Shown here piece by piece: positions 1 through 64,000 of a stretch of 64,000 nt of DNA. The DNA lies in assembly GCA_002839315.1 (NCBI GenBank), contig PGXV01000007.1, positions 191,934 through 255,933 of the forward strand. Reading direction: 5' to 3'. Numbering within the stretch: position 1 is the stretch's first letter; each line of letters opens with the position of its first letter. Made by a program: the position numbers and the translations under genes. Origin of the DNA: Spirochaetae bacterium HGW-Spirochaetae-3 (lineage in GTDB: Bacteria; Spirochaetota; Spirochaetia; Treponematales; UBA12059). The notes under the pieces were generated by a model. It had not been told where the DNA came from, did no database searches, and saw nothing but the letters and a program-made list of their open reading frames with translations.

Positions 1-118
1 TGCGATAAGCTGTATGGGCATGGCCGCCCTTATACCATGGGCGCGATTCGCGCAACAAGTACGGCGAAGCCGGGCGCCGCTCTTGTTAGGGGCCTCCGTT
101 TCGCGCTACCCTCGGCGC

Positions 119-1711
119 ATGAGCGATGAATCCGAGGCGACCGGCCGTCTCGTCCGCGAGAGCGGCAAGTTGTCCGCGCTGACGATGGCGTCGAGGATCC
201 TCGGGCTGATACGCGATCGCACGAGGGGCGGGCTGATGGGGACGGGCGCCCTCGCCGACGCTTTTACCGTGGCCTTCAGCGTGCCCAACCTATTCCGCCG
301 CCTGTTCGCCGAAGGCTCTATGTCCGTAGCCTTCATCCCGACGGTCAAGGCGTACTTCTCGGAGGGCGACCGCGAGAAGACGGAGGAATTCCTGTCGGCC
401 ACCTTCACCGCCCTGACCCTGGCGGTCTGCGCCGTCGTCGTGGCCGGCGTCGCCGCCTCTCCTCTCCTCGTGCGCCTCTTCGATTCGGAGCCGGTCGAGA
501 CGACGGCGCTGATGCGCCTCATGTTCCCGTTCCTCGCCCTCGTGTCCATCGCCGCGTTCTTCCAGGGCATCCTGAACGCGCTCGGCTCGTTCATGCCCTC
601 GGGATTCGCGCCTATCCTGTTCAACCTGAGCTTCATCTTCGTGCCCATGGCTATAGGTAGTACCATGGCCAATCCGGCGCGGGCCATGGCCGTCGGCGTC
701 GTTATAGGCGGGTTTCTGCAGGCGTTATGCCAGTTGCCGTACGTAATACGGCTGGGCGCCCGATTCCGCTTCGTTTCGCCCAAGAAGGCGTTCTCGAACC
801 CCGGTATGCGGCGCGTCATGTCCTTGATCGCGCCGACGATACTCGGTATGGCAGCCTACGAGGTCAACGGCCTGGTCTCCACGTCGCTGGCGACGAGGGC
901 CGGTACCGGCGCCGCTACCGCGCTCAGCTTCTCCCTGCGGCTACAGGAGCTCGTGCTCGGCGTCTTCGTCGTGTCGGTCGGGACGGTGCTGCTACCCGAG
1001 CTGTCCGGGCTCGCCGCGTCGGCCCGCTGGCGCGAATACCGGGAGCGTCTGACTAGAGCCCTCGAGGCGATAGCGCTCATCACGGTACCGGTCGCCGTAT
1101 TCGCGATATGCGAGCGGATCGATATCGTCGCCCTGCTCTTCAAGACTAAGGAATTCGGGAATGCGTCCGTCGCGCAGACGGCGGGCGCGTTCTTCTTCCA
1201 TATGATCGGGCTTCCGTTCATCGGCGCCAACCGTATCCTGGCCCCGGCTTTCTACTCGCGCGGAAACACGAAGACGCCGGCCTATGCGGGTATCGTCGCG
1301 GTCGCGGTCAACGTCATCGCGGCCTTCGCCCTTCAGCCCGCGATGGGCGGTTCCGGCATAGCCCTGGCCCTATCCATCGCGAGCGCCGTCAACACGGCGG
1401 CGCTGATCATTATGCTGTCCCGCGTCGGCATTGACGGGCTCGGCTCCGCGCTCTCGGCCGTCGCCCTCTACGTCGTCAGGCTGCTCGGGTTCTCGGCCGT
1501 GGCGGCGATTCCGGTGCTGCTGCTCAGGAAGCCTTTCGGGGATCTGTTCGGGGCCGCGCCTTCGGGCCTCGTGGCTTACGGCGTCCCGTTCGCGCTTTCC
1601 GCCGTCGCGTTCGCCGCCGTCGGCGTGGGCTTGCTGGCCGTAACCAAGGATCCTGCGGCGGCATTCCTCGTGTCGTCCCTGCGGAGGAGCGGCAGGGGCC
1701 GTTCCGGCTAG
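119..1711 (+). CDS. murJ: Lipid II flippase MurJ (MviN)
   Basis: Inner-membrane flippase that carries lipid II outward for peptidoglycan synthesis; MOP/MATE superfamily. Seen: the N-terminal run ASRILGLIRDRTRG, then ALADAF and FRRLFAEGSMSVAFIPTV, which is the family signature with its cavity arginines, followed by about 14 hydrophobic segments; 530 residues is the usual family length. The frame is open back to position 14, but those 35 residues are Arg-rich, lack a ribosome-binding site and precede the normal family start, so ATG at 119 is preferred. It is followed at once by the tRNA-Thr promoter. Any upstream operon partner lies outside the window. Confidence 0.93.
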   Translation: MSDESEATGRLVRESGKLSALTMASRILGLIRDRTRGGLMGTGALADAFTVAFSVPNLFRRLFAEGSMSVAFIPTVKAYFSEGDREKTEEFLSATFTALTLAVCAVVVAGVAASPLLVRLFDSEPVETTALMRLMFPFLALVSIAAFFQGILNALGSFMPSGFAPILFNLSFIFVPMAIGSTMANPARAMAVGVVIGGFLQALCQLPYVIRLGARFRFVSPKKAFSNPGMRRVMSLIAPTILGMAAYEVNGLVSTSLATRAGTGAATALSFSLRLQELVLGVFVVSVGTVLLPELSGLAASARWREYRERLTRALEAIALITVPVAVFAICERIDIVALLFKTKEFGNASVAQTAGAFFFHMIGLPFIGANRILAPAFYSRGNTKTPAYAGIVAVAVNVIAAFALQPAMGGSGIALALSIASAVNTAALIIMLSRVGIDGLGSALSAVALYVVRLLGFSAVAAIPVLLLRKPFGDLFGAAPSGLVAYGVPFALSAVAFAAVGVGLLAVTKDPAAAFLVSSLRRSGRGRSG

Positions 1712-1733
1712 GTCGATTACGACGGAATCGGCC

Positions 1734-1762
1734 TTGACAAAGCCGGCGACGGTTGCTACAGT
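1734..1762 (+). promoter_or_regulatory. Sigma-70-type promoter of tRNA-Thr/rpmG
   Basis: TTGACA at 1734-1739, a 17-bp spacer, and TACAGT at 1757-1762. The predicted start is about 1769, 9 nt before the mature tRNA. The sequence after the -10 box is GC-rich (ACCGGCGC), the kind of discriminator found at stringently controlled promoters. The arms GCCGG (1742-1746) and CCGGC (1764-1768) flank the -10 box. Confidence 0.75.
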
Positions 1763-1777
1763 ACCGGCGCTTGTAAC

Positions 1778-1850
1778 GCCCTTGTAGCTCAGTTGGCAGA
1801 GCACATCCATGGTAAGGATGAGGTCATCGGTTCGATTCCGATCGAGGGCT
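1778..1850 (+). tRNA. tRNA-Thr(GGT)
   Basis: 73-nt cloverleaf. Acceptor GCCCTTG (1778-1784) pairs with CGAGGGC (1843-1849) through one G-T wobble. D stem GCTC/GAGC; anticodon stem CATCC/GGATG enclosing loop ATGGTAA with anticodon GGT at 1811-1813; T arm ATCGG-TTCGATT-CCGAT. Discriminator base is T1850. CCA is not encoded. Confidence 0.95.
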
Positions 1851-1864
1851 TTTAGATAAAGCTC

Positions 1865-1919
1865 GGAGGCTGGTCGGCGCGACCGACGCGACGCGTCGTA
1901 CCGGGGCTCCATTTTTTTT
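1865..1919 (+). terminator. Possible terminator/attenuator between tRNA-Thr and rpmG
   Basis: A GC-rich segment with nested complementarity (GGAG...CTCC outer arms, GTCGG/CCGAC and CGACGCG/CGCGTCG inside) runs directly into eight T residues at 1912-1919. The outer stem has mismatches, so partial read-through into rpmG is likely rather than full termination. Confidence 0.5.
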
Positions 1920-1965
1920 CGACGCCCGATCGTGCTGGCGTTAATATTCCGGGAGGGATCCGACC

Positions 1966-2139
1966 ATGGCTGGTAAGAAGCAGACCGTAGAGATCATCGC
2001 TCTTGCGTGCACCGAATGCAAGCGCAGAAATTATACGACGACGAAGAACAGGAAGACCAAGCAGGAGAAGCTTGAGCTTATGAAGTATTGCAAGTGGGAC
2101 CACAAGCATACCCTTCATAAGGAAACGAAGGTAAAGTAG
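1966..2139 (+). CDS. rpmG: 50S ribosomal protein L33
   Basis: 57-residue protein of the large-subunit E-site region. GGGAGGGA stands 7 nt before the ATG. Sequence shows [15 protein letters not shown] and [15 protein letters not shown], the L33 hallmarks. The first zinc pair is intact (C15, C18). The second, normally C-x2-C in the zinc-binding form, reads C42-K-W-D45, so one ligand is Asp. The order rpmG-tRNA-Trp-secE-nusG is the common bacterial arrangement and supports the call; the gene is too short for most ORF cut-offs. Confidence 0.93.
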
Positions 2140-2161
2140 CCTTCGGTTTTCTGGGTGACGC

Positions 2162-2187
2162 CGCGATCCCGCGTTGACGGGATCGCG
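2162..2187 (+). promoter_or_regulatory. Perfect 10-bp stem-loop between rpmG and tRNA-Trp
   Basis: CGCGATCCCG (2162-2171) and CGGGATCGCG (2178-2187) are exact complements around a 6-nt loop. There is no T-run after it, so an RNA processing or stability element freeing tRNA-Trp is more likely than intrinsic termination. A weaker ACCCGG/CCGGGT pair follows at 2194-2222. Confidence 0.6.
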
Positions 2188-2230
2188 TCGTGTACCCGGC
2201 AGGTTCTGGGAGCCTTCCGGGTTCACGATT

Positions 2231-2303
2231 AGGCCAGTAGCTCTAATGGTAGAGCGCCGGTCTCCAAAACCGGATGTTGAGGGTTCGAATCCTTCCTGGC
2301 CTG
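2231..2303 (+). tRNA. tRNA-Trp(CCA)
   Basis: Acceptor AGGCCAG (2231-2237) pairs fully with CTGGCCT (2296-2302); discriminator G2303. Anticodon stem CCGGT/ACCGG encloses loop CTCCAAA, giving anticodon CCA at 2264-2266. T-loop TTCGAAT is normal. Its position just before secE is a conserved bacterial arrangement. Confidence 0.96.
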
Positions 2304-2419
2304 TACATCCGGCCGATAATCGCGAGCCGCGCCGGATGGCGCGGCAGCGCTGTTTACGAGCGATCGGGTAGTGACGCGAACATGTGTTTTCGATTCGATA
2401 CCGCCTTCAAGGAGCCTTC

Positions 2420-2599
2420 ATGAAAAAGATAGTCCAGTTCTTCAAGGATAGTGTCGGCGAGCTCAAGAAGGTCGTATGGCCTTCCAGGGATAGCGTTATC
2501 GCTTCGACCAAGGTGGTGCTCCTCTCCACCATCGCAGTAGCGCTATTCCTCGGCGTCGTGGACTTCCTTCTGGTCCGCGGCATCGACCTGCTGTTCTGA
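2420..2599 (+). CDS. secE: Preprotein translocase subunit SecE
   Basis: 59-residue single-span SecE of the short bacterial type; clamps SecY in the Sec translocon. The amphipathic segment FFKDSVGELKKVVWPSRDSV (residues about 6-25) is the family signature, followed by one membrane helix. AAGGAG lies 6 nt before ATG 2420; the in-frame ATG 12 codons upstream lacks a ribosome-binding site and is rejected. Thirteen nucleotides separate it from nusG. Confidence 0.95.
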   Translation: MKKIVQFFKDSVGELKKVVWPSRDSVIASTKVVLLSTIAVALFLGVVDFLLVRGIDLLF

Positions 2600-2612
2600 G
2601 CCGGTCGTAGTA

Positions 2613-3170
2613 ATGGCAAAGTCCTGGTACGTCCTGCACGTCTACTCCGGCTATGAGGCCAAGATCGAGCGGACCATTCGCATGCTCATCGCCAATAACG
2701 ATCTCGATGGCGCCGTCGTCACGGATATCAAGATCCCGAGCGAGGAAGTCGTGGACGTCAAGGACGGGAAGCGGCGGACGACCCAGCGCAAGATGCTCCC
2801 CGGTTATATTCTCGTCGAGATGGACCTGCCTCAGGATAACTGGAAGGCTACCTGTTCCGCTATCCGTAAGATTACCGGCGTTACCGGCTTCGTCGGCGCT
2901 ACCATGCACCACAAGCCCGCCCCGATATCGGGCGAGGAGGCTCGTCATATCCTGCAGCGCGCCGGCGAGATCAAGGGCGACCGGCCGGCCAAGTCGAGGC
3001 AGAGTTTCTCCGTCGGGGAGCAGGTCAAGATCATCGAGGGGCCGTTCGACTCGTTTACCGGAACGATCGAGGAAGTCAGTACCGACAAGAACAAGCTACG
3101 GGTCATGGTCGGCATCTTCGGGCGGGCGACGCCCGTAGAGGTCGATATGCTCCAGGTAGAGAAGGTTTAA
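2613..3170 (+). CDS. nusG: Transcription termination/antitermination factor NusG
   Basis: 185-residue NusG, which binds the RNA polymerase clamp helices and couples transcription with Rho or the ribosome. Seen: NGN domain from WYVLHVYSGYE to about residue 105, including MLPGYILVEM, then a linker and a C-terminal KOW domain (GEQVKIIEGPFDSFTGTI). Length is normal and no spirochaetal insertion is evident. The start has only a weak ribosome-binding site, consistent with translational coupling to secE just upstream. Confidence 0.97.
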   Translation: MAKSWYVLHVYSGYEAKIERTIRMLIANNDLDGAVVTDIKIPSEEVVDVKDGKRRTTQRKMLPGYILVEMDLPQDNWKATCSAIRKITGVTGFVGATMHHKPAPISGEEARHILQRAGEIKGDRPAKSRQSFSVGEQVKIIEGPFDSFTGTIEEVSTDKNKLRVMVGIFGRATPVEVDMLQVEKV

Positions 3171-3444
3171 TCAAGGCAAGCGGCGCCCTCGCGGCGCTTC
3201 TCATAGGTTCGGGTTACAAGCAGGGTCGCGCGGATACGCGCGGCGCGCCCGGTGGGGCGCGGAACCGGTCATGCCGGGGACCCGCTCCGTATGATGGGAG
3301 CCTTCCGTACCAAGAACGTCGCCTTTATCGGCTGCGTTTACCCGACGGAAGGCGCTATCCCCGGCTACCGATCCCCTTTTCGGAGGGGACGACCGGGGCC
3401 CGGACGCCGAAAGGCGCCACGGGACACCACGAAAGGAGTCGTTT
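3171..3444 (+). promoter_or_regulatory. rplK leader region with several stem-loops
   Basis: No convincing gene. Stem-loops seen: GCGCC/GGCGC at 3183-3197; a 9-bp exact pair GCCTTCCGT (3300-3308)/ACGGAAGGC (3345-3353) with a 36-nt loop; TCCCC/GGGGA at 3372-3389; and CGCC-GAAA-GGCG at 3405-3416, a GNRA-capped hairpin 28 nt before the rplK start. This is the place where L1 autoregulates rplK-rplA in other bacteria, but I cannot show an L1 site here. No TTGACA-like box was found. Confidence 0.5.
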
Positions 3445-3876
3445 ATGGCTAAGAAAGTGGTCACCGCGATCATCAAGTTGCAGTGCCCCGCAGGCAAGGC
3501 TACGCCCGCGCCGCCCGTCGGACCAGCTCTCGGTCCTCATGGCGTCAGCGCCCCGCAGTTTTGTCAGCAGTTCAACGACAGGACCAAGGCCATGGAGCAG
3601 GGGCTCACCATTCCCTGCGTCATCACGGTCTACAAGGACAAGTCCTTCACCTTCATCACGAAGACGCCGCCGGCGTCCGTGCTCATCAAGAAGGCTATCG
3701 GGCTGGACAAGGGTTCTCCCATTCCCCACAAGCAGAAGGTCGGCAAGATCCCTCACGCCAAGGTGACCGAGATCGCCAAGCTCAAGCTCAAGGATCTCTC
3801 GGCCAACGACGTAGAGGCCGCCGAGCGCATCATAGCCGGAACTGCCCGCGCCATGGGCGTCGAAGTGGAGTGGTAA
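3445..3876 (+). CDS. rplK: 50S ribosomal protein L11
   Basis: 143-residue L11, which binds 23S rRNA helices 43/44 in the GTPase-associated centre and is needed for RelA activation. The N-terminal proline-rich run [14 protein letters not shown] and the C-terminal rRNA-binding domain ending [15 protein letters not shown] are diagnostic. AAAGGAG sits 6 nt before the ATG. The next gene, rplA, begins 3 nt after the stop, so the pair is co-transcribed and probably coupled. Confidence 0.98.
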
Positions 3877-3879
3877 GCG

Positions 3880-4563
3880 ATGAAGCACGGTAAGAAATAC
3901 AGGGAAGTGGCCAAGAAGGTCGACGCGGAAAAGTCCTATGACGTCTCCGAGGCCTGCGCGCTCCTCAAGGAGCTGAAGGTAGCCAAGTTCGACGAGACGG
4001 TCGAGGTCCATATCAGGCTTAACCTTAAGAAGAGCCAGACGGTACGCGACACGGTCGTGCTTCCTCACCAGTTCAAGGCCGAGAAGAAGGTACTCGTCTT
4101 CTGTAAGCCCGAGAAGGAGAAGGAAGCCCAGGAGGCCGGAGCCACCTACTTCGGTAGCGACGAGCTGATCGAGAAGATAAAGGGCGGATGGATGGACTTC
4201 GATATCGCGGTGGCGACGCCCGATATGATGAAGGACGTCGGCCGTCTCGGTATGGTTCTCGGGCGCAAGGGCCTCATGCCTAACCCCAAGACCGGTACCG
4301 TTACCTTCGACATCAAGGCCGCCATCGGCGAGCTGAAGAAGGGCCGTACCGAGTTCAGGTCCGACAAGTCCAATATCATCCATATCGCCGTCGGCAAGAT
4401 CTCGATGGAGGCGGCGCAGATCGCCGGCAACCTCGAGGCCCTGCTCGGCGAGGTCAATCGCAAGCGCCCGTCCGACGTCAAGGGAGAGTTCGTCCAGTCC
4501 GTTTACCTGGCCGGGACCATGACCCCTAGCGTCAAGGTCGCCACGGCGAAGGCAGAGAGGTAA
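3880..4563 (+). CDS. rplA: 50S ribosomal protein L1
   Basis: 227-residue L1 of the mobile stalk at the E site, and in many bacteria the translational repressor of its own operon. MKHGKKYREVAKKVD at the N-terminus, then the two-domain core with LGRKGLMPNPKTGTV, GRTEFRSDKSNIIHIAVGK and YLAGTMTPSVKV. Standard length. Only 3 nt follow its stop before rplJ. Confidence 0.98.
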   Translation: MKHGKKYREVAKKVDAEKSYDVSEACALLKELKVAKFDETVEVHIRLNLKKSQTVRDTVVLPHQFKAEKKVLVFCKPEKEKEAQEAGATYFGSDELIEKIKGGWMDFDIAVATPDMMKDVGRLGMVLGRKGLMPNPKTGTVTFDIKAAIGELKKGRTEFRSDKSNIIHIAVGKISMEAAQIAGNLEALLGEVNRKRPSDVKGEFVQSVYLAGTMTPSVKVATAKAER

Positions 4564-4566
4564 GAT

Positions 4567-5103
4567 ATGGCCCTACGCGCAAAGAAGACTCAGCCCAGCA
4601 AGGTCGAGGCCATCGAGGCCGTCGGCGCCAAGATCGCCGCCGCTACCGACTTTATCTTCACCGATTACCGCGGACTGACCGTGGAGCAGATAACGGCCCT
4701 CAGGGACCAGCTCCGCGCGAAGAACGCCGAGTATCATATCGTCAAGAATAACTTCGCCCGGATCGCGTTCGAGCGTAGCGAATCCCCCGACGTCAGCGGG
4801 CTTCTCGTCGGCCCTACCGCCGTAGCGTTTACCCAGGCCGATTCCAACGAGGTCGCCAAGATTATCCTCGACTTCGGCAAGGAGACGTCCGTCAAGCTCA
4901 AGGGCGGCATCGTCGACAAGTTCTTCTATGACAAGGTGCAGATGGAGGCTTTCTCCAAGCTGCCGGGCAAGAGCCAGCTCCTGTCCATGCTCATGAGCGC
5001 CATGAACGCGCCGCTCCAGAACCTCGTGTACGCCATGAACGGCATTCCCACGAAGCTCGTGCGGACGTTGCAGGCGGTCGCCGATCAGAAGAGCGCCCAG
5101 TAA
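4567..5103 (+). CDS. rplJ: 50S ribosomal protein L10
   Basis: 178-residue L10, the base of the L7/L12 stalk. N-terminal domain with FTDYRGLTVEQITALRDQLR and the C-terminal helix that holds L12 dimers (about residues 140-178). Purine-rich GAGAGGTAAG precedes the ATG. The stop is followed by 131 nt holding two hairpins before rplL, which may help set the higher L12 dosage. Confidence 0.97.
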   Translation: MALRAKKTQPSKVEAIEAVGAKIAAATDFIFTDYRGLTVEQITALRDQLRAKNAEYHIVKNNFARIAFERSESPDVSGLLVGPTAVAFTQADSNEVAKIILDFGKETSVKLKGGIVDKFFYDKVQMEAFSKLPGKSQLLSMLMSAMNAPLQNLVYAMNGIPTKLVRTLQAVADQKSAQ

Positions 5104-5166
5104 CGCTCGGACCCAGTAATTCGCGGCGTTCAGGCTTCGGTAGCTGCCGTACCTGTTCGCCTTGAT

Positions 5167-5205
5167 GCCTTCCGTATTCGGGAGGCGCTTTTCCCTAGGA
5201 AAAGC
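5167..5205 (+). promoter_or_regulatory. Two adjacent hairpins between rplJ and rplL
   Basis: First hairpin 5167-5186: GCCTTCC/GGGAGGC with one G-T pair. Second, immediately adjacent, 5187-5205: GCTTTTCC-CTA-GGAAAAGC, exact 8-bp stem, followed by AATCGTTTT. The second resembles a weak intrinsic terminator or a processing site. It lies about 30 nt before the rplL start. Confidence 0.6.
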
Positions 5206-5234
5206 AATCGTTTTAGCCATAAGGAGAAGATAAT

Positions 5235-5618
5235 ATGGCAGCACTTACCTCCGATCAGATCCTGGACGCCATCGCCTCGATGACCGTCCTCGAGGTTTCC
5301 GCTCTCGTCAAGGCCATGGAAGAGAAGTTCGGCGTCACCGCCGCCGCTCCCGTAGCCATGGTAGCCGGCGGAGCCGCCGCCGCCGCCCCCGCAGAAGAGC
5401 AGACCGAGTTCACCGTCATCCTCAAGGGCGGCGTTCCCGCCGACAAGAAGATTTCCATCATCAAGGAAGTCCGCACGATCACCGGCCTGGGCCTCAAGGA
5501 GGCCAAGGATCTCGTCGAGGCCGGCGAGAAGCCCCTCAAGGAAGGCGTGCCCAAGGACGAGGCCGAGAAGATCAAGAAAGCGATCACCGAAGCCGGCGGC
5601 GCCGTCGAGATAAAGTAA
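5235..5618 (+). CDS. rplL: 50S ribosomal protein L7/L12
   Basis: 127-residue stalk protein that recruits translational GTPases. N-terminal dimerisation domain (residues 1-34), an Ala/Pro-rich hinge (about 35-55), and the C-terminal factor-binding domain with [20 protein letters not shown] and a terminal [18 protein letters not shown] lies 7 nt before the ATG. Present in four or more copies per ribosome, so the hairpin-rich spacers on both sides are worth noting. Confidence 0.98.
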
Positions 5619-5676
5619 GGATCTTGAAGAAAGCGTCGAAACAACGCTACTCCCGCCACGGCTTCGCGCCGCGGTT

Positions 5677-5709
5677 AGAGGTACCGGGCGCGCAGCGCCC
5701 GGTACCTCT
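5677..5709 (+). promoter_or_regulatory. Perfect 14-bp stem-loop between rplL and rpoB
   Basis: AGAGGTACCGGGCG (5677-5690) and CGCCCGGTACCTCT (5696-5709) are exact complements with the 5-nt loop CGCAG. No T-run follows. It occupies the position of the E. coli rplL-rpoB attenuator and RNase III site that lowers rpoBC expression relative to L12, so a similar role is inferred. Confidence 0.7.
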
Positions 5710-5762
5710 TCGCGCCTTACGCACGAACATCGCGCGCGGCGCTCCTGGTGAAGCATATAGTC

Positions 5763-5789
5763 GCGGCTCCTTCCCGAAGGAAGCGCCGC
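5763..5789 (+). promoter_or_regulatory. Second stem-loop in the rpoB leader
   Basis: GCGGC (5763-5767) pairs with GCCGC (5785-5789), enclosing a further CCTTC/GAAGG pairing; GTTTACC follows. A short secondary hairpin about 55 nt before the rpoB start, possibly part of the same attenuation region as the 14-bp hairpin upstream. Confidence 0.4.
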
Positions 5790-5845
5790 GTTTACCATAG
5801 ATTCAGTTAAAAACGCGTACACCGGAACCACGAGAGGGGGTAACG

Positions 5846-9340
<3,495 letters not shown>

Positions 9341-9360
9341 CCTATTTTCGAGTCGGAACA

Positions 9361-9459
9361 AAGAGGATAAGAGGATAAGAGGAAGGAAAGAGGATGAGCG
9401 GAGGGACGATACCGATGGATGCGTCTTCTCTTTCTCGTCTCGTCTCCTCTTATTCTCTT
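9361..9459 (+). repeat. Homopurine/homopyrimidine inverted repeat between rpoB and rpoC
   Basis: The left arm (9361-9394) is almost pure purine, built from AAGAGGAT-like units. The right arm (9426-9459) is almost pure pyrimidine and is its complement: of 34 facing positions about 28 pair, counting G-U. The loop is 31 nt. It would form a long RNA hairpin in the 172-nt rpoB-rpoC spacer. Asymmetric purine strands with mirror character can also form triplex DNA. Most bacteria have a short, unstructured spacer here. Confidence 0.7.
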
Positions 9460-9512
9460 CGTTCGTCCTATGTATACGACGCGTATACAGCCCGCTTTAA
9501 GGGGGAGACTGC

Positions 9513-13883
<4,371 letters not shown>

Positions 13884-13902
13884 TATCCGGGCGGTCAGGA
13901 TG

Positions 13903-13964
13903 CCGAGGCCCCTCGGAGACCGATTGACACGGGGGGCCGAGGAATTCTATTGTCTATCCTCGGC
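13903..13964 (+). promoter_or_regulatory. Promoter of rpsL-rpsG embedded in CCGAGG inverted repeats
   Basis: TTGACA at 13924-13929, 18-bp spacer, TATTGT at 13948-13953. Four copies of one half-site surround it: CCGAGG (13903-13908), CCTCGG (13911-13916), GCCGAGG (13936-13942) and CCTCGGC (13958-13964). The last two form an exact 7-bp inverted repeat centred on the -10 box; the first two form a small hairpin that could help end rpoC transcription. Alternative pairing between the two hairpins is possible. Confidence 0.6.
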
Positions 13965-14060
13965 GCGTACTACTGACGCGTCGATTAATTCGCAATTCGT
14001 GTACCAATGAAATATGCCGGGCGATGCTGAAGTCCGGACACAACAGGAGACCACGGTTTA

Positions 14061-14435
14061 ATGCCTACGATCAACCAGCTTATCCGGATGGGCCGAAAAC
14101 AGTCCATCTGGAAGACCAAGAGCCCGGCGCTCAACGAGTGCCCTCAGAAGCGCGGCGTTTGCACCCGCGTCATGACGGTCACCCCGAAGAAGCCGAATTC
14201 GGCCCTCCGGAAGGTCGCCCGCGTACGCCTGTCCCACGGCATCGAGGTGACGGCTTACATTCCGGGCGTCGGCCACAATCTGCAGGAGCACTCCGTAGTG
14301 CTGTTGCGCGGCGGACGCGTCAAGGATCTTCCGGGCGTTCGATACCATATCATTCGCGGCGCCAAGGATACCCTGGGCGTGGCGGACCGCAAGCAGGCGC
14401 GCTCCAAGTACGGCGCCAAGCGGCCTAAGGCTTAA
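14061..14435 (+). CDS. rpsL: 30S ribosomal protein S12
   Basis: 124-residue S12 of the decoding centre. The loops [11 protein letters not shown] (K43) and [13 protein letters not shown] (K88, D89, P91) carry the residues of streptomycin-sensitive S12, including the aspartate that is methylthiolated in other bacteria. CAGGAGACC precedes the ATG. Twelve nucleotides separate it from rpsG. fusA, usually next in this operon, is absent. Confidence 0.98.
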
Positions 14436-14447
14436 GGGGGAACGATC

Positions 14448-14918
14448 ATGGGACGAAAAAAGAAGTCCGAGGATCGCGGTCACCAGCCCGATGCCAGATA
14501 TAACAGCGTCACGATAACCAAATTCATCTGCAGGATGATGTGGCAGGGCAAGAAGTCCACCGTGACGAGCATCATGTACGACTCGATGGGGCAGCTCCAG
14601 GAAAAAGCCGGAGTCCCGGCCCTCGAGGCGTTCATGAAGGCCATGGATAACGTAAAGCCGATGGTCGAGGTCAAGTCCCGACGCGTAGGCGGCGCCACCT
14701 ATCAGGTGCCTAACGAAATCCGCGATACGCGCCGCGAGGCTCTCGCGATGCGCTGGGTCATAGCCGCCGCGCGCAAGCGCTCCGGTAAGTCGATGGCGGA
14801 CCGCTTGGCGGCCGAGCTTACCGACGCCTTCAACGGCACCGGTACCGCGGTCAAGAAGCGCGAGGATACGCACAGGATGGCGGAAGCCAATAAGGCGTTC
14901 GCTCACTACCGCTGGTAA
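14448..14918 (+). CDS. rpsG: 30S ribosomal protein S7
   Basis: 156-residue S7, the primary assembly protein of the 30S head. Contains [36 protein letters not shown] and a C-terminal [20 protein letters not shown], all diagnostic. GGGGGAACG precedes the ATG. In E. coli S7 represses this operon; no equivalent site could be recognised in the 12-nt spacer. Confidence 0.98.
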
Positions 14919-14944
14919 GGCGGGAAGGCGCGGGGCTAGCCCCG

Positions 14945-14982
14945 GCGCGGCCCTTGATAAGGCCGCGCTAGCCTATTATACT
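14945..14982 (+). promoter_or_regulatory. Promoter of tuf overlapping an 8-bp inverted repeat
   Basis: TTGATA at 14954-14959, a 17-bp spacer and TATACT at 14977-14982 form a good sigma-70-type promoter 62 nt before tuf. GCGCGGCC (14945-14952) and GGCCGCGC (14961-14968) are exact complements that straddle the -35 box; in RNA from rpsG they would form a hairpin that could reduce read-through. Confidence 0.7.
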
Positions 14983-15043
14983 GACGGGACCTGCGCTCGG
15001 CGCCGGTTCCCTTTTTTCGTAATACCAGGCTAGGAGGATACCA

Positions 15044-16234
15044 ATGGCGAAAGAGAAGTTCGCGCGCACCAAGCCGCACATGAACGTCGGTACGATCGGT
15101 CATATCGACCACGGCAAGACGACGCTCAGCGCAGCTATAACCATGTACTGCGGCAAGAAGTTCGGCGACAAGGTCATGAAATATGACGAGATCGATAACG
15201 CTCCCGAAGAGAAGGCGCGCGGTATAACGATCAATACCAGGCACCTCGAGTATCAGTCGGACAAGCGCCACTACGCGCACATCGACTGCCCGGGCCACGC
15301 CGACTATATCAAGAACATGATCACCGGAGCCGCCCAGATGGACGGCGCCATCCTGGTCGTGTCCGCTCCCGATTCCGTTATGCCCCAGACCCGCGAGCAC
15401 GTGCTGCTGGCCCGTCAGGTCGGCGTTCCGTCGATCATCGTATTCCTCAACAAGATCGACCTCCTGGACGACCCCGAGCTCGTCGAGCTCGTGGAGCAGG
15501 AAGTCCGCGACCTCCTCAACTTCCAGAAGTTCCCCGGGGACGAAATCCCCATCATCAAGGGTTCCGCGTTCAAGGCGATGTCCGAGCCCGACAACGCCGA
15601 GGCGACCGCTTGTCTCGAGGAGCTCCTCGAGGCGATGGACAGCTACTTCCAGGATCCCGTACGCCTTACCGACAAGCCCTTCCTGATGCCGATCGAGGAC
15701 GTGTTCTCGATCTCCGGCCGTGGAACGGTCGTTACCGGCGCCATCAACCGCGGTATCGTCCACGTAAACGATGAAGTCGAGATCGTAGGCATCAAGCCGA
15801 CGAAGAAGACCGTCGTTACCGGCGTAGAGATGTTCAACAAGCTCCTCGACGAAGGTCAGGCCGGCGACAACATCGGAGCTCTGCTCCGCGGCGTCGACAA
15901 GAAGGAAGTGGAGCGCGGACAGGTCCTCGCCAAGCCGGGTTCCATCACCCCGCACACCAAGTTCAAGGGCCAGATCTACTGCCTGTCGCAGACCGAGGGC
16001 GGTCGTCACAGCCCGTTCTTCGCCGGATATAGGCCCCAGTTCTATTTCCGCACGACCGATATCACCGGTACCGTCACCCTGCCCGAGGGCAAAGAAATGG
16101 TCATGCCCGGAGACAACACCGAGATCCTCGGCGAGCTGATCTACCCGATCGCCATGGAGAAGGGCCTCAAGTTCGCTATCCGCGAAGGCGGCCGCACCGT
16201 AGCTTCCGGCCAGGTCGTCGACATCCTGGAGTAA
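15044..16234 (+). CDS. tuf: Elongation factor Tu
   Basis: 396-residue EF-Tu, which delivers aminoacyl-tRNA to the ribosome. GTPase motifs: G1 GHIDHGKT, G2 region RGITINT, G3 DCPGH, G4 NKID, G5 GSAFK; then beta-barrel domains 2 ([10 protein letters not shown]) and 3 ([15 protein letters not shown]). The blocks [19 protein letters not shown] and [13 protein letters not shown] match treponemal EF-Tu as I remember it. AGGAGG stands 7 nt before the ATG. It has its own promoter and terminator, so it is probably a single-gene unit. Confidence 0.99.
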
Positions 16235-16254
16235 TCAGCTAATCCGCTTATTCG

Positions 16255-16282
16255 AGGCCGTCCTTTCGGGGACGGCCTTTTT
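16255..16282 (+). terminator. Intrinsic terminator of tuf
   Basis: AGGCCGTCC (16255-16263) and GGACGGCCT (16270-16278) are exact complements with a 6-nt loop, followed by a run of T to 16282. Strong Rho-independent terminator. Confidence 0.93.
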
Positions 16283-16320
16283 GTTAACCCGTAGCTTATT
16301 GATTCCTCATATAAATAGAG

Positions 16321-16349
16321 TTGCGCTGGCGTAAAATCGGCACTACACT
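16321..16349 (+). promoter_or_regulatory. Possible promoter of ugpBAE
   Basis: TTGCGC at 16321-16326, 17-bp spacer, TACACT at 16344-16349, 59 nt before the ugpB start. The -35 box is weak. The AT-rich stretch CATATAAATAG just upstream gives an alternative -10. Confidence 0.4.
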
Positions 16350-16408
16350 AAGCTTCCACTAGAAATAGCCCGTTACGGGGACATGAACTCGAGATTAAGG
16401 AGGCACGT

Positions 16409-17716
16409 ATGAAAAGACTGACGCTTGCATTACTCATCGTCAGCATGGTCGCCACTGCGGCTTTTGCTGAACCCATCAGTATCGATTTCTGGCATGCTAT
16501 GACAGGAAAGAACGGCGATACGGTCCAGGCTATCTGCGACAAGTTCAATGCCACCCAGACTCTGTATAAAGTCGTCCCGGTCTATAAGGGATCGTATAGC
16601 GACACGATGAACGCCGGTATCGCCGCGTTCCGTGCCAAGTCGGCCCCGGCCATCGTACAGGTGTACGAGGTCGGTACCGCGACGATGATGTCCGCCAAGG
16701 GCGCCGTCAAGCCGGTCTACCAGCTCATGAAAGAGACGAAGCAGAAATTCGATCCCAAGATATACATACCGACCATTACCAGCTATTACTCGACGTCTAA
16801 GGGCGAGATGCTCTCGATGCCGTTTAATTCCTCTACCTCGGTCATGTACTACAACAAGGACGCGTTCCGCAAGGCCGGCCTCGATCCCGAGAAGCCCCCG
16901 GTAACCTGGCCCGAGTTCTTCGAAGTAGCCAGGAAGCTCAAGGCTTCCGGCATGGAAGGCGGCTTCTCGACGAACTGGATCTCCTGGATACAGCTCGAGA
17001 ATTTCTCGGCGTGGCATAATCAGCCCTTCGGCACGAAGTCGAACGGTTTCGACGGCCTCGATACCGAGCTCGTCTTCAATACGCCGCTTACCGTCAAGCA
17101 CTTCGAGACGATCTACAAGCTGAGCCAGGAAAAGGTGTTCATCTACGGCGGACGCGAGAACAAGGCTAACCCGCTGTTCTCCTCCGGCCAGGTCGGTATG
17201 CACTTCGAGTCCATCGGCGGCTACGCCAACTTCAAGAATACCTGCAAGTTCGAATTCGGCGTCGCCCGCCTGCCGTACTATCCCGAGGTCGCGGACGCTC
17301 CCCAGAACTCCATCATCGGCGGCGCGAGCCTCTGGGTATTCAACGGAAAGTCGAAGGACGAGTACAAGGGCGTCGCTCAGTTCTTCTCGTTCCTTTCCAG
17401 CCCTGAGATCCAGGCTTTCTGGCACCAGAACACCGGCTACCTGCCTATAACCATGGCCGCCTATGAGCTGACCAAGGCGCAGGGATTCTATACCACCAAC
17501 CCCGGTCCCGAGGTCGCGATCAAGCAGCTGCTGAACAAGGCTCCGACGAAGAACTCGATGGGTATCCGCTTCGGTAACTTCAATATCATCCGCGAGATAG
17601 AGGACCAGACCTGGGAAGATATCCTCGCCGGGAAGATATCCGTGAAAGCCGGTTTGGAGAAGATGGTGCGTGAAGGGAACGCCAAGCTCAGGGATTTCGA
17701 GCGCTTGAATAAGTAG
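16409..17716 (+). CDS. ugpB: ABC transporter substrate-binding protein, UgpB type
   Basis: 435-residue periplasmic binding protein (family 1 solute-binding proteins, CUT1). Signal peptide in residues 1-20 (MKRLTLALLIVSMVATAAFA), then IDFWHAMTGKNGDTVQAICDKFN, MPFNSSTSVMYYNKDAFRKAG and GGASLWVFNG, as in glycerol-3-phosphate/glycerophosphocholine binders. I infer sn-glycerol-3-phosphate or a phosphodiester as ligand, but a sugar is possible. TAAGGAGG lies 7 nt before the ATG. Followed by a hairpin and two permeases; no ATPase gene is linked, so a shared MsmK/UgpC-like subunit encoded elsewhere is expected. Confidence 0.85.
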   Translation: MKRLTLALLIVSMVATAAFAEPISIDFWHAMTGKNGDTVQAICDKFNATQTLYKVVPVYKGSYSDTMNAGIAAFRAKSAPAIVQVYEVGTATMMSAKGAVKPVYQLMKETKQKFDPKIYIPTITSYYSTSKGEMLSMPFNSSTSVMYYNKDAFRKAGLDPEKPPVTWPEFFEVARKLKASGMEGGFSTNWISWIQLENFSAWHNQPFGTKSNGFDGLDTELVFNTPLTVKHFETIYKLSQEKVFIYGGRENKANPLFSSGQVGMHFESIGGYANFKNTCKFEFGVARLPYYPEVADAPQNSIIGGASLWVFNGKSKDEYKGVAQFFSFLSSPEIQAFWHQNTGYLPITMAAYELTKAQGFYTTNPGPEVAIKQLLNKAPTKNSMGIRFGNFNIIREIEDQTWEDILAGKISVKAGLEKMVREGNAKLRDFERLNK

Positions 17717-17734
17717 AGTTCTACGGGTTTCGTT

Positions 17735-17758
17735 CGGGGCCGGCTTCGTCCGGCCCCG
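17735..17758 (+). terminator. Attenuator between ugpB and ugpA
   Basis: CGGGGCCGG/CCGGCCCCG, an exact 9-bp stem with loop CTTCGT, followed by TTATCTTTATTT. Partial termination or 3'-end protection here would yield more binding protein than permease, a common arrangement for such operons. Confidence 0.8.
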
Positions 17759-17780
17759 TTATCTTTATTTAGGATGCTAC

Positions 17781-18671
17781 ATGGCTCAACAATACGAGTT
17801 CAAGGCGAAATATCTACCGTATCTGCTGGTATTACCTCAGATGCTTATCGTCTTCGTCTTCTTCTTCTGGCCGTCGTTCCAGGGCGTATGGCAGTCGTTC
17901 TTCCTCCAGGATCCCTTCGGCGGCCGGGTAATCTTCGTCGGCCTCGAGAACTATACCAGGCTCTTCACCGACCCGGCGTCGTCGTACGGCGAGTCTTTCA
18001 GGGTTTCCGTGGCGTTCGCAGTCTGCGTGGCGGCGCTGTCGATGATCATCGCATTGTTCCTCGCTACGCAGGCCAACAAGAAGATCAAATTCTCCTCGTT
18101 CTACAAGACCATGATGATATGGCCGTACGCCGTCGCGACGATGGTAGCCGGCGTTCTCTGGCTCTTCATGTTCAATCCGAACGTAGGCGTCATAGCCTGG
18201 TTCCTCAAGCATCGCCTCGGCATCGAGTGGCAGCACCTGCTCAACTCGGGTCAGGCGTTCCTGCTCGTCACGATGGCGGCCAGCTGGAAGCAGATATCCT
18301 ATAACTTCGTATTCTTCCTCGCGGGACTGCAGAGCGTACCCGTCGATCTCGTTGAAGCGGCCGCGATAGACGGAGCCGGCCCGACGAGGCGTTTCTGGAA
18401 GATTATATTCCCGTTGTTATCCCCGACCACGTTCTATCTGCTCGTGATGAACCTGGTCTACGGTTTCTTCGAGACGTTCCCTATCATCCATCAGGTAACC
18501 GCGGGCGGTCCGGGGAAGTCTACGAGCATCCTGGTATACAAGGTCTGGCGCGACGGGGTGATCAATCTCGATCTCGGAGGGTCGTCGGCTCAATCGGTCA
18601 TACTGATGATCATGGTTATTGGCCTGACCGTCGTACAGTTCCGCTTTATCGAGCGGCGCGTGCATTATTGA
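17781..18671 (+). CDS. ugpA: ABC transporter permease, UgpA type
   Basis: 296-residue inner-membrane permease of the CUT1 class with six predicted helices. The cytoplasmic EAA loop reads VEAAAIDGAGPTRRFWKIIF (about residues 190-210), which docks the ATPase. The stretch from the first helix, LVLPQMLIVFVFFFWP, is typical of UgpA/MalF-like subunits. Weak ribosome-binding site; 10 nt separate it from ugpE. Confidence 0.87.
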   Translation: MAQQYEFKAKYLPYLLVLPQMLIVFVFFFWPSFQGVWQSFFLQDPFGGRVIFVGLENYTRLFTDPASSYGESFRVSVAFAVCVAALSMIIALFLATQANKKIKFSSFYKTMMIWPYAVATMVAGVLWLFMFNPNVGVIAWFLKHRLGIEWQHLLNSGQAFLLVTMAASWKQISYNFVFFLAGLQSVPVDLVEAAAIDGAGPTRRFWKIIFPLLSPTTFYLLVMNLVYGFFETFPIIHQVTAGGPGKSTSILVYKVWRDGVINLDLGGSSAQSVILMIMVIGLTVVQFRFIERRVHY

Positions 18672-18681
18672 GGAGCGATCG

Positions 18682-19527
18682 ATGACCGAACACAACGCCG
18701 TTCGCAGGGCTACGCCGCATATATACCTTTGGATAGCGATACTTATCCTTTTATTCCCGATATTGCTCGTTTTTATAGCCTCGACCCATACGAGCGCGGA
18801 GATCCTCTCGGCGCCGATGCCCCTGACGCCGGGCACCCATATGGCGGAGAACTATACTCGCGCCGTCCTCGAGGGTAACAAGAACCTCGGAGCCTCGGCG
18901 CTGATGATGATGAAGAATTCCCTGATCATGGCCCTCGGTATTGCCTTCGGGAAGATCATCGTGTCGTTGCTTGCCTCGTACGCCATAGTATTCTTCAACT
19001 TCAAGCTCCGTAATTTCTGTTTCTGGGCTATCTTCATCACGTTGATGCTACCGGTAGAGGTACGCATCATGCCGACGTACAAGGTGATATCGGACCTGGG
19101 GTTGCTCAATTCGTACGCGGGCCTGATTCTTCCGATGATCGTGTCCGCGACCGCGGTATTCCTGTTCAGGCAGTTCTTCATGCAGATACCGCGAGAGATC
19201 GCCGAGGCGTCCCAGATAGACGGCGCCAGTCCGATGCAGTTCTTCTGGAGGATACTGTTACCGATGACGCGTACGCCGATAGCGGCGATGTTCGTCATCC
19301 AGTTTATCTATGGCTGGAATCAGTACCTATGGCCTTTGCTTATTACGACTAAGCAGGAGTATTATACGATACTGATTGGAATTAACCGTATGCTCTCGGG
19401 CGCGGACGTGCAGATAGAGTGGCAGATAGTAATGGCCACGACCCTTCTGGCGATGATCCCCCCGGCTCTGGTCGTCGTGTTGATGCAGAAACAGTTTGTC
19501 GCAGGCATGACCGACCGCGAAAAATAG
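18682..19527 (+). CDS. ugpE: ABC transporter permease, UgpE type
   Basis: 281-residue partner permease with six predicted helices. EAA loop with AEASQIDGASPMQFFWRI and the conserved YGWNQYLWPL segment typical of UgpE. GAGGAGCG precedes the ATG. Last gene of the transporter unit; it is followed by a 16-bp inverted repeat and then by the promoter of the S10 operon. Confidence 0.88.
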   Translation: MTEHNAVRRATPHIYLWIAILILLFPILLVFIASTHTSAEILSAPMPLTPGTHMAENYTRAVLEGNKNLGASALMMMKNSLIMALGIAFGKIIVSLLASYAIVFFNFKLRNFCFWAIFITLMLPVEVRIMPTYKVISDLGLLNSYAGLILPMIVSATAVFLFRQFFMQIPREIAEASQIDGASPMQFFWRILLPMTRTPIAAMFVIQFIYGWNQYLWPLLITTKQEYYTILIGINRMLSGADVQIEWQIVMATTLLAMIPPALVVVLMQKQFVAGMTDREK

Positions 19528-19549
19528 CCTTTCAGGCGAAGGGTTTGAA

Positions 19550-19586
19550 ACAGAGACGCGGAGGATCGTATTCTCTGCGTCTCTGT
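19550..19586 (+). terminator. 16-bp stem-loop after ugpE
   Basis: Left arm 19550-19565 (ACAGAGACGCGGAGGA) pairs with right arm 19571-19586 (TTCTCTGCGTCTCTGT) through 16 pairs including two G-U; loop TCGTA. There is no T-run, so it is probably a Rho-assisted or mRNA-end-protecting hairpin that separates the transporter from the ribosomal operon. Confidence 0.6.
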
Positions 19587-19625
19587 GGATTAGAATACCT
19601 ATTCTATTCGAATCACATGGTAGGG

Positions 19626-19661
19626 TTGACATTAATTCCCGGGCAAGGCATAATCCCCGGG
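19626..19661 (+). promoter_or_regulatory. Promoter of the S10 ribosomal operon
   Basis: TTGACA at 19626-19631, a 17-bp spacer and CATAAT at 19649-19654. CCCGGG at 19638-19643 and again at 19656-19661 makes GC-rich inverted arms on both sides of the -10 box, and the discriminator CCCCGGGC is GC-rich. Predicted start is near 19661, leaving a leader of about 165 nt to rpsJ. Confidence 0.82.
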
Positions 19662-19826
19662 CTATTCGTCTGGGCGCAGTGGCGTTCGCGAAGGACGAGT
19701 AGTCGCCGATAGCGTGTTACGCATCGCGCGTCGCGAGGTTCCACGACCTCGAGCGTCCGGGTTCATGGGCACGCCCGCCAGGGTACGGCCCGAGGAATGT
19801 CGGCGCAAGCGATCTTTGGAGGACAC
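19662..19826 (+). promoter_or_regulatory. S10 operon leader
   Basis: About 165 nt with no supported gene. A small hairpin CGAGGT/ACCTCG lies at about 19735-19752. Gammaproteobacterial L4-type leaders have a defined hairpin set that I do not recognise here. AGGAGG-like TGGAGGAC precedes rpsJ. Confidence 0.35.
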
Positions 19827-20132
19827 ATGAAAGACAGGATCCGTGTCAGGCTCAGGGGTTTCGACGTTCGTCTTATAGACGATAGCGCGAAATCCATCGT
19901 TACAACCGTTCAGAGGGCAGGGGCGAAGGTCTCGGGACCGATTCCGCTACCCACGAAGATTAGTAAGTATACGGTGCTGAGATCTCCTCACGTGCACAAG
20001 AAGGCGCGAGAGCAGTTCGAAATGCGCACGCATAAGAGGCTGATCGATATTCTGAGCCCGACTCCCGATGTCATGGATGCGCTTATGAAGCTCGAATTGC
20101 CCGCAGGTGTGGATGTCGAGATAAAGCAGTAA
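19827..20132 (+). CDS. rpsJ: 30S ribosomal protein S10 (NusE)
   Basis: 101-residue S10, also the NusE partner of NusB/NusG. Start [20 protein letters not shown]; signature [23 protein letters not shown] (shown here only in part: [20 protein letters not shown]). GGAGGAC lies 6 nt before ATG 19827; an in-frame ATG ten codons earlier lacks a ribosome-binding site. First gene of the S10 operon. Confidence 0.98.
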
Positions 20133-20176
20133 ACGGACGGTTTCGTACCGTACTGTTCAACGCTTAGGAGAGACCG

Positions 20177-20803
20177 ATGATTGGATTGATCGGAAAGAAG
20201 ATTGGCATGACCCAGGTCTTCGACGACGCCGGCCGGCTAACCCCGGTTACGGTTATAGCCGTCGAGCCTAACAAGGTCGTAGCCCGCAAGACCGCGAGCG
20301 AGGACGGCTATGATGCCGTCGTGCTCGGTTATAAGGATATGAAGAAGATCCAGATAACCAAGCCGTACGCGGGCCAGTTCCCCGAGGGGATCGCCCCGAC
20401 GAAGGTGCTTCGCGAGCTGCGGGACTTCACCGGCGAAGCGGAGGTCGGCAAGGAGATCGGCGTTTCCCTGTTCGAGGGGACCCGGTTCGTCGACGTTATC
20501 GCCGTCAGCAAGGGTAAGGGATTCCAGGGAGTCGTGAAGCGCTGGGGTTTCGGAGGCGGACGCAATACGCACGGTTCCAAGTTCCATCGCGAGCCTGGAT
20601 CTACCGGTATGAGCACCTACCCGCACAAGACCTTCAAGAACAAGAAGATGCCTGGCCATATGGGACACGAGCGGGTCACCGTTCAGAACCTGAAGCTGGT
20701 CAAGGTCGACGTCGAGAACGGTTTCATGCTGATCCGCGGCGCCGTTCCCGGACCGCGCAACTGCGTCGTCGTCGTGCGTTCGGCCGTCAAGAAAGCTAAG
20801 TGA
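20177..20803 (+). CDS. rplC: 50S ribosomal protein L3
   Basis: 208-residue L3, an early assembly protein whose extension reaches the peptidyl-transferase centre. Begins [17 protein letters not shown]; signature [20 protein letters not shown] and the Gln-containing [24 protein letters not shown] precedes the ATG. Confidence 0.98.
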
Positions 20804-20815
20804 GGATAGACTGAT

Positions 20816-21451
20816 ATGGAAAGCAAAGTCTTTTCCGTACAGGGCAAAGAGCTTCGGTCGATAGAGTTGTCCGATGACGTGTTCGGCCTACCGGTCAACG
20901 AGGACGTCATCTGGTACGCCATCAACAACGAGCTCGCCAACGCCCGAGTCGGCACCGCCGATACGAAGACCCGTTCTGACGTCCACGGCACGAACCGCCG
21001 GCCCTATGCCCAGAAGGGTACCGGCCGCGCCCGCCAGGGCGACGTCAAGTCCCCGATATTCGTCGGAGGCGGTACCGTGTTCGGTCCGCACCCGAGGGAT
21101 TACTCGTACTCCATGAACAAGAAGGCCAAGCGCCTCGCGATGAAGAGCATCCTGAGCCTCAAGGCCCAGAACGCGACGATGAAGGTCGTCGAGGACTTCT
21201 CCGTCGATAGCGGCAAGACCAAGGACCTCGCGTCCTTGCTGGCTGGTCTTATTCCCGGGGACAAGAACGAGAGGACCGTCGTCGTCCTTAAGGATGACGA
21301 CGCCATGGTTAAGCGCGCCGGACGAAATATTCCGTGGCTGCACTTTTTGTCCTATAACCGCCTTCGCGCCCACGATCTGTTCTATGGACGAACGGTGATC
21401 GTGATGGAGTCCGCGGTGAATAGCCTCAACGAATTCTACGCGGATAAGTAA
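20816..21451 (+). CDS. rplD: 50S ribosomal protein L4
   Basis: 211-residue L4 lining the exit tunnel. The tunnel loop contains [20 protein letters not shown] and [14 protein letters not shown]-terminal [20 protein letters not shown]. Macrolide-resistance loop residues look ordinary. Starts 12 nt after rplC. GAGGATA is the ribosome-binding site. Confidence 0.97.
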
Positions 21452-21464
21452 GGAAGGCCGAACA

Positions 21465-21749
21465 ATGCAGTACGAAAGCATACTGATAGAGCCTGTCCTC
21501 AGCGAGAAGACCAACGTCCTCCGCGAAGAGGGGCAGTACGTGTTCCGCGTTGATCCGCGGGCTAGCAAGATCCAGATCAAGGAAGCCGTAAGAAGGCTCT
21601 TTGAGGTGCACCCGATCTCGTGCACGGTAATGAACGTCAAGGGCAAGCCCAAGCGGCTTCGCTACCGCTCCGGCTACACCTCGTCGTGGAAGAAGGCAAT
21701 CGTGCGTCTCGCCAAGGGCGAGACTATCAAGGCCTTCGAAGGCGCGTGA
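21465..21749 (+). CDS. rplW: 50S ribosomal protein L23
   Basis: 94-residue L23 at the tunnel exit, docking site for trigger factor and SRP. EPVLSEKTNVLREEGQYVF and the basic loop VKGKPKRLRYRSGYTSSWKK are characteristic. AAGGAAGG precedes the ATG. Confidence 0.97.
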   Translation: MQYESILIEPVLSEKTNVLREEGQYVFRVDPRASKIQIKEAVRRLFEVHPISCTVMNVKGKPKRLRYRSGYTSSWKKAIVRLAKGETIKAFEGA

Positions 21750-21765
21750 GGAATAGGGGAATACT

Positions 21766-22593
21766 ATGGCTATTAAGACTTTCAGGCCGATAACCCCCGG
21801 ACTCAGGCACCGGGTGCAGGTGGTGAACGATGCGCTCACCATCGGCAACGAGCCTCAGAAGGCTCTTACCAAGGGTAAGAAGCAGAACGCGGGCCGCGCT
21901 TCCAACGGCCGCATCTCGGTGCGGCGCAAGGGCGGCGGTCACAAGAAGAAGTACCGCGAGATTGATTGGAGCCGCGACAAGTACGGCATCCCCGGCAAGG
22001 TCGCGACCATAGAGTACGATCCCAACCGGTCGGCCAATATCGCGTTGATCAACTACGTCGATGGTGAGAAGCGGTATATCATCGCTCCGTCCGGCCTGGC
22101 GGTGGGGCAGACCGTGATGAGCGGCCCGAAAGCCGCTATCGAGATAGGCAACGCGTTGCCCCTCGAGAATATCCCGGTCGGCTTCAAGGTGCACAACATC
22201 GAGTTGTCGCTCGGAAAGGGCGCGCAGCTCGCTCGCTCCGCGGGCGCCGGCGCGCTGATCGTCGGTACCGACGGCGATTACGTTACGATAAAGCTTCCTT
22301 CCAACGAGCTTCGCCTCGTTTTCAAGAAGTGCATCGCGACGATAGGCGGAGTTGGCAACGAAGATCACATGAACGAGCGTTACGGCAAGGCCGGACGCGT
22401 GCGTTGGCTCGGAAAGCGTCCGAGGGTGAGAGGCGTGGCTATGAACCCCGTCGATCATCCGCACGGAGGTGGTGAAGGCCGAGGCAAGGGTTACAAGCAG
22501 CCGGTTACCCCGTGGGGCCAGCCTTGTAAGGGTTACAAGACGCGCGATCCGCACAAGCCGTCGAGCCGCTTCATCGTGAAGCGCCGCAAGTAA
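21766..22593 (+). CDS. rplB: 50S ribosomal protein L2
   Basis: 275-residue L2, needed for subunit joining and peptidyl transfer. Signature [17 protein letters not shown] (with the conserved His) near the C-terminus, and the N-terminal [20 protein letters not shown]-like region (residues about 47-66, [20 protein letters not shown]). Normal length. Confidence 0.98.
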
Positions 22594-22609
22594 AGGATAG
22601 GAGCGAACC

Positions 22610-22891
22610 GTGTCCAGGTCAGTCAAGAAGGGCCCGTTCATAGAGAAGAGCCTCTACAAGAAGATAATCGAGGCGTCGAAGGCGGGAGACAAAAAGGTTC
22701 TGAAGACCTATTCCCGCTGCTCCACGATCATCCCTGAGATGGTCGGCCTCACCTTGTCGGTCTATAACGGCAAGAGCTGGGTCCCGGTCTACGTGACCGA
22801 GAATCTCGTGGGACATAAGCTAGGCGAATTCTCGCCGACCCGCGTGTTCCGCGGCCACGCCGGCTCCGACAAGAAAGCCGACAGGAGATAG
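22610..22891 (+). CDS. rpsS: 30S ribosomal protein S19
   Basis: 93-residue S19 of the 30S head. Starts with GTG ([14 protein letters not shown]), preceded by AGGATAGGAG; no ATG is available at the family start. Signature [20 protein letters not shown] and [13 protein letters not shown]. The stop abuts the rplV start region. Confidence 0.97.
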
Positions 22892-22900
22892 GTGGCTAGC

Positions 22901-23263
22901 ATGGCAAAGATTTCCGGTTATACGGCGTGCGCCAAGTATTTGATGGGCTCGCCGTCCAAGATTCGGCCGGTTGCGGATCTCGTCCGTAACAAGCCGTATA
23001 CCGAGGCGATCGCTATTCTTGAGCACATGCCCAACAAGGGCGCGGGGCTCATAAAGAAAGTCGTAGCCTCGGCCGCGTCCAATGCCCTGAACAAGAACAA
23101 GAAGCTTGGCGAAGATATGCTCTACGTCAAGGAAGTTCAGGTTAATGACGGTCCGAGGATGCGTCGCGTGTGGTTCCGCGCTCGAGGCAGGGCCGACATG
23201 CTCGTGAAGCAGATGTGCCACATAAGCGTGGTCGTCGACGAAATAGCTAGGTCGGAGGCGTAA
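22901..23263 (+). CDS. rplV: 50S ribosomal protein L22
   Basis: 120-residue L22, whose hairpin narrows the exit tunnel. Core [18 protein letters not shown] and MKR-like [16 protein letters not shown], ending [11 protein letters not shown] 22901 has AGGTGG 5 nt upstream. An in-frame GTG at 22892, directly after the rpsS stop, would add three residues and cannot be excluded. Confidence 0.95.
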
Positions 23264-23264
23264 G

Positions 23265-24041
23265 GTGGGCCAGAAAGTAAATCCTATCGGGCTTAGGCTC
23301 GGTATCAACAAGGATTGGAAGTCGCGCTGGTTCGTCGATCCCCGGGACTACGCGAAGACTCTGCATGAGGATCTTGCCCTGAGGAAGCGGATGTACCAGC
23401 TTCCCGAGGCTAAGAACGCGGATATTTCCGAGATAGAGATCGTCAGGCATCCGCAGAAGGTGACCATCGTCATCCATACCGCGAAGCCCGGCGTGCTGAT
23501 CGGCCAGAAGGGCGCCAATATCGAGCGTATCGGCCTCGAGCTCCAGAAGTACGCTTCCAAGAAGATCAATATAAAGATCAAGGAAGTTAAGAGAGTAGAG
23601 ACCAACTCGCAGATCGTGGCCCAGAGCGTGTGCCGCCAGCTCGAAGGCCGCGGTTCGTTCCGCAGGACCATGAAGATGGCGGTGTCCAGCGCCATGAAGG
23701 CCGGGGCCCAGGGCTGCAAGGTCCGTATGTCCGGCCGCTTGGGCGGAGCCGACATGAGCCGCACCGAGGAGTACAAGGAGGGCCGCGTGCCCCTGCATAC
23801 CCTCCGCGCCGATATCGACTACGGCTTCTACGAGGCTAATACCACGTACGGCAAGATCGGCGTGAAGGTGTGGATCTGCAAGAGCGATAACGCGATGATG
23901 GGCGATAAGAAGGAAGACGCCGGCCTCATGCCCGGACGCCCCCGCCGCGATCACGGTGGAGACAGGGGCGGAGATCGTGGCGGTCCGCGCGGCCCCAACG
24001 CGGGCGGCTACAATCGTGGCCCGCGCGAGGCGAGGAGCTAG
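23265..24041 (+). CDS. rpsC: 30S ribosomal protein S3
   Basis: 258-residue S3 at the mRNA entry channel. GTG start ([19 protein letters not shown]) one base after the rplV stop. KH domain with [20 protein letters not shown]-terminal domain with [21 protein letters not shown] 35-residue tail rich in Gly, Asp and Arg (GGDRGG repeats) follows the conserved end, longer than in most bacteria. Confidence 0.97.
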
Positions 24042-24044
24042 GAT

Positions 24045-24467
24045 ATGCTGCAACCTAAGAGAGTTAAGCACCGCAAGGTCCAGCGCGGTAGGACTAAGGG
24101 TAACGCTACCGGCGGTAACGAAGTTTCATTCGGCGAGTTCGGCCTGGTTTGCCAGGAGCCGATGTGGATAACCAATCGCCAGCTCGAGGCGGCGCGCGTC
24201 GCACTGAACAGGTCGATCAAGCGCGGCGGAAAGCTTTGGATCCGCATTTTCCCGGACAAGCCGTATTGCAAGAAGCCGCTTGAAGTCCGTATGGGCAAGG
24301 GCAAGGGCGGCCCGGAATACTGGGTCGCGGTCGTAAAGCCCGGAACCGTCATGTTCGAGCTCGCGGGCGTTCCTCGCGAAGCCGCCGCCGAGGCCATGCG
24401 CCTCGCCGGAAGCAAGCTGCCGATCAAGACCAAATTCGTCGTCCGCGCCGACATGGAGATGGAGTGA
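24045..24467 (+). CDS. rplP: 50S ribosomal protein L16
   Basis: 140-residue L16, which contacts A-site tRNA. Contains [35 protein letters not shown] and [18 protein letters not shown]. The usual P-[IVL]-T-K-K-P reads PYCKKP here, a Cys replacing Thr. Starts 3 nt after rpsC. Confidence 0.98.
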
Positions 24468-24471
24468 GCGC

Positions 24472-24687
24472 ATGAAGAATTCGTTCAAGGAGCTTAAGCT
24501 CGAGGAACTCGTGGCGAAGCGCGAGGAGCTCAGGAAGAAGTATTTCGACCTGCGCTTCCAAATGGTCATCGGCCACGTAGAGAACCCGCTGCAGAAGCGG
24601 ACTATGCGTAGGCAGATCGCCAGGCTTAATACGCTGATTTGCGAGCGCGAGCGCTCGGCCGGCAAAGCCGCGAGCGCTAAGGCCTAA
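24472..24687 (+). CDS. rpmC: 50S ribosomal protein L29
   Basis: 71-residue helical L29 near the tunnel exit. [19 protein letters not shown] and the C-terminal [15 protein letters not shown] are diagnostic. Starts 4 nt after the rplP stop. The last seven residues (AGKAASAKA) are an Ala/Lys tail. Confidence 0.96.
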
Positions 24688-24701
24688 CGGAGGGCGGGAT
24701 C

Positions 24702-24965
24702 ATGGAAGCAAAGGTCAAGAAAGACAAGCAGGTTCTGCAGGGCATCGTAGTCAGCGACAAGATGGCGAAGACCATCGTCGTGGAGATCATGATGCGCAAG
24801 CTGCACCCGCTCTATAAGAAGTACTTAACCCGTAGCAAGAAGGTTAAGGCCCACGACGAGACGAATGACGCCAAGATCGGCGATACCGTACGCGTCGTGG
24901 AGTGCAGGCCGCTTTCGCGCGACAAGCGCTGGCGCCTGGCCGAAATCGTCGAGCGCGCGAAATAA
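24702..24965 (+). CDS. rpsQ: 30S ribosomal protein S17
   Basis: 87-residue S17, an OB-fold primary binder of 16S r[40 protein letters not shown] and the [12 protein letters not shown] block identify it. CGGAGGGCGGG precedes the ATG. Confidence 0.97.
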
Positions 24966-24983
24966 TCGTCGGAGAGGACCGGT

Positions 24984-25352
24984 ATGATACAGGTTGAATC
25001 CAAGCTGAACGTTGCGGATAACTCCGGCGCCAAGACGGTGCAGTGCATCAAGGTGCTCGGGGGGTCGAAGCGTCGTTACGCAAGCATCGGCGATATTATC
25101 GTAGTGGCCGTCAAGGCGACGCTACCTAATTCCGCCATAAAGAAGGGAACCGTTGAGAAGGCCGTCGTCGTGCGCGTACATAAAGAGTACCGCAGGCCCG
25201 ACGGGACTTACATCAGGTTCGACGACAACGCCTGCGTCATCATTGACGCGAACAAGAACCCGAAGGGGAAGCGGATTTTCGGTCCGGTCGCGAGGGAACT
25301 CCGCGACAAGGACTACATGAAGATCGTATCGCTTGCCCCCGAGGTCCTCTAA
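24984..25352 (+). CDS. rplN: 50S ribosomal protein L14
   Basis: 122-residue L14 at the subunit interface, binding site of RsfS. Starts [38 protein letters not shown] and [12 protein letters not shown] follow. GGAGAGGA precedes the ATG. Confidence 0.98.
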
Positions 25353-25364
25353 GGAGCGGGCGCG

Positions 25365-25688
25365 ATGAATGACGTGATTACGAAGACGAAGTTGAAGAAG
25401 GACGATCTCGTGCAGGTCATCTCCGGCAGGGAGAAGGGCAAGCAGGGAAAGATCGTCAAGATCGACCGCGAGAAGGGACGAGCGATCGTTCAGGGCGTGA
25501 ACATGGTCAAGAAGACCATGAAGAAGCGCTCCCAGAACGATCGCGGCGGCATCATGGAGATCGAGGCGCCGGTGCGGCTCTGCAACATGATGATCGTTTG
25601 CAAGAAGTGCGGTCCGACTCGCCTGGGCTATAAGATAGAGGGCGACGCGAAGAAGCGCGTATGCCGCAAGTGCGGGGAGGCGCTCTGA
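25365..25688 (+). CDS. rplX: 50S ribosomal protein L24
   Basis: 107-residue L24, an assembly initiator. KOW motif [20 protein letters not shown] at the N-terminus; the C-terminus carries two CxxC pairs (CKKC and CRKC), a zinc-ribbon end seen in many bacterial L24 proteins. Its TGA overlaps the rplE start (TGATG), indicating translational coupling. Confidence 0.97.
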
Positions 25689-26254
25689 TGGCCGAGAAGC
25701 AGAAGAACGTATACGTTCCGAGGCTCAAGAAGATCTACGCCGAGAAGATCGCGCCCGAGCTCAAGACAGAGTTCGGATACGACTCCACGATGCAGATACC
25801 GAAGCTCGTCAAGGTCATCGTTTCGATGGGCGTCGGCGAAGCCAAGGAGAACAAGAAGATACTCGACGCTGCCGTAGAGGACGTCGGGATCATCACCGGC
25901 CAGAAGGCGGTGAAGACGAAGTCCCGGAAGTCTATTGCGACGTTCAAGATCCGCGAGGGTCAAGAGATCGGTTGCCGGGTCACGCTCCGCGGGACCCAGA
26001 TGTGGGAATTCCTCGATAGGCTCTTGAACGTGGCGCTGCCGCGCGTCAAGGACTTCAGGGGAGTGAACCCGAACGCCTTCGACGGCCACGGGAACTATTC
26101 CATGGGTCTTACCGAGCAGATCATCTTCCCGGAGATAGACTACGACAAGATTGCGAAGGTGATGGGCATGAACGTGGCCATCGTAACGAGCGCCCGAACC
26201 GACAAGGAAGCGAAGAGCCTTCTCGGTAAGCTGGGCATGCCTTTCAGGAAGTAG
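25688..26254 (+). CDS. rplE: 50S ribosomal protein L5
   Basis: 188-residue L5, which binds 5S rRNA and P-site t[42 protein letters not shown] (core only) and [20 protein letters not shown] are diagnostic. The longer open frame from 25661 is discarded: ATG 25688 overlaps the rplX stop and matches the family start. Confidence 0.97.
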
Positions 26255-26266
26255 GAGAGGATTCTA

Positions 26267-26452
26267 ATGGCCAGGAAAGCTATGATACTGAAGGCGCTAG
26301 CGAAGCCGAAGTACATGACCAGGCACGTGAACCGCTGTAAGATCTGCGGTCGACCCCGGGGGTATCTCCGGAAGTTCGACATGTGTCGTATTTGCTTCCG
26401 GAAGCTCGCTAGCGAGGGCTTCATTCCGGGCGTAACCAAATCGAGCTGGTAG
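26267..26452 (+). CDS. rpsN: 30S ribosomal protein S14, zinc-binding type Z
   Basis: 61-residue short S14. Zinc ligands C24, C27, C40 and C43 in [22 protein letters not shown]; ends [15 protein letters not shown]. The type Z form is normal in spirochaetes and Firmicutes. GGAGAGG lies before the ATG. Its stop overlaps the AGGAGG of the rpsH start region. Confidence 0.97.
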
Positions 26453-26462
26453 GAGGACTGGA

Positions 26463-26799
26463 ATGCGAGAAAGTTGATATCCCAACCTCGCGGCTAAAGC
26501 TCGAGATCGTAAAGATTCTCAAGACCGAGGGCTTCATCAAGAACTTTAAGAAGCTCGTACAGGAAAATCAGAATTTCATTCGGATATTCCTTAAGTACGA
26601 CGAAGAGAACGAGCCGATTCTTCATGGCATCGAGAAAGTCTCGAAGCCCGGCCGCAGGGTTTACACCGGTTACAAGGGATTGCCGCGCGTCCATAACGGA
26701 TACGGAGCCCTTATAGTCTCGACCTCAGAGGGCGTGACCACCGGCAAGAAGGCCGCCGAGAAGAAGGTCGGCGGCGAACTCATCTGCACCGTTTGGTAA
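26463..26799 (+). CDS. rpsH: 30S ribosomal protein S8, 5' end apparently missing about 65 nt
   Basis: S8, a primary 16S rRNA-binding protein and repressor of the spc operon elsewhere. The S8 frame runs from [20 protein letters not shown] at 26467 to the TAA at 26797-26799 and ends [22 protein letters not shown]-like, giving 110 residues; a full S8 is about 132. The expected start, AGGAGG followed 6 nt later by ATG 26463, is present but out of frame with the body. The missing N-terminus normally contains DPIADMLTRIRNA. A deletion of about 65 nt just after the start would explain both length and frame. Gene identity is certain; its integrity is not. Confidence 0.85.
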
Positions 26800-26814
26800 T
26801 AGAGGGGAACCGCC

Positions 26815-27360
26815 ATGTCGAGGATAGGCTATAAGCCGATTATGGTACCGAAGGGCGTGAAGATCGCCGTACAGGGAAACAAGGTCAACGTGGAAGGCCC
26901 GAAGGGTAAGCTCTCCGAAGAGCTTGCCACGTCTCTCGTCACCGTTTCTATAGAAGGCGAAGAGGTCAACGTTGGCCGCGCCGATGACGAGAAGCAGACC
27001 AAGGCTTTCCACGGCCTGTATCGCAATCTGATCAATAATATGGTGATCGGCGTCACCGAGGGATTCAAGAAGTCCCTCATAATCAACGGCGTCGGCTTTA
27101 AGGCGGAGGTCCAGGGCAAGCTCCTGGTGCTCAGCCTCGGTTATTCGAGCGATGTGTACGTCGGGATACCCGAGGGGCTCGTCGTCGCCGTAGAGGCCAA
27201 CAACCAGAAGGTCGTTATCTCGGGCGTAGACAAGCAGCTCGTAGGGCAGTTCGCGAGCGAGATTCGCAGGCTGAGGAAGCCGGAGCCTTACAAGGGCAAG
27301 GGAATCCGCTACGAGACCGAGACCATCCGCAAGAAGGTCGGCAAGACCGGTGTGAAGTAA
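26815..27360 (+). CDS. rplF: 50S ribosomal protein L6
   Basis: 181-residue L6 near the sarcin-ricin loop. Starts [20 protein letters not shown]; two similar domains; C-terminal [19 protein letters not shown] is diagnostic. GAGGGGAA precedes the ATG. Intact, unlike its upstream neighbour. Confidence 0.98.
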
Positions 27361-27369
27361 GGGACGGCC

Positions 27370-27735
27370 ATGAGCACGAAAGAACTTTCCGAGAAGATTA
27401 GGCGTCGCGGAGCCCGAAAGGTCCACGTTCGCAAGACGATAAGCGGAACCGCCGAGCGCCCGCGGCTGACGGTTTTCAAGTCCAACAAGTACCTCTACGT
27501 CCAGGTCATAGACGACGAGGCAGGCGTTACGCTTGCTTCCGCCAGCACCCTGGAGAAGGCCCTCGAGGGCACGAGGCCGACCGTAGAGAGCGGCGGGAAG
27601 CTCGGCGAGTTAATAGGCGCCAGGCTGACCGAGAAGAAGATCGGGGCCGTACTGTTTGACAGGAACGGCTACCACTATCACGGCGTCGTCAAGGCTATCG
27701 CCGACGGAACCCGCAAGGCCGGGATCAAATTCTAG
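27370..27735 (+). CDS. rplR: 50S ribosomal protein L18
   Basis: 121-residue L18, a 5S rRNA-binding protein. [24 protein letters not shown]-type core ([20 protein letters not shown]), [19 protein letters not shown] and the [19 protein letters not shown] end are diagnostic. Ends 9 nt before the rpsE start. Confidence 0.97.
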
Positions 27736-27744
27736 GGGGAACTC

Positions 27745-28252
27745 GTGGATAGGAGAGACAGGGACGACAGGTCCCGATATCTACGTCGAGAAGCTCGTCA
27801 AGTTGAACCGCACGGCCAAGGTCGTAAAGGGCGGTCGCAGGTTCTCGTTCTCGGCCCTGACCGTCGTCGGAGACCGAAGCGGGAACGTCGGGTATGGTTT
27901 CGGCAAGGCGAACGACGTCACCGAGGCGATCCGAAAGAGCATCGACAAGGCCAAGCGGAGCATGGTCAAGCTTCCCGTGAAGAACGGGACCATACCGCAT
28001 GACATCATAGGCGAGTACAAGTCCTCGAGGGTCATCCTGAAGCCCGCTTGCCCCGGTTCCGGTATCATCGCCGGTGGCGCCGTTCGAGCCATCATGGAAG
28101 CCGGCGGAATCACCGACATCCAGGCGAAGAGCATTGGGAGCAGGACGTCGATCAACGTGGTACGAGCTACCTTCAACGGACTCGCGATCATACTCGACGC
28201 CCGCGCCGTAGCCCATAACAGGGGTAAGGCGCTCAAGGATATGTGGGGTTAA
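27745..28252 (+). CDS. rpsE: 30S ribosomal protein S5, interrupted by a one-base frameshift near the start
   Basis: S5 of the decoding site and mRNA helicase region. GTG 27745 with AGGGGGA 4-9 nt upstream opens MDRRDRDDRS, the charged N-terminus expected in spirochaetes, but the rest of S5 (DIYVEKLVKLNRTAKVVKGG onward) is read one base further on. Removing one C from the CCC at 27773-27775 joins them into a normal 168-residue protein. An in-frame ATG at 27656 inside rplR would give an implausible 198-residue form. The body has VVGDRSGNVGYGFGKAND, GIIAGGAVRAIMEAGGITD and HNRGKALKDMWG. Confidence 0.88.
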
Positions 28253-28254
28253 TC

Positions 28255-28461
28255 ATGGCTGAAATGATCGAGATCAGGCTTGTGAAGAGCCTCATCGGGC
28301 GCAAGCCCGAGCAGCGGGCTACCGTCCGCTCGCTGGGCCTACGCAAGATAAGCTCATGCTCCGTACAGGAGGCTACGCCTTCCGTACTGGGCATGGTGAA
28401 CGTGGTCAAGCACCTCGTCGAGGTCCGGCCTTACGTTCCGGGCCAGGAGCAGAAGAAATGA
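28255..28461 (+). CDS. rpmD: 50S ribosomal protein L30
   Basis: 68-residue L30. [20 protein letters not shown] and LGLRKISS... [12 protein letters not shown] are characteristic. Starts 2 nt after rpsE; its TGA overlaps the rplO ATG (ATGA). A short EQKK tail extends beyond the family core. Confidence 0.96.
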
Positions 28462-28904
28462 GCGACTTTAACCTACATCCCCCCGTCGGCGCCGCGCATC
28501 GCAAGAAGATCGTAGGCCGCGGACAGGGTTCCGGCCTCGGTACCACTGCCGGCAGGGGCAACAAGGGACAGCAGTCCCGCTCCGGCGGCAAGACCTATCC
28601 GGGCTTCGAAGGCGGTCAGATGCCGCTGTACAGGCGCCTGGCTCATCGGGGATTCAACAACAAGAATTTCCGGATCGATTTCCAGATCGTCAACCTCAAC
28701 GACATCGAGTCGCGCTTCGAAGCCGACGAGATAGTCGACGGCGTTTCGCTGGCGATCAAGGGCCTGGTCCGTAAGGCGGAGAAGCCTGTCAAGATTCTCG
28801 GCAACGGCGCGCTTACCAAGGCGCTTACCTTCGTCGTGGATAAGATTTCCACCTCTGCCAAGGCCAAGATAGAAGCGGTCGGCGGCAAGGTGGAGACGCC
28901 CTGA
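28458..28904 (+). CDS. rplO: 50S ribosomal protein L15
   Basis: 148-residue L15. Begins [20 protein letters not shown]; the Gly-rich [20 protein letters not shown] and [17 protein letters not shown] are diagnostic. The start overlaps the rpmD stop, implying coupling; the frame is open further upstream inside rpmD but that part is not S-D initiated. Confidence 0.97.
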
Positions 28905-28940
28905 ACCGGGCTGTGACGACAAGAAAGAAGGTAGCGGTCT

Positions 28941-30269
28941 ATGGCAGGTAACGCGTTGACTGACATGTTCCGGATCAAGGAACTGCGAGAGCGCATTCTC
29001 TATACCATCACCTGGCTCGTCGTATTCAGGATTGGTGCGTTCCTCCCGATCCCCGGGATCAACGCCGGCGCGCTGAAGGAGTACTTTGCCTCGGTGAGTT
29101 CCCAGGGGGGAATCACCGATTACCTTGACTTCTTCGCGGGCGGCGCTTTCAAGAATTTCTCCGTCTTCATGCTCGGCGTAATGCCGTACATATCGACGCA
29201 GATCATCATGCAGCTCCTGCTCGTGGTCTTCCCCAGCCTGAAGAAGATGGCCGAGGAAGAAGGCGGCAGGAAGAAGATCGCCCTTTACACCCGTATCGGC
29301 GCCATTTTCGTAGCGGTGCTCCAGTCGTTCGCGCTCGTCGCCTACGCCAAGACCATCGCCAAGACGAACCCCGACGTGCTTATGATCAATCCGAGGGCGT
29401 ATACCGTACTGGCCATGATAACCGTGACCACTGGTACGATGTTCCTCGTATGGATAGGCGAGCAGATCACCAAGCGCGGTATCGGGAACGGAATCTCGCT
29501 CATAATCTTCTCCGGCATCGTCGCCAGGCTGCCTAACGCGGTCTACGCGCTGATATCGAAGATGATCTCCGGCGAGGTGAACGCGGTCGTGGCCATATTC
29601 GTGATGCTGCTGTTCGTCTCGGTCGTCGTGCTCGTCATTTTCGAGCAGCAGGGCCAGCGGAAGATACCGGTCAACTACGCCAAGCGCGTCGTAGGCCGAA
29701 AGCAGTACGGCGCGCAGAACACGTACATACCGTTCAAGATCAACCCGTCGGGAGTCATCCCCGTGATCTTCGCGTCGAGCTTGCTGACCTTCCCGTTGCA
29801 GATCGCCCAGAGCCTGGGCGGCGGCGCCAAGTGGCTGCGAGACTTCGCGTACTTCCTGCGGCCCGAGGGCTGGTGGTACAATATCTTCTATATCCTGTTC
29901 ATCATCTTCTTCGCGTACTTCTACACCCAGGTGTCGCTGAACCCGCAGGAGATAAGCAAGAATATACGAGAGAACGGCGGTTCGATACCGGGAATACGAT
30001 CGGAGAAGATGGAAGAGTACCTGTCCAAGATCCTTAACCGGATCGTGCTGCCAGGCGCCCTGTACCTCGCCTTGATCGCCCTGATACCGACGGTCGTGCA
30101 GCGTATATTCAATTTCCCGAGCGAGCTCGCCTACTTGTTGGGCGGTACCTCGTTGCTCATCCTTGTCGGCGTGGACCTCGATACGATGTCTCAGGTGGAG
30201 GCTCAGCTCAAGATGCACCACCATGACGGTCTAACCAAGCGCGGCCATATCAAGTCGCGTAACCTGTAG
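28941..30269 (+). CDS. secY: Preprotein translocase subunit SecY
   Basis: 442-residue central channel of the Sec translocon, ten predicted helices. FRIGAFLPIPGINAGALKEY at the first helix, GGAFKNFSVFMLGVMPYIS in the plug/TM2 region, YFYTQVSLNPQEISKNIREN near the C5 loop and GTSLLILVGVDLDTMSQVEA close to the end are diagnostic. AGAAGGTAG precedes the ATG. Normal position after rplO; adk and map, often next, are absent. Confidence 0.98.
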   Translation: MAGNALTDMFRIKELRERILYTITWLVVFRIGAFLPIPGINAGALKEYFASVSSQGGITDYLDFFAGGAFKNFSVFMLGVMPYISTQIIMQLLLVVFPSLKKMAEEEGGRKKIALYTRIGAIFVAVLQSFALVAYAKTIAKTNPDVLMINPRAYTVLAMITVTTGTMFLVWIGEQITKRGIGNGISLIIFSGIVARLPNAVYALISKMISGEVNAVVAIFVMLLFVSVVVLVIFEQQGQRKIPVNYAKRVVGRKQYGAQNTYIPFKINPSGVIPVIFASSLLTFPLQIAQSLGGGAKWLRDFAYFLRPEGWWYNIFYILFIIFFAYFYTQVSLNPQEISKNIRENGGSIPGIRSEKMEEYLSKILNRIVLPGALYLALIALIPTVVQRIFNFPSELAYLLGGTSLLILVGVDLDTMSQVEAQLKMHHHDGLTKRGHIKSRNL

Positions 30270-30335
30270 CATGGTAGACGAGGGCGGCCACGGCGTGGTA
30301 CAAAACTTTTTCGATACCTTACGGAGGAATCGGCG

Positions 30336-30452
30336 ATGAAGGTCAGGACCAGCGTTAAGCGCATATGCGATAAATGCAAGGTTATTAAGCGGAACGGAAT
30401 TGTCCGCATTATCTGCGAGAGCAATCCGAAGCACAAGCAGAAGCAGGGATGA
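30336..30452 (+). CDS. rpmJ: 50S ribosomal protein L36
   Basis: 38-residue L36, too short for most ORF cut-offs. [20 protein letters not shown] with zinc ligands C11, C14, C27 and H33, ending [17 protein letters not shown] lies before the ATG. Sits between secY and rpsM as in most bacteria. Confidence 0.95.
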
Positions 30453-30466
30453 GGAGGTAGGCCCCT

Positions 30467-30835
30467 ATGGCACGTATAGCGGGAGTAGACCTCCCCAATA
30501 AGCACGTAGAGATCGCGTTGACGTACATATACGGCATCGGCAGGACCAGCGCCCGCAAGATTTGCGAAAGCGTCAAGGTCGACCCGTACCGTAACATCAA
30601 CGATCTCTCCAACGAAGAGATCAACGAGCTACGCAAGCTCATCGAGAACGATTACAAGGTCGAGGGCCGCCTCCGCTCGGAGACGAACCTTAACATCAAA
30701 CGGCTCATGGATATCGGCTGTTACCGGGGCCTTCGGCACCGGCGGGGCCTGCCCGTTCGAGGTCAGCGCACGCGGACGAACGCGCGCACGCGCAAGGGTA
30801 AGAAGAAGACCGTGGCCAACAAGAAGAAGGCCTAA
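30467..30835 (+). CDS. rpsM: 30S ribosomal protein S13
   Basis: 122-residue S13 in the head, contacting P-site t[23 protein letters not shown], helix-two-turn-helix [13 protein letters not shown], and [20 protein letters not shown] are diagnostic. GAGGAGGTAG precedes the ATG. Confidence 0.98.
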
Positions 30836-30849
30836 GGAGGGTACGGTTC

Positions 30850-31230
30850 GTGGCTCAGACCAAGAAACGCAAAGAGAAGAAGAGCGTATATGAAGGCAAC
30901 GTCTATATTCAGGCGACCTTCAATAATACCATCATTACCGTTACCGACCTTAATGGCAACGCGATATCATGGGGTTCCTCCGGTGGCCTCGGCTTCCGCG
31001 GCGCGAAGAAATCCACCCCCTTCGCGGCGCAGTCGGTCACGGAGCAAGCCGTCACGAAGGCCCTTAACGTGGGCCTCCGTGAAGTGCACGTCTACGTAAA
31101 GGGCCCGGGCGTCGGTCGCGAATCCGCGATCCGACAGCTGGGCGCGCTCGGGCTCAAGATAAAGAGCATAAGCGACGTGACGCCCATTCCGCACAACGGC
31201 TGCCGCCCTCCCAAAGCGCGCAGGATGTAA
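30850..31230 (+). CDS. rpsK: 30S ribosomal protein S11
   Basis: 126-residue S11 of the platform. GTG start ([15 protein letters not shown]) with AAGGAGGG upstream. [33 protein letters not shown] and the C-terminal [18 protein letters not shown] are diagnostic; the asparagine-glycine of HNG is the usual isoaspartate site. Confidence 0.98.
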
Positions 31231-31247
31231 GGTAGGGGAGAAACAGA

Positions 31248-31883
31248 ATGGCACGTTACATTGGTCCTCGGTGCAGGCTGTGCCGCACCGAGAACAAGAG
31301 ACTTTTCCTCAAGGGCGATAAGTGCAAGAGCGACAAATGCCCGGTTAACCGCAAGCGGATGCCGCCTGGAAAGGATCCGAAGACCAGGCAGAAGAAGCAG
31401 TCCGAGTACGCCGTCCAGTTGCGCGAGAAGCAGAAGCTCAAGAGGTCGTACGGCCTCATGGAGAAGCAGTTCAAGCTGACCTTCGAGAAGGCCCTCAGGA
31501 TGCCCGGCAAGACCGGCGAGAACCTGTTCGCCCTGCTGGAGCGAAGGCTCGACAGCGTGGTCTACAGGCTCCGTTTCGCGACGAGCCGCTCGCAGGCCAG
31601 GCAGGTAGTGCTGCACGGACACGTCCTCGTAAACGGCAAGCGCGTCGACATACCGTCCTATACGGTCAAGCCCGGCGACGCGATCACCATTCACCAGTCG
31701 TACAAGACGAACAAGGTACTTCTCGCGGCGCTCTCGGAGCACGAGAAGAGCGGCGTCATGCCATGGCTTTCGCTCGACGTGGACAAGATCGAGGGTAAGT
31801 TCAACCTCATCCCGCAGCGTCAGGACATTGTCGACATGGCCGATATCCGCGAACAGCTCGTGGTAGAGCTCTATTCGAAGTAA
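31248..31883 (+). CDS. rpsD: 30S ribosomal protein S4, zinc-binding (C+) form
   Basis: 211-residue S4, a primary assembly protein. N-terminal zinc knuckle with four Cys (CRLC at 9-12 and CKSDKC further on), the C+ form. S4 core RRLDSVVYRLRFATSRSQAR and the RNA-binding domain VLHGHVLVNGKRVDIPSY follow. GGTAGGGGAG precedes the ATG. Confidence 0.98.
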   Translation: MARYIGPRCRLCRTENKRLFLKGDKCKSDKCPVNRKRMPPGKDPKTRQKKQSEYAVQLREKQKLKRSYGLMEKQFKLTFEKALRMPGKTGENLFALLERRLDSVVYRLRFATSRSQARQVVLHGHVLVNGKRVDIPSYTVKPGDAITIHQSYKTNKVLLAALSEHEKSGVMPWLSLDVDKIEGKFNLIPQRQDIVDMADIREQLVVELYSK

Positions 31884-31892
31884 GGAGTGGAC

Positions 31893-32866
31893 ATGGCGCG
31901 AAAGAACCTCCCTTCGAGCCCGGGTACGGTACCACTATCGGCAACACCCTGCGCCGTATACTCCTCTCGTCGATACAGGGCTACGCCATCAGCGCCGTGC
32001 GCATAACCAGGCACGACGCCGATGGCGCCCAGCACGTGGTGTCTTCCGAATTCGAGACGATACCCGGCGTTTCCGAGGATACCATCGAGCTCCTCAACAA
32101 TCTGAAGCAGCTTAGGCTTCAGCTCCCCGACGACGAGGAGCAGGCGACGTTCCTGTACGAGTTCGCGGGTCCCGTGGATATCAAGGGCGCCGACCTCATG
32201 AAGGACAAGGCCATCAAGGTCTTCAATCCTAATACGCACCTCATGAGCATGAGCGACGGCGTCAAGATCGATATGGAGATCCAGGTCGACCTCGGGCGCG
32301 GATACGTACCGAGCGAAGTGAACGAGAAGTATATCGAAGTCGTCGGGACCATACCGATGGACGCCATCTTCTCGCCGGTCAGCAAGGCGCGATACTCGGT
32401 GGAGCCTACCCGCGTCGGGCACCGTTCCGATTACGACAAGCTTATCCTCGAAATCTGGACCGACGGCACGCTGAAGCCGGAGGACGCGCTCGCCGAGGCC
32501 GCCAAGATCGCCAAGGACCATTTCTCCATATTCGTCAACTTCGACGAGGGCGAACCGGGGCTGGACGAGGAGAGCGACGAGCTGGACGAGAGGATCAAGG
32601 CTATCCTGGCCACTCCCGTAGAGGAGCTCGAGCTCTCCGTGAGATCGTCGAACTGCCTCAAGAACGCCAATATCAAGACGATTGGCGACCTTACGAGGAA
32701 GACCGAGGACGATATCGCCAAGACGAGGAACTTCGGTAAGAAGTCCTTGCAGGAGATCAAGGACCGCCTCAAGGAATGGAACCTCGGCCTCGGCATGACT
32801 GATTACGCCGAGCTCAGGGAACACTTGAAGCTGGAGAAGCAGAAGGAAGAGATCCATGAACCATAA
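31893..32866 (+). CDS. rpoA: DNA-directed RNA polymerase subunit alpha, N-terminal codons apparently deleted
   Basis: Alpha subunit. AAGGAGTGG and ATG 31893 open MARKNL, exactly the treponemal alpha start, but that frame goes nowhere. The alpha body resumes in another frame at 31910 ([20 protein letters not shown]) and runs to 32866: dimerisation domain, then linker and C-terminal domain with [20 protein letters not shown] and [16 protein letters not shown]. By comparison with treponemal alpha as I recall it, about 27 codons (near 82 nt) are missing after the sixth codon, which also accounts for the frame change. The only in-frame ATG is 31997, which would remove the subunit-contact helix. 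As written the gene could not supply a working alpha. Confidence 0.88.
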
Positions 32867-33410
32867 GAAGGGCTTTAATAAGCTGAACCGGAACGCCTCG
32901 CACAGGAAGGCGCTTCTCCGGAACATGGCAACCGTCCTCTTCAAGCACGAGCGCATCGTAACGACCAAGGCCAAGGCCATCGAGGTCCGCAGGGTCGCCG
33001 AGAAGATGATAACCAGGGCCAAGGAAGATAGCGTCCATAACAGGCGGGTCGTAGGCGAGAAGATCGCCGATCAGGCCGTGCTCGCCAAGCTGTTTACCGA
33101 TATCGGACCCAGGATGAAGGAACGTAACGGCGGGTATACGCGCATCCTCAAGATCGGCTTCAGGGATCAGGACGCGGCGAGCATGGTAGTGCTCGAGCTG
33201 GTAGACCACAAGCTTGACGTCGACGCCAAGAAGTCCGACAAGAAGAAGTCCGAGGACAAGCCCAAGAAGGCCGAGCCCAAGACCGCTTCCAAGGCCAAGA
33301 AGTCCGACTCCAAGGCCGATACCAAGTCCAAGGCCAAGGCGCCCAGGGCGACGAAGAAGGCTGCGGAGCCTGCCGAAGCCAAGCCCGTCGAGCCCAAGTC
33401 GGCCGAGTAA
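32856..33410 (+). CDS. rplQ: 50S ribosomal protein L17 with a Lys/Ala-rich tail
   Basis: 184 residues; the conserved L17 core ([20 protein letters not shown] through [20 protein letters not shown]) takes about 120, and the last 60 are low-complexity Lys, Ala, Pro, Glu and Ser. The start overlaps the end of rpoA by 11 nt. The tail is rich in short KK and PK blocks and is probably disordered. Confidence 0.96.
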
Positions 33411-33424
33411 GGGGAGGAACCAAT

Positions 33425-33595
33425 ATGTCCAAGGCCCATCGCGGTAAGGGAATAGCCGATCTCGTTTCCGGCGGTCGCGGGGAATGCCCCGTATGCAAGC
33501 GCGGCGGCGTAAAGCTGCTGTACGAGCAGGAGATCGACGGTAATAAGACGAAGATCTGCAAGATGTGCAAGGCGACCATAGCCAACAAGAAATAG
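33425..33595 (+). CDS. Small zinc-ribbon protein in the rplQ operon
   Basis: 56 residues, too short for most ORF cut-offs. ATG 33425 follows GGGGAGG by 6 nt, 14 nt after rplQ. Two cysteine pairs, C21-P-V-C24 and C45-K-M-C48, frame a short beta segment (a zinc ribbon); both ends are basic (MSKAHRGKGIADL and TIANKK). It is the last gene before the terminator, so it is made with ribosomal proteins. I do not recognise a named family. Ribosome or RNA association is an inference from its size, charge and place. Confidence 0.8.
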   Translation: MSKAHRGKGIADLVSGGRGECPVCKRGGVKLLYEQEIDGNKTKICKMCKATIANKK

Positions 33596-33641
33596 TCGCT
33601 GATCTCAGCGATCCATAGCCGGAGCCTTATGGGCCCGGTCC

Positions 33642-33668
33642 CGGGAGGCCGCATCAAGCGGCCTCCCG
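33642..33668 (+). terminator. Terminator of the S10-spc-alpha operon
   Basis: CGGGAGGCCGC (33642-33652)/GCGGCCTCCCG (33658-33668), an exact 11-bp stem with loop ATCAA. The trailing TCGTTTATACTTTT is only moderately T-rich. Confidence 0.8.
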
Positions 33669-33693
33669 TCGTTTATACTTTTGGGGGAACATC

Positions 33694-34596
33694 ATGGGCA
33701 TCGATCGCGCGGAGAAGAAGAGCGCCGAGTCCGTCGGAATGCTGTACGGCATAGCCGCCTACTCGCTATGGGGGCTTTTCCCGCTCTATTGGAAGCGCTT
33801 GGCAACGGTGCCGTCGGTGCAGATACTGATGCATCGCGTGGTATGGGCCTTCGTCATGACGGCTATCCTGTCGTTGGCGCTGGGTCGCTGGAAGATCATG
33901 GCTCGGCTGTTCCGCGAACCTCGCCGCTTGGCCGCGACGATCGCGGCCGGCTTTCTCGTGACGGCTAACTGGGGCATCTATATATGGGCCGTCAATTCGG
34001 GACGTATCATCGAGACGAGCCTCGGTTACTACCTGAATCCCCTCGTCTCCGTGGCGCTCGGCAATATCGTGCTGAAGGAACGGATAGACAAGGGCATCAT
34101 CGCGGCCTGCGTCATCGCTGCGGCGGGCATCGCCATACTGACCGTGTCGTACGGCAAGCTCCCCTGGGTCTCCCTGACGCTCGCGGGCACCTTCGCTCTA
34201 TACGGCCTCATCAAGAAGATGGCCGGACTCGACGCGCTGGCGGGCCTCGCGATGGAAACGGCGCCCGTGTTCCCGTTCGCCGTCGCCTATCTCGTCATGG
34301 AGAACGCGGCGGGACGCGGCGCCTTCGGTTTCGTCGGCGCGACGGAGACCGTCATGCTCGTACTCGCGGGCGCGGTGACGGCCGTCCCCCTGCTGTTCTT
34401 CGCGGAGGGCGTCAAGCGGGTACCGCTCTCCAGGCTGGGATTCCTCCAGTACATCTCGCCGACGTCGCAGCTGCTGCTCGGGGTATTCGTATTCGGAGAG
34501 ACGCTGTCGGGTACCAGGGCCCTCGCCTTCGCGTTCATCCTGGCGGCCCTGCTCGTCTTCGCCCTCAGCCGACGGAAGCTCAGTTCCGTACGCTAA
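33694..34596 (+). CDS. rarD: EamA/RarD-type transporter
   Basis: 300-residue drug/metabolite transporter with ten predicted helices in two EamA repeats. RarD hallmarks: GMLYGIAAYSLWGLFPLYWK, HRVVWAF, NWGIYIWAVNSGRIIETSLG and the FLQYISPTSQLLLGV block. Substrate unknown; RarD homologues were named for chloramphenicol sensitivity in Pseudomonas. GGGGGAAC precedes the ATG. Its 3' end overlaps the convergent hutI by 17 bp. Confidence 0.87.
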   Translation: MGIDRAEKKSAESVGMLYGIAAYSLWGLFPLYWKRLATVPSVQILMHRVVWAFVMTAILSLALGRWKIMARLFREPRRLAATIAAGFLVTANWGIYIWAVNSGRIIETSLGYYLNPLVSVALGNIVLKERIDKGIIAACVIAAAGIAILTVSYGKLPWVSLTLAGTFALYGLIKKMAGLDALAGLAMETAPVFPFAVAYLVMENAAGRGAFGFVGATETVMLVLAGAVTAVPLLFFAEGVKRVPLSRLGFLQYISPTSQLLLGVFVFGETLSGTRALAFAFILAALLVFALSRRKLSSVR

Positions 34597-35830
34597 CGAC
34601 CTTGCCGCGCTTGATGACGGTGTCCACGATGTTCATGCCGGCGTTATAGGCCAGGTGCCTGAATGACGGAGCGTCGAGGATGAGCGCGTCGGCGATCTTG
34701 CCCGGCTCGATAGAGCCACGGTCGCCGGCTTGCCCGACCGCGGCGGCTCCGTTAAGCGTCAGCGCCGTAAGGACTTCCTCTATCGACATGTTCATGTACA
34801 ATACGCCGAGAGCCGCGACGAGGGGAATGGACTGACTGTAGCACGAGCCGGGGTTCAAGTCGCTGGCCAGCGCGACCGCGAGCCCCCGGTCTATCATGCC
34901 CCTCGCGTCGGCGTACGGCTCGCGTAGCGTGAACGCGGTTACGGGCAGGCACGTAGCGACGACGCCCGCCCGCGCCATCGCGTCCAGATCGTCTCCGGAG
35001 GCCTTGAGCAGGTGATCGGCGCTCGCGGCGCCCATCGCGGCCGCGAGCCCGGCCCCGCCTATCCTGACTATCTCGTCGGCGTGCAGCTTGAGGCCGAAGC
35101 CGGCGTCGCGGGCCGCCTCCAGGAAACGCCTCGAATCCTCCAGGCCGAAGACCCCCTCCTCGCAGAACACGTCGCAGAATCGGGCCAATCCCCGCTCTCG
35201 GACGCGGGGCAGGACGTCGCGCAGGATGAAATCGATATAACCCGAAGGCGAATCCTTGTATTCCGTCGGAATGGAATGCGGGCCCATGTACGTGGCGACG
35301 ATATCGACGGGTTGCCTGGCGTCGAGGACCCGCATGGCCTCTAGCTGGCGAATCTCCGTATCCAGGTCGAGGCCGTAGCCCGACTTGCCCTCGACGGTGG
35401 TAATGCCCAGTTCGAGCATGCGCTCGAGCCGCGGGGTAGCCGAGGCCAGCAGGTCGTCGAGGCTCGCGCTTCTCGTGTCGCGGACCGTGTTGGCGATGCC
35501 GCCGCCCCGGGCGTGTATCTCCATGTACGGTAGTCCCGCCGCGCGCCAGTAGAATTCTTCGGCGCGATAGCCTCCGAAGACGAAATGCGTATGCGAGTCG
35601 ACGATGCCGGGCACGACGGCCCGGCCCCCGGCGTCGACGAACTCAGGCGCCGGGCCCTCGACGGGAGGCATCTCGCGTGCAGGGCCCGCCCAGACTATCG
35701 TCTCGACGTCGATCGCGACGGCCGCGTCGCGTACGACGCGAAGCTCCGACATCCCGGCGCCCCGGCGCGCGCTCGAGCCGGTCGGGGTCGCGAGCTCGCC
35801 TATGTTCCCGATGACCAGCGTGGCTTTCAT
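34580..35830 (-). CDS. hutI: Imidazolonepropionase
   Basis: 416-residue amidohydrolase for step three of histidine degradation, imidazolone-propionate to N-formimino-glutamate. Metal ligands in DSHTHFVFGG, the substrate-binding EGKSGYGL, KLHADE and the SDLNPG block are all present and in order. Length is normal. It begins 15 nt after the PPi-PEPCK stop on the same strand and is probably co-transcribed with it, apart from the hutHU unit that runs the other way 4 kb off. Confidence 0.95.
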   Translation of the reverse strand: MKATLVIGNIGELATPTGSSARRGAGMSELRVVRDAAVAIDVETIVWAGPAREMPPVEGPAPEFVDAGGRAVVPGIVDSHTHFVFGGYRAEEFYWRAAGLPYMEIHARGGGIANTVRDTRSASLDDLLASATPRLERMLELGITTVEGKSGYGLDLDTEIRQLEAMRVLDARQPVDIVATYMGPHSIPTEYKDSPSGYIDFILRDVLPRVRERGLARFCDVFCEEGVFGLEDSRRFLEAARDAGFGLKLHADEIVRIGGAGLAAAMGAASADHLLKASGDDLDAMARAGVVATCLPVTAFTLREPYADARGMIDRGLAVALASDLNPGSCYSQSIPLVAALGVLYMNMSIEEVLTALTLNGAAAVGQAGDRGSIEPGKIADALILDAPSFRHLAYNAGMNIVDTVIKRGKVVSVRN

Positions 35831-35845
35831 TGTGCGGCCTTCGGT

Positions 35846-38800
35846 CTATCGGGCGCGGTACAGCGGATCGACGCCTATGGTTCCCGTAAGCGACGCCGCG
35901 TACGACGGCAGTGATACCTGACTCAGCTTTTCCTTGACCTGAGCCAAATCGCGCCTCGCCCTGACGAGCTCGCGCTCGTCGCGTCCCCTGGGCGCGGCGA
36001 GGAATTCCTCGAGGTAAGCCACGCCTTCCGAGAGCCTTATGCGCTCCGCGTCCGCGTAGGCGGATAGCCTGGCCTTGTACCAGTCCGATCCGAGGACGTA
36101 CTCGATGTCGAACAGGCGCCGCAGATCCGGGTTGTCCAGGCCCTTGCCTTCCCAGGTTCCTTCCGCCATGACGTGCAGGATGGCCCGCAGCGGCGGTATC
36201 GCCGCGTCGATGGAGCCGTCCTCGATATAGTTCCTGGCGACGCGTTCCTGGGCTTCGGCGATATTCAGGATTCCGTCCGCGAAGTAGTCGAGGCTCTGGA
36301 GCTCCGGACGGAGCACCTCTTCGGGGAAGACCGCCGACGGCGCGTCGAAGATGCGGCCGAGGAAGTGCGACGCGAATAGCGGAGTAATACGCCAACCTAA
36401 CCGGCCGGCCGGGATCTTCCTGCCTCCGTGCTCGAAGTCGACGATGCGTTCCAGGTATCCGTTCCTGGCGAGGAAGACGGGATCGCGCTCCTCTGGCGTA
36501 AGCCGGGCCCACAACTCGGGGACAAGCAGGGATATATCGTGGTCTACCTTGTACTTGTGCCCGATATAGCCGGCCGCCGTGGTAAAGCCGTTATAGCCGC
36601 CGAGTATGAACCCCAGGAGCGCGTTGTTGAGGTCGGTCGTCGGGCACAGGGAGTTGAACGGCCCCTTCGTCAGGGCGCCCTCCGAACCGGCGCCGGTGGT
36701 CGACGGGCTCTTGCCCGTCAGCGAGCAGACGAAGTCCATGAACAGCTCGGGCAGTTCCTGGTAATGAACCGGACCGAAAACGGCGAGCGGCCTGATGCCG
36801 GCCTCCGGATCGGGCGGATTATTGCGCCTGCCGGGCAGGATGGCGCCGACGGGATGGTGTATCGGGTCCTCCGCCTTGACCATGCGGAACAGCCTGGCCC
36901 CGACGTCCGCCAGGTACCTGTCCTGAGGGGTCGAGTAGTTGAGGTCCAGCTGGAGGTAGCGAGGGTTCTTGGAAGGCTTGCCGTCGACGATGCGCGGGTT
37001 CGACGATACGACGAACCAACGGAACGCGTCGTCGCGCTCCGCGTCGACTATCATCTGGCGCATGGGCGCGGTGTACTCGGACAGCTCGACGGTGCGCTCT
37101 ATCATCTCGCCGGCCTTCGACCTCGACAACGGCTCGAAGTTGGATATGAAGTTGTCCATCCTCGACATGTCGATCTCGGCCTGCTTGTCGTAGCCGCGGT
37201 GCACGGCGTCGTCGGGGCGTTGGAAGAAGCGCGTCTCGCAGTTCTTGGCGAACTTGACCGACGCGCCGCGCACGTCGTCCGGCAGGTCGGTGAGGGACGC
37301 GACCGGCGCGAGGACCGACGCGGTTATGTCGTCCTCCCACTGGATCTTGGCGGCGGGCATGTAGTCCTGCCTGAGCTTGTGGATCGACCTGGCGCCTTCC
37401 GGAGTCGTGCCTATGCGCAGGTAGGAGGCCTGGACCGCCCTGCCCTCGAATTTGACGACGTTGCCCGCGGCCCCGTTGACGACGTCCGTGCCGAAGTGGC
37501 TCGCCCAGTCGGCGCCCCACTCGGGCTTGTAGAAACGCTTCACGAGGAAGACGAGCGCCTTGACCCGCTCAGGGATGGAGGACAGCCACGCGTTGTACTC
37601 GTCGGTCTGGAGCGGCGAGGGCGACAGGAGCTTTATGACGCTGCCGAGGGAGCGCCTGTCCGATAGTATCGACCTGCTGGACTTCCCGTGGTTCTCCTTC
37701 GGGTCCTTGAAGCGCGAGCCGTAGTCGTAGTCCATCACCGCCCTCACGGCGGCCATGTCCGCCGCGAAGTCGCCGGTTACGATGGGACCGTCGCTCATCG
37801 CGTCGGTTATCGACTTGGAGATCTCGGATTTCCCGCCGCCCGACACCGTGCAGGGCTTGTGGCAGAGCAGCCCGTCCGCCTGGGTGCCGACGAGTCTCCA
37901 TGAACCGGTCTTGGGGTGCTGGTTCATGCGGACGCGGTATCCGGTGGGATGCACGTACGTCTCGGCGGGGAGCAGGCGCAGGCTCTGCGCGCGGCCGTCG
38001 CGGTTCCAGCTGGCCTTCTGCGTATCGAGCGAGAGCACGGCGTCCTCGGGGAGGTAGACGATATTGGGGAACATAAGGTCGACGGCGTAGCCTTCCGGAC
38101 GTTGCTCGATACGGCCGCTCAGGAGTCGTACTACGTCGTCGATGGTCTGGCCCTTGGACCTCAGGTTGGTATCGGGGACGAATCGGATACCGAGGTTGAA
38201 GCTCGGCAGCACGAGCGCTCCGCCCGCGTGCTCTTCCTCGGTCAGCCCGAGCAGGTTCGAGGAATAGGAGATATGCGTCTTTATCTCCTTCTTGGTGTAC
38301 CCGAAGTAGTTATCGGCGATGATGGTGACGATGACGCCGCGCTCGTCGCGGGCGCATATCTTGAACGGCTTGCCTTCGTTGTACTTCTCGTCGGCGGTCT
38401 TCCACGCCATGCCGTCGCGCCTCTGGCGCTCCGTCGCGTCGTCCCAGGCGGGCAGGCCGAGGTCCTTCTTGAGCATACCTACGAGATGGGTCGCGAGTAC
38501 TATGCAGCCGGTGTGGCCGGTCCAGTGGAGCGGATCGAGCGCGGCGTCGTTGTCGGAGACGTAAGGGTCGCCGGAGTTGCCGAAGATGCTCTCGGCGAAG
38601 TCGAGGTTCGCGGCCAGGGACGCCGGCGCGAAAAACCTCGTCTCCATCGACCGTTCCTCGAAGAGCCCAGGAACTTCCGGCCGTACCGTCGGCCTCATGA
38701 GAATGGACAGGAAGCATCGGGCCGGATCGGGCTCCTGCGCGGTGAACGGCAGGACGAGCAGGTCCTCGGGCGGCGCGAATGCGGCCCTGAGGAGCCTCGC

Positions 38801-39304
38801 GAAGGCGAGCCTGGGGACCGCTTTCTTGTCCAGCGGGACGGGCAGGCCGCCTTCGGCGATATGGAATACCCCTTGGGTGGTCCGGCGGTCGTTGGCCGGA
38901 TTATGGAGCACGCCGTTGCGGATCCGATACGACGATAGCGTCGGAGACTTGTAGTCGTGGGCGTCCGGAGGAAGGGCTAGCTCCCTGGCCATGCCGTAGC
39001 GGTCGAGGACGAGGGTCTTGGACGGCAGCCTCGGACGATCCGCGAGCGGCAAGTCGGCTAGATACGAGTCCAGGAAGGCCTGTATCCTCGAGTCAGCCGG
39101 CGGAAGGTAGTCGGCGAGCAGTCGTTCCTTCTCGCGGTAGTTAGCGAGCATGTCGTTGGCCAGCTCGAGGAAGACGGTGCCTTCCTTGGAATAGACCGTG
39201 AGGCCCATTGCGGCTAGTTTAAGGTTGATATAGGCGATGAGCCTGCCGCGCTCGGATGGCGAGCGACGGTCGAGATGGACTCCGAAATCGCGCTTTACGG
39301 GCAT
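35846..39304 (-). CDS. PPi-type phosphoenolpyruvate carboxykinase
   Basis: 1152-residue cytosolic enzyme that I assign to the pyrophosphate-dependent PEPCK family (EC 4.1.1.38; interconverts PEP plus CO2 plus phosphate with oxaloacetate plus PPi), known from Propionibacterium and Entamoeba and about twice the size of ATP- or GTP-PEPCK. Blocks I recognise: NGVLHNPANDRRTTQGVFHI, WTGHTGCIVLATHLVG, CARDERGVIVTIIADNYFGY, the P-loop-like TVSGGGKSEISKSI, FQRPDDAVHRGYDKQAE, and TGKSPSTTGAGSEGALTKGP. These match the family essentially along its full length. GGAGG stands 6 nt before the ATG. It heads a unit with hutI. Recognition is from memory of the family, without a search. Confidence 0.8.
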   Translation of the reverse strand: MPVKRDFGVHLDRRSPSERGRLIAYINLKLAAMGLTVYSKEGTVFLELANDMLANYREKERLLADYLPPADSRIQAFLDSYLADLPLADRPRLPSKTLVLDRYGMARELALPPDAHDYKSPTLSSYRIRNGVLHNPANDRRTTQGVFHIAEGGLPVPLDKKAVPRLAFARLLRAAFAPPEDLLVLPFTAQEPDPARCFLSILMRPTVRPEVPGLFEERSMETRFFAPASLAANLDFAESIFGNSGDPYVSDNDAALDPLHWTGHTGCIVLATHLVGMLKKDLGLPAWDDATERQRRDGMAWKTADEKYNEGKPFKICARDERGVIVTIIADNYFGYTKKEIKTHISYSSNLLGLTEEEHAGGALVLPSFNLGIRFVPDTNLRSKGQTIDDVVRLLSGRIEQRPEGYAVDLMFPNIVYLPEDAVLSLDTQKASWNRDGRAQSLRLLPAETYVHPTGYRVRMNQHPKTGSWRLVGTQADGLLCHKPCTVSGGGKSEISKSITDAMSDGPIVTGDFAADMAAVRAVMDYDYGSRFKDPKENHGKSSRSILSDRRSLGSVIKLLSPSPLQTDEYNAWLSSIPERVKALVFLVKRFYKPEWGADWASHFGTDVVNGAAGNVVKFEGRAVQASYLRIGTTPEGARSIHKLRQDYMPAAKIQWEDDITASVLAPVASLTDLPDDVRGASVKFAKNCETRFFQRPDDAVHRGYDKQAEIDMSRMDNFISNFEPLSRSKAGEMIERTVELSEYTAPMRQMIVDAERDDAFRWFVVSSNPRIVDGKPSKNPRYLQLDLNYSTPQDRYLADVGARLFRMVKAEDPIHHPVGAILPGRRNNPPDPEAGIRPLAVFGPVHYQELPELFMDFVCSLTGKSPSTTGAGSEGALTKGPFNSLCPTTDLNNALLGFILGGYNGFTTAAGYIGHKYKVDHDISLLVPELWARLTPEERDPVFLARNGYLERIVDFEHGGRKIPAGRLGWRITPLFASHFLGRIFDAPSAVFPEEVLRPELQSLDYFADGILNIAEAQERVARNYIEDGSIDAAIPPLRAILHVMAEGTWEGKGLDNPDLRRLFDIEYVLGSDWYKARLSAYADAERIRLSEGVAYLEEFLAAPRGRDERELVRARRDLAQVKEKLSQVSLPSYAASLTGTIGVDPLYRAR

Positions 39305-39404
39305 GTGAGCCTCCGTTCGTATATAGAAGAATGCTAGAGGGCAACCACCATCGTAGTATGAACAGGCGATTTATTCCATAGCGGACACTCTCCGGAGCGT
39401 CGCG

Positions 39405-39413
39405 TGGTATACT
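39405..39413 (+). promoter_or_regulatory. Extended -10 promoter, probably leaderless transcript
   Basis: TGGTATACT (39405-39413) matches an extended -10 element. The start codon at 39421 is only 8 nt downstream, where transcription should begin, and no ribosome-binding site is present, so a leaderless mRNA is likely. Confidence 0.55.
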
Positions 39414-39420
39414 GGCGGTC

Positions 39421-40020
39421 ATGGCGAGAAGCGATCTGGAAGCTATCCTGGACTATATACTCAACAAGGCCGACCAAGGCGAATTCGAGGTGATAGCCAA
39501 GGCGTGCGAGCGCCGTCGCCGCGATATGGGGAAGTACGCCGGGCTCGGCGGCCTTAATCCGGGGGCGTTGGCGGAGAAGATGGCCGCCTCGGTGCAGCAG
39601 GGGGTCGGCGCGAGCATGGACGGCCTCCGCGATACCGTCCGGGACTACGTCGCGCGCATAGTACGCCAGAACGAGCCCGGCGCCACCGACGATCAGATCG
39701 AGGCGCTTCTCGACGAATGCCTGCCGGACCGATCCGGCGCCTCGGCCTCCAAGACGGGCTCTCCTTCGGGCGGATCGTCCGGCGGAGCCGACCTGCCCCC
39801 CGAGGCGATAGCGATGATGGTACGGGATTTCTGCGATTATTCGTTGGGTATGATGCCGCCTTCCAAGCAGCAGGAGCTATGGGAGGGCATCCCCGACTGG
39901 CAGGACGCGTATTGGGCCTCGTTCCCGCCGGAAATCAGGGCCTTCGTGAAGGCGAGGCTCGAGGAACGGCTGCCGGAGGACGAATTCTGGTCCGCCGTCT
40001 TCAGCGTGCTCGGTCTTTGA
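39421..40020 (+). CDS. Hypothetical protein, 199 residues
   Basis: I do not recognise the family. Soluble, no signal peptide or membrane span. N-terminal helical, basic segment (DLEAILDYILNKADQGEFEVIAKACERRRRD), a middle rich in Ser and Gly (about residues 102-122, GASASKTGSPSGGSSGG), and an acidic, Trp-containing C-terminal region (MPPSKQQELWEGIPDWQDAY). Faces the PPi-PEPCK gene divergently across 116 bp, so shared regulation is possible. The last codons form part of a 15-bp tandem repeat. Confidence 0.8.
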   Translation: MARSDLEAILDYILNKADQGEFEVIAKACERRRRDMGKYAGLGGLNPGALAEKMAASVQQGVGASMDGLRDTVRDYVARIVRQNEPGATDDQIEALLDECLPDRSGASASKTGSPSGGSSGGADLPPEAIAMMVRDFCDYSLGMMPPSKQQELWEGIPDWQDAYWASFPPEIRAFVKARLEERLPEDEFWSAVFSVLGL

Positions 40021-40053
40021 CCGCTCGGTCTATGACCGCTCGGTCTTCGACCG
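40009..40053 (+). repeat. Three tandem 15-bp units, each an inverted repeat
   Basis: CTCGGTCTTTGACCG, CTCGGTCTATGACCG and CTCGGTCTTCGACCG follow each other without gaps. In each, CGGTC and GACCG are complementary, so each unit can form a 5-bp hairpin. The first unit contains the stop codon of the upstream gene. May act as a weak transcription end or mRNA 3' protector. Confidence 0.75.
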
Positions 40054-40106
40054 GGACAATACGGTAAGGAGAATCACCCGGACGCCTCGCCCAGCCGGCG
40101 GGCGCG

Positions 40107-40115
40107 TGTTATAAT
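40107..40115 (+). promoter_or_regulatory. Extended -10 promoter of the hutHU unit
   Basis: TGTTATAAT (40107-40115) is a perfect extended -10. No good -35 box is present, which extended -10 promoters tolerate. Predicted start near 40122, 55 nt before hutH. Confidence 0.7.
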
Positions 40116-40176
40116 CCCGGCCTAGTCTGTCGCCAGGGAGCCGAACGGCGCCCTAGGCGTCCGCGAAAGGTCTTCA

Positions 40177-41751
40177 ATGGAAACGGTGGTACTCGACGGC
40201 CGAGAGGCCTGCATCAAGGACGTCGTGCTCGTCGCACGGTACGGAGCTACGGCGGAGCTCGCCGACGAGGCGGTGCCGAGGATCGAGGCCTCGCGCGAAA
40301 TCGTGGAGCGTTGCGTCGACGAGTCGCTGATCCGCTACGGCATCACGACCGGATTCGGAAAATTCTGCGATGTCGTCATAAGCCGCGAGAGCAATTCGAC
40401 CCTGCAACGCAACCTCATCATGAGCCACGCGGTCGGCGTCGGCAAGCCGCTGCCCGAGGAGGTCGTCCGCGCGATGATGCTCCTGCGCGTCAACGCCATC
40501 GCCGTCGGTGACTCGGGCGCGAGGCTGTCCACGGTCATGGCCCTCCTCGACATGCTGAACGCTGGGATCGTGCCGGTCGTGCCGGAGAAGGGCTCGCTCG
40601 GCGCGTCGGGAGACCTCGCGCCGCTGTCCCATATCGCCATAGCGCTGTGCGGCATGGGCGACTGCTTCTATAGGGGCAGGCGAGTACCGGCCGCCGACGC
40701 GCTGGCCGCCGCCGGCCTCGAACCGGTCGAGCTGGCCGCGAAGGAAGGCCTGGCGCTCATTAACGGCACCCAATGCATGACCGCCGTCGGCGCCCTGGCC
40801 GCCTACGACGCGTGGAAGCTGGCTCGTACGGCCGACGTCGTGGCCGCACTGACGATGCAGGCGCTTCGCGGCATCACCGACGCCTACGACCCGCGCGTCC
40901 ACGAGGCCCGCGGGCAGTTCGGGCAGATCGAGTGCGCGGCCAATATGCGCGCCCTGCTCGCCGGCTCTACGTGCGTCACCCGACAGGGCCAGGAGCGCGT
41001 CCAGGACCCGTATACGCTACGCTGCGTACCGCAGATCCACGGCGCGTCGCGCGACGCCATCGGCTACGCCTTCGACGTCGTCTCCCGCGAGATAAACGCG
41101 GCGACCGACAACCCGCTCATATTCGCCAACCCGGACGACCCCTCGGGCGGCGACATCATCTCCGGCGGTAACTTCCACGGCCAGCCCGTGGCGCTGGCCA
41201 TGGATTTCCTCGGCATCGCGGTAGCGGAGCTCGCGAACGTATCGGAGCGCCGCATCGAGCGCCTCGTCAACCCGGCGCTGTCCAACGGCCTGCCGGCGTT
41301 CCTCGTCAAGGACGGCGGGCTCAACTCCGGCTTCATGATCGTTCAGTATAGCGCCGCGTCCCTCGTGTCAGAGAACAAGGTGCTGGCCCATCCGGCGAGC
41401 GTCGACTCCATACCGTCGAGCGCCAACCAGGAGGACCACGTGTCCATGGGCACGATAGCGGCCCGCAAGGCCCGCGAGATACTCGAGAACGCCCGCACCG
41501 TCCTGTCGCTCGAGCTCCTGGCCGCGTGCCAGGCGATAGACCTGCGCGGCGGTCCCGGTTCCCTGTCGCCCGCCACCGCCGCCGCCTATCGCGCCCTGCG
41601 TTCCGCCGCTCCGATGGTGGAGAAGGACAGGATCATGCAGGCGGACATCCAGGCCGCGCTCGCCCTCGTCTCCGACGGCACGATACTGCGCGTCGCCGAG
41701 GACGTAATGGGCGCCGATATAGAAGGGGAAACGTATGACGAAGAGCGATAG
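40177..41751 (+). CDS. hutH: Histidine ammonia-lyase
   Basis: 524-residue enzyme that eliminates ammonia from histidine to give urocanate. YGITTGFGKF near residue 54 and GSLGASGDLAPLSHIA, whose Ala143-Ser144-Gly145 cyclises into the MIO electrophile, are diagnostic; NGTQCMTAVGA, ARGQFGQIECA and SSANQEDHVSMG follow as in other lyases. Overlaps hutU by 17 nt, indicating translational coupling. Confidence 0.96.
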   Translation: METVVLDGREACIKDVVLVARYGATAELADEAVPRIEASREIVERCVDESLIRYGITTGFGKFCDVVISRESNSTLQRNLIMSHAVGVGKPLPEEVVRAMMLLRVNAIAVGDSGARLSTVMALLDMLNAGIVPVVPEKGSLGASGDLAPLSHIAIALCGMGDCFYRGRRVPAADALAAAGLEPVELAAKEGLALINGTQCMTAVGALAAYDAWKLARTADVVAALTMQALRGITDAYDPRVHEARGQFGQIECAANMRALLAGSTCVTRQGQERVQDPYTLRCVPQIHGASRDAIGYAFDVVSREINAATDNPLIFANPDDPSGGDIISGGNFHGQPVALAMDFLGIAVAELANVSERRIERLVNPALSNGLPAFLVKDGGLNSGFMIVQYSAASLVSENKVLAHPASVDSIPSSANQEDHVSMGTIAARKAREILENARTVLSLELLAACQAIDLRGGPGSLSPATAAAYRALRSAAPMVEKDRIMQADIQAALALVSDGTILRVAEDVMGADIEGETYDEER

Positions 41752-43750
41752 GGCAGGCGGCTTACGGTTGGATTTGGACGAGCTTCCGCCCGATCCCGTA
41801 TTCGAGGCCGGCATACGTCGGGCGCCGAGGCGGGATGCGCCGCTTACGAGGGCCCAGGAGTCGCTCGCCGTAAAGAACGCCTTGCGTTACGTGCCCGAGC
41901 GATGGCACGCGAGGCTGGCTCCCGAGTTCGTCGACGAGCTACGCGCGCGCGGCCGCATCTACGGTTACCGGTTCCGGCCGACGGGAAGGCTCTACGGCAA
42001 GCCTATAGACGAGTACAAGGGCGCCTGCATAGAAGGCAGGGCCTTCCAGGTGATGATAGACAACAACCTCGACTTCGACGTCGCGCTGTATCCGTACGAG
42101 CTCGTGACCTACGGCGAGACGGGCCAGGTCTGCCAGAACTGGATGCAGTATCGGCTGATCAAGAAGTACCTCGAGGTCCTTGACCGCGATTCCACGCTCG
42201 TCGTCGAGAGCGGCCACCCGCTGGGGCTGTTCAAGAGCCACGCGCTGGCGCCGCGCGTCGTCATAACGAACGGCCTCATGATAGGCATGTTCGACAACCA
42301 GAAGGACTTCAACCACGCGGCCGCGCTCGGCGTGGCCAACTACGGCCAGATGACCGCGGGGGGCTGGATGTACATCGGCCCTCAGGGCATCGTGCACGGT
42401 ACCTTCAATACGCTGCTCAACGCGGGTCGCCTCAAGCTGGGCATCGCGCGCGACGGCGACCTGCGCGGCAGGCTGTTCGTATCCTCGGGGCTCGGCGGCA
42501 TGTCGGGGGCGCAGGGCAAGGCGGCGATCATAGCCGGGGCCAGCTCCATAATAGCAGAGGTCGACGAGAGCCGGGTCGCCACGCGGCACTCGCAGGGTTG
42601 GGTCAGCTGCGTCGAGAGGACGGCCGCCGGGGCGTTCGCGCGCGCGGAAGAGGCCCGGGCGAAGGGCGAGGCGATAGCGGTCGCCTTCCTCGGCAATATC
42701 GTCGAGCTGCTCGAGTACGCCGACGCCGAGAATATCCGCGTCGACCTGCTGTCTGACCAGACGAGCTGCCACGCGGCCTACGAGGGCGGTTACTGTCCCG
42801 TCGGGATTTCGTTCGAGGAGCGCACCCGCCTGCTTTCGTCGGATCCCGATCGTTTCAGGGGCCTCGTCGACGCGAGCCTCCGCAGGCATTTCGAGGCGAT
42901 CTGTCGCCTGTCCGGCAAGGGCACCTACTTCTTCGACTACGGCAACTCGTTCCTCAAGGCCGTCTACGACGCCGGCGTACGCGACGTCTCGAAGAACGGC
43001 GTCGACGAGAAGGACGGCTTCGTCTTCCCGAGCTACGTCGAGGATATCCTGGGGCCGGAGCTGTTCGACTACGGCTACGGGCCGTTCCGCTGGGTATGCC
43101 TGTCCGGCAACGACGACGACCTGCGCAAGACCGACGCCGCCGCGATGGCCTGCATCGACCCCGGCCGCCGCGGCCAGGACCGCGACAACTGGGCCTGGAT
43201 ACGCGACGCGGAGAAGAACCGCCTCGTCGTAGGCACCAAGGCGAGAATCCTGTACCAGGACGCGATAGGCCGCACGAAGATAGCGCTCGAGTTCAACCAC
43301 ATGGTAAGGAAGGGCGAGGTCGGGCCGATCATGCTCGGGCGCGACCACCATGACTGCGGCGGCACCGACAGCCCGTTCCGCGAGACCAGTAATATCAAGG
43401 ACGGTTCGAACGTCATGGCCGACATGGCCGTGCAGAATTTCGCCGGGGACGCGGCTCGCGGCATGAGCCTAATCGCGCTGCACAACGGCGGCGGCGTCGG
43501 TATCGGCAAGAGCGTCAACGGCGGCTTCGGCCTCGTGCTGGACGGCTCCGAGCGCGTCGACTCGATCATCGCGATGGCGATGCCCTGGGACGTTATGGGC
43601 GGCGTCGCGAGGCGCTCGTGGGCCCGTAACGAGCACGCCGTGGCGACCTGCGCCGAATACAACGAGGTATACTCCGACTCGGGATCGATAACGTTGCCGT
43701 ACATAGCGGACGACGGACTCGTGGAGTCGGCTCTCGGCAAGCCGGAATGA
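41735..43750 (+). CDS. hutU: Urocanate hydratase, long type
   Basis: 671-residue urocanase, converting urocanate to imidazolone-propionate with tightly bound NAD. Seen: GQVCQNWMQYRLIKKYLEVL, FVSSGLGGMSGAQGKAAIIA (dinucleotide-binding), HSQGWVS, the catalytic-cysteine region SDQTSCHAAYEGGYCP, and RDHHDCGGTDSPFRET. About 115 residues longer than the common 555-residue bacterial form and close in length to the animal enzyme; the extra sequence lies mainly at the N-terminus and in the C-terminal half. Start overlaps hutH. Confidence 0.94.
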   Translation: MTKSDRAGGLRLDLDELPPDPVFEAGIRRAPRRDAPLTRAQESLAVKNALRYVPERWHARLAPEFVDELRARGRIYGYRFRPTGRLYGKPIDEYKGACIEGRAFQVMIDNNLDFDVALYPYELVTYGETGQVCQNWMQYRLIKKYLEVLDRDSTLVVESGHPLGLFKSHALAPRVVITNGLMIGMFDNQKDFNHAAALGVANYGQMTAGGWMYIGPQGIVHGTFNTLLNAGRLKLGIARDGDLRGRLFVSSGLGGMSGAQGKAAIIAGASSIIAEVDESRVATRHSQGWVSCVERTAAGAFARAEEARAKGEAIAVAFLGNIVELLEYADAENIRVDLLSDQTSCHAAYEGGYCPVGISFEERTRLLSSDPDRFRGLVDASLRRHFEAICRLSGKGTYFFDYGNSFLKAVYDAGVRDVSKNGVDEKDGFVFPSYVEDILGPELFDYGYGPFRWVCLSGNDDDLRKTDAAAMACIDPGRRGQDRDNWAWIRDAEKNRLVVGTKARILYQDAIGRTKIALEFNHMVRKGEVGPIMLGRDHHDCGGTDSPFRETSNIKDGSNVMADMAVQNFAGDAARGMSLIALHNGGGVGIGKSVNGGFGLVLDGSERVDSIIAMAMPWDVMGGVARRSWARNEHAVATCAEYNEVYSDSGSITLPYIADDGLVESALGKPE

Positions 43751-44859
43751 GCGCCCGCGATAGGGGGATCGTTACCGGGGATATGCCCCCGGGCCCGACG
43801 AATTCCATCGTCGACGTGGCCGGCGTCGCCGTCGGCCACGTAACGCTGGCCGACGGCGACCTGCAGACGGGCGTCACCGCGCTGCTACCGCACGTCGGCA
43901 ACCTGTTCCGCGACAAGGTGCCCGCCGCGTGCCGCGTCATCAACGGCTTCGGCAAGTCCGCCGGCCTCGTGCAGGTAGCGGAGCTCGGGTCCATAGAGTC
44001 GCCCGTACTCCTGTCCAATACCTTCTCGGTACCCGCGTGCCTCGACGGCGGCCTCGACGTGCTCCTGGGGGAGAACGCCGACATAGCGACGACGACCGGC
44101 AGCGCCAACGTCGTCGCTATGGAATGCAACGACGGCTACCTGTCGGATATGCGTCGCCGGGCCGTGACGCCGGCCCACGTCCGCGAGGCCGTGGGCCTCG
44201 CCAGGGCCTCCGCCGGGGCTCCGTTCGACCGCGGAGCCGTGGGTGCCGGTCGCGGCATGAGCTGCTACGGGCTCAAGGGCGGCATAGGCACGGCGAGCAG
44301 GGTCGCGTGCGTATGGCCGGGATCGGGGACGAATTTTACCGTCGGGGCGCTGTTGCTGACGAATTTCGGTCGCCTCTTCGAGCTGGTCGTCGACGGCAGG
44401 CGGGTAGGGCGCGAGATCGTCGCGATGGGCGGCGACGCGGAGTCCGGTTCCGACGCCGCGCGCGACGCCGCTGCGTCGGCCGACGATGCCTCGGGCGTCG
44501 GCTCCCCGGGGGCCGGCTCGGTGATCGTCGCGCTGGCGACCGACGCGCCGCTGGATTCCAGGCAGCTCCACAGGCTCTGCGTCAGGGCGGCCAGCGGCCT
44601 CGCGCGTACCGGCGCTACGATAGGCGGCGGCTCGGGCGAGATCGTCCTAGCCTTCTCTACCGCGTATACGCTACCGCATTACCCCTCCGCCGCGGTCACG
44701 GACAGGCCGTCGCTCCACGAGGACGCCTTGGGGCCGCTGTTCCAGGCCGCCACCGAGGCGGTAGAGGAAGCCGTGCTGGATTCGCTGTTCAGCGCCGGGA
44801 CCGTACGCGGGCGCGACGGACACGAACGGCGCTCCATACTCGATTTCAGGCTGTTCTAG
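43747..44859 (+). CDS. P1/S58 family aminopeptidase (DmpA/BapA-like)
   Basis: 370-residue Ntn-type hydrolase of the DmpA family, which self-cleaves before a serine to form alpha and beta chains. NSIVDVAGVAVGHVTL at the start, GAVGAGRGMSCYGLKGGIGT in the middle, and the cleavage context GAG257-S258-VIVALATDAPL; Ser258 would be the nucleophile. Family members cut N-terminal D-residues or beta-alanyl peptides such as carnosine. The ATG overlaps the hutU stop, so it is part of the hut unit; feeding histidine from capped His peptides is an inference. Confidence 0.87.
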   Translation: MSARDRGIVTGDMPPGPTNSIVDVAGVAVGHVTLADGDLQTGVTALLPHVGNLFRDKVPAACRVINGFGKSAGLVQVAELGSIESPVLLSNTFSVPACLDGGLDVLLGENADIATTTGSANVVAMECNDGYLSDMRRRAVTPAHVREAVGLARASAGAPFDRGAVGAGRGMSCYGLKGGIGTASRVACVWPGSGTNFTVGALLLTNFGRLFELVVDGRRVGREIVAMGGDAESGSDAARDAAASADDASGVGSPGAGSVIVALATDAPLDSRQLHRLCVRAASGLARTGATIGGGSGEIVLAFSTAYTLPHYPSAAVTDRPSLHEDALGPLFQAATEAVEEAVLDSLFSAGTVRGRDGHERRSILDFRLF

Positions 44860-44865
44860 GGCGGC

Positions 44866-46122
44866 TTAGCCTTCCCGCCTGAGAACGCTGACGCAATTCG
44901 TCACCGCGCTGCCTCCGACGTTAAGCGTGACGGCTACCTCCGGGACCCTGGTCGGAGCCATGCCGATAGGCTCCCCGACGAGCTGCTTATACAGTAGCGC
45001 GTGCATCGAGACGCCCGTCGCGCCGACCGGATGCCCCTTGGCCTTGAGCCCGCCGGAAAGGTTTATCGACGCGTCGTCGTCCGGGCCGAAGCGCCCGTCC
45101 ATGTAGTCGTATCCCGCCCGGCCGTCGGCGGACAGGCCGAGCGCCTCGGTGCATAGGATCTGGTTGATGGTAAAGCAGTCGTGCACCTCGGCGATGTCGA
45201 TGTCGTCCGGGCCTATGCCCGCCTCGGCGAACGCCTGCCGCGCGGCGGCCTTGCCCGCCTTGAGCTCGTGCATGTTGTCGCGCCTGGAGATGGCCAGGCG
45301 CTCGGCCGCGTGGCCTATGCCCGCGATGCGCACGGAGCGGCCTCTCCTCGCGGCGGCGTGACCGGGGCCGACGATGACCAAGCCCGCGGCTCCGTCCGTG
45401 ACGAGCGAGCAGTCGTGCAGGCGCAGCGGGTCGGCTATCATAGGGTTCTTGTCCGGCGGCAGGCCGAGGACGGCCTCGGCCGTGACGAGCCCGAGCTTGT
45501 CGGACGGCCCTCCGGCGCCGAAGTGGGCGAGCGGGTTCCGGAGGCCGTTGCGGTAGCACAGGGCCGAGACGCTGGCTAGCATGCGCGCCAGGAGCTCGCC
45601 GTCGACGCCGTAATGGTCCCGGTATCCTTTAGCGTACTCGGCGAAGAGCGCCGGGAACGTCATGCCGGCGGCCCCTTCCTCCGGCCAGAACGAGCACGTC
45701 GCCAGGGCGTGGGTTACGCCGGCGGTATCGAGCAGGTTCATCTTCTCGACGCCGAGGACGAGCGCGGCGTCGATGCGGCCGGACTCTACGGCGTACAGCG
45801 CGTCGTACAGGGCGACCGAACCCGAGGCGCAGGCGTCCTCGCAGCGCGTCATCCGCTTGTAGCGAAGGCCGACGGGGTCGATCTCCGCGGCGAAGGCCGC
45901 GATATGCTCCTGGTTGGCGAATATCCCCGGAGCGCACGAGCCGACCCATACGCCGCCTATCTCCGCGGCTTCGACGCCGGCGTCGGTCAGGGCCCCGCGG
46001 CCCGCCTCTAGCATAAGGTCGTAGATGCTCGCCAGGTCCGATACCTCGCCCGTTTCCCTGTTCTTCTTGACCCTATTGCCGAATTTAGTGTTGTAGGCCC
46101 CTACGATCGAAATACTGGACAT
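44866..46122 (-). CDS. Thiolase family protein, SCP-x type
   Basis: 418-residue thiolase of the SCP-x/lipid-transfer branch, which forms or cleaves beta-ketoacyl-CoA. Nucleophile Cys98 in CEDACASGSVAL; AEVHDCFTINQ with the acid/base His; SGGLKAKGHPVGATG near the C-terminus and TLNVGGSAVTNCVSVL at the end with the second Cys. Many relatives need a DUF35/OB-fold partner, which is absent here. Last gene of the leftward unit after the CoA-transferase. Substrate unknown. Confidence 0.85.
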   Translation of the reverse strand: MSSISIVGAYNTKFGNRVKKNRETGEVSDLASIYDLMLEAGRGALTDAGVEAAEIGGVWVGSCAPGIFANQEHIAAFAAEIDPVGLRYKRMTRCEDACASGSVALYDALYAVESGRIDAALVLGVEKMNLLDTAGVTHALATCSFWPEEGAAGMTFPALFAEYAKGYRDHYGVDGELLARMLASVSALCYRNGLRNPLAHFGAGGPSDKLGLVTAEAVLGLPPDKNPMIADPLRLHDCSLVTDGAAGLVIVGPGHAAARRGRSVRIAGIGHAAERLAISRRDNMHELKAGKAAARQAFAEAGIGPDDIDIAEVHDCFTINQILCTEALGLSADGRAGYDYMDGRFGPDDDASINLSGGLKAKGHPVGATGVSMHALLYKQLVGEPIGMAPTRVPEVAVTLNVGGSAVTNCVSVLRREG

Positions 46123-46148
46123 CCGTTTATCCCCCGCGCCGATTCTCG

Positions 46149-47459
46149 TTAGATATATCCTAGGTTCCTCGCCTGGGCCTTCAGGTCTTCGCGGAATTCC
46201 GGAGCGGCGATGGCGACGAGCTCGCCGACGCGCTCGCGCACCGTACGGCCGCGCAACCTGGCTACGCCGTGCTCCGTGACGACGTGGTCGGTATAGCTGC
46301 GATGCAGAGTGACGGCGCTGCCTTCCGGTAGCATCGGCACGATCGTGCTGACCGTTCCGCCCTTGGCCGTCGAGTAGCAGGCTATGATCGACTTGCCCTT
46401 CCCGTCGAAGCCGCCAGTAGCGCCCTGGGCGGTGTCCGACTGGCCGCCGGTGCCGGAGTACTGGTTAGGGCCTATGGACTCGCTGGAGACCTGGCCCGTC
46501 AGGTCTATCATGAGACAGGTGTTTATCGAGGTCATCCTGGAATTCTGCGATATTATCGCCGGGTCTATGACGTTGCGGCCTCGGCGGAATTCCACGGACA
46601 TGTTGCGGTCCAGCCAGTCGTACAGCTTGCGGCTGCCCATGGAGAAGGTGACGATCGACTTGTCCTTGCCGTAGGCCTTGCGCCTGTTCGTTATGACGCC
46701 CAGCTCGTATAGCTCCATCATCGCGTCGACGAACATCTCGGTGTGCACGCCGAGGTCCTTCTTGTCGCGCAAGGCCAGCGCGGCCGCGTTGGGTATGCCG
46801 CCGATGCCGAGCTGTATGGTGGCGCCGTCCTCGACCAGGTCCGCGATGTAGGCGCCTATCAGCAGGTCGACATCGTTCGGCTTGGGCTCGGGCAGGCTCG
46901 GCACTTCGTAGTCCGCCTCGACGAAATACGTAACCTGGTCGACCCTGAGCTGCGTGTCGCCGAAGGTAAGAGGAAGCTGCGGGTTGACCTCTAGTATCAC
47001 GTACTTCGCCGCTTCGAGTATGTCCTTCTCGTACGTAATACCGAGGGACAGGCTGACGAAGCCGTGCTTGTCGGGCGGCGTGCACGTGCCGATGAATACC
47101 TCGGGCGGCCTCGCCCGTATCCTGTCCGCCGCCGAGCGGTGCAGCATATTGGGTACGTAGGTAACGGTACCGGCGCCCGCCTTGAGGGCGGCCCGCGATC
47201 CGGGCGCGTGGAACCAGCTGGCCAGTTCGAAATGGCCCTGCATCTCGGGCTTCATATAGAAATCGTACGGCTTCAACGTCAGTACGGAGAAGACGCGGAC
47301 GTCGCGGACCATCGGCGCCAGGATATGTAGTCGTCCCATAGTCGCTTGGGGCTCGCTGGCGCATTGGGCGACGACGACGTCATTGCCCGACTGAATGCAC
47401 TGGATCGCTTCGTCTATAGGCCGAAGCCTCGACCGGTACTCCTCGTCCCATTTCGGCAT
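46149..47459 (-). CDS. Acetyl-CoA hydrolase/4-hydroxybutyrate CoA-transferase family protein
   Basis: 436-residue CoA-transferase of the Cat1/AbfT type. GIGGIPNAAALALRDKKDLG, then HTEMF, whose Glu is the usual thioester nucleophile, and the C-terminal GTGGQSDTAQGA and YSTAKGGTVSTIVPML. The frame is open to 47768, but the first 103 residues are Arg-rich shadow of the upstream gene. AAGGAG fits ATG 47459 with 7-nt spacing; ATG 47465 is too close. Eleven nt follow the KAS III-like gene. Likely swaps CoA between acetyl-CoA and the free acid substrate. Confidence 0.86.
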   Translation of the reverse strand: MPKWDEEYRSRLRPIDEAIQCIQSGNDVVVAQCASEPQATMGRLHILAPMVRDVRVFSVLTLKPYDFYMKPEMQGHFELASWFHAPGSRAALKAGAGTVTYVPNMLHRSAADRIRARPPEVFIGTCTPPDKHGFVSLSLGITYEKDILEAAKYVILEVNPQLPLTFGDTQLRVDQVTYFVEADYEVPSLPEPKPNDVDLLIGAYIADLVEDGATIQLGIGGIPNAAALALRDKKDLGVHTEMFVDAMMELYELGVITNRRKAYGKDKSIVTFSMGSRKLYDWLDRNMSVEFRRGRNVIDPAIISQNSRMTSINTCLMIDLTGQVSSESIGPNQYSGTGGQSDTAQGATGGFDGKGKSIIACYSTAKGGTVSTIVPMLPEGSAVTLHRSYTDHVVTEHGVARLRGRTVRERVGELVAIAAPEFREDLKAQARNLGYI

Positions 47460-47470
47460 ATACATACTCC

Positions 47471-48481
47471 TTAATAGATGAATAGGTTGGCTCCGACCGC
47501 GAGCCCCGCTCCCGATGCGCAGAAGACGACGGGGGCGCCGCGGCGTACGTCCCCGCGCTTTACGGCCTCGTGGAACGCCATGGGCACGCAGGCGGAGCCC
47601 GTATAGCCGTAACGGTCCATGGACATCGCCGCCAGCGAGGCGGGGCGCCCGAGCTCGGCCATCACGTCCAGGATCACGCTCTTGTTGATCTGCGTGAAGA
47701 CGAACTGCTCGACGCGCTCGATCGGTATGCCGCCTTTGACGCACAGGGCCCTTACCATGGGAACCCATAGCCTTATGTTGCGATCCCCGGGCATGATCTG
47801 TAGCAGCTCGAGCCCGTACTCGCCCGATTCCAGGACTTCATGGGTGATAGGCCTACGAGCGCCGCCCGCGTATACGCCGATGTAATCCCATTGCGTGCCG
47901 TCGGCCAGGAGCCTCCCCGCGACATAGCCCGAGGGATCGTCGTCGGGGACTCGCTCGAGCACGATAGCCCCGGCTCCGTCGCCGAAGACGGCCCAACCGA
48001 ACGCGTCGCCCGGGCGTAGATGGGCCGCCATGTTATATACGCCGACTACTACCGCGTAGCGGTAATCCGGTTCGCACGCCAGCATCTTGGCGGCCGCGTC
48101 CAGCGCGGTAACGAAGCCCGCGCAGCTCGCGTTCACGTCGAATACCCCGCAGTCCGCTTGGCCGCCCTGGATGCGGCCCTGTATGACCATCGACGTCGCG
48201 GGGCTGATGAATTCGGGCGTATCGGTCGCTACTATGAAAAGGCTCGGATCCATGGAGCCTATGCCGGCGTCGGCCATTGCCGCGCGCGCGGCTTTCTCCG
48301 CGAAGTCCGCCGCGCTCTCGTCGATGCAGCGTAGCCGGGCCAGGTGCCTGTTCCTGATACCGCGGCCCTCCGATAGCTTTACTTCGTCGAAATCGATTCC
48401 AGCGAGGGTCTTTATCTCTTCGTTCGATATCGACTTGCCTGGAGCGTACGCTCCCGTCCCGATTATCTTCGCTTTCGCCAT
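47471..48481 (-). CDS. KAS III-like protein (3-oxoacyl-ACP synthase III family), first copy
   Basis: 336-residue thiolase-fold condensing enzyme. Nucleophile Cys120 in DVNASCAGF, and FGDGAGAIVLERV. The standard HQAN motif reads TQIN (His to Thr) and the GNTSAAS region reads GYTGSACVP (Asn to Tyr), so the usual Cys-His-Asn triad is reduced to Cys; true fatty-acid initiation is therefore doubtful and acyl transfer, Claisen condensation or cleavage of CoA esters is more likely. GGAGG precedes the ATG. Second gene of the unit led by the double TetR. Confidence 0.84.
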   Translation of the reverse strand: MAKAKIIGTGAYAPGKSISNEEIKTLAGIDFDEVKLSEGRGIRNRHLARLRCIDESAADFAEKAARAAMADAGIGSMDPSLFIVATDTPEFISPATSMVIQGRIQGGQADCGVFDVNASCAGFVTALDAAAKMLACEPDYRYAVVVGVYNMAAHLRPGDAFGWAVFGDGAGAIVLERVPDDDPSGYVAGRLLADGTQWDYIGVYAGGARRPITHEVLESGEYGLELLQIMPGDRNIRLWVPMVRALCVKGGIPIERVEQFVFTQINKSVILDVMAELGRPASLAAMSMDRYGYTGSACVPMAFHEAVKRGDVRRGAPVVFCASGAGLAVGANLFIY

Positions 48482-48502
48482 GACGGCCTCCAGTCCGGAC
48501 GG

Positions 48503-49657
48503 CTATGAACGGCCGTTCAACCCGTGAATTAGATAATCGCCGATACCCTCTACGATCGCGCGTACATTGTGCGGCGACTCGTCGAAAGCGACTTCCATGC
48601 CGAAATAATGAGAGATGCCCATGAAAAACTCGATGGCGCTATCGATGTACGCCGGATCGGAGTCTACGGCCGCGGGATCGAAGCCCTCCGTTCCCATCTT
48701 GAGGTATCCGTTCCTGAAGGACTCGTAGTATTCCTTGACGGTGGGCAACGAGACGAATTCTCCCTCGCGCGCGATGTTGTAGCACCAATGATCGAGCGAG
48801 AGGTATACGCCGAACAGGAAGATCCCTTGCAGCTCCTCTTCGAGGCGATTAAGTCCAGGGGACATATTCTGCGAGATGAAATACCGTATCTCGTGCCCGG
48901 CGGACGTGATCTGCTCGCGAAAGAAACTTTCCTTGCTGTCGAAGTATTTGTAGAATGCCCCGACCGACAGGCCTGCCGCGTCCGTTATCTCGTGGATATT
49001 GACGTCGTGGAAGCCGCGTTCGCCGAAGAGACGCTTCCCCGCCTTCATGAGGCGCTCGCGGCTCGATTCGCCGAAGCTGATCTTCGGCGGCGTGATGACT
49101 ATATTGAATATCCTGTTGCCGTCCCAGCTTAGGGCAGGGAAGGCCCCGTTGGCTACGATTGACGCTAGCGCCGGTATGGAGACCCGAGCGCCTTGGAGGG
49201 CTGACCTCACCGCCGCGAAGCGTAATCCTCCTATGGCTACGAGGTATTCGGGTATGCCCGCGGGCCGACCCAGCACCTTGGACAGTATACGCTTGTACAT
49301 TTCCGTCAAACGCCGCTCGTATTCGAAGTATCGGTACTGTCCCTCTCGAAAGACGGTAACGAGTTCGGGATTATCGGCTGAGAAGCCGACTATTCTGGCG
49401 GACATGCTCTGTAGCCGTTCGCTTAGCGTATTCCCGCTTGTTCCTTCTAATGCAACGCCTATCCTCTCGATGACGTCCTCGAGGATATGTATGACGAGTG
49501 CTTCTTTATTTCGGAAATAGCGATAAAAAACCCCGTTCGAGAGGCCTGCCTCGCGGCATATTTCCGCTATTGATACCGATGAATACCAGCGCGCAGAGAA
49601 CAATACGATGGCGGTTTCTAGTATTCTCGTTTTCGTTTCGGAATCGCTTTGGACCAT
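48503..49657 (-). CDS. Double TetR regulator (two TetR modules in one chain)
   Basis: 384 residues, twice a normal TetR. First N-terminal DNA-binding domain about residues 8-55 (ETAIVLFSARWYSSVSIAEI, GLSNGVFYRYFRNKEAL); second about 197-243 (RLMKAGKRLFGERGFHDVNI, GLSVGAFYKYFDSKESF), each followed by its own helical ligand/dimer region. Both recognition helices look intact. The gene starts 24 bp from an operator-like pseudo-palindrome and heads the leftward unit, so autoregulation and control of the divergent genes are likely. Such fusions are rare. The frame is continuous, with no sign of a sequencing join. Confidence 0.88.
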   Translation of the reverse strand: MVQSDSETKTRILETAIVLFSARWYSSVSIAEICREAGLSNGVFYRYFRNKEALVIHILEDVIERIGVALEGTSGNTLSERLQSMSARIVGFSADNPELVTVFREGQYRYFEYERRLTEMYKRILSKVLGRPAGIPEYLVAIGGLRFAAVRSALQGARVSIPALASIVANGAFPALSWDGNRIFNIVITPPKISFGESSRERLMKAGKRLFGERGFHDVNIHEITDAAGLSVGAFYKYFDSKESFFREQITSAGHEIRYFISQNMSPGLNRLEEELQGIFLFGVYLSLDHWCYNIAREGEFVSLPTVKEYYESFRNGYLKMGTEGFDPAAVDSDPAYIDSAIEFFMGISHYFGMEVAFDESPHNVRAIVEGIGDYLIHGLNGRS

Positions 49658-49680
49658 ATACCGCCTCGTTGTAATAGTAA

Positions 49681-49696
49681 ATGAGAGTTGATTCAG
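49681..49696. promoter_or_regulatory. TetR-type operator 1
   Basis: ATGAGAGTTGATTCAG, one of three related 16-bp pseudo-palindromes (TGA...TCA ends, GATTCA right half). Lies 24 bp before the double TetR start and about 15 bp after its -10 box. Confidence 0.7.
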
Positions 49697-49710
49697 TCCT
49701 CTTCGTCAAA

Positions 49711-49739
49711 ATTATAGACCTGTAATCGTATAAAGGCAA
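49711..49739 (-). promoter_or_regulatory. Promoter of the double TetR unit
   Basis: Read on the minus strand: TTGCCT (49739-49734), 17-bp spacer, TATAAT (49716-49711). A near-consensus promoter with operator 1 in the early transcribed region. Confidence 0.75.
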
Positions 49740-49797
49740 GAAAAACTTAAATAGTGCAAAATGTTGCGGAAATATGCAAGATATTGCGTGAATTCGC

Positions 49798-49844
49798 TTG
49801 ACTGATAGTGAGAATGGACGAATAAATAATGAGAGATGATTCAC
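49798..49844 (+). promoter_or_regulatory. Promoter and TetR-type operator 2 of the rightward unit
   Basis: TTGACT at 49798-49803 and an AT-rich -10 region at 49821-49828 (AATAAATA). Operator ATGAGAGATGATTCAC at 49829-49844 begins directly after it. Same motif as operators 1 and 3. Confidence 0.65.
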
Positions 49845-49862
49845 CAGGTCGAAGGAGAAATG

Positions 49863-50879
49863 ATGCATGTCGGGATTATCGGCATAGGAACGTATGTGCC
49901 GGATACGTATATGAGCGCATCCGATCTGTCCAGGGCTACCGGGGTTCCCGAAGACGTTATATCTATGAAATTCGGCGTCAAGCGCAAGCCTGTCGCGGGA
50001 CTCGATGATACGACCGCCGTGATGGGTTTGAAGGCCGCCAAGGCCGCTATGGCCGAAGCCGGAATCGATGGCGAGGATATCGGTCTGGTACTTTGGTGCG
50101 GAGCGCAGCATAAGGACTATCCATGTTGGCTCGCGGGGCTGTACGTCGCCGATGCTCTCGGCGCCAAGAACGCGTGGAGCTTCGATATGGAAGCGATGTG
50201 CGGCTCCATGATGGCCGCGCTCGACGTCGCGAAAAGCCTCATGATGACCCGGACCGACCTCGATACCGTTCTTCTCGTCTCGGGTTACAGGAACAACGAC
50301 CTTATCGATCTATCGGAGCCTACGACCCGTTGGATGATGGATATCGGTTCCGGCGGATCCGCCTGTGTCCTTAAGAAAAACGCCGGAAAGAATGCCGTGC
50401 TATCGTCGGCGTTCAGGGGCGACGGATCTATGAGCCTGGACTGCATCGTTCCGACCCTCGGTACCAAGGCGTGGCCGCCGGCCGCGGGCGATCTCGAGAA
50501 GGCTCATTTCTTCATTCGCGACGAGCCGGCGTTCAAGGCCAAGCTCGGCGAGCGGACTATGCCGAATTTCTACGCGGTTATCGACCGCGCGCTGGAATTA
50601 TCGAGCGGCCTCTCGCGCTCTGATATCGGATACCTGGCGGTGCTCCACTTCAAGAAGAGCGCTCACGACGGCATCCTCGCCGAGCTGAGTCTCGGCGAGG
50701 ATCAGACGACGTATCTCGATAACTACGGCCACATCGGCCAGAACGACCAGTTGCTATCGATACAGCTTGGCCGCGAGGCCGGAAAAATCAAGGATGGGGA
50801 TAACCTGGTGCTGGTAGGCGCCGGACTCGGCTTCGTATGGGCGGCGAGCGTCGTTCGGTGGGGCCCGTATACGGAATGA
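49863..50879 (+). CDS. KAS III-like protein, second copy
   Basis: 338 residues from ATG 49863, which has GAAGGAG 5 nt upstream; the ATGs at 49836 and 49860 lie in the operator or too near the ribosome-binding site. Begins MHVGIIGIGTYVPDTYMSAS. Cys113 (MEAMCGSM) is the likely nucleophile; LHFKKSAHDG keeps a His at the HQAN position, and YLDNYGHIGQND replaces the GNTSAAS region. It is more similar to the copy at 62918 than to that at 47471 (shared KFG-K-R and KDY blocks). First gene of the rightward unit. Confidence 0.84.
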   Translation: MHVGIIGIGTYVPDTYMSASDLSRATGVPEDVISMKFGVKRKPVAGLDDTTAVMGLKAAKAAMAEAGIDGEDIGLVLWCGAQHKDYPCWLAGLYVADALGAKNAWSFDMEAMCGSMMAALDVAKSLMMTRTDLDTVLLVSGYRNNDLIDLSEPTTRWMMDIGSGGSACVLKKNAGKNAVLSSAFRGDGSMSLDCIVPTLGTKAWPPAAGDLEKAHFFIRDEPAFKAKLGERTMPNFYAVIDRALELSSGLSRSDIGYLAVLHFKKSAHDGILAELSLGEDQTTYLDNYGHIGQNDQLLSIQLGREAGKIKDGDNLVLVGAGLGFVWAASVVRWGPYTE

Positions 50880-50924
50880 CGGCTACGCGGATAGCTACGG
50901 ACGCCATAAGCAAGGAGAACGTCA

Positions 50925-51665
50925 ATGGATAGGATGAAGGATAAGGTATGCGTCGTTACTGGCGGCGCTCGCGGTATAGGACGGGGTATCGTCGAGACCT
51001 TCGCCCGCGAGGGCGCCCTACGCGTTTGGGCTCTCGATATGAACGCCAAGGATCTCGAGTCCCTCGAGAAGGCCATGCCGTGCGTAAAGGGCGCCGTGGT
51101 CAACGTGGCCGATGGAGCGGCCATCGAGGCGTTCGTGCAGAGGGCGAAGGCCGAGTTCGGACATATCGACGTGCTCGTTAATAACGCCGGCATCACCAAG
51201 GATGCGCTCATCCAGAAGATGTCCGAGTCCGATTGGGACGCCGTCATCAACGTCAACCTAAAGGGCCCGTTCCTGATGACCAAGTACATCGCGCCGGTGA
51301 TGATGGAAACCGGTTCCGGATCGATCGTCTCGATATCGAGCGTCGTGGGACTCGACGGTAATATCGGTCAGACGAATTACGCCGCGACAAAGGGCGGCGT
51401 CGTCGCCATGACCAAGGGCTGGGCTCGCGAGTTCTCGCGCAAGGGCGCGAAGATACGCGCCAATTGCGTGTCCCCGGGCTATACCCGTACCCCGATGATC
51501 GAGACCGTCCCAGAGAAGGTTCTCGAGCCCATCATCGCGCGTACGCCGCTCGGCCGGCTCGCCGAGATACAGGACATCGCCAACGGCGTACTGTTCCTGT
51601 CGAGCGACGAGGGGTCGTTCGTCAACGGCCAAGTCCTCCGCGTGGACGGCGGGCTGACGCTGTAA
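50925..51665 (+). CDS. Short-chain dehydrogenase/reductase, FabG-like
   Basis: 246-residue Rossmann-fold enzyme. TGGARGIG cofactor loop (residues 12-19), NNAG at 86-89, catalytic Ser139, Tyr152 and Lys156 (NYAATK), and SPGYTRTPM. AAGGAG lies 8 nt before the ATG. Probably oxidises a 3-hydroxyacyl-CoA (or reduces the ketone) within the cluster. The Asp38 after the second strand (WALDMN) suggests NAD rather than NADP. Sits 45 nt after the KAS III-like gene. Confidence 0.9.
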   Translation: MDRMKDKVCVVTGGARGIGRGIVETFAREGALRVWALDMNAKDLESLEKAMPCVKGAVVNVADGAAIEAFVQRAKAEFGHIDVLVNNAGITKDALIQKMSESDWDAVINVNLKGPFLMTKYIAPVMMETGSGSIVSISSVVGLDGNIGQTNYAATKGGVVAMTKGWAREFSRKGAKIRANCVSPGYTRTPMIETVPEKVLEPIIARTPLGRLAEIQDIANGVLFLSSDEGSFVNGQVLRVDGGLTL

Positions 51666-51681
51666 CCAAGGTTTTCGTGGC

Positions 51682-51703
51682 CCGGCTACGTGTTGGGAGC
51701 CGG
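51682..51703 (+). terminator. Weak stem-loop between the SDR and livK genes
   Basis: CCGGCT/AGCCGG, 6 bp with a 10-nt loop; GTTTTTCC follows 10 nt later. Too weak to call a real terminator, but it may change mRNA levels between the two genes. Confidence 0.35.
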
Positions 51704-51759
51704 CCCGTAGATAGTTTTTCCGGGCGCTTGTGCGTCCGTTAGGTTCAAGGAGGACAGTC

Positions 51760-52965
51760 ATGAAGAAAGCGTTAGCGATTGTCGCGATCGTCGCGCTCGC
51801 CGTCCCCGTGTTCGCCCAATCGGGCGGGACTATCAAGATCGGCGGCACGTGGCCGCTGGGTGATATCACCGGCAAGCAGGGCAGTATGGCCGCGCAGCAG
51901 GCCGTCGACGAGATCAACGCCGCGGGCGGGATTCTCGGCCGTCAGCTCGAGTTGATCGTCGTCGACGACGAGCTGAAGGCGGATAAGGGCGCCGCGGCGG
52001 TCGAGAAGCTCGTCACGGTCGACAAGGTCGACGTGCTTATGGGCGGTATGGCTTCCGGCGTCGCGCTTGGCCAGATCCCGGCGATGAAAAAGTACGGCAA
52101 GATCGTCCTGGCTACCGGCGCCGCGTCCTACAAGGTCGAGGAAGCGCTCGGATCCGACGCGAACTGGTATTTCCACCTGCATCCCTGGGATTACAACCAA
52201 GGCGCGAGCTACGCGCAGGGCTGGGACGAGATACAGCAGAAATACTCGGCTGTAAAGATAAAGAAAATCTTCCTCGCGTACGAGGAAGGAGCCTTCGGCA
52301 AGGCGTCCTGGGACGCCACCAAGACGCTCTTCGGAGCGGGCGGTCGCTACGTGGTCGACGGAGCCTCGTTCAAGAGCGCGGCCCTGGGCGGCGGCGACTA
52401 TGGTTCGATGCTTGAAGTGGCCAAGGAATTCAAGCCCGACCTGTTCCTCTGGGCCGGGTACGACGCTGACGCGCTACCCATGCTCGAGCAGGCCAAGGCG
52501 ATGCGGTTCACCCCCAAGATATACCTCGGGGCGCCTCCCGGATGGCCGGTCGGATTCGGTACCTCCAAGCTGTCTGAAAACGTCATGCTGTATGGCATGT
52601 GGGCTCCGTCCATAAACGAGGTCAGCGCCACCAGCAAGAAATTCTACGACGGATTCGTGAAGAAGTATAAGACCGAGCCCGCCACGTACTTCGCCCCGTT
52701 ATCCTACTCGGCGGTTTATATCTACGCCGACGCGGTGAAGCTCGCCGGAACGACCGAGACCCAGGCCGTGATAAAGGCGCTCGAAGCGACCAAGTACGCC
52801 TCGCCCCTCGGTCAGACGATCAGCTTTACGGCGTCTAACATAATCAAGCACCAGGGAATCAAGAACCAGAAAATCCTCCAGTGGCAGAATGGCCGCATGG
52901 AAGTCATCTGGCCGTTCGAATCCATGACCGCCAAGCCCGTCTATCCCTTCCCCAAGTGGAAGTAA
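51760..52965 (+). CDS. livK: Branched-chain amino acid-type ABC transporter, substrate-binding protein
   Basis: 401-residue periplasmic binding protein of the HAAT class. Signal peptide about residues 1-20 (MKKALAIVAIVALAVPVFA, cut before QSGG). Then IKIGGTWPLGDITGKQGSMA and GGILGRQLELIVVDDELKAD, family hallmarks. AAGGAGG lies 6 nt before ATG 51760; the earlier in-frame ATG is not signal-peptide-like. Related binders take amino acids, short amides, urea or aromatic acids; the catabolic neighbours favour a carboxylic acid. Confidence 0.88.
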   Translation: MKKALAIVAIVALAVPVFAQSGGTIKIGGTWPLGDITGKQGSMAAQQAVDEINAAGGILGRQLELIVVDDELKADKGAAAVEKLVTVDKVDVLMGGMASGVALGQIPAMKKYGKIVLATGAASYKVEEALGSDANWYFHLHPWDYNQGASYAQGWDEIQQKYSAVKIKKIFLAYEEGAFGKASWDATKTLFGAGGRYVVDGASFKSAALGGGDYGSMLEVAKEFKPDLFLWAGYDADALPMLEQAKAMRFTPKIYLGAPPGWPVGFGTSKLSENVMLYGMWAPSINEVSATSKKFYDGFVKKYKTEPATYFAPLSYSAVYIYADAVKLAGTTETQAVIKALEATKYASPLGQTISFTASNIIKHQGIKNQKILQWQNGRMEVIWPFESMTAKPVYPFPKWK

Positions 52966-52986
52966 GCGCGGACTGAATCGATCTCG

Positions 52987-53012
52987 GCCGTCGGCCCTTC
53001 GGGGCCGGCGGC
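52987..53012 (+). terminator. UUCG-capped attenuator between livK and livH
   Basis: GCCGTCGGCCC/GGGCCGGCGGC, 11-bp stem with one G-T pair and a TTCG tetraloop, followed by TTATT. Same position as the hairpin after ugpB, which probably limits permease relative to binding protein. Confidence 0.8.
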
Positions 53013-53036
53013 TTATTCTCGACCAAAGGGAACAAG

Positions 53037-53960
53037 ATGGCGAATAAACGGAACGCGACACTCGTCGTCGTGCTAATCATAGTGGCGGTTGCGGCGATAC
53101 TCGTATGGCGCCCTACCGTACTGATAAACGGAATCCAGGCGGCGGGCCTCTACGCCTCCATAGCGATTCCTATGGGGCTCATACTCGGTATCGTGCATAT
53201 CGTTAACCTGGCTCACGGCGAGTTCATGATGGTCGCCGCGTACGTTACCTATATGCTCTGCATAGCGACCGGCATCGATCCTTTCCTGGCTATGCTGCCT
53301 GTAGCGCTCGTGACGGCGGTCTTCGGCTTCGTGGTCTATAAGCTGACTATAAAGCAGGCGCTCAAGTCCCCGGAGCTCAACCAGCTTATCCTTACTTTCG
53401 GTATAGGGATATCGTTGACCCAGGTAGCTAACCTGATCTTCACGTCCCAGACCCGAAAAATTTCTTTCGACTACGTTTCGGCGTCGGTAGATATCGGTGA
53501 CCTGTCTTTCGGCGTCTTTAAGTTCGTATATATCGTAATAGCCGTTTTGATGGTCGTCGGCCTACGCCTCTTCCTGACCAGGACGACGACGGGCAAGGCC
53601 GCGCTCGCCGTCGGGCAGAACCCCAGGGGCGCCGCGATCGTCGGTATAGACGTGGACAAGACGTACGGCTTCGTCTTCGCCCTCGCTTCGGCGCTGCTGG
53701 GCATGATGGGCGCCGTTTTCATCACCACGTCGTCTATATTCCCGGCCGTCGGAAGCCCGTTCACGATGAAGAGCTTCTGCCTCATCGCGATGGCGGGAAT
53801 CGGTAATATACCCGGGATACTCGGGGCCAGCATACTGCTCGGCGTCTCGGAGAATTTCCTCAAGGCCTTCCGCGCGACGCGCGGTTGGGCCGATATCGTA
53901 TTCTTCGTCCTGATAATCACGGTTATTCTCGGACGCTCGATCAAGGGGAAGAAGGCATGA
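53037..53960 (+). CDS. livH: Branched-chain amino acid-type ABC permease LivH
   Basis: 307-residue permease, about eight helices. GIVHIVNLAHGEFMMVAAYV near the N-terminus and GIDVDKTYGFVFALASALLG are family blocks. AAGGGAACAAG precedes the ATG. Its TGA overlaps the livM ATG. Confidence 0.9.
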   Translation: MANKRNATLVVVLIIVAVAAILVWRPTVLINGIQAAGLYASIAIPMGLILGIVHIVNLAHGEFMMVAAYVTYMLCIATGIDPFLAMLPVALVTAVFGFVVYKLTIKQALKSPELNQLILTFGIGISLTQVANLIFTSQTRKISFDYVSASVDIGDLSFGVFKFVYIVIAVLMVVGLRLFLTRTTTGKAALAVGQNPRGAAIVGIDVDKTYGFVFALASALLGMMGAVFITTSSIFPAVGSPFTMKSFCLIAMAGIGNIPGILGASILLGVSENFLKAFRATRGWADIVFFVLIITVILGRSIKGKKA

Positions 53961-54901
53961 AGCTTAAAGGCTCGTATATAGCGGTCGTCGCCGCGGCCGC
54001 GATCGTTATCGCTTTCCCGGCCTTCCTCGGAGCCTATCCGCTCAACGTGGCGCGTAGCGTGATGACGTACATGGCTCTGGCTATCAGCTGGGACATGCTG
54101 CTTCGCTCCGGCCAGATATCCTTCGGCATCGCCGGCCTCTTCGGCCTGGGATCCTACGCCTCGGCGCTGGCCGTCCTGCGCGGCGGCATGAACCCGTTCG
54201 CCAGCGTGCTGTTCGCCGCCGCCTTCGCCGCCCTCGTGGCCTTCGCCTTGGGGTTCGCGATCCTCAGGCTACGGGCGATGTATTTTTCCATAACGACCCT
54301 CGCGCTGATGGAGATATTCCGTATAGTCATGCAGAACCTCCACGACTTCTCTGGCGGGCCGGAGGGCGTCGTCTTGCCGAAGATCATCTTCGACGGCTAT
54401 TCGCCGGCCCTCTATTGGCTGTGCCTCGGGGGACTCTTCCTGACGATCGGGGTATCCTGGTACTTCGAGAAGAGCAAGATGCACCTCGCCCTGACGGCGA
54501 TCCGCAATGACGAGACCAGCGCACGCTCGAACGGAGTCAATATCTTCAAGTACCTGCTCATCGCCTTCGTCGCTACGTCGGCTCTGCAGGGCATGATGGG
54601 AGCCATCCAGGTGCAGTCATACGGATTCACGACTCCGGATACCGCGTTCGACGCCAACTTCCTCATGCTGCCGATGGCGATGGCCCTCCTCGGCGGCATC
54701 CACAGCACGATCGGCCCGATGGCCGGCGCCGTACTGCTCGGGATAGCCTCCGAGTGGCTCAAGCTGAAGATACCGTACGGGCACCTCGTCGTGTACGGGG
54801 TCATCATCATCCTGGTCATCCTCTTTATGCCGCAGGGCTTGTTCGGGCTGGCGCGCAAGGCGATGAGAAACCGCCGCAAGGCTGGAGCTAACAATGAGTA
54901 A
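53957..54901 (+). CDS. livM: Branched-chain amino acid-type ABC permease LivM
   Basis: 314-residue partner permease. The ATG at 53957 overlaps the livH stop (ATGA); the longer open frame from 53885 lies inside livH. SGQISFGIAGLFGLGSYASA and GGIHSTIGPMAGAVLLGI are characteristic. Overlaps livG by 8 nt. Confidence 0.9.
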   Translation: MKLKGSYIAVVAAAAIVIAFPAFLGAYPLNVARSVMTYMALAISWDMLLRSGQISFGIAGLFGLGSYASALAVLRGGMNPFASVLFAAAFAALVAFALGFAILRLRAMYFSITTLALMEIFRIVMQNLHDFSGGPEGVVLPKIIFDGYSPALYWLCLGGLFLTIGVSWYFEKSKMHLALTAIRNDETSARSNGVNIFKYLLIAFVATSALQGMMGAIQVQSYGFTTPDTAFDANFLMLPMAMALLGGIHSTIGPMAGAVLLGIASEWLKLKIPYGHLVVYGVIIILVILFMPQGLFGLARKAMRNRRKAGANNE

Positions 54902-55613
54902 GCTAGAGACCGTGGGATTGACGAAGTCGTTCAGCGGCCTCGTCGCCGTGAAGGATGTCTCGTTCCATATGGACGAGGGCGAGATACTCGGTATCATCGG
55001 CCCGAACGGGGCCGGGAAGACTACCTTCATCCACCTCGTCTCGGGGATCCTGATGCCGACCTCCGGGTCGATCACGTTCAAGGGACGTGATATTACCTAC
55101 GCTCCCGCTCACGTCCGCAGCCGGATCGGCATAGCCCGTACGTATCAGCTCATCCATCCGCTCGAGAACCTCAAGGTCATCGAGAACGTGATGGTAGGCG
55201 CCGTGTTCAGCAAGGACAAGAGCCTCAAGGCGGCGAGGAAATCGGCGGAGGCAATATGCGCCGAGCTCGAGCTCGACGGCTTGAACCGCGATACGACGCA
55301 GCTGTCGATCCTCGAGATAAAGAAGATGGAGATCGCGAGGGCGCTCGCCAACGAACCCGAGGTGCTGTTCCTCGACGAGGTGATGGCCGGCCTCAATAGC
55401 GACGAGACCAAGCAGGTGATAGCCACCGTGCAGCGAATCGCGCGCGAGCGTAAGATGGCGGTAGGCGTCGTAGAGCATGTCATGGGCGTCATCCGCGAGC
55501 TGACGGAGCGCGTCATAGTGCTCGAGGCGGGAGAGCTGATAGCCGAGGGGCCGTACGAGACGGTATCCAAGGATCCGCGCGTCGTAGAGGCGTATCTCGG
55601 GGGGGCGGCATGA
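54894..55613 (+). CDS. livG: Branched-chain amino acid-type ABC ATPase LivG
   Basis: 239-residue ATPase. Walker A GPNGAGKTT (residues 37-45), then a signature region LSILEIKKMEIARALANEPE in which the usual LS-x-G-Q reads LSILE, and a Walker B FLDEVMAGL where the Pro normally after DE is Val. The switch His is present (VVEHVMGVI). The divergent signature loop is unusual but the ATPase residues are otherwise intact. Overlaps livM and abuts livF. Confidence 0.88.
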   Translation: MSKLETVGLTKSFSGLVAVKDVSFHMDEGEILGIIGPNGAGKTTFIHLVSGILMPTSGSITFKGRDITYAPAHVRSRIGIARTYQLIHPLENLKVIENVMVGAVFSKDKSLKAARKSAEAICAELELDGLNRDTTQLSILEIKKMEIARALANEPEVLFLDEVMAGLNSDETKQVIATVQRIARERKMAVGVVEHVMGVIRELTERVIVLEAGELIAEGPYETVSKDPRVVEAYLGGAA

Positions 55614-56314
55614 TACTGGACGTAAAGAAACTGGAAACGGGGTACGGAAAGCTCCAGGTGCTGCGGGGGATAGACTTGTCCGTAGGCAAGGAATCCGTCG
55701 GGCTCTTCGGCCCGAACGGCGCCGGCAAGACGACCCTGATCAACGCGATCATGGGCATCGTCAAGCCCTGGAAGGGCTCTATCGAATTCGAGGGCGCCCA
55801 GATCGGCAACCTGCCGACGCACATGGTCGCTCGCGCCGGCATAGCCCTGGTTCCGCAGGAGCGCGAGCTCTTCCCCGGCCTGAGCGTCGCCGACAACCTT
55901 GAACTAGGCGCAGCGTACGTTCCTCGAGGCAAGGACATCATCCCGAAGCAGCTCGAGATCGTGCTGACCCTGTTCCCAATACTCAAGGAGCGCTACAAGC
56001 AGTTCGTCGGGACGATGTCCGGCGGGCAGCAGCGGATGGTCGCGATAGGTCGCGCGCTTATGGCCAACCCCTCGTTGCTGATACTCGACGAGCCGTCGCT
56101 CGGCCTGCAGCCGTCGATCGTGGCCGAGGTTTTTGACCGCCTGTCTATTCTTAAAAAGGAGATAGCCATCCTCGTAACGGAGCAGAACGTCAGGGAGAGC
56201 CTCAAGGCGATAGACCGCGGCTACGTTATCGAGAACGGCGCCGTCGTGCTTGAGGATACGGCCGAAGGGCTCGCGAAGAACCCCCACGTCGTATCGGCGT
56301 ACCTGGGGATATAG
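55610..56314 (+). CDS. livF: Branched-chain amino acid-type ABC ATPase LivF
   Basis: 234-residue ATPase. Walker A GPNGAGKTT, signature MSGGQQRMVAIGRALM, Walker B LLILDEPSLGL, switch region VTEQNV (Gln-Asn in place of the His, as usual in LivF). Start overlaps the livG stop (ATGA). Completes the transporter. Confidence 0.9.
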   Translation: MILDVKKLETGYGKLQVLRGIDLSVGKESVGLFGPNGAGKTTLINAIMGIVKPWKGSIEFEGAQIGNLPTHMVARAGIALVPQERELFPGLSVADNLELGAAYVPRGKDIIPKQLEIVLTLFPILKERYKQFVGTMSGGQQRMVAIGRALMANPSLLILDEPSLGLQPSIVAEVFDRLSILKKEIAILVTEQNVRESLKAIDRGYVIENGAVVLEDTAEGLAKNPHVVSAYLGI

Positions 56315-56316
56315 CG

Positions 56317-57120
56317 GTGCCGCGCGCGTTCGTCGACGGGGTCGGCATAGAGTACCTGCTCGAGGGCCACGGTCCCGAGACGGTCGCGCTGCTCAACGGC
56401 ATCGGTATGTCCATGGCGCACTGGAAAACGGTCTCGGATCGTCTCGTCGGAGCCGGATATCGCGTCCTCATGCACGATTTCAGGGGGCAACTACTGTCGG
56501 ACCGGCCCAAGGAGCCGTATTCCTTCGAGAGGCATGCTCGCGACCTGGCCTCGCTCCTCCGCGAGGTCGGCGTCGGAAGGGCGCACGTAGCCGGCACGTC
56601 CTATGGGGCCGAGGTCGCGCTGACGTTCGCCCGCGATTATCCCGGCGCCTGCGCCAGCGTCGTATCGATCGACGGCGTCAGCGAGTACGACTCGGTGCTC
56701 GGCGCGGCGATAAATTCTTGGAAAGCGGCGTCCGTCGACCCGAGGGTCTTCTACAAGTCATTGATTCCATGGAATTATTCCGCGGCTTACATCGAAGCCA
56801 ACGGAGGGGCGCTACGCGACCGCGAAGAGCTGGTCGCCGCGTTGCCGCGGGACTATTTCGAGGGTTTCGTCCGGCTTTGCGACGCGTTCCTGGCGCTGGA
56901 CCTGACGAAGGACCTGGGGCGGATACGATGCCCGTGCCTGGCGTTGGTAGCCGACGAGGACATACTCAAGCCCGGGCGCTACTCCAGGATCATCGCGGAC
57001 GGCGTCCCCGGCGCTCGGTACGAGGAAATCCGCGGCTCCGGCCACGCCGTCGTCGTAGAGAAGCCTGGGGCGGTCGCCGATTCGCTCGTCGAGTTTTTGG
57101 AGGGCATGCATGGAAGGTAA
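56317..57120 (+). CDS. Alpha/beta hydrolase, first copy
   Basis: 267 residues with a GTG start 2 nt after livF. Nucleophile elbow GTSYG (Ser95), an oxyanion region NGIGMSMAHWK, Asp in ADEDILKPG and His in GSGHAVVVE complete the triad. Resembles C-C-bond or lactone/ester hydrolases; substrate unknown. Overlaps the next hydrolase by 11 nt, and the pair belongs to the transporter operon. Confidence 0.82.
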   Translation: MPRAFVDGVGIEYLLEGHGPETVALLNGIGMSMAHWKTVSDRLVGAGYRVLMHDFRGQLLSDRPKEPYSFERHARDLASLLREVGVGRAHVAGTSYGAEVALTFARDYPGACASVVSIDGVSEYDSVLGAAINSWKAASVDPRVFYKSLIPWNYSAAYIEANGGALRDREELVAALPRDYFEGFVRLCDAFLALDLTKDLGRIRCPCLALVADEDILKPGRYSRIIADGVPGARYEEIRGSGHAVVVEKPGAVADSLVEFLEGMHGR

Positions 57121-57877
57121 GTTCGTTTCCGTATTCGGCAAGAAGGTATACTACGTCGAGAACGGCGAAGGGGCACCCGTCGTCTACGTTCACGGTAATT
57201 GGGGATCCAGCGTCTGGTGGTCAAAGGTGATGGCCGTCCCGGGGCGCAGGGTCATCGCGCTCGATATGCCGAATTTCGGTCGGTCCGATAGCCTCGACGT
57301 CGCCGATATCGGAGTATACGCCGAGTACCTCGGCGGGTTCATAGACGCGATAGGCCTCGAGAACGCCGATATCGTCGGCCATTCGCTCGGCGGCGCCGTC
57401 GTCATGGCCCTGATCGCCGCCCGGCCGGAGATAGCTGCCTCCGTTATGCTCGTCGATTCCGCGGCCCCTTCCGGCCTCGTGACCCCGGAGTCCCATTATG
57501 CCGCTTTCGAGCGCTTCGCGACGAACCGCGACGCCCTCCGCGCGGGGTTGAAAGGCGCGGCTCCGACCATAACCGATATGGAGTTTCTCGACGCCATAAC
57601 CGACGACGCCCGCTTGATGGCCAGGCACGCGTTCGTCGGCAACGCGCGCGCCCTCGAGAAGAAGACGCCCGTCCAGAGACTATCCGCGTTCAAGGGGCCC
57701 GTGCTCGTCGTATGGGGGCGCAAGGACGTCATCGTCAACGAAGACATGGCTCGCGAGACCGCCGAGGCATTCGCTCGGGGTCGACTCGAGATACTCGATG
57801 AAATCGGGCACTCGGTCATGGCTGAATCCCCCGCTCTCTTCTCGAGGCTATTGATCGACTTCCTCTCCGCTCGCTGA
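57110..57877 (+). CDS. Alpha/beta hydrolase, second copy
   Basis: 255 residues. HGNWGSSVWW oxyanion region, elbow GHSLGG (Ser92), acid in WGRKDVIVNEDMA, His in IGHSVMAESP. Of the MhpC/haloalkane-hydrolase-like group. GGAGGG lies 5-8 nt before the ATG. Its sequence differs clearly from the preceding hydrolase, so the two probably act on different substrates or at successive steps. Confidence 0.84.
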   Translation: MEGKFVSVFGKKVYYVENGEGAPVVYVHGNWGSSVWWSKVMAVPGRRVIALDMPNFGRSDSLDVADIGVYAEYLGGFIDAIGLENADIVGHSLGGAVVMALIAARPEIAASVMLVDSAAPSGLVTPESHYAAFERFATNRDALRAGLKGAAPTITDMEFLDAITDDARLMARHAFVGNARALEKKTPVQRLSAFKGPVLVVWGRKDVIVNEDMARETAEAFARGRLEILDEIGHSVMAESPALFSRLLIDFLSAR

Positions 57878-57909
57878 GACCGATCCGCGGTGTCTATCGA
57901 TGATCGCAT

Positions 57910-57939
57910 TTGACCACCGCGGCATTCGGCCTATACACT
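57910..57939 (+). promoter_or_regulatory. Promoter of the tetR gene, probably leaderless
   Basis: TTGACC at 57910-57915 with TATACA at 57932-57937 (16-bp spacer) or TACACT at 57934-57939 (18 bp). ATG 57945 lies where transcription should begin and lacks a ribosome-binding site. Confidence 0.5.
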
Positions 57940-57944
57940 ATGGC

Positions 57945-58556
57945 ATGATCCATAAACCAAAGACCAAGCGCGGCGAAGAGACCCAGGAGAAGATCCTTAG
58001 GGCCGCCGAGGATTGTTTCGCTGAAAAAGGCTATTTCCAGACGGTCATATCCGATATCACTAACAAGGCCGATATCGCCCCGGGGACGTTCTATATCTAC
58101 TTCGTCGATAAGCTGACCGTCTTCAGGCACCTGATGACCGAGTTGTCGCATCGGCTACGTAGCCGTATCCATGTGGCTCTTGAGGGTTGCGAAACGCGGT
58201 TGCAGATAGAGGAACAGGGCGCCCGGGAGTTCTTCAAGTTCGTTTCCGAGCATACGGGCCTGTTCAGGATCGTATGGGACGCTCAATTCGTGGATCAGGA
58301 TGCGTTCAAGGCCTACTACGAAGGGTTCGCCAGCGCGTACGCGCGAAAGCTCGGCGAAGCGCGCGACGCGGGAGAGGTACGCGACCTCGACATGACGGCG
58401 TTATCCTACAGCTTCATAGGGATCGTAAACTTCGTCGCGCTCAAGTACGCAGTATTCGACGGGGGAGAGGTGCCGGAATCCGCGATACGCACCGTCGTCA
58501 CGCTGCTGGAGACGGGCGCGTTCATAGAATCGCCCGATTCCATGAATCGACGCTGA
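57945..58556 (+). CDS. TetR family regulator
   Basis: 203 residues. DNA-binding domain about residues 10-56 (EKILRAAEDCFAEKGYFQTV, IAPGTFYIYFVDKLTVF) and a helical C-terminal domain. ATG 57945 is preferred to 57900 because the family start and the promoter both fit it. Ordinary length, unlike the double TetR at 48503. Lies between the hydrolases and the symporter unit on the same strand. Confidence 0.85.
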   Translation: MIHKPKTKRGEETQEKILRAAEDCFAEKGYFQTVISDITNKADIAPGTFYIYFVDKLTVFRHLMTELSHRLRSRIHVALEGCETRLQIEEQGAREFFKFVSEHTGLFRIVWDAQFVDQDAFKAYYEGFASAYARKLGEARDAGEVRDLDMTALSYSFIGIVNFVALKYAVFDGGEVPESAIRTVVTLLETGAFIESPDSMNRR

Positions 58557-58594
58557 AGGCTTCGATCTTTTTTCTTTAGTCAGTGCGAAATCGG

Positions 58595-58640
58595 TTGACA
58601 GAAATATGAATCCCTTCTCACAATATGAATGATGATTCAT
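58595..58640 (+). promoter_or_regulatory. Promoter and TetR-type operator 3 of the symporter unit
   Basis: TTGACA at 58595-58600, 18-bp spacer, CACAAT at 58619-58624, then ATGAATGATGATTCAT at 58625-58640. The operator starts at the base after the -10 box, as in operator 2, and has the most symmetric arms of the three (ATGAAT/ATTCAT, 6 bp each side of GATG). Confidence 0.8.
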
Positions 58641-58659
58641 TGTTCAGTTAGGAGGCTCT

Positions 58660-59106
58660 ATGGAGCGAAAACAAACCGCCCTCATGGTAGCGATAGGCCT
58701 TATGTGGCTCGCTATTCTGTATATGGGGTGGAAAGGCGTGTGGCTTCCGGCCATGGTACTCTCGGTGTTCCTTATGCTCGCCCACATGGTGATGGGAGCG
58801 ATGCATAACGGAAAGCTAAACAAGAAATTCTTCGTGTATCCGCTTCTGGCGTGGGCCGTGCTTTGGATAGCGAGTTTCTTGCTCTCGGCGTACTATGCGG
58901 ACGCTTTCCGCGGCCAGGTTCCCACGTTTACGATCCTGGGATTCCACCCGTCGTTCGCGTGGACGATCCTGACCTACTGGATAGGCGGCATCCTGACGCT
59001 ATCCGTCGGGCTGTACGCATGCAAGGATAACTGGCTGTCCGAGTCCGACTGGGAAACGTTCAAGAAGGAAATAGCCGAGATCAAGGCCCAAGGAGGCAAG
59101 GCATGA
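58660..59106 (+). CDS. Small membrane protein preceding a sodium:solute symporter
   Basis: 148 residues with four predicted membrane helices and a cytoplasmic C-terminal helix (WLSESDWETFKKEIAEIKAQ). TAGGAGG is 6 nt before the ATG and the stop overlaps the symporter start. Small proteins of this kind (DUF997/DUF4212-like) often sit beside SSS symporters as accessory subunits. I cannot assign it to a named family with confidence. Confidence 0.78.
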   Translation: MERKQTALMVAIGLMWLAILYMGWKGVWLPAMVLSVFLMLAHMVMGAMHNGKLNKKFFVYPLLAWAVLWIASFLLSAYYADAFRGQVPTFTILGFHPSFAWTILTYWIGGILTLSVGLYACKDNWLSESDWETFKKEIAEIKAQGGKA

Positions 59107-60620
59107 CCGCCGGAGCAAAGGTCCTGATCATCGGATTCTCGTTCGCGATGATCGTCGTGTCGTTCCTCATTGGAATATGGGCCAAGAAAAAGGCCGACAC
59201 CGCGCAAGCGTTCTTCGGCGGTACCGCCCTTTTCGGTCCGTTCGTCGTTGGATTATCGACGATGTCCGCCGTCGCGAGCGCGTTCGCCATCGTAGGAATC
59301 CCCGGAATCATCTACGCCACCGGCAACCCGATGAGCTTCTGGATGCTGTCGTCCGCCGCTTTCGGCATGGCGTACATTATCCTGGGCAAGAAGGTCCGCG
59401 CCATGGCCGAGCTCGGTCCGATATCGAGCCTCGGCGACATATCCGACCTGCGATTCCAGAATAATCGCTATATCAAGGCCGTGATGAGCCTCGTGCTGTT
59501 CCTCGGCTGCATCGCGTACCTCGCGGCGCAGATCAAGGGCGTGTCCGTGATGTTCGCCCACCTCCTCGGGTGGAACTTCTACGTGACCGGCTTCCTTATC
59601 TTCGGCTTCCTTATCGCCTATATGATCATAGGCGGCGAGGCCGGCGGCATCATGACCCAGGCCTTCCAGGGCCTGATCATGGCGGTAGCCGGTATCATCA
59701 TCATCATAGGCTTCTTCGTCGTCACCGGCGGGTTCGGCAACGTGCTGGACGCGGTGGCCAAGGCCGGTACGATCACCGGCGGCGGCGTCACGAAGAAGAT
59801 GAGCGCCGACTTCCTTAACGCCTGGGGCATACTGCCCGGACAGCTATCGATGGTCTACATGCTCATCCCGATACTCGGCACCGTCGGCCAGCCTCAGGTG
59901 TTGACCCGCATGTACGCGCTCAAGAACCCGAGGGACATGCCTAAGCTCGGCCTGTGGGCCGCGCTGTCGCACGCCATCGTCGGGTTCCTCGCCATCGTAA
60001 TGGGCTTCGGCGCGCTGTACCTCGTCGCGACCGGCAAGATAGCCCCGCTGGCCAAGGCCGACACCGCCGCCGCCGTGTTCGCCGACTCCCTCGGTATCTG
60101 GGGCCAGCTACTGTTCTACGCCACGGTCCTCGCGGCCGCCATGTCCTCCGCGTCGATGTTCCTGTCTCTGTCCGCCGGCATCATCTCCAGGGACCTGCCG
60201 GCCGCGCTCGGCTTCAAGGCCGTCGACGGCAAGACGCAGATCAAGCGCTTCAGGATAACGATGGGCGTGCTCGGCGTCATAGCCGTGGCCCTGGCCCTGA
60301 CCAACGACAGCATGGTAGCCATACTCGGCACCTTCGGCTGGGGCACCCTCATGTCCGCGACCTTCCCCGTCTTCGTCGTCGGCCTCCTGTGGAAACGGGC
60401 GAGCAAGGAAGGCGTCGCGACCGGCCTGTCCATCGCGCTCGTGCTCAACGTCATCTGCTTCGTGCTCGTGCAGAACAAGTTCAAGTTCCCCGGTGGAATC
60501 CCGTGGTACTTTAACGTTATCGTCGTATCCATCGCGGCGACCATTATCGTATCGCTGTTCACCAGCGGAGCGTCCGGCAAGAATCTCGACCGCGCCGTAG
60601 AGAAGGTCATCGACCTGTAG
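59103..60620 (+). CDS. Sodium:solute symporter family protein
   Basis: 505 residues, about 13 helices, SSS family. GLSTMSAVASAFAIVGIPGI and the sodium-site region STMSA, GTVGQPQVLTRMYALKNPRD and YATVLAAAMSSASMFLSLSA (with the conserved helix-8 serines) are typical of monocarboxylate/pantothenate-type symporters. Likely takes up the organic acid used by the adjacent ligase. Followed by a terminator hairpin. Confidence 0.88.
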   Translation: MTAGAKVLIIGFSFAMIVVSFLIGIWAKKKADTAQAFFGGTALFGPFVVGLSTMSAVASAFAIVGIPGIIYATGNPMSFWMLSSAAFGMAYIILGKKVRAMAELGPISSLGDISDLRFQNNRYIKAVMSLVLFLGCIAYLAAQIKGVSVMFAHLLGWNFYVTGFLIFGFLIAYMIIGGEAGGIMTQAFQGLIMAVAGIIIIIGFFVVTGGFGNVLDAVAKAGTITGGGVTKKMSADFLNAWGILPGQLSMVYMLIPILGTVGQPQVLTRMYALKNPRDMPKLGLWAALSHAIVGFLAIVMGFGALYLVATGKIAPLAKADTAAAVFADSLGIWGQLLFYATVLAAAMSSASMFLSLSAGIISRDLPAALGFKAVDGKTQIKRFRITMGVLGVIAVALALTNDSMVAILGTFGWGTLMSATFPVFVVGLLWKRASKEGVATGLSIALVLNVICFVLVQNKFKFPGGIPWYFNVIVVSIAATIIVSLFTSGASGKNLDRAVEKVIDL

Positions 60621-60665
60621 GCCTCCAGGCCTCGGGTGCGGATGTATTCGTACCAGATTACTTCA

Positions 60666-60699
60666 GCCGGGCCGGAGCGATCCGTGCCCGGCGATTTTT
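60666..60699 (+). terminator. Terminator/attenuator after the symporter gene
   Basis: GCCGGGC/GCCCGGC (60666-60672, 60686-60692) encloses an inner CGGA-GCGA-TCCG hairpin with a GNRA loop; GATTTTT follows. A good intrinsic terminator that lies only a few bases before the ribosome-binding site of the next gene, so it more likely limits than abolishes downstream expression. Confidence 0.8.
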
Positions 60700-60709
60700 C
60701 GGAGGTCAT

Positions 60710-61330
60710 ATGCGCGCATTAGGAATCGCGGCCAGCCCGCGCGAGAATAGCAACTCTCGCGCGTATCTGGAATTTACCTTGAAGGAACTGTCCGATCGGG
60801 GAATCGAGACCGACATGGTCAATCTCCGCGGGCTCGATATATCAGAGTGCCAGGGATGCTATTCCTGCGCCAAGACGAAGGAATGCGCCCAGAAGGACGA
60901 CTTCCAGGCCGTATTCGCCAAGATGGTGGCGGCGGACGCCATACTGTTCGCCTACCCGGTCTACCACGCGTCCGAGCCGGCCAAGCTCAAGGCCCTCATG
61001 GACCGCGCAGGCTTCCTGGGGAGGTGGGTCAACAACGACATCTCCACCGGCCAGGGGCAGGGCGGCTACCAGTGGAAAGGCACCGCTTTCTCCGGTAAGG
61101 TCGGCACTCCCATAGCCGTGGCCCGCAGGGCCGGCCACGCGTTCGCGTTCGCGCAGACGCTACTGTGGCTGACGGTCAACGATTTCATCGTAACGGGTTC
61201 CCACTACTGGAACGTCGGCGTCGCCGGCACCGGCGGCAAGGTCAATCCCGAGGACGACCAGGAAGCGTACGGTATCCTGTCGCACCAGGCGGAGAATATC
61301 GCCTCGGTACTCAAGAAGTTACACGCGTAA
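60710..61330 (+). CDS. Iron-sulfur flavoprotein, NADPH-FMN reductase family
   Basis: 206 residues, flavodoxin fold. N-terminal IAASPRENSNSRAYL binds the FMN phosphate; compact cysteine motif C47-x2-C50-x2-C53-x5-C59 would hold a 4Fe-4S cluster, as in archaeal/clostridial Isf proteins; FAYPVYHASEPAKLKALMDR follows. Role: electron transfer or flavin-dependent reduction in an anaerobe. TCGGAGGT lies 4-9 nt before the ATG, immediately after the terminator. Sixteen nt before the ligase gene. Confidence 0.86.
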   Translation: MRALGIAASPRENSNSRAYLEFTLKELSDRGIETDMVNLRGLDISECQGCYSCAKTKECAQKDDFQAVFAKMVAADAILFAYPVYHASEPAKLKALMDRAGFLGRWVNNDISTGQGQGGYQWKGTAFSGKVGTPIAVARRAGHAFAFAQTLLWLTVNDFIVTGSHYWNVGVAGTGGKVNPEDDQEAYGILSHQAENIASVLKKLHA

Positions 61331-61346
61331 CGACGAGGAACAAGCA

Positions 61347-62918
61347 ATGCAAGAACTCTGTTGGATAGGCAATTATTCATATTTCAGGTCGAGGACGAGC
61401 CCGGATAAGATAGCCGTGACCGACCTCGACGACGGGCGCTCGTTCACCTATAAGGAATTGGACGCGCGCGCCAATAGGCTAGCCAATTTCATGTCGCGGG
61501 AATGGGGCATCCGCAAGGGCGACCGCGTGGCGTTCCTGTCGCGCAACCGCGTCGAGATGATCGACGCGCTGTTCGCCGCGGGAAAGCTCGGCGCCATCCT
61601 CGTGCCGTACAACGTCAGGCTGTCCCCCGACGAGCTGGCCCTGCTGATCGCCGACGAGGGGCCGCGGGCCCTGTTCTTCGAAGAGACGTTCGAAGCCGCG
61701 GCCCTGGCGCTAAAGAGCAAGACGAAGATAGAGCGCTACATCCGTCTCGGCGAGAAGCGCGGGACGACGGCCGACGAGTACGCGGCGATAGAGTCGTACG
61801 AAAACGCCGCCCCCGTATTGTGCCCCGGCCTGAGCCAGGAGGATATCTTCCTCCTTATCCACACCGGCGGAACCACGGGCCTGCCCAAGGGCGGCATGAT
61901 ATCCCACCGCTCGGTACTGTTCAACGCGCTGTCCGAGATCGTTACGTGGAAGCTGACCGATGCGGACTCGTCGCACATACTCCTGCCGCTGTTCCATACG
62001 GGCGGCTGGAACCTCCTCACGATACCTCTCCTGGTAGCCGGCGGCCGCGTCATCCTGAATAGGCAATTCGACCCCAAGCTGGGCATCGACGTGATGCAGA
62101 GGGAGAAGACGACGCTGGTATTCGGCGCCGCTACCATATTCCGCATGATGCTCGAGCGGCCGGAATTCGCGACCGCCGATTTCTCGTCGGTACGGTGGAT
62201 GATGGCCGGAGCCGCGCCCACGCCGCTTAACGTGATGGAGGCCTTCTGGGCCCGCAAGATACCGTTCGTCCTCGGTTACGGCATGACCGAGGCGGGGCCG
62301 AACAATCTGTCGGCTCCCGCGGAAGACATGAGCTACGACGAGATGCGCGAGAAATTCGCGTCCGTCGGCAAGCCGTTCTTCTTTACGCAGATGCGCATCG
62401 TCGACGACTCCGGAGCCGACGTGGCTCCCGGCCAGAACGGCGAGCTCATATGGAGCGGCCCCCAGATATTCTCCGGCTACTGGAACAAGCCCGCCGAGAC
62501 CGCCGACGTGCTGAGGGACGGCTGGGTCTACACCGGCGATATCGCGATGCAGGACGCCGACGGCTACGTGTACATCGTAGGGCGCAAGAAGAACATGTAC
62601 ATATCGGGAGGCGAGAACGTGTTCCCTCCCGAGGTAGAGAAGGCGCTGTACGAGATACCCGAGGTGCACGAGGTCTGCGTCATAGGCGTACCCGACGAGA
62701 AGTGGGGCGAGGTCGGGAAGGCCGTCGTCGCTCTCAAGCCCGGCATGAGCATCGACAAGGCCGGTATCGTAGCCGCGCTCGCGGGTAAGCTGGCGAAGTT
62801 CAAGGTACCCAGGTACGTCGCCTTCGTGAAGGCCGTACCGAAGAACTCGGTAGGGAAGATCGTATCGGGCGACGCGCAGAGGCTGTACGGCAGGCCCGTC
62901 GACGAGGAGCTGCTATAA
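61347..62918 (+). CDS. Acyl-CoA synthetase (AMP-forming)
   Basis: 523-residue adenylate-forming ligase. P-loop-like IHTGGTTGLPKGGMISHRS (about residues 172-190), GYGMTEAGPNN, DGWVYTGDIAMQDADGYVYI, hinge GRKKNMYISGGENVFPPEVE and catalytic Lys in PKNSVGKIV. Of the medium/long-chain or aryl-CoA ligase group, fewest similarities to acetyl-CoA synthetase. Its stop overlaps the last gene (ATAATGG, TAA at 62916-62918). Likely activates the imported acid. Confidence 0.9.
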   Translation: MQELCWIGNYSYFRSRTSPDKIAVTDLDDGRSFTYKELDARANRLANFMSREWGIRKGDRVAFLSRNRVEMIDALFAAGKLGAILVPYNVRLSPDELALLIADEGPRALFFEETFEAAALALKSKTKIERYIRLGEKRGTTADEYAAIESYENAAPVLCPGLSQEDIFLLIHTGGTTGLPKGGMISHRSVLFNALSEIVTWKLTDADSSHILLPLFHTGGWNLLTIPLLVAGGRVILNRQFDPKLGIDVMQREKTTLVFGAATIFRMMLERPEFATADFSSVRWMMAGAAPTPLNVMEAFWARKIPFVLGYGMTEAGPNNLSAPAEDMSYDEMREKFASVGKPFFFTQMRIVDDSGADVAPGQNGELIWSGPQIFSGYWNKPAETADVLRDGWVYTGDIAMQDADGYVYIVGRKKNMYISGGENVFPPEVEKALYEIPEVHEVCVIGVPDEKWGEVGKAVVALKPGMSIDKAGIVAALAGKLAKFKVPRYVAFVKAVPKNSVGKIVSGDAQRLYGRPVDEELL

Positions 62919-63949
62919 TGGGCGATTCGAACGCGGCCCTCCCTCGGATAGGCATCGACAGGATGGGCTACTACGCGCCGCCGACGGTGCAGACGAGCGC
63001 GTACATAGCCGAGGCGTCCGGCATCCCCATCGAGGTGATCGAGAAGAAGTTCGGGATAAAGCAGCGGCATAAGGCCGGGCCGACCGAGCAGGTCTCCGAC
63101 CTCGGCGTAAAGGCCTGCCTGAACGCGCTGGGTGACTTCGATCCGGCGAAGCTCGACCTCGTGGTCTACTGCGGAAGCGAATACAAGGACTATTACCTCT
63201 TCAACGTGGCGGCCTGCGTCGCCAAGCGTATCGGCGCGGTAAACGCCAACGCGTTCGAGATACACAACCTGTGCTCCGCGGGCGTTTGGTCGCTTAAGAT
63301 ACTCAAGTCGATGATGCAGGTCGACCCCGAGCTACGGAACGTGCTGCTGTTCACCGCCAGCAAGGAAACCGACGTCGTCGACCTTACCAACCAGCGTACC
63401 CGCTTCATGTTCAACTTCGGCGACGGGGCCGCTGCCGCCCTCCTGAAGCGAGACGCCGACAAGAATATCATCCTGGAGACGAAGATGATAACCGACGGCG
63501 GCTTCGCCGCGGACGTCGCGGTATACGGCGTCGGCTCGAAGAACTGGGACGGGCTCGATACGCTCGACCGGACTCAGAGGAGCCTCGACGTAGCCGACCC
63601 CGCGTCGATGAAGGAGCGGCTCGATCCGATAAGCATGGGGAATTTCGTTTCCGTCGTCGAGGACGCGGCCGCCAAGAGCGGCTACGCGGGCAAGATAGAC
63701 TTCCTCGCGCCTATCTTCATGAAGAGCTCGATACTCGACGGGATCCTTCAGAAGCTCGGCCTCGGGCCGGAGCAGACGTACGTGCTCGAGGATTTCGGAC
63801 ATTGCCAGTCAGCCGACGCGTATATCGCGCTGATCGAGGGAGAGAAGTCGGGGCGCCTCAAGCCCGGCGACCTCGCCGTCATGTTCGGCGCCGGCACGGG
63901 TTATACCTGGGCGGCGACGGCGGTTAAATGGGGGCCCGTAAAGGGATAG
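62918..63949 (+). CDS. KAS III-like protein, third copy
   Basis: 343 residues, overlapping the ligase by one base. Nucleophile Cys119 in IHNLCSAGV; GDGAAAALLKRD. At the HQAN position it has FMKS, with Phe where the second copy has His; EDFGHCQSAD replaces the GNTSAAS region. Shares YKDY and EKKFGIKQR-type blocks with the copy at 49863, so these two are paralogues and may act as partners or at related steps. Ends 51 nt before the window edge. Confidence 0.85.
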   Translation: MGDSNAALPRIGIDRMGYYAPPTVQTSAYIAEASGIPIEVIEKKFGIKQRHKAGPTEQVSDLGVKACLNALGDFDPAKLDLVVYCGSEYKDYYLFNVAACVAKRIGAVNANAFEIHNLCSAGVWSLKILKSMMQVDPELRNVLLFTASKETDVVDLTNQRTRFMFNFGDGAAAALLKRDADKNIILETKMITDGGFAADVAVYGVGSKNWDGLDTLDRTQRSLDVADPASMKERLDPISMGNFVSVVEDAAAKSGYAGKIDFLAPIFMKSSILDGILQKLGLGPEQTYVLEDFGHCQSADAYIALIEGEKSGRLKPGDLAVMFGAGTGYTWAATAVKWGPVKG

Positions 63950-63965
63950 GGGTTACTGGAATATA

Positions 63966-64000
63966 AAAAAAAGCGCCCGCGAGGAAGGAGTCCCCTTCCC
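63966..64000. terminator. Probable bidirectional terminator, cut by the window end
   Basis: Eight A residues, GCGCCCGC, then GGAAGG/CCTTCC reaching the last base. The visible part would be the left half of a hairpin flanked by A and T runs. The right arm lies outside, so the call is incomplete. Confidence 0.35.

Follow-up and report, generated by a model that had tools for sequence, protein, structure and literature searches.

The hairpin in the rpoB-rpoC spacer is one copy of a scattered family of hairpin elements that are stable in position but fast-changing in sequence, a relationship that the first-pass annotation of this DNA had missed. The window analysed here (the whole stretch of 64,000 nucleotides) comes from a genome of 3.88 Mb in 18 contigs, whose rpoB matches Spirochaetota MAGs best. 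Elements of the same type were dispersed through this genome, and at five sites they shared their place with elements of congeners while the repeat unit of the arms was exchanged at that same site. GxxExxY genes were observed inside arms of another type, and in one distant spirochaete a GxxExxY element was mobile and was accompanied by a short deletion copy.

The hairpin between rpoB and rpoC

The two polymerase genes that the first-pass annotation placed on either side of the hairpin are named rpoB and rpoC by NCBIfam (Table 1). A purine arm facing a pyrimidine arm with about 28 pairs had been described, and our ungapped arms (9356-9392 and 9428-9464; 37 nt, 78% complementary) gave about 29 Watson-Crick pairs, with 40 pairs predicted in the RNA hairpin of the arms 9356-9404 and 9412-9464. 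Repeat units were likewise recovered, as 2.9 tandem copies of AAGAGGAT at 9361-9383. The description of the arm as homopurine stood only in part, as 46 of 52 positions at 9360-9411 are purines, but every AAGAGGAT unit contains one T and the longest uninterrupted purine run is 18 nt. The hairpin arms are the sole purine-rich/pyrimidine-rich tract pair of the window (24-mers no more than 120 nt apart).

Table 1. Coordinates of the hairpin, its neighbours and a second hairpin within the window.
Feature	Position	Strand	Remarks
rpoB	5846..9340	+	NCBIfam name; stop codon 9338-9340
rpoC	9513..13883	+	NCBIfam name; ATG at 9513
rpoB-rpoC spacer with element	9341..9512	+	172 nt
5' purine-rich arm, AAGAGGAT units at 9361-9383	9356..9404	+	
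Apical loop of predicted hairpin	9405..9411	+	RNA fold, arm duplex
3' pyrimidine-rich arm	9412..9464	+	arm duplex
Small open frame, 40 aa	9394..9516	+	starts in 5' arm, crosses 3' arm; TGA overlaps rpoC ATG
AGGGGGAG, likely rpoC ribosome binding site	9500..9507	+	by eye; outside hairpin
Second, minimal hairpin, ACAGAGACGCGGAGGAT / ATTCTCTGCGTCTCTGT	19550..19586	+	other octamer type

Folded as RNA, 9355-9470 reached -49.3 kcal/mol (z -3.47), and none of 200 dinucleotide shuffles did as well; as single-stranded DNA the same segment had a z of -2.69, with three of 200 shuffles as good. Because the base composition of purine and pyrimidine tracts favours pairing in any case, we also shuffled within the arms, and the arm duplex (-47.3 kcal/mol) was equalled by 7 of 2000 such shuffles, which had a mean of -33.4 and a standard deviation of 4.2. 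The rpoC start lies 48 nt past the end of the stem. The element is MITE-like in being short, with inverted ends, several copies per genome and no recognised gene inside, the 40-aa open frame being all that the window copy contains, and no target site duplication was visible by eye around this copy. A search of window positions 1-20000 against Rfam returned only two tRNAs above the gathering score and left the hairpin unmatched, and eight element loci gave only sub-threshold microRNA models (9 matches).

Several smaller features were also observed in the window. A small perfect palindrome, GTATACG-ACG-CGTATAC, occupies 9472-9488 between the hairpin and rpoC. The minimal hairpin at 19550-19586 is near-perfect, lies directly past a gene end (fold z -6.35) and is of the CAGAGACGCGGAG type, so that both octamer types are present in the window. 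A tandem repeat of two AT-rich copies, with a period of 20 nt, was found at 49749-49788.

The same spacer in related genomes

From 104 loci containing both genes we obtained 62 distinct rpoB-rpoC spacers. Fifteen of these had octamer-type hairpins, as judged by eye, and 24 were no longer than 21 nt. Seven of the eight genus genomes had the long spacer, while that of G005 measures 9 nt and would look the same whether an element was lost or never gained. The unit in this spacer was AAGAGGAT in the window, CACGGAGR in G001, G003 and G006, and CACAGAGA or mixed in G004 and G007; G002 (L010) kept a CACGGAG stretch with another repeat inserted in it.

Units were in register across a six-genome spacer alignment, in which the AGGGGGAG stretch was invariant. 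The consensus fold of the six sequences had 32 predicted pairs, 27 of them belonging to the hairpin. Compensatory changes in sister genomes, which the first-pass annotation had named as a check, were partly borne out: 11 of the 27 hairpin pairs had changes at both positions that preserved pairing, but 11 of the 27 were broken or gapped in one or more of the aligned sequences, and covariation contributed little (-2.35 kcal/mol). Arms were also swapped among 14 of the 15 octamer-type spacers (that of G002, L010, was excluded, and arm length was unmatched). The spacer's own 3' arm was the best partner in seven of the 14, including the window (-47.3 vs a median of -34.3), and the better partners in the seven misses were mostly longer CACRGAG-type arms. 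A hairpin of different sequence is maintained in the congeners' spacers, which supports a predicted RNA-level hairpin in the rpoBC message.

Stable hairpins of quite different kind were observed in four further rpoB-rpoC spacers (L029, L051, L115, L065), and the site therefore seems permissive for hairpins generally.

Dispersed copies in the genome and genus

We found 12 matches to AGAGGATAAGAGGA with at most one mismatch, at nine places in the window's own genome, compared with 3 for the reversed-pattern control. Both arms were visible at six of these places (rpoBC, C17:115620, C17:120392, C7:8036, C13:177007 and C16:115436) and one arm only at three (C7:13931, C2:182791 and the kam copy C8:31422), while an extra copy on C10 (site A) fell outside the pattern. 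The rpoBC hairpin is not unique, as AAGAGGAT-type arms occur at no fewer than eight other places in the genome, i.e. at least eight besides rpoBC. Both types were present in congeners, with CACRGAGRCACRGAG against AGAGGATAAGAGGA matches numbering 76 vs 6 in G003, 31 vs 13 in G001 and 1 vs 12 in the own genome, where CACRGAGRCACRGAG was counted exact and AGAGGATAAGAGGA with one mismatch; the reversed-pattern control for CACRGAGRCACRGAG also matches tandem arrays and is a poor control. Copies at rpoBC, kam and sites A, B and C are probably transcribed, since their flanking genes appear by eye to be co-directional.

Exchange of unit type at orthologous sites

Six orthologous sites were compared across the genus, sites A and B having been picked from G003 elements and the remaining ones from own-genome elements. 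At five of the six (rpoBC, kam, A, C and D) the own arm was of the AAGAGGAT type and those of congeners were of the CACGGAG or CACAGAG type, such that unit type tracked the genome and not the locus. The own genome had AAGAGGAT hairpins at sites A, C and D, where CACGGAG-type hairpins were observed in G003, G006 and/or G004; site A was empty in G005. The kam locus has a lysine 2,3-aminomutase gene upstream and a KamB-like gene (below its cut-off) downstream. A single AAGAGGAT arm was found there in the own genome, and GxxExxY genes in G002, G003, G004 and G006, three of the four lying between CACGGAG or CACAGAG arms and that of G002 having the 5' arm only. Between G003 and G006 (84-93% identical by locus pair) the unit type differed at one site and presence at another.

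At site B a different, palindromic repeat (GGGGGAAGTCTCCCCCTCGCTACGAAGG and kin) was present in the own genome and in G002 and G004 (L300, L286 and L287). In these genomes it has been inserted into such elements or replaces them, the L010 spacer being another example.

GxxExxY genes between inverted arms

Among 149 genus loci we observed 43 CACRGAG arm pairs, 38 of which span 230 bp or less; a count that also took in loci from outside the genus gave 51 pairs. Of the five longer pairs, three contained GxxExxY genes, another consisted of two elements flanking a flagellar-type gene, and the last had a low-complexity frame. The three GxxExxY-bearing pairs are the kam locus of G003, G004 and G006 and count as a single orthologous site, not as separate insertions. 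The three AAGAGGAT arm pairs of the genus, all of them short, enclosed no gene, and the window's genome had no match to PF13366 or TIGR04256.

A wider set of GxxExxY genes was scored for inverted arms within 250 nt of the gene (score of at least 13). Arms were found for 10 of 26 rows from relatives (in which L176 and L180 represent the same gene, and which include eight rows from G026 for an apparently different, longer protein), 13 of 25 loci from the phylum (of 30, five with cut flanks being left out; L242 is the relatives' L163) and 3 of 8 plasmid records. This was more frequent than in controls: none of 400 places in rpoB-type coding loci had such arms, and in genus stretches, a fairer control, the figures were 14 of 1000 places and 7 of 600 open frames of 100-160 codons. 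The remaining 12 phylum loci were under the arm threshold, L236 and L240 passed it with no obvious tandem units, and the arms of L162 and L163 were 148 and 217 nt from the gene. In the plasmid set, L393 may belong to two neighbouring elements, as its inverted repeat is pyrimidine-first. On the Bacteroides, Bernardetia and Sphingomonas plasmids the GxxExxY gene lies between same-strand genes.

Eight aligned GxxExxY proteins conserve D69, E79-x-K81, Q93 and Y97, which we take to resemble the RecB/Cas4 nuclease pattern. Pfam assigned PDDEXK_3 to the protein at 1.7e-42 and Cas4 only at 0.21, GxxExxY being PD-(D/E)XK nuclease-like. Proteins of this name are annotated in several phyla, and no role is stated for them in the passages of the literature we found that name them.

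Genes of PF05635 (four-helix, 23S IVS protein) were also observed near inverted arms in the relatives, with 4 of 9 loci scoring at least 13 (L185, L187, L188, L190) and three of these four having units of about 7 nt (GGTGAGG, GTAGCAG, GTGGACA). These loci may be an element class parallel to GxxExxY.

A mobile element in a distant spirochaete

The GxxExxY hairpin element is mobile in the distant spirochaete G176. Ten GxxExxY matches were observed in this genome, seven were retrieved, and the five with CTGAC ends were tabulated. These five elements (482-500 bp) are pairwise 90-97% identical, lie in different places and have ends like CTGACATCTACCCACA / TGTGGGTAGAAGTCAG, and their flanking 9-mers agree at 9, 8, 7, 5 and 3 of 9 positions. 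A 260-bp copy without most of the gene (L376) has the flanks AATATGACG / CATATGACG, which agree at 8 of 9 by eye, so that four of six copies have near-matching 9-bp flanks. Outside this tabulation, a degraded copy on C5 has a CTGAC-type end, and L318/L319 is a larger duplication without CTGAC ends.

The deletion copy provides a route by which short gene-less hairpins can arise, albeit in a distant genome and with other ends. The 9-bp duplications were seen in the G176 element only, and since its outer ends (CTGAC..GTCAG) were absent from CACGGAG and AAGAGGAT elements, movement in G176 may depend on them.

Discussion

We judge it somewhat probable that the rpoBC hairpin is related to GxxExxY-type hairpin elements as a short form lacking the gene, that it is kept in the operon mRNA and that RNase III cuts it there. 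The family would be built of two inverted arms around a short insert, each arm beginning as a tandem array of a purine-rich unit of about 8 nt, and its long copies in relatives, with other units, would carry the GxxExxY gene between the arms. The rpoBC copy has inverted arms of tandem 8-10-nt purine-rich units and no GxxExxY gene; the gene is absent from both the copy and the genome, and we therefore presume a gene-less relative and not a full member. Grouping the AAGAGGAT type with the GxxExxY-carrying elements would thus rest on a link of position and structure. The element would have entered the spacer as mobile DNA. Once transcribed, its stem may be an RNase III target whose cleavage separates the rpoB message from that of rpoC, with rpoC presumably translated from its own site beyond the stem. 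Such cutting would be the most likely effect on the rpoBC mRNA, because the stem is long, the genome contains an RNase III gene, and substrates of the enzyme have been reported in NEMIS, IVS and the rplL-rpoB region of E. coli.

An intercistronic hairpin repeat is in itself a known kind of element. REPs have the RAYT transposase as partner, and a REP with RAYT is a tetranucleotide-tagged palindrome. The present family resembles REP/REPIN as dispersed extragenic palindromes (PMC3733652 and PMC3116915), REPs measuring 20-40 bp, and differs in a partner that looks nuclease-like and is not a RAYT transposase. Like NEMIS/Correia and ERIC repeats, which are MITE-like, it is about 100-200 bp long with inverted ends and would give long stem-loop transcripts, and NEMIS/Correia RNA is described as cut by RNase III in passages of PMC2229807 and PMC10969869. 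Unlike in NEMIS and ERIC, its tandem octamer arms vary between species at the same site, its related long forms carry GxxExxY, and the window copy has no visible target duplication. The 23S rRNA IVS with S23p is also a hairpin element with inverted ends, some IVS having one small ORF, and is excised from RNA by RNase III (passages of PMC4990558); the window element differs in lying in an mRNA spacer, and PF05635, the IVS protein family, had no match in the window's genome. The rplL-rpoB intergenic region of E. coli is an RNase III substrate in the same operon at another junction, and no dispersed element is described there in the passage of PMC2777011. In the literature searched we found neither tandem-unit arms, fixed-site unit exchange and a GxxExxY long form nor a match to the exact octamer strings, and the family seems little described.

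That the hairpin serves the host as a regulatory RNA structure in the rpoBC operon, selected in place and only secondarily like the dispersed copies, is in our view unlikely. The long spacer kept in seven of eight genus genomes (in G002 with another repeat inside) and the two-sided changes that maintain pairing speak for it, but the spacer is only 9 nt in G005 and no longer than 21 nt in 24 of the 62 distinct cases, equivalent hairpins occur at other loci, and unit type follows the genome at five sites. We find it still more doubtful that the element is a translational-coupling cassette, as an alternative or an addition, in which the purine arm provides a Shine-Dalgarno-like GGAG/GAGG followed by a small ORF whose ribosomes open the 3' arm and stop at the TGA overlapping the rpoC ATG. 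The frame with this TGA is open for at least 40 codons in 13 of the 15 octamer-type spacers, against none for the rpoC frame and one (L014) for the third frame, counts that are not independent because the spacer sequences are related, and in seven of the 13 (L006, L012, L007, L008, L011, L015, L049) its most distant start codon is 40-43 codons upstream. However, stops are rare in pyrimidine-rich arms whatever the frame, and the rpoC frame is closed by a shared stop near the rpoC start. In L009 the frame continues through rpoB (507 codons), like chance frames in GC-rich DNA, while it is closed in L014 and L022, and the ATGA overlap is absent in L019 and L021.

The strong stem and strand asymmetry might also suit an intrinsic terminator or a triplex (H-DNA) element, the latter proposed by the first-pass annotation, but both are very improbable: no terminator-like match (stem plus T-run) was found on the + strand at 9000-9800, and the mirror symmetry of the tract is no better than shuffle level (664 of 1000 shuffles reach it), with a T interrupting each AAGAGGAT unit. 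Chance pairing of two simple-sequence tracts, which composition does favour (the shuffle mean of -33.4 kcal/mol), can be dismissed almost entirely on the 7 of 2000 within-arm shuffles, the copies elsewhere in the genome and the congeners' own paired arms in this spacer.

Returning to the rpoBC hairpin as a gene-less relative of GxxExxY elements, we offer as a speculation of low probability that GxxExxY is a minimal RecB/Cas4-like nuclease acting on the paired arms, with break repair copying arm sequence between elements. If so, the elements of a genome would drift together, each site being overwritten in turn, and this would account for the occurrence, at orthologous sites, of AAGAGGAT arms in one species and CACGGAG arms in another. 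Such elements would form a homing-like hairpin class that also rewrites spacer sequence in essential operons. That GxxExxY lies close to inverted arms of tandem units, and that one genome has mobile copies with target duplications, gives this protein a testable job, and arm-type exchange at fixed positions would amount to bacterial concerted evolution of short repeats, touching the RNA polymerase operon.

Follow-up and report, generated by a model that had tools for sequence, protein, structure and literature searches.

The window, a stretch of 64,000 nucleotides from Spirochaetae bacterium HGW-Spirochaetae-3, carries a gene for a regulator with two TetR modules in a single polypeptide (a double TetR), which faces a divergent operon across an intergenic region holding two copies of a predicted operator (Table 1). 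The locus encodes a thiolase and two enzymes of the KAS III-like type and is, as read from its gene content, one of acyl-CoA metabolism. The gene order SDR-KAS III on one side and double TetR-KAS III-CoA transferase-thiolase on the other is retained in most orthologous loci, and the Acidobacteria loci retain the KAS III gene, the regulator and the CoA transferase. A further KAS III-like gene lies at 62918-63949, so that three such genes fall within ~16 kb, in the same cluster as the thiolase, the CoA transferase, the SDR, an AMP ligase and the branched-chain-type ABC transporter.

Table 1. Features of the double-TetR locus (positions in the window).
Feature	Position	Strand	Remarks
Thiolase (Thiolase_C_1 type)	44866..46122	(-)	
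Acetyl-CoA hydrolase/transferase family gene	46149..47768	(-)	true start probably near 47465
KAS III-like gene directly downstream of regulator	47471..48481	(-)	probably co-transcribed with regulator
Double-TetR regulator, 384 aa	48503..49657	(-)	M1, residues ~7-190; M2, residues ~191-384
TetR_N of M2 (helix-turn-helix 2)	48914..49051	(-)	56.8 bits, own-genome search
TetR_N of M1 (helix-turn-helix 1)	49487..49624	(-)	53.6 bits, own-genome search
Predicted operator A, TGAATCAACTCTCA	49682..49695	(-)	directly downstream of -10 of regulator's own promoter
Predicted regulator promoter, TTGCCT-17-TATAAT	49711..49739	(-)	consensus match only; conserved in genus alignment
Predicted operator B, TGAATCATCTCTCA	49830..49843	(-)	between KAS III promoter region and ribosome-binding site
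Divergent target gene, KAS III-like (ACP_syn_III)	49860..50879	(+)	start codon chosen after AAGGAG site
SDR (FabG-like) gene, divergent operon	50925..51665	(+)	
Branched-chain-amino-acid-type ABC transporter genes (binding protein, two permeases, two ATPases)	51730..56314	(+)	

The original prediction, made from this stretch of DNA, was that the regulator joins two TetR modules in one open frame, with helix-turn-helices at residues ~8-55 and 197-243 that each end in G-x-F-Y-x-Y-F. Indeed, the frame is uninterrupted, and Pfam TetR_N (PF00440) matched two stretches of the protein close by, at residues ~12-57 and ~203-248 (103 bits in total, E 7e-30), both copies exceeding the curated cut-off of 24 bits and each being accompanied by a helical domain of its own. 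The signature is present in both halves, as G42VFYRYF and G233AFYKYF. Across an alignment of 36 orthologous sequences, both helix-turn-helices, a FREGQYR block in M1 and a RExEF block in M2 are near-invariant.

An open reading frame of this kind might have been produced by a sequencing or assembly error that fused two adjacent TetR genes. However, full-length orthologues in one frame and free of internal stops were found in ~31 of 59 related genomes, including the majority of those from the same family and a second family of the order, and 36 could be aligned, which excludes a frameshift or assembly fusion; with uninterrupted copies in more than 30 independent assemblies, the probability of an artefact is negligible. 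These orthologues share 42-78% identity and belong to Spirochaetota and Acidobacteriota MAGs, the named records being labelled, as given, Spirochaetes/Spirochaetota, Acidobacteria, Holophagaceae and, for one MAG, Brachyspira murdochii. The distribution is nevertheless patchy, since just six of the 198 genomes sampled from the phylum carry an orthologue. Three double TetRs that are distant from the window protein (L058, L059 and L065) measure 448-478 aa; the MAGs that encode them are labelled Bifidobacterium breve, Actinomycetota and Acidimicrobiia.

An AlphaFold2 model of the monomer was confident (pLDDT 92.4, pTM 0.90) and all helical, with two TetR-like modules in succession. Both structural comparisons ranked Mce3R of M. 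tuberculosis (PDB 9b7y) first; it aligned with residues 1-379 of the model (VIA-align Z 24.3, 342 residues, rmsd 5.2; Foldseek TM 0.58) and was, among the matches listed, the only structure to span both halves. Single-TetR structures aligned over ~180 residues, mostly to M2, and were led by SaFadR, FadR and FasR (Z 15-18). SaFadR, Bacillus FadR and FasR are acyl-CoA-binding single TetRs that form ordinary homodimers. The fold of the TetR ligand-binding domain was recognised in M2 through many TetR structures and in M1 through Mce3R. Cryo-EM has shown Mce3R to be an intramolecular M1-M2 pseudo-dimer held by a four-helix bundle within one chain, and double TetRs have been described as an infrequent subfamily with ~204 predicted members in actinomycetes (PMC11667970). 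The architecture is therefore of a known kind, and the alignment of our model with Mce3R over both halves suggests the same arrangement of M1 and M2. A search of the open literature for further double TetRs with a structure or a name gave the Mce3R papers alone.

M1 and M2 are homologous along their full length (hhalign probability 98, 20% identity). A tree that included M1, M2 and the single TetR encoded at 57900-58556, but not Mce3R, placed each module in one clade (100/99), grouped M2 with the single TetR (98/93) and joined M1 next (95/76). As M2 is nearer to the single TetR than to M1, the tree favours an origin in which two TetRs of one clan, already distinct from each other, became fused. 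A recent internal duplication is unsupported, M2 being nearer to a single TetR of its own genome and M1 coming next with moderate support. No single-domain relative is closer to M2 than this single TetR, which lies on the (+) strand at a distance of 8 kb; it is also the sole single TetR of its own genome to match both halves over nearly their full length.

Aligned within the genus, the divergent intergenic region contains two conserved blocks, and the 14-bp motif TGAATCANCTCTCA occurs in it twice, as operators A and B of Table 1; read towards the KAS III gene, operator B is TGAGAGATGATTCA. The motif or a close variant is present in all 34 orthologous upstream regions, twice in 31 of them, and its orientation relative to the regulator gene is constant throughout. 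In shuffled upstream sequences the best matches averaged ~8-9 of 13 and none exceeded 11, whereas most real sites reached 12-13. The 16-bp sites of the original prediction are thus real, although a 14-bp core describes them better. Over 65 sites, which, being orthologous, are not independent observations, the outer three pairs of the 14-mer (TGA/TCA) are complementary in 58, 62 and 65 cases and the inner three pairs in none, leaving the predicted operator non-palindromic at these inner pairs in 65 of 65. The half-sites are therefore TGAATC and TGAGAG, with a common TGA and unlike interiors, the pattern to be expected if the reader has two heads that are related but not alike.

This asymmetry also bears on how the chains might be arranged. 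With a full TetR module in each half and an AlphaFold2 model that was of a monomer, two chains might instead swap partners, M1 with M1 and M2 with M2, which would give two symmetric heads, two palindromic operators and two ligands; such an arrangement had been considered for Mce3R before its structure (PMC11667970). However, Mce3R itself proved to be paired M1-M2 within the chain (PMC11667970), and the conserved sites here are one non-palindromic motif and not two palindromes, so that we regard the swap as improbable. The intramolecular pseudo-dimer with asymmetric sites, which had been proposed from the sequence, in turn gains support, because Mce3R, the best full-length structural match, is an M1-M2 unit on a non-palindromic operator and the conserved site in the present lineage is asymmetric as well. 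On the other proposal made from the sequence, that one molecule might read two ligands, the evidence points neither way; Mce3R has a single ligand-binding domain.

At the regulator's own predicted promoter and at several target promoters (TTGAC...TATACT, TACAAT and similar), the operator begins a few bases past the -10 box and covers the point where transcription is expected to start. Repressor operators classically sit there. At some acyl-CoA dehydrogenase operons, no clear promoter was seen at the operator.

We scanned 294 genomes of the order for the exact motif. Among the matches listed, the families that bear the gene (f1 and f4) had 47 copies in 53 genomes and families f3 and f5 had 10 copies in 240 genomes, one of the latter ten (in G330) sitting at a double-TetR locus. 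Twelve exact sites in the f1 and f4 genomes are distant from the regulator and 11 of them adjoin acyl-CoA genes, namely acyl-CoA dehydrogenase/ETF operons (five), thiolase (two), acyl-CoA ligase (two) and a KAS III-SDR operon (one); the reference set was partly drawn from the first remote sites, which were therefore not blind, and the cases independent of that choice are those of thiolase, KAS III and ligase and, among the dehydrogenase operons, those in G271 and G280. The last of the 11 sites lies after atoDA and before a thiolase-like start, and the genome of the window has the same with one mismatch. In genomes that lack the regulator, none of nine sites had these genes beside it. Within the genome of the window, the motif with at most one mismatch occurs in four copies only, each beside a related gene, and a reversed control pattern had no copies. 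At targets other than the regulator gene, the orientation of the site is the same in all, although this could in part reflect overlap with promoter elements.

Might the operator belong to another regulator, with the double TetR using a different site? The single TetR at 57900-58556 is one candidate, being the closest single relative of M2 and adjoined by degenerate copies of the motif. Its close orthologues were, however, found in G003 and G004 alone, whereas the double TetR has the motif beside it at 34 orthologous loci, and we consider this reading very improbable. The degenerate copies, at 58607-58620 (+) and 58626-58639 (-), are oppositely oriented and lie upstream of a sodium:solute symporter operon; G003 and G004 retain them as TGAAACANCTCTCA and TGAATCATCTTTCA. 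A clean palindrome, TGAATGATGATTCA, downstream of the single TetR was considered as an operator of that protein that would show the ancestral site, and was rejected, as G003 and G004 read TGAAAGATGATTCA there.

Taken with the Mce3R precedent, the best explanation, and in our judgement a probable one, is that a single-chain pseudo-dimer of the Mce3R type represses acyl-CoA promoters through the lopsided 14-bp operator predicted here. M1 and M2 would pack through their C-terminal helices, as paired subunits do in an ordinary TetR dimer, so that one chain would present two different helix-turn-helices, and these would read the unlike half-sites TGAATC and TGAGAG within the 14 bp. Because the operators lie directly past -10 boxes and before target operons, binding should block transcription, both from the regulator's own and the divergent KAS III promoters and from the operons of thiolase, acyl-CoA dehydrogenase/ETF and acyl-CoA ligase. 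Release would probably be brought about by an acyl-CoA made or used by the target enzymes. We infer, then, that the double TetR binds the site and represses, that one chain would suffice and that the ligand would be an acyl-CoA.

The predicted operator may nevertheless be larger than its core. On the other side of TGAWTCA there is a weak third half-site resembling TGAGAG, with a mean of 2.6-3.1 of 6 matches in three site classes; the strong arm has 5.7-6.0, and offsets farther away have roughly 1-1.9. The protein may thus occupy a longer stretch that is symmetric in part. An operator of 21 bp, symmetric about TGAWTCA, is retained as a rival alone, since one arm is near-invariant and the other weak. 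In that rival, two pseudo-dimers would occupy each operator, overlapping on the near-palindromic TGAWTCA, one bound strongly via TGAGAG and the other weakly via the third half-site. Mce3R homodimerises on DNA (PMC11667970), the likeness of the left arm to TGAGAG exceeds background in the three site classes, and at four remote loci (L142, L190, L191 and L197) TGATTCA is followed by TCTCA or CTCA, which makes a good second arm; most sites, however, and among them most acyl-CoA dehydrogenase operons, have a poor second arm or lack one. We hold two molecules per operator to be a serious possibility but a doubtful one, and it refines the single-chain pseudo-dimer without opposing it, so that the likelihoods given to the two overlap. 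The extra arms at these four loci amount to an overlapping, inverted second site. A speculative extension, offered tentatively, is that this family stands apart from Mce3R: the strong 14-bp site would fix the polarity of the protein on the promoter, and the third half-site would recruit an oppositely placed second molecule at selected promoters, thereby grading repression across the acyl-CoA regulon.

TetR proteins are usually homodimers and hence read mirror-symmetric DNA. Once two unlike TetR modules are fused, the protein becomes free to recognise a site that has a direction. So far, the structurally examined double TetR is Mce3R alone, and its operator is complex. Here the operator can be read by comparative genomics in two phyla as a compact, asymmetric 14-bp word with a small and coherent set of targets, which makes the choice and orientation of DNA by a pseudo-dimer directly testable with short oligonucleotides. 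The literature searched gave no earlier description of the lineage, its DNA site or its target genes; the lineage, the compact predicted operator and the predicted regulon thus appear to be additions beyond Mce3R.

To conclude, the window protein resembles Mce3R (Rv1963c) in carrying two TetR modules on a single chain of ~400 aa, and in having a non-palindromic operator (predicted in our case) and ties to lipid or acyl-CoA genes. Mce3R is also autoregulated (PMC11667970), and autoregulation of the window regulator is predicted from the site on its own promoter. The two nevertheless come from different phyla, share 16% identity over the structural alignment and show sequence similarity in one helix-turn-helix alone. 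The Mce3R operator is an asymmetric, non-palindromic sequence of 25 bp (PMC11667970), compared with a predicted core of 14 bp here, and its target is mce3, whereas operons of thiolase, KAS III and acyl-CoA dehydrogenase are the predicted targets of the window regulator. Other Actinomycetota double TetRs, including L058, L059 and L065, likewise have two TetR helix-turn-helices per open reading frame, but these three are longer than the 384 aa of the window protein, with 23-24% identity to it in the best segment. SaFadR, Bacillus FadR and M. tuberculosis FasR are among the single-TetR folds closest to M2 and share the acyl-CoA gene context, yet they differ from the window protein in carrying one helix-turn-helix per chain.
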